From Verrucomicrobia bacterium LW23 (lineage in GTDB: Bacteria; Verrucomicrobiota; Verrucomicrobiia; Methylacidiphilales; UBA1321), in NCBI GenBank assembly GCA_003054695.1, contig QAZA01000045.1, positions 496,001 to 560,000 on the forward strand: a stretch of DNA of 64,000 nucleotides, read 5' to 3'. Below are positions 1 to 64,000 of this stretch, piece by piece (positions within the stretch are counted from its first letter, which is position 1; each line of letters opens with the position of its first letter). The notes beneath the pieces were generated by a model that was not told the DNA's origin, ran no database searches, and worked only from the letters and a program-made list of their open reading frames with translations. The position numbers and the translations under genes are program-made.

Positions 1-266
1 CCATGGCCGGCCCGCTGGTTGTCGGCGAGTGGTCGCTGACGATGGGCAACGGCCGCCTGCGCGGGCTGCCGGAGCACGAGCGCGACCTGGCCCTGCGCGC
101 GTTTGCCGCCAGCCAGCTCGCTCTCTTCGAGTTCACCACCGCCGGCTGGTTTTACTGGAGCTACAAGAACGAGACGCAACCGATCTGGTCCTTCCGCCAT
201 TGCGTGGAGCGCGGGTGGTTCCCCGCCCGCCTGGCCAGCCGGGCGCTGAGCGTGAGCGCAGGGTAG
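1..266 (+). CDS. C-terminal part of a GH5-like exo-1,3-beta-glucanase (left-truncated)
   Basis: Only the last 87 codons are in the window; the frame is open to the left edge, so the gene begins upstream. The fragment contains VVGEWSLT, which matches the conserved nucleophile region of glycoside hydrolase family 5 exo-glucanases, where the Glu of GEW is the catalytic nucleophile. Further on, GWFYWSYKNE resembles the conserved C-terminal aromatic block of fungal-type glucan 1,3-beta-glucosidases. By family knowledge it would hydrolyse beta-glucans outside the cytoplasm or in the periplasm. The N-terminal half, with the acid/base Glu and any signal peptide, is not visible, so the substrate is uncertain. 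Confidence 0.7.
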   Translation, partial: MAGPLVVGEWSLTMGNGRLRGLPEHERDLALRAFAASQLALFEFTTAGWFYWSYKNETQPIWSFRHCVERGWFPARLASRALSVSAG

Positions 267-349
267 ACGGAGTTTCCGTCAGGGTGCAGACAGATCAAAC
301 TGTTCTGAATCACCAACGGCGCGACAGTTTAAGACCAATGAGCAGAGTT

Positions 350-464
350 AAATCCCGGGTGCTTTTGAGTTCGTGCTGCGTTGGACCTACGGTCGAGCAT
401 CCATGCGGATGCACTCCCTCCGGCCCGCCTTGCTCGCATCTCAAAATCCCCCCCCCCGGGATTT
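350..464. repeat. Divergent fold-back element, 115 bp
   Basis: The segment begins AAATCCCGGG and ends CCCGGGATTT, a perfect 10-bp terminal inverted repeat. Inside, the apex GCATCCATGCGGATGC is followed by ACTCCCTC, a CGCCTTG block and CATCTCAAAAT. On the left arm are GCTTTTGAG, GCGTTG and CGGTC. These blocks appear in the same order as in the 162-bp elements at 6083 and 45321, so it looks like an older or separately evolved relative. It fills most of the gap between the GH5 fragment and the squalene fusion gene; nothing coding is seen there. Confidence 0.6.
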
Positions 465-520
465 GCACGCCAGGATCTCTCCATCCCCTCCGTGCAATCC
501 GTGCTTCCAGGTCGCCTCCC

Positions 521-2935
521 TCAGAAGACCGGCGCGGCGTCCACCGCCGCCGCGGCGCGGTTGCCGCTGACGACGGCGCCCTCGATGGTGGCGGGGAGGC
601 CGGTGTTGGTCCAGTCTCCGGCCAGCCACAGGTTGGGCCACGGCGTGGCGGGGTTGGGGCGCAGCTTCTCCGCGGCGGGGGTGGCGGAGAACGTGGCGCT
701 TTTGGCTTTGTAGAGGAGGCGGTGCAGCACCTGGGCCTGGGCGGCTGCGGGGAGAAAGCGGCGCAGCTCGCGGATGGCGATCTCCTCAATCTCGGCCGAC
801 GACGTTTGGGCCAGCACGTCCGCGCCGCTGACAACCAGGGTGTAGACGTGGTGCGGCTTATCTGCAAAGCCGCTGCGGCCGCCGCCGGTGCCCGCGGGTG
901 CGGCCGGTGTGGGGCCCTGGATGTGGTCGCGCGAGAAGACCCAGTGCAGCGGTGAGTCCAGGAAGCCCATAAAGGGGCGATCCAGCACGGGGCGGTCCAG
1001 CCACAGGTGCACGCTGACGATCGGCGATTCACCCAGCGCCAGGCAGGCGTCGGCCAGCGGCTGGGCCTCGGGGGCAAAGGCGGAGCGGTCCAGCACCTGG
1101 GCGCCGGCGGGTGCGGCAAAGCCGGGGGCGCCTTCGGCGGCGGGGTCGGGGATGAGTTCGGGTTGTGCAGGGGCGCTTTCTGCCGTGCCGGCCGCCTTGG
1201 GCAGGATTTGCCGCAGGGCGTTCCACGGCAGGGCGCTGACGATGTGGTCCGCTGTCAGGCGCCGGCCGTCCATCAGCGCCACGGCGGCGATGCGTCCGCG
1301 GCCCGCCACCAGGCCGGTAACCCGTTGCTGGCGAAGGATTTGCGCGCCGCCGCACATGCGCAGCAGGCGCTCGGCTTCCACCTCCAACAGGGAGCTGAGG
1401 CCGACTTTGCTGATCAGAATCCTGGCATCGCGCCCGCTGCCCAACAGGGCCTGCTTAATCACCACGGCCAGCAGCTTGGCCGAGGCGACGGCGGCCGTCT
1501 CGTTGATGGCGGAGATACAAAGCGGCTCCCACAGGGCGCGTATGGCGTTGTCCGTTTGGCCGCAGCGCTTGAGCCATTGCAGGGCGGTCTCGTCGTCGCC
1601 GGGCATTTCGCCGGCGCGCAGGCGCAGGGTCAGGCGGCCGGCAGCCAGGCGATCGGCCCAGTTCAGCTCGCCAAAGCCGATCATCGCGCCCAGCAGGCCC
1701 AGGGAGCCGGGGAGCAGGCGCGGCGCGGTAAGGCTGGTGGTGCCCTTGTCGCTGGCGTACGGCACGTCGAGCGTCGGCGGCTCCAGCAGTTTGTGCTCTA
1801 CGGAAAGCGCCTCCAGGAGCGCAAGCGTCTCGTGGTAGCAGCCCATCAGGATGTGCTGGCCGTTGTCAACCTCCAGACCGGTTTTGGCGTCCGTAAAGCT
1901 TTGCGCGCGGCCACCCAGCAGGGAGCGGCTCTCCAGCACGGTTACGTTGTGGCCGCGGCGCGCCAGCTCTACCGCGGTGGCGATGCCCGCGAAGCCGGCG
2001 CCCAGCACCAGCACCTTTTTGGGCGGCGGCGGGGGGCTGGGCTTCAGGGATTTCTCGCGGCGTTGCGCGGCCATGTAGTGCCACGCTTTCTCCAGCTTGT
2101 TAAGGCGCGTGGGCTGGGCAAACACGTTAAAGTCGTGCCGTTTAATTTTCTCCAGCACGGCAAAGTAGACTTCGCGCATGATCTCCGCGGCGCCCATGTT
2201 GGGGCGATCGGTGGCGCTCAGCAGGCGCCAGCTACGCTCAAAGTAGTGGCGGGCGCGGTGGTACTGAAACTTGAGCAGGCGCCGCATGTTGGGGCTCCAG
2301 CGGCCGTGGATGATGTCGTCGTCCGTCACGCCCCACTCGCGCATCTCCTCCTGCGGCAGGTAGATGCGGCCGAAGCCGGCGTCCTTCTTCACATCGCGCA
2401 AAATGTTGGTGAGCTGGAAAGCCATGCCCAGGTCCACCGCGTACCGGCGCGTCATCAGGTCGCGATAGCCAAAGATCTCGATGCTGACCAGGCCGACGGC
2501 GCTGGCGACGTGGTAGCAGTACTTGTAGAGGTCGGCAAACGTCTCGTAGCGCGTGGCGGTCAGGTCCATCATCACACCGTCCACAATTTCCTCAAGATGT
2601 TGCGGGGGAACGAGATACTGCTTGCCAATCTGCCCCAGCTCGCGGCCGATGGCCGTGCGGGCGCCGCCCAGGTAGGCGCGGTGAATCTCGCTGCGCCACT
2701 CCTCCAGCTGCGCGCGCTTGTCCTCCACGCTCAGCGTCGTGCTGTCGGCCACGTCGTCCACCAGGCGGCAAAAGGCGTAGAAGCTGGACATGGCGCACTG
2801 CTTCTCCGGCGACAGCGAGGTAAAGCTGAGCGCGAGGTTGCTGCCGCTTTGCGCGGTGATGGCGGTACTACTGTCATTGGCGGCGGCGGCAATCGCAATG
2901 TCGGCGTTGCGCAGGGAAACACTTTCCGTGGTCAT
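521..2935 (-). CDS. Fused presqualene diphosphate synthase / hydroxysqualene dehydroxylase (HpnD-HpnE)
   Basis: The 804-residue product joins two squalene enzymes. Residues about 35-290 are a squalene/phytoene synthase domain of HpnD type, with the first Asp-rich motif DDVAD at 60-64, VSIEIFGY at 150-157 and the second Asp motif NILRDVKKD ending at 185. A proline-rich linker (299-305) leads into a flavin amine oxidase-like domain of HpnE type beginning KKVLVLGAGFAG, with the FAD-binding glycines at 312-317 and GLEVDNGQHILMGCYHE further on. In bacteria HpnC, HpnD and HpnE convert farnesyl diphosphate to squalene for hopanoids; here two steps are in one chain. An Ala/Pro-rich insertion of about 45 residues interrupts the HpnE part before SPIVSVHLW. 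The ATG at 2935 is preferred, because the longer frame runs into a fold-back repeat. A phytoene-type substrate cannot be excluded. Confidence 0.88.
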   Translation of the reverse strand: MTTESVSLRNADIAIAAAANDSSTAITAQSGSNLALSFTSLSPEKQCAMSSFYAFCRLVDDVADSTTLSVEDKRAQLEEWRSEIHRAYLGGARTAIGRELGQIGKQYLVPPQHLEEIVDGVMMDLTATRYETFADLYKYCYHVASAVGLVSIEIFGYRDLMTRRYAVDLGMAFQLTNILRDVKKDAGFGRIYLPQEEMREWGVTDDDIIHGRWSPNMRRLLKFQYHRARHYFERSWRLLSATDRPNMGAAEIMREVYFAVLEKIKRHDFNVFAQPTRLNKLEKAWHYMAAQRREKSLKPSPPPPPKKVLVLGAGFAGIATAVELARRGHNVTVLESRSLLGGRAQSFTDAKTGLEVDNGQHILMGCYHETLALLEALSVEHKLLEPPTLDVPYASDKGTTSLTAPRLLPGSLGLLGAMIGFGELNWADRLAAGRLTLRLRAGEMPGDDETALQWLKRCGQTDNAIRALWEPLCISAINETAAVASAKLLAVVIKQALLGSGRDARILISKVGLSSLLEVEAERLLRMCGGAQILRQQRVTGLVAGRGRIAAVALMDGRRLTADHIVSALPWNALRQILPKAAGTAESAPAQPELIPDPAAEGAPGFAAPAGAQVLDRSAFAPEAQPLADACLALGESPIVSVHLWLDRPVLDRPFMGFLDSPLHWVFSRDHIQGPTPAAPAGTGGGRSGFADKPHHVYTLVVSGADVLAQTSSAEIEEIAIRELRRFLPAAAQAQVLHRLLYKAKSATFSATPAAEKLRPNPATPWPNLWLAGDWTNTGLPATIEGAVVSGNRAAAAVDAAPVF

Positions 2936-3080
2936 GGGCGCCCAACATATAAGGGCCACGCGCGCCGCGGCGCAAGTGCGGATGTGCGTGGCGCGCGCCA
3001 GATATTCGAGAAGACGAGTCGGGCAAGCCTCAGGACCAGGCGGGGAGGTGGGTCCTGGCGATGGGGCCTTCCTTGCTATT

Positions 3081-3197
3081 CTGTTTCCCCCCGTTGCGGC
3101 CGTTGCGTGAAAATCCGTTACGGCTTTGCTTACGGACAGGGTGTGGCGCGCCGTGTGCAGATTCTTACGCAACGGCCGCAACGGGGGGGGGAAACAG
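3081..3197. repeat. Fold-back element of the CGTTGCG family (copy A)
   Basis: The left arm CTGTTTCCCCCCGTTGCGG continues to CCGTTGCGTG; the right arm reads ACGCAACGGCCGCAACG and ends GGGGGAAACAG. The arms pair almost perfectly over about 28 bp around a loop of about 55 nt holding GAAAATCCG. The same core is found at about 6355 and 49891. It lies between the divergent squalene gene and the phosphoesterase gene and probably moved as a unit. Confidence 0.7.
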
Positions 3198-3299
3198 CCG
3201 GCTTGCTGTTTGGGGGAAATCCGGGTAGTTTGGAGGTGGGGGACGCGGGCGACGCCTGACGCGCGCCTCCGCAGTGTGTTGCCAGGGACCTACCGACCT

Positions 3300-5791
<2,492 letters not shown>

Positions 5792-5794
<3 letters not shown>

Positions 5795-6081
5795 AGGCTG
5801 TCGAATTCTCTAGAGGCTTATATCTCCCCCTTAGAGCGAGACATCTGTGAAGCCGTACTGCAATACGGAGGAGAATGTCTCGCTCTAAGGGGGATACAAG
5901 CCTCTAAGCAGGGGATAAAGGTGGAACGTAAGGAAGGTTGAACATCGTGGAAGCAACCCTCTTGGCGAAACTTTCCGCCCTTGGCGATGCTATCTGAAGG
6001 TCCGTAGATCCAAGGCAGATAGTACCGCCAAGGACGGAAAGTTTCGCCAAGGGGATGCAGCGGAAATGTCGACAGCCTCTA
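5792..6081. repeat. 290-bp composite inverted-repeat element next to ddl
   Basis: The outer ends are a perfect 13-bp inverted repeat, TAGAGGCTGTCGA at 5792-5804 and its complement at 6069-6081. Inside lie two long hairpins. The first, 5811-5906, pairs TAGAGGCTTATATCTCCCCC and the following TTAGAGCGAGACAT with a nearly exact complement. The second, 5961-6051, pairs CTTGGCGAAACTTTCCGCC with GGACGGAAAGTTTCGCCAAG, and its tip folds again (TATCTG/CAGATA). No protein is encoded. The stop codon of ddl is the first triplet of the outer repeat. Confidence 0.75.
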
Positions 6082-6082
6082 A

Positions 6083-6244
6083 GCCCAATTATCGGAATAA
6101 ACCGGTACATTGGCGGGACGCTTTTGAGCGAGGGCGGCGTTGAGTCTTCGGTCATGCATTTTTCAAATGCACTCCCTTAGCCTCGCCTTGCCCTCATCTC
6201 AAAATCGCCTCCACCCATGTACCGGTTTATTCCGACAATTGGTC
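6083..6244. mobile_element. 162-bp fold-back MITE, copy 1
   Basis: The terminal inverted repeats are about 28 bp; the right end is the complement of GACCAATTGTCGGAATAAAC and continues CGGTACAT, and the left end has two mismatches. TAA flanks both sides (6080-6082 and 6245-6247), consistent with a 3-bp target duplication. The interior is itself an imperfect inverted repeat with the tip TGCATTTTTCAAATGCA. It differs from the copy at 45321 at five positions out of 162. No transposase is encoded, so it would have to move in trans. Short reading frames across it are not genes. Confidence 0.85.
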
Positions 6245-6330
6245 TAAGTGGCGTTCATCACAAATTTCAATTCAGGTATAGACAGGCCGATGAGGGAACG
6301 TCCAGTTCAAGATATCAACTGGTAACAAGC

Positions 6331-6472
6331 CTGTCTGCAACATCCCTCGTTGTGTACGTTGCGAATCCGCCCGTTGCGACCGATGCGTGAGAATCTGCTC
6401 CACACATCGCTTCGCTTGTTCGCGTGGCAATACGATGACGGATTTTCACGCAACGTGCCCAACGACAGACTG
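6331..6472. repeat. Fold-back element of the CGTTGCG family (copy B, degenerate)
   Basis: The left arm carries CCGTTGCGACCGATGCGTGA and GAATCTG; the right arm carries CGGATTTTCACGCAACG and ends CCCAACGACAGAC, which pairs imperfectly with CTGTCTG at 6331. It shares its core with 3081-3197 and 49891-50034 but has more mismatches. The rest of 6245-6577 holds nothing recognisable. Confidence 0.55.
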
Positions 6473-6577
6473 TTAGAGCAGGCCTCACTCGAACTCCCGA
6501 GCCTCATAAGGCAATTGCGGTGCGATCTGGCCTAACGCCGCCCCGGACGCCCTGTGGGGCAAGGCGGGGGCAGGGCG

Positions 6578-9271
6578 TCACACTGCCCCGGCCAGCGCGT
6601 CCTGGCGCTCCAGAAGCGTGCGTTCCTTCTCGGCCAGCACGGGCTCCAGGGCGCGCCATTCGGCGACTTTGTCGGCGGGGGCGCGGGCGATCATGTTGGG
6701 GTCGCCCAGCTTTTTGCGTGTGGACTCGAGGTCCTTGCGCACTTTGGCCAGGTCCTTCTCAATGCGCTTGCGCTCCTCCTCCGGGTCGATTTTCGGCAGT
6801 GTCACATAGAGTTTGCCCAGCGGCACGAAGGCGAAGGGGCCTGACGGAACGGGGTCGCTCGGAAGCGCCAGTGTCACCTCGCTCGCGTTAAGCAGTGCCG
6901 TCAGCACCGGCATCTCGTAGTCGTAAGGCGCGGAGGCGCCCTCCGCGAGATGGAGATGGAACGGCACCTTCTGGTTCACCGCGCCGCGCAGGTTGCGGCC
7001 GGCATCCACCATGGCGTACACCGCCTCGGCGCTGTTGGTCGTCCACAGATCCTTCACCCAGGCAGGCACCGGCTCGGCGCAGGGCCACGGGGCAAACTGG
7101 ATCGTCCGCGCGTTGGCGTTGGGGGTGCCGTCGGCGGCCGTTTCCGGGCCTCCAAAGCCCAGGTTCACCCACAGCTCGTCTGTAATAAACGGCGCAAAGG
7201 GGTGCAGCAGGCGCAGAATGCGGCTCAGCGTGTAGTCCAGCGTGGCCAGTGTGCCCGCGCGCGAGGGGCTTTCGGGGTTCTGGAAGTCCGCTTTCGCGGC
7301 CTCGATAAAGCGGCTGCAGAAGTCGTTCCACACAAAGTCGTAAAGCGCGCTCGCCACCTCGCTGAATTCAAAGCGATCGAACGACGCCTGAATCTGCGGA
7401 AGCAGCTTATGCAGCTTGTGCAGCAGAAGTTGCGAGAAGCTCGTCAGCTCGTGCGTCTCCGGATCGTACTGAGACGGATCAGCCGCCGGGTCGATCGGCC
7501 CCTGCATGGTGCGGAAGCGCACCGCATTCCACAGCTTGTTGCAGAAGTTGCGGCCCTCTTCCACCTGCTTCTCGTCAAAGCGAATGTCCTCGCCCTGCGG
7601 CGCAATGCGGATGAGACCGAAGCGCAGGCCGTCGGCGCCATACTTGGCAATGAGGTCGAGCGGGTCCGGCGAGTTACCGAACTGCTTGCTCATCTTTTTG
7701 CCGTATTTGTCGCGGATAATCCCGGTAAACACCACGTTCTCAAACGCAATGTTATCCTCCACGGCCTTCGTCTTGCCGGGAGTAAACTCCAGGCCGGCGA
7801 TGATCATGCGCGCCACCCACAAAAAGATGATGTCCGGCCCCGTCACCAGCACGCTTGTGGGGTAAAATTTGCTGCGCGTCGCGTCATCCATCGTGGCGTA
7901 GGCCCACAGCCAGCTGCTCGCCCACGTGTCCAGCGAGTCCAGGTCCTGCACCCAGCCCTCGCCGGGCGAGGCAATCTGGCACTTCGGCGATGCCGGATCG
8001 CCATCCTTGTACCACACGGGGATGCGGTGGCCCCACCACACCTGGCGGCTCACGCACCAGTCCTGAATGTTCGTGAGCCAGTGGTCGTACGTCTTCGTCC
8101 AGTGCCGGGGAAAGAATTTGATTTGCTCCCTGGCCACCACGTCCAGCGCGTCCTGCGTTTTGGGGTAGCGCAGGAACCATTGCTCGCTCAGGCGAGGCTC
8201 GATCGGCACCTGCCCGCGCTCGGAGAAGCCCACGGTGTTATCGTAGGGCTCCTCCTTGGCCAGCAGGCCGCGTTCGGCCAGCATCTCGGCGCTGCGTTTG
8301 CGCGCTTCAAAGCGGTCAAGTCCGTGCAGCTCAGGCACTTCCGGGCAGTTGATTTTGCCGTCCGGCGTCAGCACGTCCAGGAACGGCAGGTTGTGACGCT
8401 GGCCGATCTCGAAGTCGGCCTTGTCGTGCGCGGGCGTCACCTTCAGCACGCCCGTGCCAAACTTCACGTCCACGTGCGCGTCCGCCACAATGGGAATCGC
8501 CGCCTCCGGGAACGGGCGGCGCGCGTGCAGGCCGGCCAGCCCGGCATAGCGCGGGTCCTCGGGATTCACCGCCACACCGGTGTCGCCCATCAGCGTCTCC
8601 GGGCGGGTCGTCGCGATCTCCAGAAAACGGCCAGGCTGCTCAACCACCTCGTAGCGAATAGTATACAGCTTGCCCTTTTGCGGCGTGGGAATCACCTCTT
8701 CGTCCGAAATCGCCGTCTGCGACGCCGGGCACCAGTTCACCATGCGCTTGCCGCGATAAATGTGGCCCTTGTTATACAGATCCACAAACGCCTGCAGCAC
8801 GGCGCGGCTGTACTCAGCGTCCAGCGTAAAGGTCTGGCGCGTCCAGTCGCAGCTGCAGCCCAGCTTTTTAAGCTGCTGGATGATAATGCCGCCGTACTTG
8901 TCGGTCCATTCCCACACGCGCTTCTCAAAGGCTTCGCGCCCAAGCATTTGGCGCGTCAGGCCCTTCTCCTCCTTGCGCATGGTGCTTTCCACTTTGGTCT
9001 GCGTGGCCAGGCCGGCGTGATCGGTGCCGGGCAGCCACAGCACCTCCTTGCCCTCCATGCGCGCCTTACGGCACAGAATATCCTGCAACGTGTTGTTGAG
9101 CACGTGCCCCATGGTCAGGATACCCGTCACGTTCGGCGGCGGAATGACAATCGAAAACGCGGGCTTCACGGACTTCTCGTCCGCATGGTAGCTGTCGGTC
9201 AGTTCGAGCCAGCGCGCATAAAGGCGCTCCTCCACCGCGGAGGGCTCATAAGCTTTGGCGAGATCGTGCAT
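6578..9271 (-). CDS. valS: Valyl-tRNA synthetase
   Basis: This 897-residue class Ia aminoacyl-tRNA synthetase charges tRNA-Val in the cytoplasm. PPPNVTG precedes the HIGH-box region, which reads TMGH (residues 53-56) where most ValRS have HMGH. WLPGTDHAG follows, then the editing domain (CP1) with TTRPETLMGDT and the KMSKS loop, present as KMSKQ at 526-530. The C-terminal 60 residues are the expected coiled-coil arm (EERKRIEKDLAKVRKDLE). Length is typical. The ATG at 9271 lies directly before the conserved KAYEPSAVEERLY. A structured 220-bp spacer separates it from accA upstream. Confidence 0.95.
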   Translation of the reverse strand: MHDLAKAYEPSAVEERLYARWLELTDSYHADEKSVKPAFSIVIPPPNVTGILTMGHVLNNTLQDILCRKARMEGKEVLWLPGTDHAGLATQTKVESTMRKEEKGLTRQMLGREAFEKRVWEWTDKYGGIIIQQLKKLGCSCDWTRQTFTLDAEYSRAVLQAFVDLYNKGHIYRGKRMVNWCPASQTAISDEEVIPTPQKGKLYTIRYEVVEQPGRFLEIATTRPETLMGDTGVAVNPEDPRYAGLAGLHARRPFPEAAIPIVADAHVDVKFGTGVLKVTPAHDKADFEIGQRHNLPFLDVLTPDGKINCPEVPELHGLDRFEARKRSAEMLAERGLLAKEEPYDNTVGFSERGQVPIEPRLSEQWFLRYPKTQDALDVVAREQIKFFPRHWTKTYDHWLTNIQDWCVSRQVWWGHRIPVWYKDGDPASPKCQIASPGEGWVQDLDSLDTWASSWLWAYATMDDATRSKFYPTSVLVTGPDIIFLWVARMIIAGLEFTPGKTKAVEDNIAFENVVFTGIIRDKYGKKMSKQFGNSPDPLDLIAKYGADGLRFGLIRIAPQGEDIRFDEKQVEEGRNFCNKLWNAVRFRTMQGPIDPAADPSQYDPETHELTSFSQLLLHKLHKLLPQIQASFDRFEFSEVASALYDFVWNDFCSRFIEAAKADFQNPESPSRAGTLATLDYTLSRILRLLHPFAPFITDELWVNLGFGGPETAADGTPNANARTIQFAPWPCAEPVPAWVKDLWTTNSAEAVYAMVDAGRNLRGAVNQKVPFHLHLAEGASAPYDYEMPVLTALLNASEVTLALPSDPVPSGPFAFVPLGKLYVTLPKIDPEEERKRIEKDLAKVRKDLESTRKKLGDPNMIARAPADKVAEWRALEPVLAEKERTLLERQDALAGAV

Positions 9272-9359
9272 GGGAGTGCTGAGGAAGTGCGCCGCATGGC
9301 AACAGGTGCACGCGGTGCGGGGGGAATCAGAAAAACGAAAGGGTGAAGACTACAAGGAA

Positions 9360-9385
9360 ATTTTCCGGTTGAACAGCCGGAAAAT
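9360..9385 (-). repeat. Hairpin upstream of valS
   Basis: A 9-bp perfect stem, ATTTTCCGG with CCGGAAAAT, closes an 8-nt loop. It lies about 90 nt before the valS start and after accA on the same strand. It could be a weak terminator or an RNA structure in the valS leader. Confidence 0.45.
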
Positions 9386-9402
9386 GGGGGCGCCATAGAG
9401 GC

Positions 9403-9458
9403 GCGACTCCTCGCCTTCGGCAAACGGGTAAGTCTGTCGAAGGCGGATACCGAGTCGC
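9403..9458 (-). repeat. Two-stem hairpin in the accA-valS spacer
   Basis: The outer stem GCGACTC/GAGTCGC encloses an inner stem CGCCTTCG/CGAAGGCG with an 18-nt loop. Both stems are perfect. The structure lies between accA and valS, which are on the same strand, so it would form in read-through RNA or in the valS leader. No uridine tract follows it directly. Confidence 0.5.
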
Positions 9459-9495
9459 TTAGCTGCTGTCCAGCCGAACAGCTGCGCTTAGCGCC

Positions 9496-10530
9496 TCATA
9501 CTACAGCCACTTCCGTCGCAACAGGGACATCCAATGTCTCTGCTCCGCCCTGCCCGGTCAGCTCCTGAAAGCGGCCGTAGGCGCGGAATTTCGCGTAGCG
9601 GCCGTCCATCAGCGCGTCGGGGCTCAGTGCGCCGAGCTCGTCGAGGTTGCGGATGAGGGCCGCCTTCAGCGCTTCGGCGGAGGTAACCCAGTCGTGGTGC
9701 GCGCCGCCGGCGGGCTCGGGAATCACTTCGTCCACCAGGCCTAGCTTGATGAGGTCGGGCGACGTCATTTTCAGCGCCTCCGCGGCGCGCGGGGCGTGGG
9801 CTCGGTCTTTCCAGAGAATCGCGGCGCAACCCTCGGGGGAGATGACCGAGTAGTACGCGTTCTCCATAATGAGCACGCGGTCGGCCACGCCGATGCCCAG
9901 AGCGCCGCCGCTGCCGCCTTCGCCCAAAATCGCGGCAATCACCGGCACTTCCAGGCCAAACATCTCGCGGATGTTCACCGCGATCGCCTCCGCCACGTGC
10001 CGCTCCTCGCTGGCAACGCCGGGAAAGGCGCCTGGCGTATCGATAAGCGCCACCACAGGCAGATTGAATTTGCTGGCCAAACGCATCAGGCGCAACGCTT
10101 TACGGTAGCCTTCGGGATTGGGGCAGCCGAAGTTGCGCATCAGCTTTTCCTTCGTATCGCGGCCTTTCTGGTGGGCCACCACCATCACGCGGCGGCCGTC
10201 GATTGTGGCGAAACCACCGATCAGCGCCTTGTCGTTGGCGTGCAGGCGGTCGCCGCTCAGCTCCGTGTAGTCGCTGGCGATAAGCTTGAGGAAATCGAGC
10301 GAAAAGGGGCGGTTGGTGTGCCGCACAATTTGCACGCGCTGCCACGGCGTCAGGCTGGAGTAGATACGCGAGCGCTCCTCCGCAATGCGGCCTTGCAGGC
10401 TGCTGATGTCGGCCGACAGATCGATATCGTTGTCGCTGGCGCGTTTATGTAAATCCGTGAGCATGTTCTCAAGCTCGACGATCGGCTTTTCGAACTCCAG
10501 CGGCAGTAGGCGATTTTTTTGGGCTGACAT
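9496..10530 (-). CDS. accA: Acetyl-CoA carboxylase carboxyltransferase subunit alpha
   Basis: The 344-residue alpha subunit pairs with AccD to move the carboxyl group from carboxybiotin to acetyl-CoA, the first committed step of fatty acid synthesis. The N-terminal helix (LEFEKPIVELENML), VQIVRHTNRPFSLDFL, GDRLHANDKALIGG, QKGRDTKEKLMRNFG, DTPGAFPG and GEGGSGGALGI are all typical of AccA. It is about 25 residues longer than the E. coli protein; the extra C-terminal residues include LDVPVATE, encoded by a copy of the GGGACAT palindromic repeat. The ATG at 10530 begins the conserved reading frame. It diverges from the CPBP gene with about 30 bp between. Confidence 0.95.
   Translation of the reverse strand: MSAQKNRLLPLEFEKPIVELENMLTDLHKRASDNDIDLSADISSLQGRIAEERSRIYSSLTPWQRVQIVRHTNRPFSLDFLKLIASDYTELSGDRLHANDKALIGGFATIDGRRVMVVAHQKGRDTKEKLMRNFGCPNPEGYRKALRLMRLASKFNLPVVALIDTPGAFPGVASEERHVAEAIAVNIREMFGLEVPVIAAILGEGGSGGALGIGVADRVLIMENAYYSVISPEGCAAILWKDRAHAPRAAEALKMTSPDLIKLGLVDEVIPEPAGGAHHDWVTSAEALKAALIRNLDELGALSPDALMDGRYAKFRAYGRFQELTGQGGAETLDVPVATEVAVV
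9522..9542. repeat. GGGACAT palindromic repeat inside accA
   Basis: GGGACATCCAATGTCTC is one unit of the dispersed palindrome with a single mismatch in the right arm. It lies in frame in the last codons of accA. Confidence 0.6.
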
Positions 10531-10559
10531 GGCGGTAAAAGAATCCTACCTTAGCAGGC

Positions 10560-11525
10560 TTGTCCATCAACATCAATCCATTTAGCGAAGCCTCGACAGG
10601 AGGCCCCGCCGACAGCCCCCGCCTCGCCCTGGCGGAGCTGCTCGCGGCGCTTGCAGCGTTTGTGCTGCTGGCCGGCGCGTTGCCGCCCGTGATGTACTGG
10701 ATTGCCGCCGACTGGTTTCCCGCCATGCCGTTCTCCCGCTTTTGCAGCCGCGCGCTGCTGGTGGCCGCGGTGCTCAGCTTCGGCCCGGTGCTGTGGCGGC
10801 AATGGCGCCTCTCGCAAGCGGAGGCCGAAGCGGCAGGCGAGGCGAAAAGCGGCGGCTGGAAGGGGCCGGCGCTCGCCCTTGCCGCCGGCTTTCTCTTTGG
10901 TATTGCGTCACTTGTGTTGCTATGCGCCGGGCATATCTGGACGGGCGAACGGGTGTGGAGCGGCGGCCTTTTGGTGCGCACCACGCTCAGCGCGCTGGCG
11001 ACCGGCTGGGCTGTCTCCGTCGCGGAGGAGCTCGTCTTCCGCGGCGGGCTGCAGCTGCTGATGATGCGTGTGTGCGGCAACGTTGCGGGTGTTATTCTCA
11101 CCGCTTTTATTTTTGCAACCGCGCATTTCCTTAAGCCCGAAGGCTTTGCGCCTGACGGACTGAGCGTGCCCTGGCACGCGGGCTTTCAGGCGCTGGGCTG
11201 GGCCTTTGCCCCCGTGCTGGATCCCGAGACCTATGGCACCGCGTATATCGCCTATCTCCTTGTGGGGCTTATACTTGGCGGCGTTGCCTGGGGCACGGGC
11301 AATCTTTGGGCGGCCATCGGCCTGCACGCCGGCTGGGTGTTTGCCCTCAAAGTCGGGTCGATCGTCACTCAGCCCCCCACCGGGCCCCATACGGCCATGG
11401 GAGACCTCCTGACGGGGGCGCCGTCCATCGTCGTGCTGGGAGGCACGTGCGTGGCGGTGATAATGTGGCTTTGGACGAAGCAAATGTTTGTCGGAAAACA
11501 GTTTGCGGAAGGGGTGAGACAATGA
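10560..11525 (+). CDS. CPBP family intramembrane metalloprotease
   Basis: The 321-residue membrane protein has several hydrophobic helices and the three CPBP (Abi/Rce1-type) motifs: EELVFRG (Glu156, Glu157, Arg160), FATAHF (Phe185, His189) and HAGW (His256). In this family these residues form the membrane-embedded metalloprotease site; bacterial members process or protect against peptides, or have unknown substrates. No ATG lies near the start, so TTG at 10560 is proposed; the first ATG downstream would remove the first helix. The stop codon overlaps the start of the glycosyltransferase gene (ATGA), which suggests a two-gene operon. Confidence 0.85.
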   Translation: MSININPFSEASTGGPADSPRLALAELLAALAAFVLLAGALPPVMYWIAADWFPAMPFSRFCSRALLVAAVLSFGPVLWRQWRLSQAEAEAAGEAKSGGWKGPALALAAGFLFGIASLVLLCAGHIWTGERVWSGGLLVRTTLSALATGWAVSVAEELVFRGGLQLLMMRVCGNVAGVILTAFIFATAHFLKPEGFAPDGLSVPWHAGFQALGWAFAPVLDPETYGTAYIAYLLVGLILGGVAWGTGNLWAAIGLHAGWVFALKVGSIVTQPPTGPHTAMGDLLTGAPSIVVLGGTCVAVIMWLWTKQMFVGKQFAEGVRQ

Positions 11526-12754
11526 ATGTCCCTGGATTGGATGCGTCGTGGATTCTCGCCCATCGCGCCCTCCATACGCTCGGCGCAATCCGCCCCTGGA
11601 CACTCGAGCAGTGCCAAAATGCACTCGGCGAAGGCGCTCCGGTCCTGGTTGTCGCCACCACTGCGCTGGGCGACACCATCCTGTGCACGCCGCTGATCGA
11701 AACGCTCAGCACAAGGCTGGGGCGGGAGCGCACCTTCTTTTGGGTGCGCCAGCCCTATCGCTCCCTCTACGTGGATGATCCGCGCCTCGGCAGCGTCTTT
11801 GGCGCGCAGGGCAAATATCGCGGCCTCGGGAAGGCGCGGCGGGAGATGCGTCTGGCCATGAGACTAGACGGCGCCAGGGACATGGCATGTCCCACCTCCG
11901 GTGCGCCCGGGCGCCCGCCGGGATTTATCGCGCTTATCGCCAATTGCTCGGAGCCCGACGTCGTCCCCTGGCTGTGGTGGTGCGGCGCGCGAGGGTTCCT
12001 GCGCTATCGCAGCCGCTGGAGCACCTGGGCGCCCTGGTTTGCCAATCGCGCGGACATGCGCATGCCGCACGAGAAGGGCTATGCGACAGGCCACGCCATC
12101 GCCAACAACCTGGCCATGGCAACCTCGCTGGGGCTGGAGCCGACAACAGAGCGGATGCGGATTGATGTCTGGCCCCGGGGAACTTCCCCGCGGTCAGGGA
12201 CATCGCATGTCCCAGGGACACCCAATGTCCCTGCCTCCCCGCATCATCCATCGCCGCTCGTGCTTATCCATCCGGGCGCCTCGCGGGCGGAGAAATGCTG
12301 GCCGGTCGAGCGCTGGGCCGAAGTAGCGCAAGGTATTGTGCAGCGTGCGCTTGCGTCTGGTGCGCCGGCGCCGCGCTTTATCGTCACCGGCAGCGGCGCC
12401 GAGCGCGAAACGGCGGAAAAACTCCGCGCCATGCTGCCCGGCAACGCGGTCAGTCGCGCCGGCGAGCTGGGGCTTCGGGATCTGGCGGTGCTGCAGCAAG
12501 GCGCGGCGCTTTTCCTCTCGGGCGATACGGGGCCTTACCACCTGGCTGTGGCGGTGGGTTGCCCCACGGTCTCCCTTTTTGCGCCGCGCGATCGCGGATC
12601 CTCCACGGAGGCATGCGGGTTGCACAAGGCGGACCGCGCGCGCCATGCGGAGATTGAGACGCGTGAATTCGGGAGGCCCATCTCGGAGATTTCGGCCGAA
12701 GTAGTTCTGGCGGAAGCGCTTCGCGTGATGGCGGCGCTGCGCATTACTGCCTGA
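11522..12754 (+). CDS. Glycosyltransferase family 9 (heptosyltransferase-like)
   Basis: The 410-residue product resembles ADP-heptose:LPS heptosyltransferases. GDTILCTPLIETL matches the N-terminal acceptor-side motif; the C-terminal half has IHPGAS-EKCWPVERWAEV, FIVTGSGAERE and LSGDTGPYHLAVAVGCPTVSLF, which form the nucleotide-sugar site in GT9. It probably adds a sugar to lipopolysaccharide core or another surface glycan at the inner membrane. The start ATG overlaps the upstream stop codon. Two palindromic repeats (11877 and 12195) are read in frame and add MACPTSG and a GTSHVPGTPNVPA-type segment to the linker between the two domains. Specificity is not predictable from sequence. Confidence 0.87.
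   Translation: MNVPGLDASWILAHRALHTLGAIRPWTLEQCQNALGEGAPVLVVATTALGDTILCTPLIETLSTRLGRERTFFWVRQPYRSLYVDDPRLGSVFGAQGKYRGLGKARREMRLAMRLDGARDMACPTSGAPGRPPGFIALIANCSEPDVVPWLWWCGARGFLRYRSRWSTWAPWFANRADMRMPHEKGYATGHAIANNLAMATSLGLEPTTERMRIDVWPRGTSPRSGTSHVPGTPNVPASPHHPSPLVLIHPGASRAEKCWPVERWAEVAQGIVQRALASGAPAPRFIVTGSGAERETAEKLRAMLPGNAVSRAGELGLRDLAVLQQGAALFLSGDTGPYHLAVAVGCPTVSLFAPRDRGSSTEACGLHKADRARHAEIETREFGRPISEISAEVVLAEALRVMAALRITA
11877..11893. repeat. GGGACAT palindromic repeat in the GT9 gene (single unit)
   Basis: GGGACATGGCATGTCCC is a perfect palindrome around a central base, in frame within the glycosyltransferase gene. Confidence 0.8.
12195..12233. repeat. GGGACAT palindromic repeat in the GT9 gene (double unit)
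   Basis: Two palindromic units in tandem, 39 bp, read GGGACATCGCATGTCCC then GGGACACCCAATGTCCC. They encode GTSHVPGTPNVPA in the inter-domain linker. The 39-bp arrangement is the same as in hrpA at 34130. Confidence 0.85.
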
Positions 12755-12861
12755 GCAGCCTATCGGAATCGTTCCGGCTTAGGCTTTGCCAAAGCCAGGC
12801 GATTTCCCCATAATCGCCGCACTTTCACGGCCCCCACCTCAATTTCCAGCGCTACAAACCC

Positions 12862-13695
12862 ATGTCCGGCAACAGCTTACCCGATAACTCCGCGACACCC
12901 ACGCCGCCCGAAGGGCTGGACGAGCTTGCCCTGGGCGCGCGCAACGCCAACGCGGATCTGGAGGCGGCGGGCAGCGGCCGGGCGGAGACACCGGAGTTGC
13001 GTGGCATTGCGTTCCCGTTCCGCTTTATCTTTACGGTGCAGGAGTTTGGGTTGGCAAGCGCCTATCATTTCTCGTGGAAGTTCCGCTATCTGTTCTGGCC
13101 GGCGCGCATTGTGGGTTTGTTTCTTATTTTTGGCGTGGCGGTGGCATGGGGTCACACGCCGCCGGCGCTCTCGTGGTGGGCGGGGTTGCTGCAGTTGTTT
13201 TCGGGCATGGTTATGCTGACGTACGTGCAGATTCTGGTGTGGATGGCACTGCGGAGTTTCCGCACCAGCCGTCTGCACGGGCTGCAGATGTCCGTTATTG
13301 TGCGCGGCGACGGCCTGCATATCCGCACCGGCCCGCCCGGCACGGGCGCGGGGCAACCGGGGGCGGCGGGCACGCGCCACGTGGCGTGGGACAACTTTAC
13401 GGAGGCGGTCATCTTTCCCGGCGGCGTTATTTTGTACCAGACGAAAGGGACGTTTCACTGGCTGCCCTACACGGGCATGCTGTCGCCGCAAAAGTCGGTG
13501 GAGGGGATGACGCGGGAGCAGGCGGAGGCGATGGTGGCGGCCGAGAAGGAGCGCGCGAAGGGCGCGGCCGATTCGTCGATCGACCCGATAGCGGCGGCCG
13601 TGGAGAGCATCGCGGCGGGGTCGCCCACGGTGAATCCTACGCAACTTCTGGAAGATTTTCTTCGCCTGCACGTACCGCGTGTGGATAAGATGTAG
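12862..13695 (+). CDS. Two-helix membrane protein of unknown function (YcxB-like layout)
   Basis: The 277-residue product has a polar N-terminus of about 50 residues, then FRFIFTVQEF and two strong membrane segments (about 80-95 and 105-130), then a cytoplasmic domain with IVRGDGLHIRTG, HVAWDNFTEAVIFPGGVILY and FHWLPYTGM. A two-helix hairpin followed by a beta-rich domain containing a W-D/E-x-hydrophobic-x-E segment resembles the YcxB/PH-like membrane proteins, but the similarity is structural guesswork. It stands alone, 107 bp after the glycosyltransferase gene. No catalytic motif is visible. Confidence 0.75.
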   Translation: MSGNSLPDNSATPTPPEGLDELALGARNANADLEAAGSGRAETPELRGIAFPFRFIFTVQEFGLASAYHFSWKFRYLFWPARIVGLFLIFGVAVAWGHTPPALSWWAGLLQLFSGMVMLTYVQILVWMALRSFRTSRLHGLQMSVIVRGDGLHIRTGPPGTGAGQPGAAGTRHVAWDNFTEAVIFPGGVILYQTKGTFHWLPYTGMLSPQKSVEGMTREQAEAMVAAEKERAKGAADSSIDPIAAAVESIAAGSPTVNPTQLLEDFLRLHVPRVDKM

Positions 13696-13791
13696 CACAG
13701 CGCGTCTGAAATGCGATAACACGACGCGGCACGACGCTGGTCTCACCCGAATGCGCTGGCGCCGGCGTTGCCGGAATCCCCCACTTTACCT

Positions 13792-14232
13792 ATGCAAAAG
13801 CTTCTTCCTCAGCAACTTCGCTCATTCTCGCGCGCCGTGCTTCTGACCGCCGCCATGCTTGCCTTTGTCGCGCCGCATGGGGCTTATGCCAAGCTGGGCG
13901 ATACGCCCGAGGCTGTGGCCAGGGCCTATGGGCAGCCGGTGGATGCGGGCAAGCCTGCCAAGGGGCTTACGACCAACATTTATCAGCGTGGGCGCATCCA
14001 TATTCTGGTGCAGTTTTCCGGCGGAAAGTCGGTGGCCGAGGCCTACAGCCGCGTGGATGGCAAGCCGCTGAGCGACGCGCAGATGGTGCGCTTTCTCAAA
14101 GCCAACAACGGCGGCCAGTTCTGGGATCCGCAGGGCGGGCCGGAGAACGTGGTGCTGCGCCGCGACAAAAAGGCGGAGGCGCGCTACAGTATTCTGGGCG
14201 GGCGCTACACGTTCTGGGTGCGGTCGCTATAG
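13792..14232 (+). CDS. Small secreted protein of unknown function
   Basis: The 146-residue product begins with a clear signal peptide (MQKLLPQQLRSF, a hydrophobic core, then APHGAYA before KLGDT). The mature part has LGDTPEAVARAYGQPV, which is reminiscent of the SmpA/BamE-like or DUF-type repeats that start G-x-T/S-x-x-x-V, and ends YTFWVRSL. The ATG at 13792 is chosen over an upstream TTG because it begins the signal. It sits between two other envelope genes on the same strand. Function unknown. Confidence 0.72.
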   Translation: MQKLLPQQLRSFSRAVLLTAAMLAFVAPHGAYAKLGDTPEAVARAYGQPVDAGKPAKGLTTNIYQRGRIHILVQFSGGKSVAEAYSRVDGKPLSDAQMVRFLKANNGGQFWDPQGGPENVVLRRDKKAEARYSILGGRYTFWVRSL

Positions 14233-14304
14233 GTTCGCGCGCTCCCTCCAATGGCGCCGCGCGGCCTGCGGCGGTTCACCTGCACAGCCTCACTTTCTAC
14301 CCGT

Positions 14305-16014
14305 ATGTTATTGAGGTTTACATGCTTATGCACGGTCATCGCGCTTGTGCTGTGCGGTCGGGCGTCGGCGTTTGCCGGCTCGCACGATCCCGTGCAATTA
14401 AGCGGCGCACGCAGCTTTTCGCTCTCCACAACCCCGCGCGACATCGTGGTGGCGGATGTGAACAAGGACGGCGTGGACGACCTTGTAGTGCGGATGACCG
14501 ACGGCGCGGTGGCTGTGCTGCTAAGCCTGGGCGACGGCAATTTTAAGCGCGCCGATACGCTGCGTGTGAATCGCGGCGACTCGTGCTCGCTGCCCGTGGT
14601 GGCGGACTTTAACGGGGATGGCTCGCCCGATATTGTGCTGGCCGTGCGGGACGACCGGAACAAGCCGCAGGGCCAGCTTGTGCTGTTTCGCGGCCGGGGC
14701 AATGGCTCTTTTGACGACGCGAAGATGGTGGCCGAGCTGGCGCAATGTCCCATCGGCACGCAGGCCGTTTCGGGCGGCGATCTGGATCCGAACGATTGGG
14801 GCGCGACGACGAACGCGCCTTCGGCTCCGGCCTGCCAGGAGTCCCTGTTTGCCGCCGATTTTAATGGCGATGGCTCGACGGACCTACTCCTTATCTTCCG
14901 CGACGTGCACCCGCTGAAGCGCGATGCGACCGAGTTTGCCGTGTTGCTGGGCGAGGGCGATGGATCGTTTGGCAAGCTGGTGCGATCGCCACAGCCGTTT
15001 CGCATCCAGGGCGTGGCGCCGGTGGCGGTGGGCGATATCGACGGCAACAAGTGGCCCGATATTGCGTTTGGCGAGGATGCGACCCAGCCGCAGCGCGTAT
15101 TTCTGAACAACGGCGACGCAACGTTTACGGTGGCGACAAGCGGGCGGCCCGATGCCGGCGGAAAAGTGCCGGAGCTTTTGAGTGAGGGCAAGGCCGGGCC
15201 AATCGCCACAGGGAAGCCGTCGCCGGATTTTGCGCCCATCTATACCATTGCCATTGCGGACTTTAACAAAGATGGCAAGCAGGACCTGGTGCTTGGCGGG
15301 CAGCTGGACGGCTGGACGCTGCTGGGCAGGGGCGATGGCACGTATGCGGAGAGGCCGTATCGCTTCGAGATGTTTGGGGTAAACGCGCTGATGGCGCCGG
15401 ATCTGGACCGTGATGGAAAAGCGGACGTGGTTGCCAGTGCCGTTCCCGTGGCGTCGCGCAGTCCCTATAGTTCGGCTGTGCAAATATTCCGCGGCAAGGG
15501 CGACGGCACTCTGGAGGCGGCGTGGAAGTTCGATCTTGCCGGGGTGCAGCGCTATGCGACGGGCGGTCCCCACGGCAGGGGCGTGCCCCCTACAATCGTG
15601 CCCGGCCGGGGCACCGGCCTGGGGCCGGGAGCGCTGCTGCACGGATTTAACGCAGGCGCGTTTAGCAAAGGCGTGTATTATCTTGAGTACACCTACTACC
15701 TGCCGCAGCCTGCGGCGGTGGGCGACTTTAACGGCGACGGGCATCCCGACCTGGCCAGCCTCAGCCAGCAGGATCCTCCCCAAAAGGCAAGCATCTCGGT
15801 CTACCTCAACTTTACGGCGGTGCCCTTTTACCGGCGGGTGCCAGTGGCGTTGTACGTAACGGCCGCGGTGGTGATTGTCGTCCTGGGGGGAGTGATTGGC
15901 CTGTGCCTGTGGCTGCAGCGGCCGGGCACCAGCGTGGGGCTGCGCGGAGGCAGTGGCAAGGGCCGGGTCTCCTTTCCGCCGCCGGTACGCCCGCCGCAGG
16001 ATTCGCACGTCTAG
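14305..16014 (+). CDS. FG-GAP/VCBS-repeat protein with C-terminal membrane anchor
   Basis: The product (569 residues from this start) carries a signal peptide, then at least seven repeats with a Dx[DN]xDGxxD calcium-binding core: DVNKDGVDDL, DFNGDGSPDI, DFNGDGSTDL, DIDGNKWPDI, DFNKDGKQDL, DLDRDGKADV and DFNGDGHPDL. These build a beta-propeller as in integrin-like FG-GAP proteins. A single hydrophobic helix near the C-terminus (YVTAAVVIVVLGGVIGLCLWL) would anchor it with the propeller outside the cytoplasm. The ATG at 14305 gives a compact signal; an ATG at 14251 would add 18 residues. It may take part in surface adhesion or ligand binding. Confidence 0.85.
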   Translation: MLLRFTCLCTVIALVLCGRASAFAGSHDPVQLSGARSFSLSTTPRDIVVADVNKDGVDDLVVRMTDGAVAVLLSLGDGNFKRADTLRVNRGDSCSLPVVADFNGDGSPDIVLAVRDDRNKPQGQLVLFRGRGNGSFDDAKMVAELAQCPIGTQAVSGGDLDPNDWGATTNAPSAPACQESLFAADFNGDGSTDLLLIFRDVHPLKRDATEFAVLLGEGDGSFGKLVRSPQPFRIQGVAPVAVGDIDGNKWPDIAFGEDATQPQRVFLNNGDATFTVATSGRPDAGGKVPELLSEGKAGPIATGKPSPDFAPIYTIAIADFNKDGKQDLVLGGQLDGWTLLGRGDGTYAERPYRFEMFGVNALMAPDLDRDGKADVVASAVPVASRSPYSSAVQIFRGKGDGTLEAAWKFDLAGVQRYATGGPHGRGVPPTIVPGRGTGLGPGALLHGFNAGAFSKGVYYLEYTYYLPQPAAVGDFNGDGHPDLASLSQQDPPQKASISVYLNFTAVPFYRRVPVALYVTAAVVIVVLGGVIGLCLWLQRPGTSVGLRGGSGKGRVSFPPPVRPPQDSHV

Positions 16015-16026
16015 CTTCCAGGCAAC

Positions 16027-16845
16027 ATGACATCCCTCCCCTCTACCGAAGGCACCGCAACGACCGCAACCCCGGCCGCAACCGCCGCAAGCGCAGATCC
16101 CTCCACGGGTAACCCCCAGGCGCCGCAACCGCCCATTCTGGAGGTGCGCAACCTTACCAAAAGCTACCCGGCGCGCGGAGGAGGTGGCAGCGCCGGGTCA
16201 GGCGGGGCAGGCGTGGCCAAGGAGGAGGATTTGACAGTGGTGCGGGACATTTCTTTCGCCGTACCGCGCGGCTCCACATGCGCCATCCTGGGGCCCAGCG
16301 GCAGCGGCAAAACCACGCTGCTGGGGCTGTGCGCGGGGCTCGATCTGCCCACCGCGGGCGAGGTTGTGCTGGATGGCGTCAGCCTCTCCGGCCTGGGCGA
16401 GGACGGCCGCGCCAAACTGCGCAACGACATCGTGGGCTTTGTGTTCCAGAACTTTCAGCTGCTGCCCACCCTCACCGCGCTGGAGAACGTGATGGTGCCC
16501 ATGGAGCTGCGCGGCGCCGTGGAGCGCGACACGCGCGCCCTGGCGGCCGAGCTGCTGGAGCGCGTGAACCTGGGCGGACGCCTCAACCACTACCCGGCGC
16601 AGCTCTCTGGCGGCGAGCAGCAACGCGTGGCCCTGGCCCGCGCCTTCATCAACCGCCCGCGCATTTTGTTTGCCGACGAGCCGACCGGCAACCTGGACAA
16701 CGACACCGGCCACCTCGTCATCGAGCGCCTCTTCGCCCTCAACGCCGAAGCCGGCACCACCCTCGTCCTCGTCACCCACGACCGCGAACTGGCCGCCCGC
16801 ACGCAACGCATCTACCGGCTAAAGGCCGGGGCGATGGTGGAGTGA
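16027..16845 (+). CDS. ABC transporter ATP-binding protein, LolD/MacB type
   Basis: The 272-residue ATPase has Walker A GPSGSGKTT (89-97), Q-loop FVFQNFQLLPTLTALENV, signature LSGGEQQRVALARA, Walker B ILFADEPTGNLD and the switch THDRE. The sequence around the Q-loop and EPTGNLD is characteristic of the LolD/MacB/FtsE group, which drives lipoprotein release or mechanotransmission rather than import. A low-complexity Thr/Ala/Pro N-terminus and a Gly-rich insert in the first beta-sheet are unusual. No permease gene is adjacent: the previous gene is the VCBS-repeat protein, 12 bp upstream, and the next is a convergent Fic remnant. Confidence 0.87.
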   Translation: MTSLPSTEGTATTATPAATAASADPSTGNPQAPQPPILEVRNLTKSYPARGGGGSAGSGGAGVAKEEDLTVVRDISFAVPRGSTCAILGPSGSGKTTLLGLCAGLDLPTAGEVVLDGVSLSGLGEDGRAKLRNDIVGFVFQNFQLLPTLTALENVMVPMELRGAVERDTRALAAELLERVNLGGRLNHYPAQLSGGEQQRVALARAFINRPRILFADEPTGNLDNDTGHLVIERLFALNAEAGTTLVLVTHDRELAARTQRIYRLKAGAMVE

Positions 16846-16885
16846 GGGTGGGGCTGGTGGGGGGGAGTAACCGGCAGGTAAATCC

Positions 16886-17092
16886 CTACCCCTTTATCGC
16901 TTCTTCTTCTTCATCGCGGTTGCGAAAGGAATCGTGCTTTAAGCACGACAGCAGAGTCTCCACCTCCCGGTACGTGAGCTTCGAGCCTTCGATGCGCGTG
17001 GATGAACCCACGCTCTCGATGGTGGCAAAACTTCGAAGCTGAGCAAGGGTCTCCGGGGAAAGGGCCCTTACCATTTCCAAATCCATTCTCAC
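16886..17092 (-). pseudogene. Remnant of a Fic family protein (N-terminal inhibitory region only)
   Basis: The 68-residue frame contains RSFATIESVGSSTRIEGSKL, then TYREVETLLSCL and NRDEEE. This matches the N-terminal regulatory helix of class II Fic proteins, with the (S/T)xxxE(G/N) inhibitory motif STRIEG. The frame then stops at the point where Fic proteins usually continue into the domain carrying HPFxxGNGR. That catalytic domain is absent: 40 bp further on the convergent ABC gene ends. It is probably a decayed gene rather than a free antitoxin, though VbhA-type antitoxins are about this size. Confidence 0.6.
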
Positions 17093-17154
17093 CCCTTCGC
17101 TTCAGCAACCCCGGCCGCCCCTTTAGGGCATCGTAACCTGCGGCCGCGTTTGGC

Positions 17155-18408
17155 CTACCACAACTCGTTGGGGCCGCTGGGCACGGGGATGGAGGTGCGG
17201 CGCGCGACGGCGGGGGCGTCGGCCTCGGCGTTGTCGGGGGATGTGGGCGGGGAGGTCTGGCCGGTGCCGCGAGTGGCGCGTTTCTGCTCGATCTCCCGGG
17301 CGTCGCCCGGGCTGTCGGCGCCGCAAAAGCCGTGGGCCTCGGCCGGGCCGCCCTCGCGGAAGTTGAGCGCGAGGGGGGCGGGGGCGAAGCGGGGGAGAAG
17401 GGCTCCTTCGTCGTCCAGAAACTGCCGGCGCCACTGGCGGTAGTGCGCGAGGATCTCGTCGAGCTGCGCGCGGGTGCGCAGTTGCACGATCTTGCGGTTG
17501 AACTCCGACGCGGGGCCGAAGCGTTTGGCGTACCAGGGGCCGACTTTGCGGAACATGCGGCAGCCCATTTCTTCGCCGAAGACTTGTATCATCAAGTCCA
17601 GGTGGCGCGAGAGAATCGACACGCGCTCCTCAAAGCCGGGCTCCGGCAACAGCTCGCCCGTGCGCAGGTAGTGCCACGTCTGCTTAAAGATCCACGGGTT
17701 GTAAAACGCTCCGCGGCCGATACTTACGCCGGCGCAACCGGTGCTGCGCAGCATCACGGCGGCGGCCTCGGGCGTGGTTACGTCGCCGTTGCCGATGACG
17801 GGGATGGTGCGCACGGCCTCCACTACTTTGCGGATGCCGGCCAGGTTGACGCTGCCCTCAAACCCCTGGCAGCGGGTGCGGCCGTGGATGAAAATGGCGG
17901 CGACGCCGGCGTCCTCCAGCGCGCGGGCCAGGTCGGGCGCGGTCAGGTTGTCGTCGTCCCAGCCCAGCCGCATTTTGGCGGTAACGGGTATGCGCACGGC
18001 CGCCACCATGGCGGCGACGAGCTCGGCGGTGCGCGCCAGCTGGGTCATCATGGCGCTGCCGCCGCCCACGCTGACGACTTTACGTACGGGGCAGCCCATG
18101 TTGATGTCGATGGATGCGGCGCCCTGCTGCTCCACGTATTTTGCGGCCTCCACCATCTCGCCCGGTACGCTGCCAAACAGCTGCACGGCCATGGGCGAAT
18201 CGCCCTGCGCCGTCTCTATCAGCTTAAGCGCCTTGTGGTTACGCTCGATAAGCGAGCGCGCGTTGACGAGGTCCGTGGTGCACAGGCCCACGGAGCCGAT
18301 CTCCCGCACGACAAGGCGAAAGGGCAGGTTGGTGTAACCGGCCAGCGGCGAGAGAAACAGATTGGACTCCAGCCGCAGGCCGCCAAGGGAGAGCGGAGCG
18401 GTGTGCAT
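17155..18408 (-). CDS. tRNA-dihydrouridine synthase (DusB-like)
   Basis: The 417-residue flavoprotein reduces uridines in the tRNA D-loop. It has the FMN TIM barrel with SPLAGYTNLPFR near the N-terminus, the catalytic-cysteine motif DINMGCPVRKV, KMRLGW, FIHGRTRCQGFEG, VIGNGDV and GVSIGRGAFYNPWIF. The C-terminal 70 residues form an Ala/Pro/Glu-rich tail beyond the normal Dus domain. The ATG at 18408 is preferred to a longer frame at 18492, which would overlap the next gene. It is the last gene of a clpS / DUF2017-like / dus operon, 16 bp after its neighbour. Confidence 0.9.
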   Translation of the reverse strand: MHTAPLSLGGLRLESNLFLSPLAGYTNLPFRLVVREIGSVGLCTTDLVNARSLIERNHKALKLIETAQGDSPMAVQLFGSVPGEMVEAAKYVEQQGAASIDINMGCPVRKVVSVGGGSAMMTQLARTAELVAAMVAAVRIPVTAKMRLGWDDDNLTAPDLARALEDAGVAAIFIHGRTRCQGFEGSVNLAGIRKVVEAVRTIPVIGNGDVTTPEAAAVMLRSTGCAGVSIGRGAFYNPWIFKQTWHYLRTGELLPEPGFEERVSILSRHLDLMIQVFGEEMGCRMFRKVGPWYAKRFGPASEFNRKIVQLRTRAQLDEILAHYRQWRRQFLDDEGALLPRFAPAPLALNFREGGPAEAHGFCGADSPGDAREIEQKRATRGTGQTSPPTSPDNAEADAPAVARRTSIPVPSGPNELW

Positions 18409-18424
18409 GGGCACTGCGTCCGGC

Positions 18425-19339
18425 CTAAGCCCGGTCGTCCTCCGGGGCGTGGGGAGGGGGTGTCTGGTCGTCGGGCTTGTTGGGCTTGCCATCCGGCTTT
18501 TTGCGTTTGCGGGGCTTGTCGTCCGGGGGGGCGGCGTTGCCGTTGGAGAAGGGGAGATGGTCGTCGTCGGGGGTGGAGGTGGCTTCTTCCTCGTCCGCCA
18601 CTGCGGTAAACTCCTCGCCGGCGTCGGCGGGGATGTCTAGCTCGTCATCCGCGTCGTCTTCGTCATCGTCCTCCTCGTGCGCGGGGGCTTTGGCTTTGCT
18701 TTTGCCGGTGGCGGCGCCTTGTTTGGCGGAGGTTTTGGCGGCTCCGGCTCCCGTCTCGCACCCCGCGCTTTCATCGCACTCGTAGTCCTGGCAGTCGCAA
18801 TCGGCGTCCATGGCCATCAGGCAGCGTTCCATAAAGATGCCGAGGATGTGCATCTCGTGGATGGCGAGGATGAGGCGATGGTCTTTGAGGCGCATCAGGT
18901 CTTCTTCGAAGTAGATGTCGTTGAGTTTTTCGTCGATGTTGTACTCGCAGGCCAGGGTGAGGCGGCGGGTGTTGAGGATGGTGAGGAAGTGGTCCAGATC
19001 CTCGGGAGTAAAGTGGAGGATGAGTTTGCGGTCCAACTCGTGGCTGGAGAGCAGGGCCACCCAGGTTTGCACGATGATGAGGCGCTGATCGCGCCAGCCC
19101 AGGCGCTCTTCGGTCAGCGTTTCGGCGGCTTCGCGCATGCTTTCGTCGTTGCGGGCGGCTTCGGCGCTGTCGCCGGAGAAGAGCGTGCCTTTCCACCACG
19201 CCTGCAGGGAGGCGGGCTGGTCCTCCAGCGGGCCGCGCAGGCTTTCCAGGGTGCGTTCCAGGGAGAAGAAGAGCATGCGTGCTTCCTCCTGGCGGAATTC
19301 AAGGCGCCACTGGTCGTGGCAGAGTTTCAGGCACTTCAC
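18425..19339 (-). CDS. DUF2017-like protein with Cys cluster and acidic tail
   Basis: The 304-residue product begins WRLEFRQEEARMLFFSLERT and later has TPEDLDHFLTILNTRRLTLA, which fits the pattern of DUF2017 proteins; these are often encoded directly downstream of clpS. Its start codon overlaps the clpS stop (ATGA). Residues about 175-195 form a Cys/Asp-rich cluster (DADCDCQDYECDESAGC) that could bind a metal. The last 110 residues are a highly charged Asp/Glu then Lys/Pro-rich tail, likely disordered. The family has no established function; coupling with clpS suggests a role in N-degron recognition or ClpAP regulation, which is an inference. Confidence 0.75.
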   Translation of the reverse strand: MKCLKLCHDQWRLEFRQEEARMLFFSLERTLESLRGPLEDQPASLQAWWKGTLFSGDSAEAARNDESMREAAETLTEERLGWRDQRLIIVQTWVALLSSHELDRKLILHFTPEDLDHFLTILNTRRLTLACEYNIDEKLNDIYFEEDLMRLKDHRLILAIHEMHILGIFMERCLMAMDADCDCQDYECDESAGCETGAGAAKTSAKQGAATGKSKAKAPAHEEDDDEDDADDELDIPADAGEEFTAVADEEEATSTPDDDHLPFSNGNAAPPDDKPRKRKKPDGKPNKPDDQTPPPHAPEDDRA

Positions 19340-19743
19340 ATGGCCTCCATGGTGGCGTGCAGGCCGTAGCTTTGCAGGCGGTGGACGAGGAATTCGGCCT
19401 GCTCCCGCGTTTCAATCCCGACGACGCTTTTGCCGCGGTTATGGACTTCGAGCATATGGCGGTTGGCGTCCTCTTTGCTCATTTTCAGTACAATCTGGAA
19501 CACGTGGGCCACGTAGCTCATCAGGTTAGTCGGGTCGTTCCATACTATTATAGCCCACCCTTTGCCAAACGCCTCCTTTATCTTCTCTTCCACCTCCGTT
19601 TCCGTCTCCACGGCGGCGCGCCAGGGTGATACCTGGCCCTGCACGATGATGTCCGTAGCGACGGTGATGACGGCAATGACGGAGGAGACCGAGCCCGTGG
19701 TGGCGGGCTGGGCGGCGGGGCGGAGAGGGGCGAGCATACTCAT
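19336..19743 (-). CDS. clpS: ATP-dependent Clp protease adaptor ClpS
   Basis: The C-terminal 75 residues of this 135-residue protein are the ClpS fold: WAIIVWNDPTNLMSYV (Asn69 and Asp70 are in the N-degron pocket of the family), IVLKMSKEDANRHMLEVHN and GLHATME. ClpS delivers substrates with N-terminal bulky hydrophobic residues to ClpA. The N-terminal 60 residues are longer than in most ClpS and include a hydrophobic stretch; a later in-frame ATG at 19737 changes this little. A TTG at 19764 is less likely. It is translationally coupled to the next gene. Confidence 0.9.
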   Translation of the reverse strand: MSMLAPLRPAAQPATTGSVSSVIAVITVATDIIVQGQVSPWRAAVETETEVEEKIKEAFGKGWAIIVWNDPTNLMSYVAHVFQIVLKMSKEDANRHMLEVHNRGKSVVGIETREQAEFLVHRLQSYGLHATMEAM

Positions 19744-19817
19744 CGGGATCCCGGCTGTAGTCAACGGGTTGGAGATGATGGAGGGGGGCGGAGGTGCGGC
19801 GGGCGGTAGCGTGGCGG

Positions 19818-21029
19818 TTAGTAGCTGGGCACGTTGGGGTCGATGTCTTCGCTCCAGGCGTCCAGACCGCCCGCGACGTGGCGGATTTTGCGAAACCCGG
19901 CGTTATGCAGCATTTTCCACGCCTTTGCGCTGCGTTCTCCGTTTTTGCAGACAAGATAGATGTTGCGCGCGCTGTCGAGCTCGTGAATGCGCTCGCTGAG
20001 CTGGCGGTAGGGGATGAGGAGGGAGCCGTCGATCCTGGCGATCTCGAACTCGTGCGGCTCGCGCACGTCCACCAGGTCAAAGTCCTTGCCCTCAGCGGCG
20101 GCCTTGCCGTTGGCTTGCTCGCGGGCTTCCAGCGCCTCGTGCAGTTCGTCCACTTCGATCTCGTCCACGTCGGTATGCTTTTTGTGGGTGGAGGAGACGC
20201 CGCAGAACTGGTCGTAGTCGATCAGTTCTTTGATCGTGGCGTTGGGGCCGCAGATTTCGCATGCGGGGTCCTTGCGGATTTTGATCTCGCGGTACTTCAT
20301 CTTCAGCGCGTCAAAGTGCACCATGCGGCCGAAGAGCGGCTCGCCGATGCCGGTGATGAGTTTGACGGTCTCGATGGCCTGGATGGTGCCGATGATGCCG
20401 GGGAGGACGCCCAGCACGCCGCCCTCGGCGCAACTCGGCACGGAGTCCGGCGGCGGGGGCTCCGGGCTGAGGCAGCGGTAGCACGGGCCTTTGCTGGCCC
20501 AGAAGACGGTGCTCATGCCGTCGAAGCGGAAGATGGAGCCGTAGACGTTGGGCTTGTCCAGCAGCACGCAGGCGTCGTTAACGAGGTAGCGCGTGGCAAA
20601 ATTGTCGGTGCCGTCCACCACCACGTCGTAGTCCTTGATGATGTCCATGGCGTTGTCGGAGCGCAGGGCCAGCTCGTACGGCGTAACTTTGACGTACGGG
20701 TTGATCTCGCGCATCGTCTCGATGGCGCTTTCGATCTTGGGCTTACCCACGCTGTTGGTTTTGTGGATGATTTGCCGGTGCAGGTTGGAGTAGTCCACCG
20801 TGTCAAAATCCACCAGGCCGATGTGGCCCACGCCCGCCGCGGCCAGGTAGGCCAGCACGGGGCTGCCCAGCCCGCCCGTGCCGACGGTAAGCACGCGCGC
20901 GGCCTTCAGCTTCTGCTGCCCGGTCATCGTCAGCTCCGGCATGATGAGATGGCGGCCATAGCGGCGGATCTCGTCATTGGAGAATGCGATTTTGGAATAG
21001 ACCTCGTTAATGCGCGGCAGGAAACTCAT
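19818..21029 (-). CDS. Sulfur-carrier protein adenylyltransferase with rhodanese domain (MoeB/MoeZ/ThiF type)
   Basis: The 403-residue protein has an E1-like adenylating domain (GTGGLGSPVLAYL starting at 50, DFDTVDYSNLHRQI, DGTDNFATRYLVND) and zinc-binding CxxC pairs (CYRC and CEIC). A C-terminal rhodanese domain carries DLVDVREPHEFEIA and the persulfide cysteine Cys361 in VCKNGERS. Such fusions activate MoaD or ThiS C-termini and transfer sulfur. As thiG and thiH are in this window but no separate thiF is, it may serve thiamine as well as molybdopterin synthesis; this is an inference. The ATG at 21029 directly precedes the conserved N-terminus. Confidence 0.92.
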   Translation of the reverse strand: MSFLPRINEVYSKIAFSNDEIRRYGRHLIMPELTMTGQQKLKAARVLTVGTGGLGSPVLAYLAAAGVGHIGLVDFDTVDYSNLHRQIIHKTNSVGKPKIESAIETMREINPYVKVTPYELALRSDNAMDIIKDYDVVVDGTDNFATRYLVNDACVLLDKPNVYGSIFRFDGMSTVFWASKGPCYRCLSPEPPPPDSVPSCAEGGVLGVLPGIIGTIQAIETVKLITGIGEPLFGRMVHFDALKMKYREIKIRKDPACEICGPNATIKELIDYDQFCGVSSTHKKHTDVDEIEVDELHEALEAREQANGKAAAEGKDFDLVDVREPHEFEIARIDGSLLIPYRQLSERIHELDSARNIYLVCKNGERSAKAWKMLHNAGFRKIRHVAGGLDAWSEDIDPNVPSY

Positions 21030-21134
21030 CTCGCTAATCTATACGCGTTTTGTCGCGGATAAACAAAAATTTGCTGAAAGCTGGCACACTTCCGTACAAA
21101 GTGGGCGCGCGGGGGAGGGAGGGGGAAGGGGAGG

Positions 21135-21305
21135 TTTTTAACCACGGAGCACACGGAATTGGCGTAGGGGATAAGTACGTCTGTCTGATTCTACAGGCGT
21201 GGATGGAACGAGGGATCGTCGACCCGCCTGGCGCTCTCATCCTCTCCCCTCATTTCGTCCCTTGCGCAAATTCCGTGTGCTCCATGTGCTCCGTGGTTAA
21301 AAACT
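21135..21305. repeat. Inverted repeat of the ACGGAGCACACGGAATT type
   Basis: The left arm TTTTTAACCACGGAGCACAC continues GGAATT; the right arm AATTCCGTGTGCTCC is followed by an extra ATGTGCTCC unit and CGTGGTTAAAAA. They enclose about 110 bp with no gene. CCACGGAG...CGTGGTTAA arms of this type are seen in intergenic spaces of many Verrucomicrobia and Planctomycetes. Confidence 0.6.
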
Positions 21306-21330
21306 CCCCTCTCTCCCCCGGGCCGCGCCG

Positions 21331-22284
21331 CTAGATCCACCGCAGCGTAGGCGTGCCGTCGATGCGTTTGCTCATGTCGATGGGGTCCCCCACATTGACG
21401 GTGCCGGGGGCAACCTGGTAGGCCCATACCTCAAAATTGGCCAGCTTTGCGGCGCCGTAGAGGGTGCTGAAGGCGCCGTCGACCGCATCCAGGCCGTGCG
21501 CCACTTTAATACGGCTGATGCGCGGCGTGTTAAAGCGGGCGTCCACCGTGTACCAGCGGCTGCCCAGGTACACCTCCGCGTAGGCGTGGAAATCCATGGG
21601 CGAGCCCGGATCGTGCACGCCGATATCCGGCAGGTGGCCGGTAACATACCGGGCCGGGATGTTAAAGCAGCGGCACAGCGCAATCACCGCGTGCGCAAAA
21701 TCCCGGCACACGCCAAAGCGCCGGCCGATGACGTCCGACGCAGAGAGCTCCGGGCTGCCGCTGCCAAAGCGGTACTCCACGTTCTTGTGCACCCAGTCCG
21801 AGATAGCGCGCACGCGGGCGGGGCTGTGGGTAATGGTGCCAAAGTGCTCCCACGCAAAGTTGAGGAGCTTGTCGCTGTCGCAATAGCGGCTGGGCAGCGT
21901 GTAGCGCAGGATCTCCGCCGGGTAGCTTTGCACAGGCACGGTAGGCTCGTGGTCGCCCTGCAGGTCGTAGGCGCTGCTTACGGCGACGAGAGCGTCATGG
22001 CGGACCTCGTTGCGGCCCGGGGTCAGGGAAAAGCGGATGGTATTGTTGCCATAGCCGTCCGTAAACTCCTCCCAGGGCATGGGCTGGGGCGTGCAGTTGA
22101 CCTGCTCCGCGATGACGCGAAAATTCTCGTCCAGACGCGGCCGCAGTACCATCAGGGCCGGCGTGGGCACCTCCGTCTCGTACACAAGGTGACAGCCCAC
22201 GCGCACAATCATATCGTGAGGGGGAGTAGGCATGCTGGCGGAGCGCTTGTGTCGGGACGCATGTTTTTTAGGGATCAGGTGCAT
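21331..22284 (-). CDS. Transglutaminase-like cysteine protease domain protein
   Basis: The 317-residue product has an N-terminal beta domain (VRVGCHLVYETEVPTPALMV) and a transglutaminase core with the catalytic triad in VCRDFAHAV (Cys), DFHAYAEVYL (His) and TVDARFN (Asp). Bacterial members of this group (TgpA/SMc04008-like) are usually proteases or amidases acting on proteins or peptide crosslinks. There is no signal peptide, so it is probably cytoplasmic. A second Met at 22233 (MPTPPHD) could be the start. No operon partner is adjacent. Confidence 0.85.
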   Translation of the reverse strand: MHLIPKKHASRHKRSASMPTPPHDMIVRVGCHLVYETEVPTPALMVLRPRLDENFRVIAEQVNCTPQPMPWEEFTDGYGNNTIRFSLTPGRNEVRHDALVAVSSAYDLQGDHEPTVPVQSYPAEILRYTLPSRYCDSDKLLNFAWEHFGTITHSPARVRAISDWVHKNVEYRFGSGSPELSASDVIGRRFGVCRDFAHAVIALCRCFNIPARYVTGHLPDIGVHDPGSPMDFHAYAEVYLGSRWYTVDARFNTPRISRIKVAHGLDAVDGAFSTLYGAAKLANFEVWAYQVAPGTVNVGDPIDMSKRIDGTPTLRWI

Positions 22285-23023
22285 GGATGTCTCTCGGTAA
22301 ATGATAAATGTAAGGCGCTCGACGCGTGTGTGGGGGGATGAACGACAGCAATGAAGCAGATGCGCCGCGGCCTTGGATATTTAAAACCTACCTGAAGCAG
22401 GATTTGTGCCGCAGCCCACCCATCGCACCGCATAGCGCCCCCCCCTGCCGGGCAAATGGGCCGAGCGCGCGAGAGAAACTTGTGGGGAGCAGGCAGGAAG
22501 ACAAGGGAAGGTTAGCACAGAAACGGACGGATGTGTAGAAAAAGGCAAGATGCGTCTTGCAACTTGAGATGGTGAGGTCGTGGTTAAGCCGATATTTGCA
22601 AGAACCGGTAAAAAAAAATCGATCTCCAAAACGGATGGGAAAAGGGGCGGAACGGCATGCTTAACGCGCGTTAACTTTTCCGCATTTCTCCTCTGAAAAT
22701 ACGTAAAAACACACGTTAAGTCGTTGATATCAGGTTATGCGTTTGTATCTTTTGCGGAAACGAATGCAAAAACGATACTCACTTTCGACCTTGACGCATC
22801 CGCTGGCTGATCTTAGATAAGCGCAGGTTCGCACGCTTTTTTCTAGAAGTTGTACCCCCTCGAAAAAGCCGCCGCGATTTTGCACGAGCAAGCAAGCACC
22901 CGCGCACACCCGTACGTACGCTCGCTCGCTCAGCCTCGCAACGCCCCTCCTCCCCCCACCCCTTCTCCCCCACGACGAAGCGAAGCCTGCGGCTGACACG
23001 CGCCGCGCGAACCCACCCCGGCC
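22285..23023. other. Long AT-richer spacer upstream of mreB, no gene seen
   Basis: 739 bp without a supported gene between the divergent transglutaminase-like gene and mreB. It contains the 14-bp perfect palindrome TTAACGCGCGTTAA at 22661-22674 and a candidate promoter at 22724-22751. The last 150 bp before mreB are C-rich. Confidence 0.5.
22724..22751 (+). promoter_or_regulatory. Candidate sigma-70 promoter for mreB
   Basis: TTGATA and TATCTT are separated by 16 bp in the most AT-rich part of the spacer. It would give a leader of about 270 nt. The spacing fits; the -10 box is only a moderate match. Confidence 0.3.
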
Positions 23024-24061
23024 ATGTTCAAGTATTTCTCCAACCTCTTCAGCAACGACATCGGCATCGACCTCGGTACCGCCAACACCCTCGTCTACGT
23101 GCGCGATCAGGGCATCGTCCTGCGCGAGCCCTCCGTCGTCGCCGTCAAAAAAGGGACCAAGAATACCGTGCTGGCCGTGGGCGATGAAGCCAAACGCATG
23201 CTGGGCCGCACCCCGGGGCATATCGAAGCCAAGCGCCCGATGAAGGACGGAGTTATCGCCGACTTCGAGATTACGGAGCAAATGCTCAAAGCCTTCATCC
23301 AGAAGGTGCAGACGCGCGCCAAAATCCGCCGCCCCCGCGTGGTGATTGCAGTGCCCACCGGCATTACCGAGGTGGAACGCCGTGCCGTCCGCGAAAGCGC
23401 CCGCAACGCCGGCGCGCGCGAGGTCTTTTTGGTGGAGGAACCTATGGCGGCCGCCATCGGCGTTGGCCTGCCGGTGCAGGAGGCCGCGGGCAATATGATT
23501 GTCGACATCGGCGGCGGCACCACGGAGGTCGCCATTATTTCGCTGGCCGGCATCGTTTTCAGCCGCAGCGTCCGCGTGGCGGGCGATGAACTGGACGAGT
23601 CGATCATGAACTACATGCGTCGCGCCTACAATCTGATGATCGGCGAGCGCTCCGCCGAAGAAATCAAAATCAAGCTCGGCAGCTCCTTCCCCATGGAGAA
23701 GGAAATGAGCATGGAAGTGCGCGGCCGCGACCTCGTGGCCGGCCTGCCCAAGACGCTCACCATCACCAGCCAGGAGGTGCGCGAAGCGATGATGGAGCCC
23801 ATCCAGGTCATCGTCGAATCGGTCCGCATTACCCTGGAGCGCTGCCCCCCGGAACTCAGCGCGGACCTCGTGGAGCGTGGCATCGTCCTCGCCGGCGGCG
23901 GCGCCCTCCTGCGCGGCCTGGACCGCCTGCTGGCGGAAGAAACCGGCCTCCCCGTCCACATAGCCGAGGATCCCCTCAGCGCCGTGGCCGAAGGCACCGG
24001 CAAAGTCCTGGAGCAAATGTCCTACCACAGCAAACTGGCCGACGCCGACAGCATGCGCTAA
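23024..24061 (+). CDS. mreB: Rod shape-determining protein MreB
   Basis: The 345-residue actin-like ATPase organises cell-wall elongation under the inner membrane. It has the full set of MreB motifs: [13 protein letters not shown] (phosphate 1), [58 protein letters not shown] (phosphate 2), [10 protein letters not shown] and [12 protein letters not shown]. The N-terminal [13 protein letters not shown] includes a probable membrane-binding helix. Length is typical. Unlike the common mreBCD arrangement, no mreC follows: the next gene, 300 bp on, is a PhyH dioxygenase. The leader is long and may be regulated. Confidence 0.96.
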
Positions 24062-24090
24062 CCACCAGCGCGGGGCGCTGGACCCCTGTA

Positions 24091-24124
24091 GCTGACGGCC
24101 CCTGCGGGGGGCCGTCGCTGGGGA
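24091..24124. repeat. GCTGACGGCC hairpin repeat (copy 1)
   Basis: GACGGCCCC pairs perfectly with GGGGCCGTC around TGCGG, flanked by GCT and GCTGGGGA. The same sequence context recurs at 42855. It follows mreB by 30 bp and could act as a terminator, but there is no T tract. The remaining bases to 24360 hold nothing recognisable. Confidence 0.5.
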
Positions 24125-24360
24125 TGCGGTGCGGGGTGGCTACCGCGGACGTGTGAACGCAGGTGCGTACAGGAGATTTTGGGGACCTTGAGGTGGTTTG
24201 CTGTCCTGGCCGGGGGGAGGCTTGCTTGTTTGCGTTCCTGCCTTAAGTGACACTGGGGTTGGCAATCTTTTTCGCATTCGGTGCTTCAGCAGGAAGATAT
24301 TACATGTAAAAAGGAAGTGATGCCATGTCCCTGCGCCGCGAAATCGCGTAGCGTAGCACC

Positions 24361-25176
24361 ATGCACACCACCTTATCATCCGTGCTGACGCAGGAGCAGG
24401 TTGACCAGTATCACGAGCTGGGTTACTGCGTGGCACAGGATTTGTTTGCGGCAGAGGAGATTGACGAGATTGAAGTGTTTTTTGACAACTACTGGAGCCA
24501 TGGCGGCGCCCTGGGCGAGGGCCACCGCGGCCTTTCCGATCTCGACAAGACGAAAGTACAGGTTCGCGCCATGCATCCGCACCGATTTCACCCGCGCGCT
24601 GCGGAGTGGTTGATGCATCCGCGCGTGTGCGACGCGCTGGAGGTGCTGCTGGGCAACCCGCCGCTGGGCGCGCAAACCATGTATTACTACAAGCCGCCCG
24701 GCGCCAAGGGCCAGGGCATGCATCAGGACAACTTTTACCTGCTGGCCCGGCCGGCAACGTGCATCGCCGCGTGGACGGCCATTGACGCCGCCGACAACGA
24801 CAATGGCTGCCTCTGGGTCGTCCCCGGCTCCCACAAGGGCGACATCCTGTGCCCGGAGAGCAAGACGGAGCGATGGATGAATTACGGCGACTCCCACATC
24901 AGCAAATTCCCCCGCGAGACGAAGCCCGTGTGCGTTACGGTGCCCCGCGGCGGCACGGTATTTTTCGGCGGCAATCTCATCCACGGCTCCGGCCCCAACC
25001 GCACGGCGGACCGCTATCGCCGCACGTTTATCGGCCACTATGTGGACGCCGCGTCGGAGGAGCTGTCGCAATTTTATCACCCGGTGCTTAACCGGCAACT
25101 GGAGGAGGTGACGACCGTTGGCAAGGCGGCCAAAGGCGGGCCGTGCGGGGATGACTGGCAGGGCGCCGTGCACTAA
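24361..25176 (+). CDS. Phytanoyl-CoA dioxygenase (PhyH) family protein
   Basis: The 271-residue product is an Fe(II)/2-oxoglutarate dioxygenase of the PhyH family. The facial triad is visible as His121 and Asp123 in GMHQDNFYL and His208 in LIHGSGPN; an Arg a few residues later (RTADRYRR) would bind 2-oxoglutarate. LWVVPGSHKGD is a typical PhyH motif. The substrate of bacterial members varies (fatty acyl-CoA, ectoine, small secondary metabolites) and cannot be assigned. The gene is monocistronic and is followed by a clear terminator. Confidence 0.87.
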   Translation: MHTTLSSVLTQEQVDQYHELGYCVAQDLFAAEEIDEIEVFFDNYWSHGGALGEGHRGLSDLDKTKVQVRAMHPHRFHPRAAEWLMHPRVCDALEVLLGNPPLGAQTMYYYKPPGAKGQGMHQDNFYLLARPATCIAAWTAIDAADNDNGCLWVVPGSHKGDILCPESKTERWMNYGDSHISKFPRETKPVCVTVPRGGTVFFGGNLIHGSGPNRTADRYRRTFIGHYVDAASEELSQFYHPVLNRQLEEVTTVGKAAKGGPCGDDWQGAVH

Positions 25177-25230
25177 CCTTCGTGGAGCCTTGTATTAGGC
25201 CCGCTTATTTTTGTTATCCGTAACTGTTTG

Positions 25231-25269
25231 AAACGCAGCGCTCTGCTCCGGCGGAGACGCTGCGTTTTT
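25231..25269 (+). terminator. Rho-independent terminator after the PhyH gene
   Basis: AAACGCAGCG pairs with CGCTGCGTTT, with a further CTC/GAG inner pairing, and is followed by a run of T. It is placed 55 bp after the stop codon. Confidence 0.8.
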
Positions 25270-25538
25270 GCTGAGCCCGGAAGCTCCCCTACTGATGGTG
25301 GATTGTCATCTTTTAGCGATAAAACTGTTTGGCTCGAAATCTGCTAAATGCTAAGTTTCAAGACTGAAGGGCTCCGAATATCCGCGTTGCCTGTACCAGA
25401 TCGTCCATTGGTCGGCGCACATGACGCGGAAAGGCGGAGCCGCCTTTGTCCTTTCGTTTTACCGGCGCAAAAAAAGACATCGCCTGAAGCGGGCCAGCCC
25501 CAGGCCGCTCGCTCCAGACGTGGATCCACACACACTAC

Positions 25539-28289
25539 ATGTCCACAGACCTCCACAACCTCTATGACACCCTGAAGTCGGCCACCACCCCGGACGGCCA
25601 GACTTTCTCCTACTACAGCCTGCCCGCCCTGGAAAAGGCTGGTATCGGCCCGGTGAGCAAGCTCCCGGTCAGCATCAGGATTGTTCTGGAGGCCGTGCTT
25701 CGCCACTTTGACGGCAAGCGCGTGTCGGAGAAGGACATCCATAACCTGGCCAACTGGAACGCCACGGCGCCGCTGCCCGAGGAAATCCCCTTTATCGTCG
25801 CCCGTATCGTCCTGCAGGACTTTACCGGCGTGCCGCTGCTAGTCGACCTGGCCGCCATGCGCGCGGCCGTCAGCCGCCTGGGCAAGAACCCCAAGCTGAT
25901 CGAACCGCTTGTGCCTGTGGATCTTGTGGTCGATCACTCCGTGCAGGTGGACGTGGCCGGCGTGCCCAACGCGCTGGAGCGCAACCTGGAGTTTGAGTTT
26001 ACCCGCAACCGCGAGCGCTACGAGTTCCTGAAGTGGGGCCAGCAGGCCTTCGAGACCTTCAAGGTCGTGCCCCCCGGCATCGGCATTGTGCACCAGGTTA
26101 ACCTGGAGTACCTGGCCAAAGGCGTGCTGACGAAAACCGAAGGGGAGACAACCGTAGCCTACCCGGATACGCTCGTCGGCACCGACTCGCACACCACGAT
26201 GATTAACGGCCTCGGCATCGTCGGCTGGGGCGTGGGCGGCATTGAGGCGGAGGCCGGCATGCTGGGCCAGCCCGTCTATTTCCTTACGCCTGAAGTAGTT
26301 GGCGTGCACATGACCGGCGCGCTGCGCGAAGGCGTAACCGCTACCGACCTGGCGCTGCACGTTACCGAGATGCTCCGCAAGTTCAAGGTCGTCGGCAAAT
26401 TTGTGGAGTTCTACGGCCCTGGCGCCGCATCGCTGCCGCTGCCGGATCGCGCCACCATCGCCAACATGGCCCCGGAGTACGGCGCCACCATGGGCTTCTT
26501 CCCCGTCGACGACGAGAGCGTCAACTACCTGGCCGGCACCGGCCGCACCGAGGCGCAGGTCAATCTCTTCCGCGAGTATTACAAGGCGCAGGGCCTCTAC
26601 GGCATCCCCACCAAGGAGGACGGCATCCTCTACAGCTCCAACCTGGAGCTGGACCTGGGCGACGTAACCCCGAGCGTGGCCGGCCCCAAGCGCCCGCAGG
26701 ACCGCGTGCCGCTGCGCAAACTCAAGGACACGTTTGTCGGCTCTCTTTCCAAGTCTGTGAAGGAGAACGGCTTCGGCCTGGCGGAAACCGCGCTGGCCAC
26801 CCACGCCGAGGTGACCACCAATGGCTACCGCCCGCCGGCGAAGGCCGAACTTACTCACGGCTCCGTGCTCATCGCGGCCATCACCAGCTGCACGAATACC
26901 AGCAACCCGTCTGTCATGCTGGCCGCCGGCCTGCTGGCCAAACGTGCTGTGGAAAAGGGACTTACGGTGAACCCGGCCGTCAAGGCGTCGCTCGCGCCTG
27001 GCTCCCGCGTGGTGTCCGACTACCTGGAGAAGACCGGGCTGCAGCCGTATCTCGATTCGCTCGGCTTTAATATTGTGGGCTTTGGCTGCACCACGTGTAT
27101 CGGCAACTCCGGCCCGCTGGAGGCGACCATTGAGGAAGCGGTCGTCAACAACAAGCTGGTGGCCGCCAGCGTGCTCTCCGGCAACCGCAATTTCGAGGCG
27201 CGCGTGCACCCCAGCATCAAGGCCAACTTCCTGATGTCGCCCCCGCTCGTCGTCGCATTTGCGCTGGCCGGCAAGGTCGACATCGACTTTGAAGTCGAGC
27301 CAATCGGCAAGGACAAGGAAGGCAACGACGTGTTCCTCAAGGATATCTGGCCCACCCTGCAAGAGGTGCGCGACGAACTGAAGCGCGCCCTTGCGCCCGA
27401 AGTCTTCCGCCGCCTCTACACGGATTTCGACTCGCAAAACCCCGCGTGGAACAAAATCCCCGGCAGCACCGGCGAGACCTACACCTGGGACACCAAGTCC
27501 ACGTACATACAGGAGCCCCCGTTCTTCGTGAACTTTGGCCCCGAGCCCGGCACCATCGTCGACATCGTCGGCGCGCGCCCGCTCGGCATCTTTGGCGACT
27601 CGGTGACGACCGACCACATCTCGCCTGCCGGCAGCTTCAAGCCCACCTCCGCCGCAGGCAAGTATCTCATTGCGCAAGGTGTTGCCAAGGAAGACTTTAA
27701 CAGCTACGGCGCCCGCCGCGGCAACGACCGCGTGATGACGCGCGGCACCTTTGCCAACGTGCGCATCAAGAACCTGATGGTGCCCCCCGTGGATGGCGCG
27801 GTGCCGGAAGGCAGCCTCACCATCCTGCAGCCCTCCGGCGAGCAGGTCAGCATCTACGACGCGGCCATCCGCTACGCTGAGCAGGGCGTCCCGCTTGTCA
27901 TCCTGGCCGGTCAGGAGTACGGCACGGGCTCCAGCCGCGACTGGGCCGCGAAAGGCACGCGTCTTCTCGGCGTCAAAGCCGTTGTGGCGCAAAGCTTTGA
28001 GCGCATTCACCGCAGCAACCTCGTCGGCATGGGCGTGTTGCCCCTGTGCTTTGAGGACGGCACCAGCGCCGCCAGCCTCGGCCTCGACGGCACGGAAATC
28101 TACTCCATCCGCGGCCTCAGCAACGACGTCAAGCCCCGCCAAAAGGTGATGATGGAAGTGCTCCGCACCGACGGCACCACGCTGCAAGTCCCCCTGATCC
28201 TGCGCATCGATACCCCCATCGAAGTCGACTACTACCAGCACGGCGGCATCCTGCCCTACGTGCTGCGCCAGATCGTCAAGCGCGGCTAA
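25539..28289 (+). CDS. acnA: Aconitate hydratase A
   Basis: The 916-residue [4Fe-4S] enzyme interconverts citrate and isocitrate in the TCA cycle. Length and motifs are those of AcnA/IRP1: [13 protein letters not shown], the three cluster cysteines in TSCTNTSNP (Cys451) and [14 protein letters not shown] (Cys517, Cys520), [13 protein letters not shown] in the swivel domain and [16 protein letters not shown]. The ATG at 25539 starts an N-terminus ([12 protein letters not shown]) of normal form, without a Shine-Dalgarno. It is monocistronic; downstream it meets a lacI-type gene convergently with a shared terminator. AcnA-type enzymes are often stress or iron responsive, but nothing in the leader shows that here. 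Confidence 0.96.
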
Positions 28290-28344
28290 GCTCTGCCGCT
28301 GGGCCCAGTGCGTCATTGCCCGGGCCCAGGCAAGCAGGTACGAG

Positions 28345-28388
28345 AAAGCCCGAATTCGGAGCGATACTTCGCCCCGGATTCGGGCTTT
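28345..28388. terminator. Bidirectional terminator between acnA and the lacI-type gene
   Basis: AAAGCCCGAATTCGG pairs with CCGGATTCGGGCTTT (one mismatch); the stem base overlaps the stop codon of the lacI-type gene. TTTATTCTT follows on the plus strand and TTTCTCG on the minus strand. Confidence 0.75.
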
Positions 28389-29445
28389 ATTCTTCCACAG
28401 GACGCGAGTCTGGCCAGGCGGCAGCCAACACCCTGGGTGCCGCAACGCTTTCGCGTTCAACAAGTTCCACGGGCAGGCGAATCTTCGCGACCGGGCTCTT
28501 CGGCACCGAGGTGCGCTCGAGAATCAGCTCCGCCCCGGCGCGGCCCAGCTCGGGCCTGTTGACGCGCATGGTGGTGAGCGGGGGGGTGGATGTTTGCGCA
28601 ATCTTCTCGTCGTCGTAGCCGACGACGCTGATGTCGCCGGGGATGTCATAGCCGTCCGCCTGCAGCATGCTCATCAGTGCGACGGCAAGCGTGTCGTTGA
28701 CGGCGACGATGGCTGTGGGCGGGTTCTCCCCGTCCAGCCGCGCTTTCAGGTCGCGATATAAATCGCTGTGCGACAACGAGGTGCGGATAACGGAGTGCGC
28801 GCCTTCGTCCAGGCCAAACTCCCGCAGCCCGGTGCGGAAGCCCTGGATGCGCAGGTCGATGTTGTAGTCCTCCCACGCATAGGCCAGCATAACGGCGCGC
28901 TTGTGGCCCTTCTCCGCCAGGTGCCGCACCAGCTGCACGCCGCCGCTAAAGCCGTCGGAGACAACGCTGTCCAGCGGCCACTCGGCATTACTGTCCAGCA
29001 GCAGCAGCGGCGTTTTCAGCCTGGAGAAGCTGCGGATGATTTCCGTGGGAAAGCGGCCCAGCAGAATAATCCCGTCCACCTTGCCCGTGCGCAAAAAATC
29101 GGGGATGGGCGAGGTAGATGTGGCGGCCTCGTACCCGGCCAGCAGCAGGTGATAGCCGGCCTGCGTCAGGCGCCGCTCCAGCCCGCCCATCACCTCGGCG
29201 TAGAAGGGGTTGCCGAAGATTTCCGCGCACGACGGGTAGAAAAGGAGGCCAAAGATTTCCGTCCGCTTCATCCGCAGGTTGCGCCCGGCGGAGTTGACGC
29301 GGTAACCCACCGCCGTCACAATCTTCATGATGTCCTTGCGCTTTTGCGCCGAGACACGCCCCTTGTTGTTAAGCACGTTGGAAACCGTTGCGATAGAGCA
29401 GTTTGCCTGCTTCGCGACCTCGAAGATGGAGAGCCTGTCGGGCAT
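28387..29445 (-). CDS. LacI family transcriptional regulator
   Basis: The 352-residue regulator has an N-terminal helix-turn-helix, IFEVAKQANCSIATVSNVLN, with the hinge helix region RKDIMKIVTAVGYRVN, then a periplasmic-binding-like effector domain (GLLFYP, FYAEVMGGLERRL, DGIILLGRFP, GYDDEKIAQTSTPPLTTMRV). The start MPDRLSIFEVA fits exactly before the HTH. LacI family proteins usually sense sugars and repress nearby catabolic genes, but here the neighbours are aconitase and a TetR gene, so the regulon is not evident. Two inverted repeats upstream could be its own operators. Confidence 0.92.
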   Translation of the reverse strand: MPDRLSIFEVAKQANCSIATVSNVLNNKGRVSAQKRKDIMKIVTAVGYRVNSAGRNLRMKRTEIFGLLFYPSCAEIFGNPFYAEVMGGLERRLTQAGYHLLLAGYEAATSTSPIPDFLRTGKVDGIILLGRFPTEIIRSFSRLKTPLLLLDSNAEWPLDSVVSDGFSGGVQLVRHLAEKGHKRAVMLAYAWEDYNIDLRIQGFRTGLREFGLDEGAHSVIRTSLSHSDLYRDLKARLDGENPPTAIVAVNDTLAVALMSMLQADGYDIPGDISVVGYDDEKIAQTSTPPLTTMRVNRPELGRAGAELILERTSVPKSPVAKIRLPVELVERESVAAPRVLAAAWPDSRPVEE

Positions 29446-29544
29446 AAGTGTGCGGGGGATGGGCAACGCGCAGCCTGGCCTGTCCCGCCACTGCGGCGAT
29501 CTCCCGTTTGCCCGCGCGATGCGATGGCCTGAGGGTATTGCAAA

Positions 29545-29560
29545 TCGCAACAGATTGCGA
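29545..29560. promoter_or_regulatory. Inverted repeat TCGCAACAGATTGCGA upstream of the lacI-type gene
   Basis: TCGCAA and TTGCGA form a perfect 6-bp inverted repeat with a 4-bp centre, 100 bp before the lacI-type start. It may be an operator; the spacing is wider than in classical LacI sites. Confidence 0.35.
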
Positions 29561-29678
29561 TAACGTTTTACGTCACGGGGATAAAATATAGCACCTTTTA
29601 ACCAGATTCCTTGAACTGGTGCTCTCCGGCAAAGAAGATCCGGTCTGCTAAAATCGGGCACGTTGCACGGGCAATGTG

Positions 29679-29691
29679 GTAAAGCGTTTAC
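29679..29691. promoter_or_regulatory. LacI/CcpA-like operator GTAAAGCGTTTAC
   Basis: GTAAA and TTTAC flank GCG. The AAAGCGTTTAC part agrees with the central consensus of LacI/GalR/CcpA operators. It lies 234 bp upstream of the lacI-type start. Confidence 0.4.
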
Positions 29692-29781
29692 TCAACGGTA
29701 CAAAGCCGGGGAGAGCTTAACCACGAGTGCGCGGACAGAGTTGGTGCGCCACTTCAGGATGCTGCCGAGTCCATCTTTCCC

Positions 29782-30399
29782 CTACGCCGCCGCCACGGCC
29801 ACCGCGCGCCCGGCGCCGATGAGCTCCAGAGCACCGTGCTCCATCTCGCGCACGACGCTCAGGTCGTTGTGGATGCGCGCCTGCGTCAGCACACCTTCAA
29901 AGTAGGCCAGCAGAGATTTCGCCTTCAGATCCGTATCGGTCTTCGGCATCAGCCCCTCGTCCGCTGCGTCGCGGATGGCCGACGCGAGGTATTTGGCGCG
30001 AATCTCCAGGCACTCCTGCACCTTGGCGCGGATTTGCGGGTCCTGCCGGCACATCTCCGTGCCCAGGCTAAAGAGCGGGCAGCCGGGAACGTGCCCGGTG
30101 CGGGAGAAGCCTTCCTTCTGCTTCTCATAAAACAGCGCGCAGTAGTTACGAATGCGCTGCAGCGGCGGCACGGTGGGGGAGAAAATGGAATCCAGCCGGG
30201 CGCGGCGCTCCTGCGTGTCGGCCTCCAGCGCGCTTACCGCCAGGTCGCTCTTCGACGAAAAAAAGTGATAAAAGCTCCCTTTTTTTACCCCGGCGTGCTC
30301 GCAAATCGCGTCCACGGTAACCGTGGCGTAGCTGGTTTCGGTCATCAATTCAATCGCCGCATCGAGAAGGCGCTTGCGCGCTGTGCTGGTACGTCCCAT
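29782..30399 (-). CDS. TetR family transcriptional regulator
   Basis: The 205-residue product begins GRTSTARKRLLDAAIELM and has the TetR helix-turn-helix VTVDAICEHAGVKKGSFYHFFSSKSDL, described here by its key parts ICEHAGV and GSFYHFF. The C-terminal ligand domain contains PGCPLFSLGTEM, seen in YcdC/NemR-like regulators where a Cys may sense reactive compounds; Cys in GCPLF is present. The ATG at 30399 is chosen because it starts the conserved N-terminus. A strong inverted repeat, TTTGACCGCCTAGTCAAA, lies 109 bp upstream. No obvious target gene is adjacent besides itself. Confidence 0.9.
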   Translation of the reverse strand: MGRTSTARKRLLDAAIELMTETSYATVTVDAICEHAGVKKGSFYHFFSSKSDLAVSALEADTQERRARLDSIFSPTVPPLQRIRNYCALFYEKQKEGFSRTGHVPGCPLFSLGTEMCRQDPQIRAKVQECLEIRAKYLASAIRDAADEGLMPKTDTDLKAKSLLAYFEGVLTQARIHNDLSVVREMEHGALELIGAGRAVAVAAA

Positions 30400-30507
30400 G
30401 GCATTAAAACGGGTAAAAGGCTGGTGTGGAGTGGCTTGGAGCAACGAAGCTGACGACAAGACGACGCGGCTGCGGGGAATTCCAAACTCGCAAAGAACAC
30501 TGCGGTA

Positions 30508-30525
30508 TTTGACCGCCTAGTCAAA
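30508..30525. promoter_or_regulatory. TetR-type operator TTTGACCGCCTAGTCAAA
   Basis: TTTGAC and GTCAAA form a perfect 6-bp inverted repeat with a 6-bp centre. GACCG-CC-(T/C)NGTC resembles the operators of NemR-like TetR regulators. It is placed in the tetR promoter region, fitting autorepression. Confidence 0.5.
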
Positions 30526-30597
30526 ACAACTGTGCGTTAACTGCACATAACCACGCTACCCGTGCCAACGCAAGTCACAAGTGGCGAAAAAAGTGCA

Positions 30598-30674
30598 GCG
30601 CCGCACGTTTACATCAGGAGTGCGGCGCCTCACGGCAATTACCCTTCACCGCATCACTTTTTTGTGAGGTGAAG
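30598..30674. repeat. Two hairpins between the tetR-type gene and the M42 gene
   Basis: GCGCCGCAC pairs with GTGCGGCGC (30598-30628), and CTTCACC...GGTGAAG with an inner TCAC/GTGA (30644-30674). No gene is seen from 30400 to 30896. The first has six A residues upstream on the plus strand, so it could terminate leftward RNA. Confidence 0.45.
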
Positions 30675-30896
30675 CTGGCATCCGCCCGCCACACGATGTA
30701 ACTTCGCTTATCTTAACCGCCATGTCCGGGAAACCGTGAAGCAATGGCTGCGAAAGGCGGCGTTCTTTCAATGCTATCATGACCAGCCGGTCCAATCAGG
30801 CGCCTGAATCATTATTGGTGCTGCCCGGCGCCCCCCCCCCTCTTCGCACACTTTGCTTCGCCTCCTTCCCAGCCCGCAGACCGCGCGCGTCCTACC

Positions 30897-32015
30897 ATGC
30901 ATACCTCCCCCGCCACCGCACTCGATCAGGACCTGCGCCACGTCGCCACCACGCTGTTCAGCTGCCCCACCGCCCCGTACCACGAGACTCAGACGCGCGC
31001 CGCCATGCGCTCCCTGGTGGAGGGCCTCCCCCACACCAGCATCCATGAGGACGTCTACGGCAACACCCTCGTCCACTACAAACGCAATCCGGAGCCCGGC
31101 CGCGCCTTCACCCTCGTCGCCCACCTGGACCACCCCGGCTTTGTGGTCTGCACCATCCAGGGCAAACGCAACGCGCACTTTCTGGGCGGCATGCATCTGC
31201 GCTATTTTGAGGGCAAGCAAGTCGCCTTTTACAACGCCGACGGCCCGCAACCCCTTGGTACGGCGCGCATTGCACGCGCGGAGACCGCCAAGGGCCACAC
31301 CAAGGTCTACTTCGAAACCGAACCGCCCCGCGCCGCCAGGTTTGGCATGTGGGACTTGCCCGCCATCCAGTACACGCGCGACCGCTGCCGTGGCCGTGCC
31401 CTCGACGACCTGGCCGGAAGCGCCTCCCTCATCGCCCTGCTGCGCCGCCTGGCACGCAACCGCGCCGAGGCCGAGGTGTGCTGCCTCTTTACGCGCGCCG
31501 AGGAAGTCGGCTTCCACGGCGCCCTGGCTTTTCTCAAGGGCGAGCTCCTTGGCAGACTCCCCGTCGGCGGGCCCGTGCTTTCTATCGAAACATCAAACGC
31601 GCAAGGCTTTGCAAAGCTGGGCGCCGGCCCCATCCTTCGCGTGGGCGATCGCGCTACCATCTTCACCCCCGCCGTCACCTCCTGGCTGGAGCTTGCGCTG
31701 GCCGACCTGGGCCGCCTGCACACGCGCTTTCCCTACCAGCGCCTGCTGATGGGCGGCGGCACGTGCGAGGGCACCGTTTTTCAGCAAGCCGGCTACCCCA
31801 CCGGCGCCCTGTGCCTGGCCCTGCGCAACTTCCACAACATGGGCCCCGGCAACACCGTGGCGGCCGAGGCCGTTGCCACCAGCGACTGGCAGATGCTGCA
31901 CGAGTACCTCTTTTACCTCGCCACCGTAGCCAGCCCCTGCCACACCGCGCACAGCACGGAGCTTTGCCAGCGCCTGCGCGATCTGCAGGAGGATGCGCTT
32001 AAGAAGTTATTGTAG
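30897..32015 (+). CDS. M42/M28-like zinc aminopeptidase
   Basis: The 372-residue product has the metal-binding pattern of M42 glutamyl aminopeptidase/endoglucanase-like proteins: AHLDHPGF (His, Asp), GRALDDLAG (bridging Asp), TRAEEVGFHG (catalytic Glu pair), SIETSNA and GGGTCEGTVFQQAG, with a terminal NFHNMGPGN (His). It probably removes N-terminal residues from peptides in the cytoplasm as a large oligomer. The ATG at 30897 lies in a short pyrimidine-rich leader. It is monocistronic. Confidence 0.83.
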   Translation: MHTSPATALDQDLRHVATTLFSCPTAPYHETQTRAAMRSLVEGLPHTSIHEDVYGNTLVHYKRNPEPGRAFTLVAHLDHPGFVVCTIQGKRNAHFLGGMHLRYFEGKQVAFYNADGPQPLGTARIARAETAKGHTKVYFETEPPRAARFGMWDLPAIQYTRDRCRGRALDDLAGSASLIALLRRLARNRAEAEVCCLFTRAEEVGFHGALAFLKGELLGRLPVGGPVLSIETSNAQGFAKLGAGPILRVGDRATIFTPAVTSWLELALADLGRLHTRFPYQRLLMGGGTCEGTVFQQAGYPTGALCLALRNFHNMGPGNTVAAEAVATSDWQMLHEYLFYLATVASPCHTAHSTELCQRLRDLQEDALKKLL

Positions 32016-32208
32016 CCCAAAGTGTTGCGAATATGGATGAGGTGCTCGCAGTCATCCCGGTTGAGCGGCCGGAGGTTGCCTCTGCGCCGCAAATCGTTGG
32101 CACACAAGCTGCTTTGTTATTCAAAAAGACAACACTTGACAGCAGGCCCCTCCCGATCGATCCTTTCCTACCGTGGGCAGCCCAAGCCAACCCGCTGCCG
32201 TCCGTGCC

Positions 32209-32466
32209 ATGAAGCGCAGCCAATGTCCAGACACCGTTGAGTTTAACCTCAACACCGCCAATCACCTAGCGGCAGTTGTGGGCTGGATCGTCGCTGCCCT
32301 TATCCTCTACGTCCTGAGCTTCGGCCCCGTCATCGCCCTGGTGGAGCATTACCAGGTGGGCCGCGAGCAAGCCGAGTATTTCTACGCCCCCATCATCTGG
32401 GCCGCCCACAACACCTCCATGCACTACCCCATTGTGTGGTACGCGGGCATGTGGGGCATCCGCTAA
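32209..32466 (+). CDS. Small one-helix membrane protein, LSFGP type
   Basis: The 85-residue product has one hydrophobic helix ending ILYVLSFGPVIALVE, then FYAPIIWAAHN and a terminal WYAGMWG. This layout (helix, LS[FY]GP, Y-x-P-[IL], YxxxW) is shared with the protein at 53055-53441, so the two look like paralogs. Similar short proteins occur in other Verrucomicrobia and Planctomycetes, with no known function. ATG at 32209 is used; a GTG at 32173 is possible. It is convergent with the ion channel gene, about 50 bp away. Confidence 0.65.
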   Translation: MKRSQCPDTVEFNLNTANHLAAVVGWIVAALILYVLSFGPVIALVEHYQVGREQAEYFYAPIIWAAHNTSMHYPIVWYAGMWGIR

Positions 32467-32518
32467 CGCCTGCCAATGCCTGCTAAAGGCTCCCAGGCGT
32501 GCGCACCGTGGTCTCCGC

Positions 32519-33103
32519 TCACGGCGCAGGCGCGGACGGGGGCGGCGTACTCTCGTCCCGGCCCCGCTCCGCAATCAGCTCCCCTGCGGAATGCTCCTGC
32601 AGCGGCCCGTGCAAATCCTCTACCGTGCGCATAATCATCGTCGAGAGCGCCGCGGTCGACAGCCCAAACGCCAGCACCCCCGCCGTCGCCTCCAATGGCC
32701 CCAGTATATGCCATGGCGTCTGCATAATCGTATCCCCATAACCCAGCGTTGTGTAGTTAACCGCCGAATGATAAAAGGCTTCCTCAAAATTCCTGAACTG
32801 GCCAATAAGCAAAAAGCATAACGCCCATACCACCATCTCCAGCATATGTGCTAAAAAGAAAACAAGCGTAACAACGCAGCAAATATACAAACCCATAACA
32901 TTCCTGCTGGTCGAGAAGGGGTGCGCCGCCCGATGCCTCGCAAACCGCACAACCAGCACCGTAGCCCAGCAATGTATAACAATCGTAATAAGGCACGTAA
33001 CCGCGCCGATAAAGATAAGCGGCCGATAATGAAAAAAGCCCTCAAATGCAGCCAAAAAAGGATACGAAACTCCCGCCATTTTGTCGCCCCAATATAAAGA
33101 CAT
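32519..33103 (-). CDS. Potassium channel-like membrane protein
   Basis: The 194-residue product contains the selectivity filter TTLGYGD preceded by a pore helix (FEEAFYHSAVNY), with membrane helices before and after, as in two- or four-helix ion channels (Ion_trans_2). Residues 20-110 hold about three more hydrophobic segments. The short C-terminus (VEDLHGPLQEHSAGELIAERG) lacks an RCK domain. It would let K+ pass through the inner membrane. The ATG at 33103 is chosen over a TTG six bases upstream; ATG 33079 is also possible. The upstream part of the gene has a lower GC content than its neighbours. Confidence 0.83.
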   Translation of the reverse strand: MSLYWGDKMAGVSYPFLAAFEGFFHYRPLIFIGAVTCLITIVIHCWATVLVVRFARHRAAHPFSTSRNVMGLYICCVVTLVFFLAHMLEMVVWALCFLLIGQFRNFEEAFYHSAVNYTTLGYGDTIMQTPWHILGPLEATAGVLAFGLSTAALSTMIMRTVEDLHGPLQEHSAGELIAERGRDESTPPPSAPAP

Positions 33104-33363
33104 AAGCAAAGTACCTTACTCACCACCAGCATCTCCACCCCGCCCCGCGCACACGCATGCGCAACGCGCTACAACCTTCACAACATCCATCCGCTCCAGA
33201 TCTACCCCCGCCCCTCCCTTAACGCAACGCAATACCGTACGCACCGCCGCACCCTCTTCGCCGCATTGCACTACCCGCAGCGCAGTGCTAGAATGCTGAG
33301 CTTTGCCTTGCACCAACGCGCCCTGTCGCCCGCCCCATCTCCACTGCTAACTCCTTCGCGTCC

Positions 33364-36300
33364 ATGAACTTCCATTACCCGCCTGACCTCCCGGTATGTG
33401 CCAGGCGCGAGGAAATTCTGCTCGCACTGCGTCGCTCTCAAGTCCTTGTGGTTGCAGGCGAAACGGGCTCCGGCAAAACCACGCAGCTGCCCAAAATGTG
33501 CCTGGAGGCCGGGCTGGACAAGCGCGGCATGATCGGCTGCACCCAGCCCCGCCGCGTTGCCGCCATGAGCGTCTCCCGCCGCGTGGCCGAAGAACTGCGC
33601 GTGCCGTGGGGCCGCGAAGTCGGCTGCAAAATGCGCTTTGCCGACGACACCACCCGCGATACCCGCGTCAAGTTCATGACGGACGGCATCCTGCTCGCCG
33701 AGATTCAGTCCGACCCCATGCTGCAAACCTATGCGGCCCTGATCGTGGACGAAGCCCACGAGCGCTCCCTTAACATCGACTTCCTGCTGGGCTACCTGCA
33801 AAGCCTCCTGCGCAAGCGCGCCGATATCAAGCTCGTCATCACCTCCGCCACCATCGACACGGCCGCCTTCTCCCGCGCCTTTAACAACGCGCCCATCATC
33901 GAGGTCTCCGGCCGCCTCTACCCCGTCGATATCGTCTACCGCCCCATCGGCGGCGAACACCCCGCAGAACCCGAAGACGAGCTGGAACGCGCTGCGCGAG
34001 AACAGGATGCACAGACAGACAGCGCAGCGGCCGAATCCACCGACACCTCCGAGACAGCATCGCTGGAAGCCTCCTCCATCGCCCGCGACCTCGCCGCACT
34101 CGGCACCATCCGCACCACCCGCCCCCCAGCAGGGACATCGAATGTCCCAGGGACACGTAAAGTCCCTGCCAGGACCACTCCCGCCCCCACTTTCCGCGAG
34201 GTCGGCGACGACATCTCCTTCGTCGAAGCCGCCGCCCAGGCCGCCGAAGACTCGCTCATCGAGACCGACGACGGCGACGTCCTCGTCTTCCTGCCCACCG
34301 AGCGCGACATCCGCGAGGCGCGCGACATCCTCGAAGGCAGCCTCGGCGCGGGCATCGAAGTGCTCGGCCTCTACGGTCGCATGGCCAATGCCGAGCAACA
34401 GCGCATCTTCTCCCCGTCCGATCGCCGCCGCGTCATCCTGGCCACCAACATTGCGGAGACGTCCATCACCCTCCCCCGCATCCGCACCGTCGTCGACACC
34501 GGCCTGGCACGCATCAGCCGCTACAACCCGCGCACTCGCACCAAGCGCCTCCCTGTCGAGGAAATCAGCCAGAGCAGCGCCAACCAGCGCGCTGGCCGAG
34601 CGGGCCGCGTGCAGGCCGGCACCTGCATTCGCCTGTACGACGAGGAGGACTACCTCAAGCGCCCCCAGTACTCGCAGCCGGAGATCCAGCGCGCCAACCT
34701 CGCGGAGGTCATCCTGCGCATGAAGGCCTTTTGCCTCGGCCACATCGAAGACTTTCCCTTCATCGACGCGCCCCGACCCCAGTCCATCCGCGCCGGCTAC
34801 CAGCTGTTGCATGAGCTTGGCGCCCTGGATGATACGCACGAACTCACCCCCATGGGCCGCGAGCTTGCCCGCCTGCCGCTGGACCCCTCCCTGGGCCGCA
34901 TGCTCATCCAGGCCCGCACCGAAGGCGCCTTGCCAGAGATGCTCGTCATCGCCGCCGCCCTCAGCATACCGGACCCCCGCGAGCGCCCCGAGCAGGAGCG
35001 CGAGCAAGCCGCCGCTGCGCATAAGGCCTTCAGCGACAACGACTCCGACTTCATGTCGCTCCTCCGCATCTGGCGCGCGGCCCCCGAGGAACGCGGCAGC
35101 CGCAACGCCTTGCGTAAGTTCTGCAAAAGCAACTACTTATCCCTAACCCGCATGCGCGAGTGGCGCGACTTGCATAAGCAACTCGCCGACGCCATGGAAG
35201 ACATTGCCCCGCAGCGCCGCAAGGAACTAGCGAGTACCACCGAAAAGCAACCGGTGGCGCCATCCGCAAAACCCGCGCCGTTCAACCTCTACAACGCGTT
35301 GCACCGCAGCATCTTATCCGGCCTGCTGGGGCAAATTGCGATGAAGAAGGAGCGCAACGACTATCAGGCCTCCGCCAACCGCGTGGCCACTATCTTCCCC
35401 GGCTCTAACCTCTTCGAACGCAAAGAGAAACAACGCCGGGGACGCAATGTGGAGGCTACGCCGGATAAGACGCCCACCGCTAAAGCAAGTCCCTCAGAAT
35501 CAAATACTTCCGCCGCGCCGGCCGATTCCGGCTGGATCATGGCCGCGGAAATTGTGCAAACCTCCCAGCTCTTTGCTCGCACCGTCGCCCGCATCGACCC
35601 CGTCTGGGTCGTCGACATCGGCGAGCACCTCTGCAAATTCAGCTACCTCGACCCACACTGGAGCGCCCGTGCCGGCCGCGTCCTCGTCACCGAGCGCGCC
35701 CTCATCTACGGCATGGAAGTACGCAAAAGGCAGGTCGACTACGGCCGCGTCAACCGAGCCGAAGCCACGGAACTCTTTATCCGCGGGGCACTTATCAACG
35801 ATCCCGCATCCCGCGGCGATAGCGGCGCAGCCAGCTTCGCGCCCGGCGAGCGCCAGGCCGCGCGCAACGCGGGAGCTGGCGCAGCACCTCTGCGTATTCA
35901 GCATAAGTTCTTTACCCACAACAGGAAGCTTCGCGAAAGCATCGACAGCGTTTTGACACGCGTCCGCAGCAATCGCATGCACGATGTGGACGAAGCACTC
36001 TATCGCTTTTACTCGGAACGCATCGAAGGAGTCTCGTCCATCCACGATCTTAACACGCTGATGCGCAGCAAGTTAACAGAGAATCCCGACTTTCTCTGCG
36101 CCGCCGAAGAAGACCTTCTGGATAAGACCGACGCCGCATACGATCAGCAGCTGTTCCCCGACTCTATCTCCCTGGGCCACACGGTTTTACCACTGCGCTA
36201 CGCGTACACCCCCGGCAACGAGGAGGACGGAGTGACATTGCGTGTCCCTCTCCCGGTCGCAGACAAGCTGAGCGCCGGGCAAATTCAGTGGATCGTGCCC

Positions 36301-37671
36301 GGCCTTCGCGAAGAACAGATCAGCACTCTGCTTCGCGCCCTGCCCAAATCCAAGCGCGTCGCCCTGATGCCCATCGAGCCCAAGGTGGCCGAAACAGCGG
36401 CACGGTTTCAGCCCGGCCATGGCGATTTTCTCCGCGAGCTGGCAACGTATCTCACACGCACTTACAGGGTTGCGATCGAAGCCTCCGACTGGACCCCCGA
36501 CAGCCTCCCGCCCCACCTGCGCCCCCGCGTTGAGGTTATCGACCAACGCAACCGCACCGTCGCCTCCGGCCGCGACATTGAAACGATCCGCGAAAGGGCA
36601 TCCAAAGTGGAAGTCAAATCGAGTGCCTGGGATCGAGCCGTCAGCAAATGGGAGCGGTACGCGCTTACATCCTGGAGCTTCGGAGATCTCCCCGAAAGCA
36701 TTGTGGTGGAGCACATTGCGGGATCACCACTGCTCGCCTGGCCCGGCCTCTCCGCCCGTGCGGGGGAAGGCGAGAACCAGCCGATGGAGGTGGATCTGCG
36801 CCTCTATCGCTCCCGGGACGAGGCTGAGCGCGAAAGCCGTGCAGGGATCCGGCGCCTTGCGGAAGTAGTTCTGGCCAGGGATCTTGCGTGGCTCGCCAAA
36901 TCACTGGAAACCTGGGCCAAGAAGCAGGTTGCCACAGCAGGGACAAGGCATGTCCCTGGCAATAAGCAACATGCTGGACTGCAGGGACTTCAGGGCCTAG
37001 GCGCACTTCAGGCATCCTGGAGCAAAGCAGGCACCGTTGTCACCGGCACCGCGACAAAGGGTGCGAGTTCCGCGACTCTCGTACGCTCAGACAACGCAAA
37101 GCTTTCCGCCGCAACGACATCTGCCACCGCGCCTGCAGATATTTTGTCTCGCTCCGCCCTGCAACACATCTGCGCGTCTTCACTTGTGCTTTCCCCAACG
37201 CATCCCCTTACAGCGCAACGCTTTGAGGCTATGCTGACTGCTGCGAAGCAAAATTTCCCCGTGTGGGTATCCAGTATTACCGCAGCAACGGAAAAGCTTC
37301 TGGCGCAACGGGATGCGATTCTCTCTTTTCCGAAACGGTATTCGGGGATGGAGGAAGATATTGAACGCCTGGCCGGGCTCGATTTTCTTTCCCGCACACC
37401 TCATTCGCAACTCCCTCACCTGCAACGCTATCTGAAAGCGGTGCAAGTGCGGGCCGAGCGCGCTTCGCTCAATCCCGCCAAGGATGCCGACAAGGCGCGC
37501 CCGCTGGAGCCTTTTGCCAACAAGGAGGCGCAGGTGCCCGAGGCGCGGCGCCAGGCCTTCCGCTGGATGCTGGAGGAGTTTCGCGTCTCCCTCTTTGCAC
37601 CGGAGCTTGGAACTGCGTATCCTGTTTCCCCACAACGGCTTAAGGCGTTGATGGACGGGACCTCCGGCTAG
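33364..37671 (+). CDS. hrpA: ATP-dependent RNA helicase HrpA
   Basis: The 1435-residue DEAH-box helicase has motif I GETGSGKTT (32-40), CTQPRRVAAMSVSRRVAEE (Ia), DEAH at 129-132, SATID (III), ATNIAETSITL and QRAGRAGRVQAGTCIRLY (V-VI), then the HA2, OB-fold and long C-terminal DUF3418 domains that distinguish HrpA from other DEAH helicases. HrpA unwinds RNA and helps release stalled ribosomes. Two in-frame insertions come from the GGGACAT palindrome: GTSNVPGTRKVPA at 257-269, between the two RecA domains, and GTRHVPG at 1193-1199 in the C-terminal domain. Both lie in linkers, so the fold is probably intact. The ATG at 33364 begins just before the conserved LPV region. Confidence 0.93.
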   Translation: MNFHYPPDLPVCARREEILLALRRSQVLVVAGETGSGKTTQLPKMCLEAGLDKRGMIGCTQPRRVAAMSVSRRVAEELRVPWGREVGCKMRFADDTTRDTRVKFMTDGILLAEIQSDPMLQTYAALIVDEAHERSLNIDFLLGYLQSLLRKRADIKLVITSATIDTAAFSRAFNNAPIIEVSGRLYPVDIVYRPIGGEHPAEPEDELERAAREQDAQTDSAAAESTDTSETASLEASSIARDLAALGTIRTTRPPAGTSNVPGTRKVPARTTPAPTFREVGDDISFVEAAAQAAEDSLIETDDGDVLVFLPTERDIREARDILEGSLGAGIEVLGLYGRMANAEQQRIFSPSDRRRVILATNIAETSITLPRIRTVVDTGLARISRYNPRTRTKRLPVEEISQSSANQRAGRAGRVQAGTCIRLYDEEDYLKRPQYSQPEIQRANLAEVILRMKAFCLGHIEDFPFIDAPRPQSIRAGYQLLHELGALDDTHELTPMGRELARLPLDPSLGRMLIQARTEGALPEMLVIAAALSIPDPRERPEQEREQAAAAHKAFSDNDSDFMSLLRIWRAAPEERGSRNALRKFCKSNYLSLTRMREWRDLHKQLADAMEDIAPQRRKELASTTEKQPVAPSAKPAPFNLYNALHRSILSGLLGQIAMKKERNDYQASANRVATIFPGSNLFERKEKQRRGRNVEATPDKTPTAKASPSESNTSAAPADSGWIMAAEIVQTSQLFARTVARIDPVWVVDIGEHLCKFSYLDPHWSARAGRVLVTERALIYGMEVRKRQVDYGRVNRAEATELFIRGALINDPASRGDSGAASFAPGERQAARNAGAGAAPLRIQHKFFTHNRKLRESIDSVLTRVRSNRMHDVDEALYRFYSERIEGVSSIHDLNTLMRSKLTENPDFLCAAEEDLLDKTDAAYDQQLFPDSISLGHTVLPLRYAYTPGNEEDGVTLRVPLPVADKLSAGQIQWIVPGLREEQISTLLRALPKSKRVALMPIEPKVAETAARFQPGHGDFLRELATYLTRTYRVAIEASDWTPDSLPPHLRPRVEVIDQRNRTVASGRDIETIRERASKVEVKSSAWDRAVSKWERYALTSWSFGDLPESIVVEHIAGSPLLAWPGLSARAGEGENQPMEVDLRLYRSRDEAERESRAGIRRLAEVVLARDLAWLAKSLETWAKKQVATAGTRHVPGNKQHAGLQGLQGLGALQASWSKAGTVVTGTATKGASSATLVRSDNAKLSAATTSATAPADILSRSALQHICASSLVLSPTHPLTAQRFEAMLTAAKQNFPVWVSSITAATEKLLAQRDAILSFPKRYSGMEEDIERLAGLDFLSRTPHSQLPHLQRYLKAVQVRAERASLNPAKDADKARPLEPFANKEAQVPEARRQAFRWMLEEFRVSLFAPELGTAYPVSPQRLKALMDGTSG
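34130..34168. repeat. GGGACAT palindromic repeat in hrpA (double unit)
   Basis: 39 bp holding GGGACATCGAATGTCCC followed by a weaker second unit GGGACACGTAAAGTCCC. In frame; it encodes GTSNVPGTRKVPA. Confidence 0.85.
36938..36958. repeat. GGGACAT palindromic repeat in hrpA (single unit)
   Basis: GGGACAAGGCATGTCCC, one mismatch from a palindrome, in frame in the HrpA C-terminal domain, where it encodes GTRHVPG. Confidence 0.75.
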
Positions 37672-37682
37672 CCGGGAAGAGT

Positions 37683-39479
37683 TCAGCGCCGCTTTTTGCC
37701 CATGAGGGACCCCATAAGGCCGCGCACAACGGAGCTACCCAGCTGTGTGCCGACGCTTCGAGCGACGGACTTGAAGAAGGAATCAGCAGCCGAGTCGGTG
37801 CGCCGTGCCGTTCCACCCGTGCTGCGCCGTGAGCGCGGCGCTTCTTCTTCGCCGCGTTCGAGCGCTGGGTTGTAGTCGTACTGCGCTACAGGCGCCTTGC
37901 GGCGTATGGTGGCGCGCGGCGGTGCGGGGGGAGGCGGAGGAGGGTAGTGCGACGTAGCCGGAGCGGGCGCGCTGCTTCCCCCGGTGTAGGCGGACCAGGT
38001 CGGTAGCGGCGGTGGCATCGCCACCGGTCTTGAGGAGTTTGTAACAGGTTGAGGCGGTAGCTCTTGCGCGGGCGCGTAGGCCTCGTAGTGAGCGGCAGGC
38101 GGTTCAGGTTCTGGCTCAGGTTCTCCTGTGCCGCGGCGCTTCAGGATCTCATACGCGCTGTCGCGGTCGAAGGTGTTGTCGTACAAGCCTTTAACAATGG
38201 AACCAGAGATCTGCGCGTTGCGTGCCTCGGCGGAAATCGGGCCAATTTTGGATCCGGGCGGCGCGCAGAGGATGCGCTCGACCATCCCCGGGCGGCCCTC
38301 GGGGTCGAGCACAGATACAAGTGCTTCGCCCACACCGAGTTCCATGATTACTTCCGCCGCTTTAATCTTCGGATTCTGGCGAAAAGTTTCCGCCGCCGTT
38401 CTGACTGCCTTCTGGTCGCGGGGCGTAAAGGCGCGCAGCGCGTGCTGGACGCGGTTGCCAAGCTGGCCGAGGATCGACTCAGGGATATCCAGCGGGTTTT
38501 GCGTTACAAAATAGACGCCGACGCCTTTGGAGCGGATGAGTCGCACCACCTGTTCAATCTTGTCTACCAACGACTTAGGTGCATCCTTAAAGAGCAGATG
38601 CGCTTCGTCGAAGAAAAAGACGAGGCGAGGGCGATCGGCGTCGCCGACTTCGGGCAGTTGCTCAAAGAGGTCGGAGAGAAGCCAGAGGAGGAACGTGGTG
38701 TAGAGGCGGGCGTCCTCCATCAGTTTGGTAGCGTCCAGCACGCTGATGATGCCGCGGCCGTTGGCATCGCGCTGCATCAGGTGGGCAAAGGCCAGGGCGG
38801 GCTCGGCAAAAAACGTGTCGCCGCCGGCACCTTCGAGGCTGAGCAGCGAGCGCTGGATGGCACCCAGCGTGGCTTTGGTGACGTTGCCGTACCGGGTGAC
38901 AAGGTCCGACGCGTTCTCGCCCATCCAGGCTAGCAAGGCGCGTAAGTCCTTCATATCCAACAACAAAAGGCCTTGGTCATCTGCGATGCGGAAGGCCATT
39001 TCCAACACACCCTGCTGCGTGGGGTTGAGGCTGAAGAGGCGGCCGAGCAGGAGGGGGCCCATCTCGGAGATAGTAGTGCGGACGGGATGCCCCGTTTTGC
39101 CGTAGAAGTCCCAGAACAGCAACGTGTTCTGTACGGGCTGGAAGGTGCCGGCCAGGCCCATTTTCGCCAGGCGCTCCTGCAATTTCGGCGAGACGGTGCC
39201 CGCCTGTCCGAGCCCGGAAAGGTCGCCTTTGATGTCGGCGGTAAATACGGGAACTCCCATGCGCGCAAAGCCTTCCGCAAGATTTTGCAGCGTAACGGTT
39301 TTGCCCGTGCCGGTAGCGCCGGCGATGAGCCCGTGCCGGTTGGCCATGCTGGGGCTGATGCAGACGCGGCGCCCGTCGGAGGTGGTGCCGACGAGCAGGC
39401 CAGTGGCGGGGGGGAGAGGAGCAGCGGGCGCGGAACTTGTTGCGCCGGAAGGACCTGAGGAGGGTGAAGCCGGGGTCAT
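37683..39479 (-). CDS. HerA/DUF853-type ATPase (YjgR-like)
   Basis: The 598-residue protein has an FtsK-HerA ATPase core: Walker A GATGTGKT (54-61), DIKGDLSGLGQ, Walker B RLVFFFDEAHLLF and TQNPLDIPESILGQLGNRVQHALRAFT. This is the DUF853 (YjgR) group, thought to be DNA or protein translocating ATPases of unclear role. The C-terminal 150 residues are Pro-rich and then basic (ATIRRKAP), ending LMGSLMGKKRR. ATG 39479 is chosen over a TTG at 39488. It is convergent with hrpA, 11 bp apart. Confidence 0.88.
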   Translation of the reverse strand: MTPASPSSGPSGATSSAPAAPLPPATGLLVGTTSDGRRVCISPSMANRHGLIAGATGTGKTVTLQNLAEGFARMGVPVFTADIKGDLSGLGQAGTVSPKLQERLAKMGLAGTFQPVQNTLLFWDFYGKTGHPVRTTISEMGPLLLGRLFSLNPTQQGVLEMAFRIADDQGLLLLDMKDLRALLAWMGENASDLVTRYGNVTKATLGAIQRSLLSLEGAGGDTFFAEPALAFAHLMQRDANGRGIISVLDATKLMEDARLYTTFLLWLLSDLFEQLPEVGDADRPRLVFFFDEAHLLFKDAPKSLVDKIEQVVRLIRSKGVGVYFVTQNPLDIPESILGQLGNRVQHALRAFTPRDQKAVRTAAETFRQNPKIKAAEVIMELGVGEALVSVLDPEGRPGMVERILCAPPGSKIGPISAEARNAQISGSIVKGLYDNTFDRDSAYEILKRRGTGEPEPEPEPPAAHYEAYAPAQELPPQPVTNSSRPVAMPPPLPTWSAYTGGSSAPAPATSHYPPPPPPAPPRATIRRKAPVAQYDYNPALERGEEEAPRSRRSTGGTARRTDSAADSFFKSVARSVGTQLGSSVVRGLMGSLMGKKRR

Positions 39480-39521
39480 TGCACGCAAGTGTAACCGCTG
39501 CGGCGCCAGAAAGCGAGTGAT

Positions 39522-40331
39522 TTAGCGCAGCGGATAGCTGGGGCACAGCGCCCGGAGCTCGCAGCCGGCGCAGTCCGGCCGCTGGGCTTTGCAGCGGCGG
39601 CGGCCATGGAAGATGAGCCAGTGAGAGAGCATCGTCCAATGCTTTTGCGGGACGAGCGCCATGAGGGCCTTCTCGATTTTGTCCGGCGCGGTTTGGGTGG
39701 TGAGGCCGAGGCGCTGAGAGAGGCGGGCAACGTGCGTATCGACAACCACACCGACGTTGACGTTGAAAGCGTTGCCCAGCACCACGTTAGCGGTCTTTCG
39801 GCCGACGCCCGCGAGGGCATGGAGCGCCTCCATGGTATTGGGCACCTCGCCGCCGTGCTGGGCGATGAGGGCGGCGCAGCAGGCCCGGATGTTCCTGGCT
39901 TTGTTGCGGAAGAGGCCGATTCGGCGGATATCGTGCTGCAGTTCCTCAAGCGGCACGGCGACGTAATCCTTTGCGGTGCGGTACTTTAGAAAGAGATCGC
40001 GCGTGACGATATTGACCTGGACGTCGGTGCACTGGGCGGAGAGTATCGTGGCGATAAGCAGCTCCAGCGGGTTGGTGTGCACCAGCTCGCAGTGGGCATC
40101 CGGGTAGGTTTTGGGGAGGAGCTCGAGGAGGGCGGGGAGGCGCGTGGCGAGAGGGGCCATGGTTGGCGCGGGGGGGGAGGCGGTGGCGGTTTGGGCGAGC
40201 TCGGTCTGCAGGGGGCGGGCGGCGGCCTTCCTGGGCGTGGGCTTTGCGGAAGCTTTTGGCGGGGAAGCCTTTACGCGGGCGGGGGAAGCCTTGGCGCGTG
40301 TGCGTGGCTTTGGCGTTGGGGAGGCGGGCAT
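39522..40331 (-). CDS. nth: Endonuclease III
   Basis: The 269-residue bifunctional glycosylase/AP lyase removes oxidised pyrimidines. It has the helix-hairpin-helix with the catalytic lysine (LAGVGRKTANVVLG), the catalytic Asp in VVVDTHVARL and four C-terminal cysteines, CKAQRPDCAGCELRALC, for the [4Fe-4S] cluster (spacing 6-2-5). The N-terminal 60 residues are Lys/Ala/Pro-rich and absent in most Nth; they may help DNA binding. ATG 40331 is the first Met that keeps this extension and avoids overlap with scpA. It follows scpA by 34 bp on the same strand. Confidence 0.92.
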   Translation of the reverse strand: MPASPTPKPRTRAKASPARVKASPPKASAKPTPRKAAARPLQTELAQTATASPPAPTMAPLATRLPALLELLPKTYPDAHCELVHTNPLELLIATILSAQCTDVQVNIVTRDLFLKYRTAKDYVAVPLEELQHDIRRIGLFRNKARNIRACCAALIAQHGGEVPNTMEALHALAGVGRKTANVVLGNAFNVNVGVVVDTHVARLSQRLGLTTQTAPDKIEKALMALVPQKHWTMLSHWLIFHGRRRCKAQRPDCAGCELRALCPSYPLR

Positions 40332-40365
40332 TGGGGCTGGATTGTAGCGCGGGGTGGGGCGGGTG

Positions 40366-41367
40366 TCACTCCTCAAAGCCGCTGGGGCCGGAGGGGATGG
40401 GGCCGGTGGCGCCGGTGCGCCGCTCGAGAATGATGCCGGCGAAGGAGAAGTCTTGCAGAACGCGAAGTCGTTTAAGGCGAACGAGTTCCAGCAGGGCAAG
40501 GAAAGTGACGACCATTTCGGTGCGGCTGGCGTCTTCCTCAAAAAGCTCTTCGAAACGCATGCGCAGGCGGTCCTGAATAAGGGCGTCGATGTGGCGGATC
40601 TTGTCGCCCACAGTCCATTTATCCTCAACGATTTCCGCAAGCTTATTGCGGCTTTGCGCGCGCTCCAGCACCTTCTGGAAGGCGCTGACAAGGTCGAAGA
40701 TGCCCACTTCGCCAACCAGCATGGTCATGGCTGGGGTGGGCGCGCGGGAGTCTTCTGAGTCGGGCGTGGCGAGGCGTTCGAAGGCTTTTTCGTTGGCGGT
40801 GTGGCGCAGCTGGAGCTGGAAGGCGGCGTCCTTAAACTTTTTGTACTCAACAAGTTGTCGCACAAGCTCCCAGCGCGGGTCATCTTCTTCCGCCTCATCT
40901 TCCGGGGGCTGCACGTCTTTGGGCAGGAGGTTGCGGCTTTTGATGTAGACGAGGGTGCTGGCGACGACGAGGAACTCACCGGCGACTTCGAGGTCCATCT
41001 CTTTCATCGCGCGGATGAAGTCGAGGTACTGCGTCGTAACTTTCTCTATGGCAACATCATAGATGTCGAGCTCCTCCTTGCGGATGAGGTAAAGGAGGAG
41101 GTCCAGGGGGCCTTCGAAAACGGGAAGGCGGACTCGCATGGGCTCGCCCTCGGGGAGGGGGGCGAGGTCGGGCGCAGTATCCGGGGTTGCGGAATCAGCT
41201 AAACGCGAAGGTTTATCGACGGATTGGCTGGGGGGTTCGGGGTCGGGGACATGGGATGTCCCTGGGACCTCGGTCGATGGGATTTCTTGCGCGGGAGTCT
41301 CTTGTGGTGCGGGTGGCACGGCCGGCTCCGTTGGGTCTGCGGGGTAATCGGGGCCGGCTTCGGGCAT
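40366..41367 (-). CDS. scpA: Segregation and condensation protein A
   Basis: The 333-residue kleisin bridges SMC dimers in chromosome condensation. The conserved N-terminal part LPVFEGPLDLLLYLIRKEELDIYDV is present, followed by VAGEFLVVASTLVYIKSRNLLP; the C-terminal winged helix has VVTFLALLELVRLKRLRVLQ. The first 75 residues are a Pro/Glu-rich extension, partly encoded by a GGGACAT palindrome (EVPGTSHVPDP). scpB is not in the window. It forms a likely operon with nth. The ATG at 41367 is the only suitable start. Confidence 0.9.
   Translation of the reverse strand: MPEAGPDYPADPTEPAVPPAPQETPAQEIPSTEVPGTSHVPDPEPPSQSVDKPSRLADSATPDTAPDLAPLPEGEPMRVRLPVFEGPLDLLLYLIRKEELDIYDVAIEKVTTQYLDFIRAMKEMDLEVAGEFLVVASTLVYIKSRNLLPKDVQPPEDEAEEDDPRWELVRQLVEYKKFKDAAFQLQLRHTANEKAFERLATPDSEDSRAPTPAMTMLVGEVGIFDLVSAFQKVLERAQSRNKLAEIVEDKWTVGDKIRHIDALIQDRLRMRFEELFEEDASRTEMVVTFLALLELVRLKRLRVLQDFSFAGIILERRTGATGPIPSGPSGFEE
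41246..41268. repeat. GGGACAT palindromic repeat in scpA
   Basis: GGGACATGGGATGTCCC, a perfect palindrome with a 3-bp centre, followed by TGGGACC. In frame in the N-terminal extension. Confidence 0.8.
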
Positions 41368-41396
41368 GGGGGCACCTGTTGTTGCTTCGTTCAGGG

Positions 41397-41453
41397 CAGG
41401 GACTTTCTATGTCCCAGGGACATGGCCTGTCCCTGGGACATGGCGTGTCTCTG
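41397..41453. repeat. Triple tandem GGGACAT palindromic repeat between purB and scpA
   Basis: Three adjoining units in 57 bp: GGGACTTTCTATGTCCC, GGGACATGGCCTGTCCC and GGGACATGGCGTGTCTC. They fill most of the 90-bp spacer and end five bases before the purB stop. Confidence 0.85.
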
Positions 41454-41457
41454 GCAG

Positions 41458-42771
41458 CTAGGCCAGCAGGGTTTGCTTTTCCAGGCCTAGTTTGACGAAG
41501 GTGTCGTGGACGTACTGGAAGTGGCGGTCGGGGCTGCAGAGTTCGTCGATTTGCTCGGGGGTGAAGACGCTTGTAACCTTCTCATTCTGTTTGAGATAGA
41601 CGGGAAGCTGCTCGGTGCCTCGCCAGCAGGCCATGGCGCAGGATTGGACGGCTTCGTAGGCGTCGCGGCGGGCGAGGCCGGCGTCGGTGAGGGCCAGGAG
41701 GAGTGTCTGGGAGAAGATGAGGCCTTTGGAGCGGTCCAGGTTGGCCTTCATGTTCTCGGGGTAGACGATCTGATGGGCTACCATGTCGGTGAGTTTCACC
41801 AGCATGTAGTCCAGGAGCGTGGTGCTGTCGGGGAAGATGATGCGTTCGACGGAGCTGTGGGAGATGTCGCGCTCGTGCCACAGGGGGACGTTTTCGAGGG
41901 CGGCGACGGCGTTGCCGCGGATGACGCGGGCCAGGCCCGAGAGGCGCTCGCCGAGGATGGGGTTGCGCTTGTGGGGCATGGCGCTGCTGCCTTTTTGGCC
42001 GGCGGCGAAGTATTCTTCGACTTCAAGGACTTCGGTGCGCTGGAGGTGGCGGAACTCGGTGGCCCAGCGGTCAATGCTGGTGGCGATGAGCGCGAGGGTG
42101 GTCATGAAGTGCGCATGTCTGTCGCGCTGAATGATTTGCGTGCTGAGGGCGGCGGGCTCAAGGCCGAGCTTGCGGCAGACAAAGTCTTCCACGCGCGGGT
42201 CCAGGTGGGCGTGGGTGCCGACGGCGCCGCTGAGTTTGCCGACGGCGATGTGGCGGCGGGCTTCGACGAGGCGTTCTTCGGCACGGCGAAACTCGTCGTA
42301 CATGAGGGCGAGTTTGAGGCCGTAGGTGATGGGCTCGGCGTGGATGCCGTGGCTGCGGCCCATCATGGGGGTGAACTTGTGCTCGCGGGCGCGTACGGCG
42401 ACAGCTTCGCGCAGCGCGGCCAGGTCCTTCAGCAGAAGGTCCGCACTGGCAACGAGTTGCAGGGCGATGGTGGTGTCGAGCAGATCGCTGGAGGTGAGGC
42501 CGCGGTGGATGTGGCGACCGGCGGGGCCGACGTGGACCGCGACTTCTTCGAGAAACGCGAGTACGTCGTGCTGCGTACGTTTCTCATTCTCATGCACTTC
42601 CGCGATGCGATACGTGGCTTTGGCGCGGATTTCCCTGGCGTCTTCGGCGGGGATCTGGCCGAGTTGGGCCATGCCTTCGCAGGCCAGAATTTCGATTTCG
42701 AGCCAGTGGTTGAGCTTGGCTTCTTCCGTCCAGAGTGCCCGCATAGCGGCGCGCGAGTAGCGTTCGATCAT
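41458..42771 (-). CDS. purB: Adenylosuccinate lyase
   Basis: The 437-residue fumarase/aspartase-superfamily enzyme catalyses two steps of purine synthesis (SAICAR to AICAR and adenylosuccinate to AMP). Signature GSSAMPHKRNPILGERLSG is present with the flexible loop Ser; TSSDLLDTTIALQL and GRSHGIHAEPITYG are the other two conserved regions. Length is normal. The ATG at 42771 starts the typical N-terminal MIERYSRAAMRALW. It is upstream of scpA and nth on the same strand, separated by the triple repeat. Confidence 0.95.
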   Translation of the reverse strand: MIERYSRAAMRALWTEEAKLNHWLEIEILACEGMAQLGQIPAEDAREIRAKATYRIAEVHENEKRTQHDVLAFLEEVAVHVGPAGRHIHRGLTSSDLLDTTIALQLVASADLLLKDLAALREAVAVRAREHKFTPMMGRSHGIHAEPITYGLKLALMYDEFRRAEERLVEARRHIAVGKLSGAVGTHAHLDPRVEDFVCRKLGLEPAALSTQIIQRDRHAHFMTTLALIATSIDRWATEFRHLQRTEVLEVEEYFAAGQKGSSAMPHKRNPILGERLSGLARVIRGNAVAALENVPLWHERDISHSSVERIIFPDSTTLLDYMLVKLTDMVAHQIVYPENMKANLDRSKGLIFSQTLLLALTDAGLARRDAYEAVQSCAMACWRGTEQLPVYLKQNEKVTSVFTPEQIDELCSPDRHFQYVHDTFVKLGLEKQTLLA

Positions 42772-42854
42772 GAGGCGCGCATGTTAGCAAACGCACCCGA
42801 CCGACGCAACGCGCAACGTGGCAACGCGACGGCAACGTGACGTTGCATCCCTTT

Positions 42855-42886
42855 GCTGACGGCCTTGTGGGGGCCGTCGCTGGGGA
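42855..42886. repeat. GCTGACGGCC hairpin repeat (copy 2)
   Basis: GACGGCC and GGCCGTC pair around TTGTGGG, within the same flanks (GCT before, GCTGGGGA after) as at 24091. It sits between the Nif11-like gene and purB. Confidence 0.5.
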
Positions 42887-42945
42887 GGGGGCGACTCCAG
42901 TCTTTACTTCCGGAGCCGCCTTACAACCGCCTTGTGCGGAATGAC

Positions 42946-43218
42946 TTAGACCGGGAAGTCGCTGAGCTTGTCGCTGCCGCCGGCTACGGCTTCCAGCTCT
43001 TTGTCGGAGAGCTTGCCTTCGGTGGAGGCGGCGGGGAGTACCATGCAAAGGCTGGTGGGGGACTCCTGGACGACGTTGAGGCTGACGGAAGCGGGGATGC
43101 GCAGGCCGAACTGGCGCTCAATGACGGCGCGGGGGTTGGCGATAAAGGCTTCGCGAAATTCGGGGTTGCTGGCGGCAAGCTCAACGATTTCGGCTTCGAT
43201 TTCTTTGCGTGTTTTCAT
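42946..43218 (-). CDS. Nif11/NHLP-type leader peptide, putative RiPP precursor
   Basis: The 90-residue product fits the nitrile hydratase leader peptide/Nif11-like pattern of RiPP precursors: KTRKEIEAEIVELAASNPEF (helical start), FREAFIANPRAVIERQFGL, IPASVSLNVVQESP, LCMVLPA, then LSDKELEAVAGG. The double glycine at 80-81 is the site where such leaders are usually cleaved by a peptidase-transporter. The remaining core would be only SDKLSDFPV, without Cys. No cyclase, dehydratase, radical SAM or C39 transporter gene lies in the window, so modification and export, if any, would act in trans. It is a monocistronic gene between purB and the M24 gene. It might instead be a free-standing signal or a relic. 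Confidence 0.82.
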   Translation of the reverse strand: MKTRKEIEAEIVELAASNPEFREAFIANPRAVIERQFGLRIPASVSLNVVQESPTSLCMVLPAASTEGKLSDKELEAVAGGSDKLSDFPV

Positions 43219-43780
43219 CGTGGTGAGGGGGGAGGGTGTGGTGAGAGAGAGCGGGTGGACTGAGAATTCCCCGCAGCCTGGCGGCGCAGGTAAGTTGCTG
43301 TTGCGGAAGCGTTTGCTGGTGTTGACCGGCGGAGGGTGCGTGTTGCGGTGCGGAGCTGGCGTTGGCGCTGCTGCGGGCTAACCGTCCCCTACCCGTACAT
43401 TAAGCATGGATGGGGCGTGGTGCAAGTTCCGTTCGCGTTGCTAATAGTTCAGACGCATCAAAGAGGGTGGCGGAGGGGGCGGTGCCTTTCTCCATTGGAT
43501 AGTTTATTGTGCACGTATCGCGCAGGCAAGTAACGCAAAAACGTATCTCTTTCAGGGACAATTGCCGGTGGCGGGCCGTCAGGCTGCATTGGGTTTTCGA
43601 ATCAGCCCGGCCCGCTGCCGGCGTTGGCCTGTTGTACCATGTGTGACGCATGGGTTTGGCGCGATTTGCTAAAAATCGGCCGCGGCTTCTGGTTTTTGTT
43701 GGCGGCATCATTTCGGCACAATCGAATGCTTTGCTGTTGTCAGGCGGCGCCCCTGGTCTACACTTGCCTCTACTAACTCC
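43219..43780. other. Spacer between the Nif11-like gene and the M24 peptidase gene
   Basis: 562 bp without a supported gene or strong repeat. The segment 43400-43700 has somewhat lower GC. It must hold the promoters of both divergent genes, but no clear -35/-10 pair was found. Confidence 0.4.
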
Positions 43781-44908
43781 ATGAAAAAAGCCCGGATGAT
43801 GTACGGCGCCAGCGACGCTGACGCGGATCTGCTCTACTCCATGCGTTTTTTTGTTCCGGACCCGGTGTTGTGGTGGCAGAAAGGGGGGAAAACCAACGCG
43901 GTGTTTAGCCAGCTGGAGATCGACCGCGCGCGCAAGACGGCGCGGGTGGACCGGGTGTGGAGCTTTGAGGAATTTTTGCCCAAGGGCACCAAGGATCGCA
44001 GTGCCGAGGCGCTGGCGGCCACGGTGGCGCGCTCCCGCAAGCTGAAGAAGATTGAGGTGCCGCGCCACTTCCCCATCAGCCTGGTGCGCGCGCTGGAGAA
44101 GGCGGGCGCGGAGGTGAAGGTGGCGAAGGCGGGGTTCTTTCCCGAGCGGGAGCTGAAGAGCGAGGAGGAGATCGCGTATATCCAACAGGCGCAGGAGCTT
44201 GCGCAGGCGGGTATGCGTCGCGCGTGGCAGGTGCTGCGTGAGTCCGAGCCCGGCGCCGCGGTGGACGGCAATGGCGGCCCGCGCGTGCTGCAGTGGGGCG
44301 GGGCGGATCTGACCTCGCAGCGTTTGCGCGGGGAGATCGACGCGGAGATTATCCGTCAGGGCGGCCTGCCCGCCGGCACTATTGTGGCGTGCGCGGATCA
44401 GGCGTGTGATCCGCACGAGCGCGGCAGCGGCCCGCTTTTTGCGGATAGCGCGATTATTCTGGATATCTTCCCCCGCGTGCAGGCCACGGGTTATTTTGGC
44501 GATCTCACCCGTACCGTCGTGCGCGGCAAGGCCAGTGACGAGCTGCACAGGCTTTACAATACTGTCAAGGAGGGTAAGGCATGGGTGATGGGCCAGGTAA
44601 AAGCCGGCGTCCACGGCAATGAGCTGCATGTGCAACTGACGCAACGATTTACGGACGCGGGCTGGCCGACGGAGCAGCGCGATGGCCGCTGGGTCGGCTT
44701 CTTCCACGGCACCGGGCACTCGCTAGGGCTCGAGATCCACGAGGCGCCCCGGTTTTCGGCCGGCAAGTTCAAGGCGGGCCAGATCATGACGATCGAGCCC
44801 GGCCTCTACTTTCCGGGCATAGGCGGCGTGCGCATTGAGGACCTGGTGGTGATTACCGAGTCCGGCGTGCGCAACCTGACGGACTTGCCAGAGGTGTTGG
44901 AGCTGTAA
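43781..44908 (+). CDS. M24 family metallopeptidase (Xaa-Pro aminopeptidase-like)
   Basis: The 375-residue product has an N-terminal creatinase-like domain and a C-terminal pita-bread fold. Metal ligands are visible: Asp in ILDIFPRV and FGDLTRTVV, His in FFHGTGHSLGLEIHE, Glu in MTIEPGLYFPG and Glu in VRIEDLVVIT. It probably removes N-terminal residues before proline in cytoplasmic peptides. The ATG at 43781 follows a pyrimidine-rich leader. It does not form an operon with the following small gene, which is on the other strand. Confidence 0.9.
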   Translation: MKKARMMYGASDADADLLYSMRFFVPDPVLWWQKGGKTNAVFSQLEIDRARKTARVDRVWSFEEFLPKGTKDRSAEALAATVARSRKLKKIEVPRHFPISLVRALEKAGAEVKVAKAGFFPERELKSEEEIAYIQQAQELAQAGMRRAWQVLRESEPGAAVDGNGGPRVLQWGGADLTSQRLRGEIDAEIIRQGGLPAGTIVACADQACDPHERGSGPLFADSAIILDIFPRVQATGYFGDLTRTVVRGKASDELHRLYNTVKEGKAWVMGQVKAGVHGNELHVQLTQRFTDAGWPTEQRDGRWVGFFHGTGHSLGLEIHEAPRFSAGKFKAGQIMTIEPGLYFPGIGGVRIEDLVVITESGVRNLTDLPEVLEL

Positions 44909-44964
44909 GCGGGGTTACCGGCAATCAACTGCGCCAGTGTGCCGATTTATGCTGGGCAGCGGCT

Positions 44965-45204
44965 TTACATGTGCCTGTGCGCAAAGGGTTTGAAGCTGTG
45001 CGCGGGTTCGGGCCGCTGGGCGCGGGCGGGGCGGCAGATGGGGGCCTCGCCTTCCAGGCGCATCCGTTCGGTTTCCTCAAAGTGCGCTTCGGCCTTAAGG
45101 TTCTCCAAGTCGCGCTTGATGCGGTGTAACTCGTGGTGCCAGAGGTTGTTAACCTTGGTGGCAAAGATGGAGAAGAGGGTGCGGGGGTTGAGAATCATAT
45201 TCAT
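44965..45204 (-). CDS. Small hypothetical protein with a Shine-Dalgarno start
   Basis: The 79-residue frame starts MNMILNPRTLFSIF, then has a charged helix (HHELHRIKRDLENLKAEAHFEETERMRLEG, given by its parts HRIKRDLENL and FEETERMRLEG) and a basic/proline tail. AGGAAGT lies seven bases before the ATG, the only clear Shine-Dalgarno sequence noticed in the window. Upstream is the second MITE copy. It resembles no family I can name; the coiled helix suggests a small structural or regulatory protein. Confidence 0.5.
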   Translation of the reverse strand: MNMILNPRTLFSIFATKVNNLWHHELHRIKRDLENLKAEAHFEETERMRLEGEAPICRPARAQRPEPAHSFKPFAHRHM

Positions 45205-45320
45205 TGTCGTACTTCCTGTATGTGTTATTGGACGTTGGACCGATGGATGTTTGCCACCGGGGGATAACGGGGCCCGGGGGGTTCTGCGTGGATGTGTGCT
45301 GCTGCCAGGCGCCGGTATTA

Positions 45321-45482
45321 GACCAATTGTCGGAATAAACCGGTACATTGGCGGGACGCTTTTGAGCGGGGGCGGCGTTGAGTCTTCGGTCATGCATTTT
45401 TCAAATGCACTCCCTCAGCCTCGCCTTGCCCTCATCTCAAAATCGCCTCCACCAATGTACCGGTTTATTCCGACAATTGGTC
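45321..45482. mobile_element. 162-bp fold-back MITE, copy 2
   Basis: Perfect 28-bp terminal inverted repeats beginning GACCAATTGTCGG and ending with their complement. TTA flanks both ends (45318-45320 and 45483-45485), a 3-bp target duplication of TNA form. The inside folds on itself with the tip TGCATTTTTCAAATGCA. It is 97% identical to copy 1 at 6083. No open frame belongs to it. Confidence 0.88.
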
Positions 45483-45544
45483 TTAGGCGGCGATCGGCGA
45501 TTGTGTACCAGTTAATATAGCACACTTCGGCAAATCACAAAAAA

Positions 45545-45603
45545 CCGCGGAGGCAGGGGGCGCCTGGCACGTTGTCGTGCAGGTTTGCCCCCCACCTCCG
45601 CGG
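45545..45603 (-). terminator. Terminator of the DEAD-box helicase gene
   Basis: CCGCGGAGG pairs with CCTCCGCGG and an inner GGGGG/CCCCC adds to the stem. On the minus strand it is followed by seven T. It lies 65 bp after the helicase stop codon. A second hairpin, GGGATGCGC/GCGCATCCC, lies at about 45616-45652. Confidence 0.75.
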
Positions 45604-45667
45604 GGAGAGTTGCGGGGATGCGCTCCGTCTATCGCGGGAGTTGCGCATCCCTTAGTGTATCAGCAAC

Positions 45668-47587
45668 TTACGCCTGGGCCTGGCCGGCGTAGCCGCTGGT
45701 GCGGCCGCCGCGTCCGCCAAAGCGGAAGGGACGGGGACCGCCCTGGCCGCGGCCGCGAAAACCACCGCCGCCGCCCTGGCGGTGACCGCCGTGGCCGCTG
45801 TCCGCGTAGTCGCGGTTGTCGCCCTCGTTGCCGCCGGCGCGGGAGCCGTCGTCGTTGCGGATGTAGCCGCCCTCGTTGCGACGCGCGTGGCCGCCGGGGC
45901 GGCGCTGCGGGTTGCTGGTGCGGCTAAACTCGCGCTGCATGCTGCGTGACGCTTCGCGATCGCCGCGGTTGTTGCCGCCGGCCAGATCCAGCGAGGGCCC
46001 CTTGTGGAAGGGGTGATCCTTGACCACGGGGATCGGCTGGCGAATGAGGCGCTCGATGGTGCGGACGAGGTTGCGCTCGCTGCGGTCGCAGAACGAGATG
46101 GCCAGGCCTTCCGCTCCGGCGCGCGCTGTGCGGCCAATGCGGTGCACGTAGCTCTCCGGCTCTTCGGGCAGGTCAAAGTTGATGACCAGCGCCACGCCTT
46201 TGACGTCGATGCCGCGGGCGGCGATGTCGGTGGCGACCAGCACGCGGGTGCGGCCGGTGCGGAACGACTGCAGGGCGCGCTCGCGGGCGGCCTGGCTTTT
46301 GTTGCCGTGGATGGCGTCGGCGCGGATGCCGTCGCTGTCGAGGTTGTCGACCAGGCGGTTGGCGCTGTGCTTCATGCGCACAAACACCAGAACGAGGCCC
46401 TGCGGGTGCTGCTGCAGCGTGTGGACGAGAAGCTTGTGCTTGTCGTCGCGGTCCACAAAGCACAGACGCTGCTCAATGCGCTCGGCCGTGGAGGCGACGG
46501 GGGTTACCTCCACCTGCACGGGGCTGTTGAGGAAGCCGTTGGCCAGCTGCTGGATGGCCGGGGGCATGGTGGCGGAGAACAGGAGCGACTGGCGACGCGG
46601 GGGCAGCATGGCCAGCACCTTGCGCACGTCGACGACAAAGCCGAGGTCCAGCATGCGGTCCGCTTCGTCCAGAACGAAGATTTCGACGGCGTCCAGGCGC
46701 AGGTGGCCCTGCTGCTTCAGGTCGAGCAGGCGGCCGGGGGTGGCTACCAGGATGTCGACGCCGCGCTGCAGCTTGCGCACCTGCCAGTGCTGGCTTACGC
46801 CGCCGAAAACGACGGTGTGGGTCAGGCGCAGGTACTTGCCGTAGTTGTTGATGTTCTCCACGATCTGCGAGGCGAGCTCGCGCGTGGGGGTAAGGATGAG
46901 GCAGCGCACCTGGCGAGGCCCGGGAGGCTTCGGGTTGGTGGCCAGCATGTGCAGGATGGGCAGGGAGAACGCGGCGGTTTTGCCGGTACCCGTCTGCGCG
47001 CAGCCAATCAGATCCTTGCCTTGCAGCAGGTGCGGGATGGCCTGGGCCTGGATGGGCGAGGGCGAGGTATAGCCTTTGTCGCGCAGCGCACGCTGCACGG
47101 GCTCGCACAGCGCCAGCTGGGAGAACTGGACGCCGGAGCTGGGCATGGCGGATTCGCCTGCCGGGGCCGACTCCTCGTCGCTGTCGCTGTCGGAGATGTA
47201 GTCGGGCTCGGCGGTCTCGGCGGCGGCGGCTTCGACTGAAGCGCGGGCGGCCGAGGAGCCCTTGCGGAAGAACTCGCGGGGCGCGGCCTGCGAGGCGGGC
47301 GCGGGGGTGACCGAGGCGGTGGGGATCACACCCATCTCCATGTCGGAGCCGGTGATAAAGCCGTCATCTTCGTCGATAAACGTGTCATCGCTCTCAGCCG
47401 TAGCGGCCGCGTTGACGGCGGCGGCGGAGACGTTGTTGCCCTGGCCCTGATGACCAAAGCCGCCCTTGCCGCCTTTGAAGCCGGGCTTGCCTTTTCCGTT
47501 ATTGAAAAAGGACTTTTTGCGGGGCGCGCTTGTGGCGGCGGAGGTGGTGCCGCCCTTGGAAAAGGAGCGGAAGAAAGAAGACATCAT
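45668..47587 (-). CDS. DEAD-box RNA helicase with RGG-rich tail (RhlE-like)
   Basis: The 639-residue helicase has the Q motif (SPIQAQAIP), motif [34 protein letters not shown] in [24 protein letters not shown] and [14 protein letters not shown]. It belongs to the RhlE/DbpA-like bacterial group active in ribosome assembly and mRNA turnover. About 150 N-terminal residues are Gly/Lys-rich and acidic, and the C-terminus is an RGG/Gly-rich tail (GFRGRGQGG) likely to bind RNA. ATG 47587 is used; the frame is open further upstream but has no plausible start. A terminator follows. Confidence 0.92.
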
Positions 47588-48078
47588 ATGCGTGATTTCG
47601 GATGCATTCCCCAATAAGCAGGCGATAGGTGTTTGCCTGCCCCGGGCTGCGGTCTCCGGAAAACGCGTGACGCACTGGCAAATGGCACTGCTGGCAAAAC
47701 CTTGTTGCGCTGAGATGTAGCAGGGGGACAATGCAATCCGCGTCGCAGCTGATGGTTTGATTCATCAGCGGGAAGCTAAACCGCACCGTCGCCGCGATCT
47801 GATTCAGGCGTCAGGCTTGCCGCATTCCATCCACCAGCGGGCGCGCCGTGGAGAAAAAGAGATCGGCCCCGTGGGAAATAGTCGATGAATGTATTTCCCT
47901 GAAAGATCTCTCATCGAGAAGACAACTTAAGGGGGCGGCATCCGCTGCTGACTCTTCTATCTAACAGATGGGGCCGGTGAATTGGAGCTCACTAAAACCG
48001 GCGGTACAATGCCTGCATCGCAATGGGGATGCAAGCCTTATTTTCAGATTTTTTTGCGGAAGGGAGAGGCGCAAGGTC
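47588..48078. other. Spacer between the permease and DEAD-box genes, no gene seen
   Basis: 491 bp. The 145 bp nearest the helicase could be a long 5' leader, as in cold-shock helicases. No strong repeat or promoter was recognised in the rest. Confidence 0.35.
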
Positions 48079-49566
48079 TTACACCGCGCCCTTCTTCTTC
48101 TGCCAGATCTGCGAGCCGTAGTACACCACCAGGCCGCTGAGGAGCGTGGCGAAGCCGGCCATGGATTCGACGGGCTTGTTTTGCAGCATCACCACCATCA
48201 TGTACACGCTGGTAATGATGAAGAAGAGCGGGGTGATGGGGTAGCCCCAGGCGCGGTAGGGGCGAGGCAGGTCGGGCTCGCGAAGGCGCAGGACGAAGAG
48301 ACCGGCAACGGTGAGTGTGGCGGAGACGGTCAGCGTAAACTGGATGTAGTTGAGAATCGTCTCCATGTTGCCCTCGCCCAGCCGCAGCATGGCCAGGGTA
48401 ATAAACATCTGCACCAGCACCGCCACCCAGGGGATGCCGCCCTTGCTCGTCTTGGCAAAGAAGGAGAGGGCAGCCACCTGCTCGCCCATGGCCTTGGAGA
48501 CGCGCGGGCCCACCCACGTGGTGGCGCTGATGGTGGCGATGAGCCCGAAGCAGATGATGGCCGAGACGATCTGCGCGCCGCTGGCGCCAAAAATGTGCAG
48601 CGCCGCCGGCGAGGCCACGTTTTTGACGCCCTTGAGCGCGGCCACCGGCGCCGCGTACAGGAAGATCATGTTGAGCAGCACGTACAGCGCCATCACAAAC
48701 ACCGTGCCCCACAGCAGCGCGCGCGGCAGGTTGCGCACGGGATCTTTCACCTCGTCAATAATATACGTAGCCGCGTTCCAGCCGGAGTACGAGTACATGA
48801 CCCAGTAGAGGCTGGAAGCAAAGCCGGCGCTGAAGATGAGCCAGACATCGCCCGCTTTGGGCGCGAAGGAGATGGGCTGGGGAGCGGGCGTTATCGTCAG
48901 GCCCGCCACAATCAGCGCCACAATAATCAGCAGCTTGGCCACCGTAAACACCGCCTGAAATATGCTGGTGGCCCGCAGCGACCACAGCTGCGCCACGGCA
49001 ATGCCCACTACCGCGGTAACGCCGATACGGAAATCCATGGCGTGAAAGGTGGCGGAGTCCAGTACCACATAGCCCGCCGCCTCGGTGCCTTTGCCTGCCT
49101 CGACATAGCCCATGGCGCTCATGGCATAGCCGCTCAGCGCCATGGCGCTAAGGGCAATCGGCACCGCAAAGCCAACCGTTACGGATAGCCAGCCGGCGAC
49201 GAATCCCACCGCCGGGTGGTAGATGCGCGAGAGAAAGTGGAACTCGCCGCCGGACCGGGGCAGCGCCGCGGCCAGCTCCGCGTAGGCAAAAGCGCCGCAC
49301 AGGGCAATGCATCCGCCGACGATCCAGAGCATCATGATGACAAACGGCGCCTCCGTAAAGAAGAGCTGAAAGCCCAGGCTGGTAAACACGCCCGTGCCGA
49401 TCATGTTGGCCACCACAATCCATATGGCCGTGCTCAGCGGCACCTTGTAGGCCTCCACCGCGGGGTCGTGATGCGCCATCGCCGCCTCCTCGGTACCGGA
49501 GTGGCCGGTTGCGCCAATAACAGTCGTCGCCTCATCGGGCGGAACGGGAGTGCGGGACGTGGACAT
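48079..49566 (-). CDS. APC superfamily amino acid permease
   Basis: The 495-residue transporter has about 12 membrane helices. The first contains VANMIGTGVFTSLGF, the substrate/cation-binding unwound helix of the APC fold, followed by GALCGAFAYAELAAALPRSGGEF-like residues (AYAELAAALPRSGGE), typical of the L-amino acid transporter and related groups. YSGWNAATYIIDEVKDP is another conserved loop. It imports or exchanges amino acids across the inner membrane; the substrate is not determined. The N-terminal 35 residues are polar. A start at the next Met (MAHHDP) is possible. Confidence 0.9.
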   Translation of the reverse strand: MSTSRTPVPPDEATTVIGATGHSGTEEAAMAHHDPAVEAYKVPLSTAIWIVVANMIGTGVFTSLGFQLFFTEAPFVIMMLWIVGGCIALCGAFAYAELAAALPRSGGEFHFLSRIYHPAVGFVAGWLSVTVGFAVPIALSAMALSGYAMSAMGYVEAGKGTEAAGYVVLDSATFHAMDFRIGVTAVVGIAVAQLWSLRATSIFQAVFTVAKLLIIVALIVAGLTITPAPQPISFAPKAGDVWLIFSAGFASSLYWVMYSYSGWNAATYIIDEVKDPVRNLPRALLWGTVFVMALYVLLNMIFLYAAPVAALKGVKNVASPAALHIFGASGAQIVSAIICFGLIATISATTWVGPRVSKAMGEQVAALSFFAKTSKGGIPWVAVLVQMFITLAMLRLGEGNMETILNYIQFTLTVSATLTVAGLFVLRLREPDLPRPYRAWGYPITPLFFIITSVYMMVVMLQNKPVESMAGFATLLSGLVVYYGSQIWQKKKGAV

Positions 49567-49745
49567 TGGCGTGGAAAGGGAAGGTGCGTACGTAGGTTAG
49601 GGAAAATGAAACTGTGGACAGGGCAAACGGCGCCTGGACACGCACTTGTACTTGCCCCCTCCCCAAGCGGCAACAGATTTCTGATCACGATTATCTCCAA
49701 AGCCCCCAACGCCGTGCCATCAGGTTCTCCTCCATCTGTCTCTAG

Positions 49746-49847
49746 CCCCACTTAGCGGCTTCGTCCCCCTTAGCGCGAAATATTCCCCCCATCCGATTCT
49801 CCAAGGGGAGAGTTTCGCACGAAGGGGGACGAAGCCGCTAAGTGGGG
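49746..49847. repeat. Long hairpin with CCCCACTTAGCGG arms
   Basis: CCCCACTTAGCGGCTTCGTC followed by CCCCTT pairs with its exact complement (49823-49847), and GCGAAA/TTTCGC extends the stem. Its CCCCCTTAG-GCGA core is similar to the first hairpin of the composite at 5811, which suggests a related family. Confidence 0.6.
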
Positions 49848-49890
49848 ATAGAGGGGGAGGGGAAAGGAGTAAGGCCTAATCGACTATTTA

Positions 49891-50034
49891 CCCGTTACGT
49901 ACGTTGCGTTCTGCCCGTTGCGACCTTTGCGTGAAAATCCGCTCCACGCGTTGCTTCACCCTGTGGCCGGGTGAAGTCCTTAACGGATTTTCACGCAACG
50001 GCCGCAACGGGCAGAAACGCAACGTACGCAACGG
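49891..50034. repeat. Fold-back element of the CGTTGCG family (copy C)
   Basis: The left arm CCCGTTACGTACGTTGCGTT leads to CTGCCCGTTGCGACC and GCGTGAAAATCCG; the right arm starts CGGATTTTCACGCAACGG and ends AACGTACGCAACGGGG. The stem is about 50 bp with few mismatches; GCTTCACC/GGGTGAAG forms the tip. It shares its core with 3081 and 6355. Together with the hairpin at 49746 it fills most of the 681-bp spacer before thiG. Confidence 0.75.
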
Positions 50035-50247
50035 GGGGGGAAGGGAGGATTGTCATGGAAGGCCGGTCCGCAAGTAGTTGAGTGGACTATGACCTGTTCT
50101 ACACCGCGCTGTCCCCGTCCCCTTTCTCCGCCCCCCCCTTTCTGGCTCCCTGTTTCTCCCCTTTCCGTGGTAAAACTCCCTATCCTCCCCCATCCTCCCC
50201 CGTTCCATGCTGGCGCGGCCGGGCAAACTTGTGTACAGTAACGCTAC

Positions 50248-51060
50248 ATGACTGCCCAACCGCCTCCCTCGCTGGCCGCCGCCTGTATGCCCTGGACGAT
50301 TGCCGGCCGCACGTTCCGCTCCCGTCTGCTGGTGGGCACCGGCAAGTTTGCGTCCAACCAGCTGATGGCCGACGCGCTGGCGGCCAGCGGGGCCGAGATC
50401 GTTACCGTGGCACTGCGCCGTGCCGATCTCTCCGGCCAGGATGATCCGTATGCCGACATCCTCAAGTTTATCGATCCCGACAAGTACCTCCTCCTGGCCA
50501 ACACCAGCGGCGCCATGAACGCCGCCGAAGCCGTGCGCCTGGCCCAGCTGGCCGCCGCCGCCGGCCTGCCCAAGTGGATCAAGCTGGAGATCCACCCCGA
50601 CCCGCGCTACCTGCTGCCCGATCCGGTCGAAACCCTCAAGGCTGCGGAAATCCTTGTGAACAAAGGCTTTGTGGTACTGCCCTACATCAATGCGGACCCG
50701 GTGCTGGCCAAGCGACTCCAGGAGGTCGGCACCGCCACCGTCATGCCGCTCGGCTCCCCCATCGGCTCCAACCGCGGTATCGAGACGCGCGGGCAGATCG
50801 AGATTATCCTGGAGCAGGCCACCGTCCCGGTCATTGTGGATGCCGGCATCGGCGCGCCATCGCACGCCGCCGAGGCGCTGGAGATGGGCGCCTCCGCCGT
50901 GCTCGTCAACACCGCCATCGCCGTCGCCTCGGATCCCGCGCGCATGGCGCACGCCTTCCAGATGGCCGTGGAAGGCGGGCGCGCCGCGTTTGAGATGGGC
51001 CTCGCCGCCCCCTCCCGCACCGCCAACGCCACCAGCCCGCTAACCGGGTTCCTCGCCTGA
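50248..51060 (+). CDS. thiG: Thiazole synthase
   Basis: The 270-residue TIM-barrel enzyme forms the thiazole phosphate of thiamine from DXP, ThiS thiocarboxylate and dehydroglycine. [15 protein letters not shown], the Schiff-base Lys112 in [34 protein letters not shown] and [21 protein letters not shown] are all typical. The N-terminus is about ten residues longer than average. No TPP riboswitch elements are recognised in the leader, which ends in pyrimidine-rich sequence. It is followed by a Fur-family gene 36 bp later; thiH lies convergently. Confidence 0.95.
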
Positions 51061-51096
51061 GCCCGGATCTCCCCCTCTCTCCCTCCCCCCCGCATT

Positions 51097-51660
51097 GTGA
51101 AGACTAAAGCCGAAGACCGTTTTGAGTGGGCCGTGGAGGCCTGTCGCGCCCGAAAGTTCCGCTTTACCGTGGCGCTTACCGAGGTGCTGCGCTGCCTCTC
51201 CGCCGAGCGCCTGCCGATTAACTGGAGCGATCTGGCCAAACGGCCCGCCGTGGCGCGCCTGTGCGATCCCACCACCGTCTTCCGCATCATCAGCCGCCTG
51301 GAGAGTATGGGCATTGTGCGCCGCGTAGGCCTGCACAGCCGCCACACCCACTACGTCCTCTCCGCCCCCGGCGACTGCGCCGACTACCTGATTTGCAAAG
51401 CCTGCGGCGACATCCGCGACCTGCCGGTGGACTGCCCGCTGAGCGGCGTGGAAGCCGGTATCGAAGCCAAAACCGGCTACCGCACCCTCTTCCACGAGCT
51501 CGAAGTCTACGGCATTTGCCCCGAGTGCCAGAATCCCCCCGCCGCCACCGGCGGCACCAAGGCGCGCAGCAGCAAATCCGCCGCCCGCAAACGCGCCGCC
51601 GCTGCGGAACCCGGCCGGTGCCTCAGCTGCAACCCCATAGCGCTAAGCGAGATAAAGTAG
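51097..51660 (+). CDS. Fur family metal-dependent regulator
   Basis: The 187-residue regulator has a winged helix (RFTVALTEVLRCL, CDPTTVFRIISRLESMGIVRRV) and a dimerisation domain with two CxxC pairs that bind structural zinc (Cys100/Cys103 in CKACGD and Cys141/Cys144 in CPECQ). HSRHTHYVL takes the place of the metal-sensing region. It could be a Fur, Zur or PerR; the pattern does not decide. A 40-residue Lys/Ala-rich tail follows. The start is a GTG at 51097. Its position between thiG and thiH suggests metal control of thiamine synthesis. Confidence 0.87.
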   Translation: MKTKAEDRFEWAVEACRARKFRFTVALTEVLRCLSAERLPINWSDLAKRPAVARLCDPTTVFRIISRLESMGIVRRVGLHSRHTHYVLSAPGDCADYLICKACGDIRDLPVDCPLSGVEAGIEAKTGYRTLFHELEVYGICPECQNPPAATGGTKARSSKSAARKRAAAAEPGRCLSCNPIALSEIK

Positions 51661-51766
51661 CGGCAAGGCAGGCAGCGATGCAACCCGCTCCGCAAGTTGG
51701 CCGGAGGGGAAGCATACCTGGAGTCAGAGCAAGGCCTGCTTATGATTTCCCCCATTGCGTACGGCG

Positions 51767-52954
51767 CTAAGCGGCGGCCTCGGCCGCTTCCGCCTCGCAG
51801 AGGATGCCGGCGTCCCAGTCTTTCCACACGGGCTCCAGGCCCAGGGTGCGGAGTTTGCGGGCGATTTCGGCGGGGGTGCGGTCGTCGGAGATGTGGAACT
51901 GCTCGGTGGCGCTCAGCTCGGGGGCGCCGTCGCGGGTTTCCTCTTCGGTAAGGGCGATGTGCCGGCCTTTTTGGGTGCGGTGCAGGGCGTCCTTGCCGGC
52001 GCCTGTGTAGCCTCCCGGCTCGGTGTGGCTGCCGGCGCTCATCAGGGTAATGCCCAGGGGCATCAGGCCGTCGCGCAGCGGCGCGGGCTCGCGCGTGGAG
52101 AGGACGAGGCCGGCCTGGGGAAAGCAGATGCGCAGGGCGGCAATGAGCTGCACCATCTCCTTGTCAGGCAACAGGTAACGGGGCTCAAACTCCCCCGCGG
52201 CGGGGCGCATGCGGGGCAGGGAGATGGTGACCTGCGCCTTCCAACAGTGCTTCAGCAGCCACTCCGTGTGCGCCGCCACGGCCATCGCTTCGTCGCGCCA
52301 CGGGGCCAGGCCAAACAGCGCGCCGATGCCCAGGCGGCGGAACCCGGCGGCGTACGCGCGCTCCGGGCAGGCCATGCGCCACAGAAAATCCCGCTTGGGC
52401 CCGGCGACGTGCAGCTCCGCGTAGGGCTCGGGCTGGTAGGTCTCCTGATACACGACGAGGCCTTCCGCGCCGGCCTCCACCATGGGGAGGTAGTCCTCGG
52501 TCTCCATCGGCGCCACCTCCAGGGAGATGCCTGGGATGAACGGACGCAGTCGCGCCACACAGTCCGCCAGGTAGTTGCGAGAGACAAATTTGGGGTGCTC
52601 CCCGGCGACGAGCAGGATGTTGCGGAAGCCCTGCGCCGCCAGGTGCCGCGCCTCGGCCTCCACCTGATCGAGCGCGAGCGTGACGCGCAGGATCGGATTG
52701 TCGCGCGAGAAGCCGCAGTACTTGCACACGTTAATGCACTCGTTGGAGAGATAGAGCGGTGCAAACAGCCGCATCGTACGCCCAAAGTGCTGCCGCGTTA
52801 CGACTTGCGCCTCCCGCGCCATCGCCTCCAGCTCGCGCGGGGATTTCGGCTCCAGCATCCGGGCAAAACGCTGCATCAGCGGGCTGCGATACAGCCCGCC
52901 CGCGCTATAGTGCCCGCTGTGGAGAGATGCCGAGAATGCGTCCGCGAATGTCAT
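51767..52954 (-). CDS. thiH: 2-iminoacetate synthase
   Basis: The 395-residue radical SAM enzyme cleaves tyrosine to dehydroglycine for the ThiG reaction. The cluster cysteines are CINVCKYCGF (Cys73, Cys77, Cys80). NILLVAGEHPKFVS, EVAPMETEDY, GLVVYQETYQP and SLPRMRPAAGEF are typical of ThiH. A thiH instead of thiO suggests an anaerobic or facultative lifestyle. It converges with the fur-type gene and has its own promoter region upstream. Confidence 0.94.
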   Translation of the reverse strand: MTFADAFSASLHSGHYSAGGLYRSPLMQRFARMLEPKSPRELEAMAREAQVVTRQHFGRTMRLFAPLYLSNECINVCKYCGFSRDNPILRVTLALDQVEAEARHLAAQGFRNILLVAGEHPKFVSRNYLADCVARLRPFIPGISLEVAPMETEDYLPMVEAGAEGLVVYQETYQPEPYAELHVAGPKRDFLWRMACPERAYAAGFRRLGIGALFGLAPWRDEAMAVAAHTEWLLKHCWKAQVTISLPRMRPAAGEFEPRYLLPDKEMVQLIAALRICFPQAGLVLSTREPAPLRDGLMPLGITLMSAGSHTEPGGYTGAGKDALHRTQKGRHIALTEEETRDGAPELSATEQFHISDDRTPAEIARKLRTLGLEPVWKDWDAGILCEAEAAEAAA

Positions 52955-53054
52955 GGTGCCGAAGGTGCCGAGGTGAGCGTTGGGGATGGAGACGGGAAAG
53001 GCGAAGCGTAACGCGAAATCCGTACGTTAGCAAGCCGCGCGTCCTTTCCGCGGC

Positions 53055-53441
53055 CTACCGGGACAATCTGTAATGGCTCTCCTCGGCGCCCCAAAGCTCG
53101 CCGTAGCGGACGAGCAGGCGCGCGGTGCCCAGCGGCTTTCCCAACATGGCGGCCTCCTCCAGGGGCTGGTAGATCTTGTAGACGGCCACCTGAAAGCGCT
53201 CCCATGGGGTCAGCCCCGGGGCGAGAGCGCTGAAGGATCCGAGACTGGGTTTGCCCGCGTGTATCATCGGCAGCCCCGCCACGCGCATCATCGGGCCGTA
53301 GCTTAGCGGATACATCAGTAGCAGCGCGATGACGACGGCCACCAGGTTGCCGGCATAGCCGCGAGTGCCGGCGCGACCGGATGCCGGCGCGGCAGGCGTG
53401 CTGGTGTCGGGATGGGGATCTGGTTTGGGCGGGTGAGCCAT
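53055..53441 (-). CDS. Small one-helix membrane protein, LSYGP type
   Basis: The 128-residue product has a Pro-rich start, a membrane helix LVAVVIALLLMYPLSYGPMM, then a soluble part with YKIYQPLEEAAMLGKP and a terminal VRYGELWG. The LS[FY]GP, Y-x-P-[IL] and Y-x-x-x-W signature links it to the protein at 32209. Starts at 53495 or 53477 are possible; 53441 is preferred because it begins at a plausible MAHPPKP N-terminus. Function unknown. Confidence 0.62.
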   Translation of the reverse strand: MAHPPKPDPHPDTSTPAAPASGRAGTRGYAGNLVAVVIALLLMYPLSYGPMMRVAGLPMIHAGKPSLGSFSALAPGLTPWERFQVAVYKIYQPLEEAAMLGKPLGTARLLVRYGELWGAEESHYRLSR

Positions 53442-53513
53442 TGGTGATCCGCGTGTTGTGTTTGCTATCATAGACATCTTCAGCCCGCGCTCCACGCATT
53501 TTCTTGAAGTTTA

Positions 53514-53552
53514 TTTCTAATGTAGAAATTTCCACTACACATGATGTAGTGG
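53514..53552. promoter_or_regulatory. Two adjacent palindromes upstream of the LSYGP gene
   Basis: TTTCTAATGTAGAAA (53514-53528) and CCACTACACATGATGTAGTGG-like arms (CCACTACA and TGTAGTGG, 53532-53552) lie in tandem 70 bp before the start. Both share a TGTAG element and could bind one regulator. Confidence 0.35.
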
Positions 53553-54085
53553 CACCGCGACGACATATGAACGTTGTCGCCGCTTTGCAATTGATTTCGG
53601 CTTAACGCGGCTGTGCGGATGCAACAACGTGTGCTGAGATTCCGAGCGTTCATTGCAGTCCTCAGCCCGACGCACGGATGGGGCAGGCCCAGGCGAGAAG
53701 GCGTTTCACTCAGGTCAACATCGCCTGTGATGTGCTCGCACGCTATGGAATGCGTGCATGCCTGCGCAATTAATCATGAATTCTATTCATATGGCGCGGC
53801 CAAAAGATTTCATGCTTCGCGCATCCACTGCCTTGCCTCAGCTCGCAGCGCCTCAGCCGCAATAAGTTACATGTATTAGCATAAATGCCATGCTCTTGCG
53901 CTTCTCACAAATGCCTTTACATCTAGCTCTTATAAGCAATACTGGCCTCCCGTTCCTTCCCTTTAAGGTGTCAACACTGGCGTGACAAGACATACACGGC
54001 GCGCCATGGTTGAGGCAATCGCGCTGGACACACCCGGCGCTTTCACACTATAAACCGTCTTTTCCTCACACCCGATCCCCCGTTT
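53553..54085. other. AT-richer spacer upstream of tkt
   Basis: About 530 bp with no supported gene. A short plus-strand frame at 53613-53879 has no recognisable content. The GC is visibly lower than in the flanking genes. Confidence 0.35.
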
Positions 54086-56110
54086 ATGAGCGAACCCGCT
54101 TCCTTTGCCACCGAATCTATCGACCGCCTCGTCGTCAACACCATCAAGACACTCACCATTGATGCGGTCGAGAAAGCCAAATCCGGGCACTGCGGCCTTC
54201 CCATGGGCTGCGCCGATTTTTCCTTTGTCCTCTGGACGAAGTTCCTCGACATCAACCCGGCCAACCCCAAGTGGCACGCTCGCGATCGCTTTGTGCTGAG
54301 CGCTGGGCACGGCTCCATGCTCATCTACTCCTGGCTGCACCTGGCCGGCTTTGAGTCGGTGACGCTGGACAAGATCAAAAATTTCCGCCAGGCGCACAGC
54401 GGCACCCCCGGCCACCCGGAGAGCCACGAGACGCTGGGTGTGGAAGTGACCACCGGCCCGCTGGGTCAGGGCACCGGTAACTCCGTCGGCCTGGCCATTG
54501 CCAGCAAGTACTACGCGGCCACCTTTAACACGCCGGACTTCACGCTCGTCGACAACAAGGTGTACGCCATCGTCTCCGACGGCGACCTGCAGGAGGGCAT
54601 CAGCCACGAGGCCGCCTCCCTGGCCGGCCACCTGGGCCTGGACAACCTGGTGTGGTTCTACGACGACAACGAAGTTTCCATCGAAGGCAAGACGTCCCTC
54701 TCCTACAGCGACAATGTGCCCGCCCGCTTTCAGGGCTACAACTGGCACGTTATCGACCTGCCGGACGGCCACGACCACAAGGCGATTGAAACCGCGCTGA
54801 CCGAGGCGAAGTCCATTAAGGGCAAGCCCACCATCATCATCGGCCGCACCGTCATCGGCCAGGGCAGCCCCAAGCTGCAGGGCCAACCCAAAGCGCACTC
54901 CGACGCCTTTGGCCCCGCCGAAGTGGCCGCCACCAAAAAGAACCTCGGCTGGCCGGAAGACGCCGACTTTCTCATCCCCGCCCGCGTCACCGAATTCTTT
55001 GCCGAGAAGCGCAAGGAGTGGGCCGCGAAGGAAGCCGCCTGGAACGCCACGTTTGCCGAATACAGCGCCAAGTACCCCGAGAAGGCCGCGCTGTGGGACA
55101 AGTTCCTGAAGCTCGAGATCCCCGCCGACCTGGCCCGCAAGCTCCCCACCTTCCCCGCCGGCAAGGCAGCCGCCACCCGCAACAGCGGCGGCGACGTGCT
55201 GAAGGCCGTGTTTGCGGAAGTGCCCTTCCTGATCGGCGGCAGCGCCGACCTGGCGCCCAGCACCAAAACGTGGATCAAGGAGTACGGCTCCTTCCTCAAG
55301 GGCGAGTACGCCGGCCGCAACCTGCACTTCGGTATCCGCGAGCACGCGATGGGCACCGTCGTCGCGGGCATCGGCTACTACGGCGGCCTCATCGGCTTCG
55401 GCAGCACGTTCTTTGTGTTTACGGACTACATGCGCCCCCCGATCCGCCTCGGCGCGCTCAGCTCCATCCCCGGCATCTACGTCTTTACGCACGATTCCAT
55501 CTTCGTCGGCGAAGACGGCCCGACGCACGAGCCCGTAGAGCACCTGGCGACGCTGCGCGCCATCCCCAACGTCATGGTCATCCGCCCCAGCGACGCCAAT
55601 GAGAGCGCCTACGCCTGGGTGGCCGCGCTTAACCACAAGACGGGCCCGACCGTCCTGGCCCTTACCCGCCAGAACATCCCCACCTTTGACCGCACCAAGG
55701 TGGCCGGCGCCGAAAACCTCCTGAAGGGCGGCTACGTCCTGTGGGACAGCAAGCCCGGCACCACGCCGGAGTTGATCCTCATCGGCACGGGCTCCGAAGT
55801 GCACCTGGCCCTCGGCGCCGCCGAGAAGCTGGCCGAAGAAGGCAAAGCCGTCCGCGTCGTGGCCCTGCCCAGCTGGGACATTTACGAGGCACAAACCGCC
55901 GAGTACAAGGAGAGCGTCCTGCCCGCCGCCGTCACCAAGCGCGTGGCCGTGGAAGCCGGCATCACCTTCGGCTGGGAGCGCTACACCGGCTTTGCCGGCA
56001 AGACGGTGACCATGAGCACCTTCGGCATGTCCGCCCCGTACGAGAAGGTGGCCGAAGAGTTCGGCTTCACCGTCGACAACGTGCTGGCGACTGCCAAGTC
56101 CCTGCTGTAA
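54086..56110 (+). CDS. tkt: Transketolase
   Basis: The 674-residue thiamine diphosphate enzyme moves two-carbon units in the pentose phosphate pathway. SGHCGLPMGCADF contains the active-site His35; TGPLGQGTGNSVGLAIA, VSDGDLQEGISHEAASLAGHLGL (ThDP/Mg site) and GIREHAMGTVVAGIGYYGG (catalytic Glu) follow, as do FVGEDGPTHEPVEHLA and GSEVHLAL. Length is typical of bacterial transketolase. The ATG at 54086 is the only reasonable start. A GC-rich terminator is 110 bp downstream. Confidence 0.96.
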   Translation: MSEPASFATESIDRLVVNTIKTLTIDAVEKAKSGHCGLPMGCADFSFVLWTKFLDINPANPKWHARDRFVLSAGHGSMLIYSWLHLAGFESVTLDKIKNFRQAHSGTPGHPESHETLGVEVTTGPLGQGTGNSVGLAIASKYYAATFNTPDFTLVDNKVYAIVSDGDLQEGISHEAASLAGHLGLDNLVWFYDDNEVSIEGKTSLSYSDNVPARFQGYNWHVIDLPDGHDHKAIETALTEAKSIKGKPTIIIGRTVIGQGSPKLQGQPKAHSDAFGPAEVAATKKNLGWPEDADFLIPARVTEFFAEKRKEWAAKEAAWNATFAEYSAKYPEKAALWDKFLKLEIPADLARKLPTFPAGKAAATRNSGGDVLKAVFAEVPFLIGGSADLAPSTKTWIKEYGSFLKGEYAGRNLHFGIREHAMGTVVAGIGYYGGLIGFGSTFFVFTDYMRPPIRLGALSSIPGIYVFTHDSIFVGEDGPTHEPVEHLATLRAIPNVMVIRPSDANESAYAWVAALNHKTGPTVLALTRQNIPTFDRTKVAGAENLLKGGYVLWDSKPGTTPELILIGTGSEVHLALGAAEKLAEEGKAVRVVALPSWDIYEAQTAEYKESVLPAAVTKRVAVEAGITFGWERYTGFAGKTVTMSTFGMSAPYEKVAEEFGFTVDNVLATAKSLL

Positions 56111-56222
56111 GTCGATCCGCCCAAGCTGCTTGCAGCAGCTGGTGACAGCCTGCAACTGCAACGCTCAGCCACGCCTCGCGCGGGCTGAGCGGCGCCGGAT
56201 TTGTCAGCAGGTTATCAAGCCG

Positions 56223-56261
56223 CCGCCGGCCGCTGTGCACAAGCGCAGCGCCGGCGGTTTT
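56223..56261 (+). terminator. Terminator downstream of tkt
   Basis: GCCGCCGGC-CGCTG pairs with CAGCG-CCGGCGG, with one bulged C, followed by TTTT. The stem is very GC-rich. Confidence 0.65.
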
Positions 56262-56354
56262 GCGTTGCCGGGCTGTGCGTGCGGGCAGTGATTCCTGCCT
56301 ACCCGGGGTAGTCTTCGCACAAGAATGCTCCGGCCAAGCCAGGGCTATGGTATG

Positions 56355-56427
56355 GAACGGCTCCGCCGTTCTCGGAGCGCGACGCCGGGGGCAACGCCCT
56401 TTTGCGAACGTCACGGCTCCGCCGTTC
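56355..56427. repeat. Two short hairpin repeats CGGCTCCGCCGTTCTCGGAG
   Basis: ACGGCTCCGCCGT forms a 5-6 bp hairpin and is followed by TCTCGGAG in both copies (about 56356 and 56405). They lie between tkt and the glycoside hydrolase gene; nothing else is seen in that 388-bp gap. Confidence 0.45.
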
Positions 56428-56498
56428 TCGGAGACCTAACCGCGTGACATGGGGAGGACGGGCCGAAAAGTCAGTTCCTCCCGCAAGGGTTGGCTGGC

Positions 56499-58739
56499 TT
56501 ACTTCTTTTCCGCAGCCTTGTCGGGGGGCGCTTGCGAACGGGCCGCATGCTTGCCGTAGCGTACCTCGTACATCTCGCCGTGGATCTGCCGCGCGGCGGC
56601 GATGAGCTCCGTGTAGGGGGTATCCGTAATGCTCAGGAAGCCGACGTTGCCGTTCTCGCCGTCCATGCCGCGGCCGGTGATGGACTGATCCCACAGCTGA
56701 AACCAGTGCGCGCCTACAAAGTTGCGCAGGGCCAGCACGCTGCGCAGGTAATCCTGATAGGCGCGGCCGCGGCCCGCCTGGTCGGCCACGCCCACCAGGC
56801 CGGTGTCGAACACGCCGCGGTCGGTGGCGGCAAAGTGGAACTCGCCGATGACGACGGGTTTGTCGTACTTGTCCAGAAAATCAAGGTCCTTGGCGTTAAC
56901 GCGCAGGCGGTAGATGTTGAACGAGAACGCATCGCTGTGCTTCGCCGCGCCGTCCAGAATCTCCGGCGAGAAGCCCGCAAAGCGGCAGCCCAGGTACAGG
57001 TGCTTCGGATTGGCCGCGCGGATGGCCGCCGCGACGGTGCCGAAGTACTTGTCCGCAAAGTCGGTCAGCAGCATGGAGAGATCCGCCTTCAGGCCGTCGG
57101 AGTAGGGCTCCTGCGGGTTGACGGGCGCGTTCATCGCGTTCCAGTCGGCAAAGGTGGTGCCCCAGGCGGTGTTGAGCTTGGCAATGTCGCCGTGCTTCTT
57201 CTTCAGCAGCTCAATAAAGGCGCGCTTGGCGGGGGATTTGTCGGCGGGGCTTTTCAGCGCCGTCAGCACCAGTGTGTAGTGCGATTTGGGGCCGCCGCGC
57301 CAGTAGCCCAGGTGCTCCTCGTTACCCACAAAATAGCCCAGAAAGTACGGGTCATCCTTAATGCGCGAGGCCTGCGCGTTGATGGCGTTGGCCGTGTCGG
57401 TTGCAAACACCGGGTCGTAGGGATCGTGCATGGCGCGGACCTGCTCGGCGCCGGTGGAGATGCGGGCGTGCTTGCCGGTTACCCACACGGTGGCGGTGTA
57501 AGGCACCTTGCCGTTGTTAAACGTCTCCCAGCTGGAGAAGCCGCCCACGGTGTTGAAGCCCCATGAGATCATGCGCGTATAAGCCCTTGAGTACCACAGG
57601 TTTTTGAAATCCGCCCCGTACTTGCGCTCCAGATTGGGCAGCTGAAAGGAGATCGTTTTGCCATCCTTGCCGGCGTATTTGGCGAGGGTCGGATCGGTGG
57701 CCGGCGTGGCGGAGAACATGTACTCGCGGCCCTTGAGGATGGTCGACTCGCCCATGCCGACGCACGTGGGGCCAAAGGAGAGGAACAGCCGGCCTTCGGG
57801 GTCGACAAAGCTCCACTTGTCCTGGTACTTGGCCAGGCGGAAGTAGCCGGTGGCCTCCAGCTGCGGGCCGTTGGCCCAGCCGCCAAACTTATTGCGTTGC
57901 GGCACAGCGGGATGCGCCGCCAGGTCCGCGTCTTCCTTCTTTAACTGCGCGGCAAAGTCGGCGTCGCTGGTGATTTTGCCGGGCCAGTCCTCGCGGGAGT
58001 ACTGCCCGTACTTGTCGACGATGTTGGAGAAATCCTGCGAGCGGCCGGGAATGAGGCGCACGTTATCGACGATAAGCACCTGGTCGGCGTGCTGGCGGCC
58101 CATGAAGATCTGCCACTTGACGATGTGGCCCCAGTCAAACGGCCCGGTGCCGGTGGAGCCGAGGTTGCGGTACTCGCCAAAGCCGGGCAGGCCCTTCATG
58201 CCCAGGGAGGCGGGGTCGACGCCGAACGGCATAACAAAGGTGACGCGCTGCCTGCCGTCGATGGAGCCTTTGCCGGAGCGCGAGTGGTTGCCGTTGCCGT
58301 CCGCCTTCTCGGAGCTGTCGATGCGCACGCCGAACGCGACGGTATCGACGTTGGGGTTGTAGACATCAAAAATAAGGCCGCCATAGCCACGGAAATCGGC
58401 CGCCGGCACCTGGTTAAAGAAGACGGAGGGCCAGGCCTCGCCGGGTTTGAGGGTGATACGCAGCGCCTTGGAGCCCTCGCTGGCGCCTTCGGTAACGGGC
58501 TCGGCGGTCGCGCCGTTGGGCTTGAGGTTCGCCAGATCGGCCTCCGCCTCAAAGCCGGTAAGGAATCTGGTATCCTTGCGGAGTTCCGCGGGAGCGGCGG
58601 GGGAAGAGGCCGCAGGCGCAGGAGCAGGCTCAGCGCCCGCGATGGAAATGCCTGAGAGCAAAGCGATTGCGGCAAAACCCGCAAGGCGCCCGGCGTTGGC
58701 AGAGGAGGAAGGAAGACGGCAAGGGCGACGGAAACTCAT
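56499..58739 (-). CDS. Secreted GH50/agarase-like clan GH-A glycoside hydrolase
   Basis: The 746-residue product begins with a signal peptide (MSFRRPC, a Leu/Ala core, SIAGAEPAPA). Residues about 60-240 form a beta-sandwich-like domain (DVYNPNVDTVAFGVRID, VDNVRLIPG). The catalytic barrel starts with KWSFVDPEGRLFLSFG, a sequence seen in beta-agarases and related hydrolases. Acid/base Glu474 in FVGNEEHLGYW and nucleophile Glu633 in VVIGEFHF give the two clan GH-A carboxylates. It probably degrades a galactose-containing polysaccharide outside the cytoplasm; the exact substrate is open. ATG 58739 is preferred to a GTG six bases upstream. It is monocistronic. Confidence 0.78.
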   Translation of the reverse strand: MSFRRPCRLPSSSANAGRLAGFAAIALLSGISIAGAEPAPAPAASSPAAPAELRKDTRFLTGFEAEADLANLKPNGATAEPVTEGASEGSKALRITLKPGEAWPSVFFNQVPAADFRGYGGLIFDVYNPNVDTVAFGVRIDSSEKADGNGNHSRSGKGSIDGRQRVTFVMPFGVDPASLGMKGLPGFGEYRNLGSTGTGPFDWGHIVKWQIFMGRQHADQVLIVDNVRLIPGRSQDFSNIVDKYGQYSREDWPGKITSDADFAAQLKKEDADLAAHPAVPQRNKFGGWANGPQLEATGYFRLAKYQDKWSFVDPEGRLFLSFGPTCVGMGESTILKGREYMFSATPATDPTLAKYAGKDGKTISFQLPNLERKYGADFKNLWYSRAYTRMISWGFNTVGGFSSWETFNNGKVPYTATVWVTGKHARISTGAEQVRAMHDPYDPVFATDTANAINAQASRIKDDPYFLGYFVGNEEHLGYWRGGPKSHYTLVLTALKSPADKSPAKRAFIELLKKKHGDIAKLNTAWGTTFADWNAMNAPVNPQEPYSDGLKADLSMLLTDFADKYFGTVAAAIRAANPKHLYLGCRFAGFSPEILDGAAKHSDAFSFNIYRLRVNAKDLDFLDKYDKPVVIGEFHFAATDRGVFDTGLVGVADQAGRGRAYQDYLRSVLALRNFVGAHWFQLWDQSITGRGMDGENGNVGFLSITDTPYTELIAAARQIHGEMYEVRYGKHAARSQAPPDKAAEKK

Positions 58740-58832
58740 ACGCACAATTTATGGCAAAAGCAGCCATCCGCAAAGTGCATATGCTGACCGCAGGTGTGTC
58801 AGAATCTGACCGGGGAGGGGGACTGGAGGGGA

Positions 58833-59214
58833 TTATTTATCCACGGATTGCACGGATTACACGGACAGGGAGATGGAAACGGGGAGTATGCAGGACCTCC
58901 CGCAATCCGAACCTTGGTGCCTTTGTGTCTTGGTGGTTAATCTCCCTTTGTGCAGCTCCTGCTTCAGGATGTATGGGAAGGAATTCTAACCACCCCTTAA
59001 GACCAATTCGCAAAGGAGAAGAAGTCAATATTCGACTGAGGAGCAACGCGGGCGCCGGGCTTTTTTCAACGCGTCAGGTGCGAAGATTGGGGTGTTATAG
59101 GGTACCAGAAGGGTATAGAGAGTGTTTATCCCTTGCTCCAGGCATGGCAAAGGGACGGTACCGCAATCGGCTCCCGTCCCCTTCCGTGTAATCTGTGTAA
59201 TCCGTGGTTAAAAC
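58833..59214. repeat. Intergenic ATCCGTG repeat pair around 380 bp
   Basis: Left TTTATCCACGGATTGCACGG continues ATTACACGG; right CCGTGTAATCTGTGTAATCC continues GTGGTTAAAA and is its approximate inverse. A third related block, CTTTGTGTCTTGGTGGTTAA, is at about 58922-58941. No gene is supported between them. Confidence 0.6.
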
Positions 59215-59234
59215 TCCCCGGACTCCTCCCGGCG

Positions 59235-61475
59235 TTACGCCTCGTCGGGCATCAGCGTTACGGTCACGCGGTCGATGCCTTCTTTGGCGAACTCGCTGGT
59301 GGGGCAGAGGCGTTTGGCGCGGAGGTACCAGGTGAGGCTGCTGCCCAGCTGTTTCTTTTTCTCCAGGTCCTTGGCGCGGCGGATGCAGTTGACGAACTCG
59401 GCGGCGCGGGTGGTGTAGTCGGCGCGCACCTGGGCCAGCTTCAGGTCGTCGGGGTACTTTTCGGCGGCCAGTTCCACGCTTTCCCAGGCGCCGGCGTACT
59501 CGTTGCGCTTGGCAAGCTCCTCGGCGCGCACCAGGCTCATCTCGATGATGGTCATGTCTTCCAGCACTTTCTTCAGCTCCTTGGCTTTGTCCGGGTAGGC
59601 GGCCATGGCGGCGATGAAGCGCATGCGGTCTTCGTAGATCTGCCGGTAGTTCTTCTGCGCCAGCAGGCGTTCAAAGTCGATGGTAGCCTGGTTGACGACG
59701 TCGCCCTTCTTGAAGATGCCGCTGGCCACTTCCTCCAGCTGCGGGTTGCGCGGCCAGATTTCCGTGGCGGCTTTCAGCTCGGCTTCCATCGTCACGCCGT
59801 CGCCGGTCATCGCCGCGTTTTTGGCTTTGGCCAGGTGCATGGCGCTGACTTTCTTGGCGGTCTCGATAACCGTCATCGCCTTGGAGCTGTCGAAGTCCTT
59901 GGCAATGGCCTCGATTTCCTTCAGCAGCGTCTCGGCGCGGCCATAGTCCTTCACGTCCAGCGCGGAGAGCAGCTGGTTGCCTTTTTGCGAGTACTCCAGC
60001 GCGCGGCGCTTGGCATCGCGGGGCAGTTTGCGGATGTAGGAGACGTACTCGCCCAGCACAAAGGTCTCCTGCAGGCGCTCGGTGGCGCTGGCAAGCTCGC
60101 CCTTGCTTAGCAGGAACTGGTAGGCTTCCACACCTTCGCGCACGTCGGAGATAGCCTGGGAGGCCATCGTCTCCAGCAGCACCATGGTTACCGGCAGGCC
60201 GGAGTTCATGGTCAGGATCTTCTGCGCGTCGCGGTTGACGTTCATGCGGCTGTTGCCATCGTCAAACAGCACGCGGTAAAACCGGCCGGCCATCAGCACG
60301 TGCTGAAAGCGGCGTTGCATAAAGAATTGCAGCACAAGGGCCTGGTACTGAATTTTGGCCTGCAGCTCGGTAATATCCGTCTTGCTCTGGTTAATCTTGA
60401 TACGCGCTTCGGTCTCGGCCAGGCGCTTGGCGTAGGGCGTCATTTTGGTGTAGCGCGCTTCCTCGTTATTCTTTTGCTGCTGCATTTGCCGCGTGTTGGC
60501 GCCGCCCTGTCCGCCGCCGCCGCTGTTGCGGCTGGAGTTATTGTTACCGGTGGTAATGTTGGGCGTGACGGAAGGCGCGGTAACCGAGTTGCCGCCCTGG
60601 CCGGTCTGCAGGGGGTTGTCATCCATGGTGAGCTGCAGGCCCCATTCGAGGCTTTCGCGCTCCTTTTGCAGCTCCTTAATGGCGTTGTCCACGCGGTCCT
60701 GCTCCTTTTTGGCAAGCAGGGCGGAGTAGATGGCATCGGCCAGGTTCTCGCTCAGGCGCGAGTCCTGCTGGTAGGTGGCGGCGCGGATGAGCAGTGCGGA
60801 CGCGCGGTCCACACTGGCGCCGTTGACGTTGCTGGGGTGCAGAATCTGCATGATCTGCTCGATGAGCTTCTGGTACGCGGCGTCGTCGGCCATGCTTTCT
60901 TCGCTGGCGTTGAGGTACTTCTCAAAGCGGGCGCGAAAGAGGCGGTTGTCCGATACATTCCAGGTGGTGCCGTTCCAGGAGACGATGCCCTTGGCGGGAT
61001 CGATCTGGGGCATCATGGTGCTGCCGGCGCCGATGAGGTTTTCCATCGGCAGGCCGCCCAGGGTGCCGGGGGTGACGGTGGCGCCGGGCGTGGTTGCCGC
61101 GCCGGGTGCGGCCGCGCCTCCACCGGCGGGGGTGGTGCCGCCGCCCGGGGTTTGTCCGCCGCCGTTGTTGCTGGAGCTACCGCCGCCGTTATCGGAGTTA
61201 TCCCCACCCCCGTTGTTGTTATTATTATTGTTTTGATCTCCGCCGCCGCGACGCCCGCGGCCGCCGCCGCTCGGATCAAAGCTGCCGCCGCCGCCACGAT
61301 CCCAGCTGCCGCCACCGCCGCGGGAGCGCCGCCCACCGCCCCCTTCATCCTGCGCGTGCAGCAGGGGAATCATAGGCTGGGCGACCACGGCGCCGACGGC
61401 CAGCGCGGCAATAAGCCGGAACGTTGCGGTGGGGATAAAGCGCCGGCAGGGCAATAGCAGGGTGGGGCGTCTCAT
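59235..61475 (-). CDS. Secreted repeat protein with Gly/Asn-rich linker and helical repeats
   Basis: The 746-residue product has a signal peptide (MRRPTLLLPCRRF, a hydrophobic core, cleavage near LLHAQDEG). Residues about 45-140 are low complexity: Gly/Arg repeats, a seven-Asn run and Gly/Ser/Asn and Pro/Thr stretches. The rest is alpha-helical with TPR-like segments (RALEYSQKGNQLLSALDVKDYGRAETLL, given by parts EYSQKGNQLLSAL and YGRAETLLKEIEAIA), and C-terminal SSLTWYLRAKRLCPTSEFA. Such proteins are found in Verrucomicrobia and may organise an envelope complex. It follows the 134-residue anchored protein on the same strand by 180 bp. Function unknown. Confidence 0.75.
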   Translation of the reverse strand: MRRPTLLLPCRRFIPTATFRLIAALAVGAVVAQPMIPLLHAQDEGGGGRRSRGGGGSWDRGGGGSFDPSGGGRGRRGGGDQNNNNNNNGGGDNSDNGGGSSSNNGGGQTPGGGTTPAGGGAAAPGAATTPGATVTPGTLGGLPMENLIGAGSTMMPQIDPAKGIVSWNGTTWNVSDNRLFRARFEKYLNASEESMADDAAYQKLIEQIMQILHPSNVNGASVDRASALLIRAATYQQDSRLSENLADAIYSALLAKKEQDRVDNAIKELQKERESLEWGLQLTMDDNPLQTGQGGNSVTAPSVTPNITTGNNNSSRNSGGGGQGGANTRQMQQQKNNEEARYTKMTPYAKRLAETEARIKINQSKTDITELQAKIQYQALVLQFFMQRRFQHVLMAGRFYRVLFDDGNSRMNVNRDAQKILTMNSGLPVTMVLLETMASQAISDVREGVEAYQFLLSKGELASATERLQETFVLGEYVSYIRKLPRDAKRRALEYSQKGNQLLSALDVKDYGRAETLLKEIEAIAKDFDSSKAMTVIETAKKVSAMHLAKAKNAAMTGDGVTMEAELKAATEIWPRNPQLEEVASGIFKKGDVVNQATIDFERLLAQKNYRQIYEDRMRFIAAMAAYPDKAKELKKVLEDMTIIEMSLVRAEELAKRNEYAGAWESVELAAEKYPDDLKLAQVRADYTTRAAEFVNCIRRAKDLEKKKQLGSSLTWYLRAKRLCPTSEFAKEGIDRVTVTLMPDEA

Positions 61476-61655
61476 GTGGCAAGGGGAGGGTAAGGGGCGG
61501 CGGAGGATGTTGCGGCGCAAGCCGCGACGATGGGGAGGCGTTGGGGCGTAGGGGCGTTTAGGCGTGGCGGAGAGTGTCGGGAGAGCGAAGCGGCGGGCAA
61601 GGCGCGGGCGTGCGCCCGGGTGCAAGGAGGAGCGGACAGGGCAGGCCAGAGAGCC

Positions 61656-62060
61656 TTACGCCTTGGTCATCTCCAACACACGCAGCACGCCGCCTTCTTC
61701 CACCTTGATTTTGAAGAGGTACTTCTGGCCCTTGAAGATCTGCACGCGGCTGAGGGAGGAGGGGACGAGCACGGGGATCAGCTCCACGTTGCTTCCGTCG
61801 CGCGATTCGATGGAGAAGAGGCGGCCGTGGCCGGGCTCGTTGCGCAGCTGCGTGTCGATAGTGCCTTCAATCTTGTAGATATTGCCGGTAAGGCTTGTCG
61901 GGCTGTCGTACAGCGCCTTGATCTCCAGCACGGGCAGTGTGCGGAAGGGATCTGAGCCAAAGTTATAAATATAGTAGGCGCCCGCAACGCTGCCGCTGAT
62001 GAGCAGGAAAAGCAGCGCTATGGTAATGGTACGGGAGCCGGATTGACCGCGTCGTTTCAT
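61656..62060 (-). CDS. Small membrane-anchored protein with OB-like domain
   Basis: The 134-residue product starts MKRRGQSGSRTITIALLF, a basic tip followed by one membrane helix, and has a C-terminal beta-rich domain (SLTGNIYKIEGTIDTQLRN, GRLFSIESRDGSNVELIPVLVP, GQKYLFKIKVEEGGVLRVLEM, given in parts). An OB-fold-like arrangement is suggested by the strand pattern, which is an inference. A start at 62141 would add a Pro-rich segment. It precedes the secreted repeat protein and may act with it. Confidence 0.68.
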   Translation of the reverse strand: MKRRGQSGSRTITIALLFLLISGSVAGAYYIYNFGSDPFRTLPVLEIKALYDSPTSLTGNIYKIEGTIDTQLRNEPGHGRLFSIESRDGSNVELIPVLVPSSLSRVQIFKGQKYLFKIKVEEGGVLRVLEMTKA

Positions 62061-62416
62061 GGAGTGGCGTTTCGCAGGTAGGGGACCAGGCGACGAAGGC
62101 GTGGTGGCGGGGGTAGGCGGGCTGGCGGGTTGGACAGGCATGGCGGTGGTTCTCGCGCAAGGCGTTCTGGTTAAGCGATTTGCGGTGGCGGTGGAGAGCT
62201 TTGTCCAGGGCGGGCCAGTGGCGTGGGGCCTTGCGTTTCGGTGCGGTTGCGAGAAATACCCACATAACCTTACCACACTGATGTCGCGTTGTCCCTTGCA
62301 GAGTTGCCGTCAGGGCGAAGCAGTTAAATATCTTTTATAGTTTACCTGTTAATTGCGGCCAACCAAGGTGGCGGCGTGGCGGTTGGCGGATGAAGTCCCC
62401 AATACCACTTCAACAC

Positions 62417-64000
62417 CTAATCGGCCCATTGGTTGCGGTTGCATCCTAAAAAAGCGATGACGAGCGAAATAAGGACGTGGGAAACCAGCACCCATCCGCA
62501 GATAAACAGCGTGAGGCTGGAGAGATCGGTCGTCGTCACCTGCTTCACGGCATCGTAATAGCGGGTGTCTTTCATGGTAACGAGCATGCCCGCCCAGCTC
62601 CAGAAGCTGGCGATAAACGGCTGCGTAAAGATGCGGAAGCCCTCCGGCAACGCCAGTACGGCGCCGGAGAGCGGCAGCTGGAAGCCGACCAGGTAGACGG
62701 AAAGGAGCGAGGCCTGCTCGGTCGTCCGCGACCACGCGGAGATGGCCAGGCACACGGCGGTCATCGCGCCGTTGACGAGCAGCAGCATGGTGAGCTGGTC
62801 GAGCAGGTCGCCGGGAAATCGACATATAAACTTCACAAAGATGGTCATCACCGCCGACTGCACCCACACCAGCACCACCAGAAAGAACACCTTACTGGCC
62901 AGGTAGGACGACGTGCGCAGGCCAGCCAGCTTTTCCTTCTCCAGAATAAGCCGCTCGGACACCACCTCGCGTGCAGAATTATTGCTGCCCATCAACGTCA
63001 GCAGGATGACCTGAAACATCACCAGGCCCGAGACGAGGCTGCCAACCTTGATGGTGTGCGCCGCGTACTCGCTGTTCTCCTTGATTTGCTGCAGCAGGTT
63101 AATCTCGCTCTGCATGGAGATGTTTTTCATGTTCGTCAGGCCGTCCAGCGCAAACAGCGCCACCAGGCAGGGGAACAGGATCAGCAGCACGCCCTGCAGA
63201 CTCATTTGCTCGGAGTCGCGCAAAAACAGCAGCCAGCGGCGGCGCGTAAGCGTGATAAACTGCGAGATCGCGCCCGGCAGCGGGCTGGGGCGGGATTGAC
63301 GCTCCTGCTGCTGGGAAGCAATCTCCTCCTCCACGGCGGCGCGCTCCTCGGGCGTCTCCTGGGCGGCCAGCGCGGCCTCCATCTCCTCGGCGGGCTCCGC
63401 CACAGCGGCTGCGTAGGCCGAGGCGGGCGCCGGGCGCGTGGGCGGGGCGCTGGAGGTGAGCATGGGCGGCGTGCTGCGGCCGGCCAGTTTGCGGGAGAGC
63501 GCGGTGGAGAGGGGGCTGTCGCCGTTGCCACTGCTCGCGGCAAAACGGCCGCCAGGCGACATCCCGGTGGAGAAGGGCGGCTCGGGCTCGGGCGGCATGT
63601 CCTGCACCTCGCCGACAAAGGGGGTGGAGTTGCTCTCCCACAACGTGTTCCAGCCCTCCGGCGTGGCGATGTCGGGCGCGGTGGCAAAGCGGCTTTCCAG
63701 CCACTGCGCCTCCCAGGCTTCGGCTTCCTGCTCCTCCAGGCGGTCGTACGCGGCTTCGGGATGCTCGATGTTGAAGTAGCCGAGCATGTGGTCCGGCGCG
63801 CCGTGAAAGACCAGGCGGCCGCGTTTGAGCACCGTAATGGTGTCGTACTGATCGATGTGCTTGAGGCTGTGGGTAATATTAAGCACCAGGCGGTCGCCGT
63901 CGCGGGAGATATCGCGCATCAGGCGCGTAATGTCGGTCTCGCTCTTGGGGTCCAGACCGCTCGTCACCTCGTCGCACAGCAGCAGGGCGGGGTTGCTCGT
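62417..64000 (-). CDS. ABCG-like ABC transporter, C-terminal part (right-truncated)
   Basis: The gene enters from beyond the right edge. The visible part starts in the ATPase at PALLLCDEVTSGLDP (Walker B and D-loop), has the switch THSLKHIDQYD and KRGRLVFHGAPDHMLGYF, a motif order seen in ABCG/White-type half-transporters and in FHA-linked bacterial homologues. A variable, charged linker of about 160 residues follows, then an ABC-2 membrane domain (RRRWLLFLRDSEQMSLQGVL, four to six helices). It probably exports a lipid or polysaccharide. The N-terminal part, with Walker A and any FHA domain, is outside the window. Confidence 0.85.
   Translation of the reverse strand, partial: TSNPALLLCDEVTSGLDPKSETDITRLMRDISRDGDRLVLNITHSLKHIDQYDTITVLKRGRLVFHGAPDHMLGYFNIEHPEAAYDRLEEQEAEAWEAQWLESRFATAPDIATPEGWNTLWESNSTPFVGEVQDMPPEPEPPFSTGMSPGGRFAASSGNGDSPLSTALSRKLAGRSTPPMLTSSAPPTRPAPASAYAAAVAEPAEEMEAALAAQETPEERAAVEEEIASQQQERQSRPSPLPGAISQFITLTRRRWLLFLRDSEQMSLQGVLLILFPCLVALFALDGLTNMKNISMQSEINLLQQIKENSEYAAHTIKVGSLVSGLVMFQVILLTLMGSNNSAREVVSERLILEKEKLAGLRTSSYLASKVFFLVVLVWVQSAVMTIFVKFICRFPGDLLDQLTMLLLVNGAMTAVCLAISAWSRTTEQASLLSVYLVGFQLPLSGAVLALPEGFRIFTQPFIASFWSWAGMLVTMKDTRYYDAVKQVTTTDLSSLTLFICGWVLVSHVLISLVIAFLGCNRNQWAD

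Follow-up and report, generated by a model that had tools for sequence, protein, structure and literature searches.

An NHLP precursor with a nine-residue core in Verrucomicrobia bacterium LW23, probably exported by an NHLM system encoded in trans

The window analyzed here, a 64,000-nucleotide stretch of contig QAZA01000045.1 (positions 496,001 to 560,000) from Verrucomicrobia bacterium LW23, encodes a 90-residue peptide that is a genuine NHLP, not a Nif11 peptide. We consider it probable that this precursor is cleaved at its Gly-Gly and exported by an NHLM system encoded in trans. An NHLP, a C39 exporter, and an NHLM adaptor that exceeds its cut-off each occur once in the genome, in three separate places. 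In the proposed route, the trans-encoded NHLM export machinery would recognize the folded 81-residue leader; its C39 peptidase-ABC protein (ABC1) would cut after Gly80-Gly81, and ABC1, together with ABC2 and an HlyD-type adaptor, would export SDKLSDFPV, either as such or after modification. We infer that these components act on the precursor, that cleavage takes place at the Gly-Gly, and that the product is secreted. The features of the window are as follows.

42946..43218, minus strand: NHLP precursor gene, 90 codons plus stop (TIGR03793 at 81.7 bits, above 50.9; coding score)
42976..43218, minus strand: NHLP leader, residues 1 to 81, nitrile-hydratase-alpha-like (profile match over residues 3 to 81)
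42976..42981, minus strand: Gly80-Gly81, the expected C39 cleavage site (predicted from LSDKELEAVAGG, aligned with relatives)
42949..42975, minus strand: core peptide SDKLSDFPV, 9 residues (translation; coding score of +0.63 for the core codons)
41458-42771, minus strand: purB (named by eye from the sequence)
43781-44908, plus strand: aminopeptidase-P-like gene (named by eye from the sequence)
near 51767-52954, minus strand: the window's sole radical SAM-type ORF, with a ThiH/HydG-type motif (by eye)

The precursor ORF runs from ATG to TAA, and the ORF list and translation give 90 amino acids ending in LSDKELEAVAGG plus SDKLSDFPV, exactly as in a preliminary description of this DNA that had reported the gene and the nine residues behind the double glycine. 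Codon usage in this frame is native (+0.74 bits per codon, compared with at most +0.15 in the other five frames; the training set was five neighboring genes). TIGR03793 matches residues 3 to 81 along the whole profile (positions 1 to 77 of 77) with an E value of 2.4e-23, so the profile search that the description had proposed returned a significant NHLP match. The leader had been called NHLP/Nif11, and only the first half of that name survives: TIGR03798 gives 14.6 bits against a cut-off of 32.3, and PF07862 was unreported up to E = 1. Because the Nif11 model scores less than half its cut-off, the name Nif11 does not apply to this precursor. The other models that match it, those for nitrile hydratase alpha and related proteins, score lower, and the match to TIGR01323 is weak.

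By sequence, the top structures are the NHLP leaders 8tb1 and 9cjx (PDB), followed by nitrile hydratases. The leader is without the metal-binding CxxCSC stretch of nitrile hydratase, and the whole precursor contains one Cys. Its L(X)4L motif consists of Leu70 and Leu75, residue numbers identical to those in MprE7, where these leucines are required for modification by the YcaO enzyme (PMC12455567), and the closing Gly-Gly is present within LSDKELEAVAGG (residues 70 to 81). An AlphaFold model built from 13 sequences is of modest confidence (mean pLDDT, 66.8), with helices within residues 4 to 37 and values below 50 in the C-terminal part. A whole-genome search returned this precursor as the only NHLP. 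A degenerate DNA pattern for LxxExL..V.GG matched the precursor and one spurious site in 6.6 Mb; the latter, considered as a second GG-leader peptide, is a 152-amino-acid ORF without leader features and was rejected.

NHLP cores are typically hypervariable and rich in Cys, Ser, and Thr; this one has two Ser, no Cys, and no Thr. The earlier argument that a core without Cys speaks against lanthionine or thiazole formation stands, but Ser dehydration or oxazoline formation would be chemically possible, and the enzyme families for these were not found. No coding signal was detected in the 174 bases 3' of the stop, where each of the three frames has a negative score. These frames give no indication of a longer core that was lost by frameshift or truncation, and the nine residues therefore show no sign of being what is left of one.

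Of the GG-delimited cores in the NHLPs collected, SDKLSDFPV is the shortest, the others having 10, 14, and about 17 to 50 residues. The contention that there is no precedent for so short a core is not supported: a Defluviitaleaceae NHLP surrounded by four radical SAM enzymes has a 10-residue core, an NHLP of Nostoc UHCC 0926 has 14 residues, Paenibacillus NHLPs above the TIGR03793 cut-off have only a short tail without GG, and a six-residue engineered core on an NHLP leader was processed by its YcaO enzyme (PMC12455567). The NHLP core-length distribution thus reaches down to nine residues. The Paenibacillus peptides, together with the stable fold of NHLPs (PDB 8tb1; PMC12455567), would also fit a precursor that is never cleaved, in which the nitrile-hydratase-like fold functions on its own, as a small protein or scaffold, with the nine residues as a mere tail. 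We regard this as improbable, given the canonical ELSDEELEAVAGG-type cleavage motif in the precursor and the NHLM exporter with a C39 domain that the genome also encodes.

The NHLP gene stands alone between purB and the aminopeptidase-P-like gene. None of the ORFs of the window is recognizable as a C39, LanM, or YcaO gene or, more generally, as encoding a transporter or RiPP enzyme, and neither Rfam families nor tRNAs were found there. The report of no exporter nearby holds for the neighborhood but does not extend to the genome, in which NHLM export genes lie on other contigs. The window also contains dispersed sequences. A hairpin-bearing short repeat (gacggccttgtgggggccgtc) lies at about 42819-42895, just downstream of the NHLP gene, and at least 8 similar pieces (82 to 89%) occur elsewhere on the contigs examined. 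A partly self-complementary element of about 167 bases, which looks MITE-type, is found at 45318-45486 and 6082-6248, with several copies, about 95 to 98% identical, on the contigs examined.

The export genes lie elsewhere, the ABC proteins being encoded as a pair.

Contig C39 (a contig label), 442,978-448,202: NHLM ABC1 and ABC2 pair, on a contig other than that of the precursor (profile scores)

Exactly one C39 peptidase was found in a whole-genome search, and it is part of the 778-residue NHLM ABC1, which scores 862 bits with TIGR03796, just over the cut-off of 853. In the alignment, the Cys, His, and Asp catalytic positions of its C39 domain are intact. NHLM ABC2 directly follows ABC1 and scores 659 bits with TIGR03797, below the cut-off of 709, and an NHLM HlyD stands alone on contig C11 (TIGR03794, 185.7 bits; cut-off, 156.2). 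Thus, ABC1, ABC2, and HlyD are all present in the genome of the precursor, ABC2 being somewhat sub-cut-off, and the suggestion to look for a C39 transporter elsewhere was borne out. Several points weigh against export in trans: ABC1 passes its cut-off only narrowly and ABC2 falls short of its own, the HlyD is only about 20 to 25% identical to the HlyDs compared, and the precursor, the ABC pair, and the HlyD are on three contigs and therefore show no linkage.

The distribution of these genes across the phylum bears on the same question. Of 388 genomes, 7 contain NHLPs and 10 contain an ABC1 that scores at least 830 bits (the next score is 560). Six of the seven NHLP genomes also have ABC1 (Fisher P = 3e-10, uncorrected for kinship, with two pairs congeneric). 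The other four of the ten ABC1 genomes yielded no NHLP; ABC1 can therefore act on different substrates, which counts against the pairing. The phylum relatives include Kiritimatiellae and Victivallis, and among the compared sequences those nearest to the leader and to ABC1 both come from Kiritimatiellae STD1_38: the precursor is 42% and 41% identical to its two NHLPs (45% in the best segment), and ABC1 is 43% identical to its ABC1. Haft et al. (2010; PMC2887384) reported a stronger correlation of NHLPs with the TIGR03794, TIGR03796, and TIGR03797 transport families than with modification enzymes of any kind, with some NHLPs lying at a distance from their enzymes and some occurring in species that lack TOMM or lanthionine enzymes. 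Based on the co-occurrence within the phylum, the shared STD1_38 relatives, and these published correlations, we consider trans-encoded export the best explanation.

Modification enzymes are a separate matter. No YcaO cyclodehydratase was found in the genome, with five control genomes positive, which speaks against a TOMM, and no LANC_like match was found, with a positive control, which together with the Cys-free core speaks against a lanthipeptide. Lant_dehydr_N, the family sought as a sign of a class I lanthipeptide dehydratase or PEARL scaffold, had no match in the genome, but the control genomes gave no match either. A motif-based listing of radical SAM ORFs covered parts of three contigs (about 1.76 Mb of the 6.61-Mb genome), and the sequence screened contains one RiPP-type enzyme, a GrrM/OscB-family protein encoded on the HlyD contig.

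C11:314,790-316,028 (= L135:14790-16028): GrrM/OscB-family radical SAM enzyme (TIGR04261 at 437 bits; cut-off, 310)

The precursor could have been modified by an unlinked maturase before export, and this enzyme, of the triceptide type, is one candidate: its profile score is above the cut-off, and no glycine-rich GrrA-like precursor is evident beside its gene. Known OscB cross-links, however, join an aromatic residue to an Asn or Asp two residues on (PMC11002830); the core has no aromatic-X-Asn/Asp motif, only F-P-V, and so does not fit a triceptide. In addition, the enzyme and precursor genes are unlinked, and the screen covered only part of the genome. As the core is without the OscB motif and the enzyme has no glycine-rich partner beside it, we do not pair the two, and we give modification in trans little credence. 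Enzymes of the lanthionine and azole types were thus not found in the genome, whereas a radical SAM enzyme exists, unlinked and with its motif lacking in the core. The idea of an orphan served by distant genes is accordingly supported for export, through the NHLM genes on other contigs, but not for modification, for which no enzyme was identified. It is possible, if doubtful, that the maturation enzymes have been dispensed with altogether and that the NHLP leader directs the secretion of a short nonapeptide without modifications, for instance a signal, with the NHLM exporter as a plain peptide-export route.

The same scatter of genes can be read as decay. No NHLP was found in 61 other genomes of the order, the genus is represented by this one genome, and a single-sequence scan for close relatives of the precursor found none. 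Because of this isolation within the order and genus, we take seriously the alternative that the gene is a relic, left over from a RiPP cluster that has been lost, its leader still readable, its enzymes gone, and its core shortened. A single-copy precursor with unlinked enzymes and scattered export genes, the absence of LANC_like and YcaO from the genome, and a core that is the shortest GG-delimited one among the relatives seen would all be expected of such a relic. However, the leader still scores 81.7 bits in an intact frame with native codon usage, the downstream sequence holds no remnant of a longer core, and the exporter has been kept with intact catalytic positions. We therefore judge a relic unlikely and favor export of the cleaved peptide by the trans-encoded NHLM system. 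A genome that keeps one NHLP and one NHLM export set, and in which azole and lanthionine enzymes were not found, is a clean system in which to ask about the export of short unmodified peptides. It also illustrates that neighborhood searches alone would label such a precursor an orphan, though its likely exporter is in the genome.

Several of the compared loci have features of their own. Kiritimatiellae STD1_38 (C6:222001-242000; L034/L038) contains a polytheonamide-like proteusin cluster with two NHLPs, one with an Asn-rich core, a PoyD epimerase (547 bits), three TIGR03975 C-methyltransferases, and a LanM-like protein. A Paenibacillus cellulosilyticus plasmid (L151:4755-6234) encodes five tandem NHLP-like peptides without GG; the two scanned exceed the TIGR03793 cut-off, and four of the five end in VRK(Y/F)xWx. 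The array adjoins a gene for a 319-amino-acid protein that contains a DDxxD-like motif and, by eye, looks similar to an isoprenoid synthase. An NHLM ABC1 relative (L056:9106-11349) has a C39 domain without the catalytic Cys (ESAEGAAV, not ..ECGAA). Four proteins encoded at L061:11284-15663, near NHLM transporter genes, appear by eye to have a Nif11-like start and an LEGVVGGK-like GG motif, after which come RTX-like glycine/aspartate repeats. Short peptides near NHLM ABC1/HlyD genes (L057:9896-10084, L058:16486-16722, and L061:15690-15968) have an acidic LxxL-type motif ending in AAG or similar, tails of about 10 to 20 residues, and no NCBIfam match.

The Defluviitaleaceae NHLP (L041:9962-10243) is likewise over the TIGR03793 cut-off (55 bits) and has a GG followed by a core of 10 residues, but that core, GCSLSIFRMC, has two Cys, and its gene is surrounded by the radical SAM enzymes noted above. 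The STD1_38 NHLPs, which have the closest leaders and come with the closest ABC1 among those compared, have cores of 25 and 50 residues and belong to a polytheonamide-like cluster. On pTM2 of Tistrella mobilis (L146), the leader is 45% identical and none of the genes in the 16 kb shown is annotated as a modification gene, whereas there are three precursors, with a core of 30 residues. With the NHLPs of TIGR03793 as a family (PMC2887384), the precursor has in common its leader sequence, the leader length of 81, the GG, the similarity to nitrile hydratase, and the co-occurrence with TIGR03794, TIGR03796, and TIGR03797; it differs in that its core has 9 residues (published average, 26) and that neither enzymes nor a transporter are linked to it. 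We conclude that it is an ordinary member of the NHLP family, though an unusually short and scattered one.
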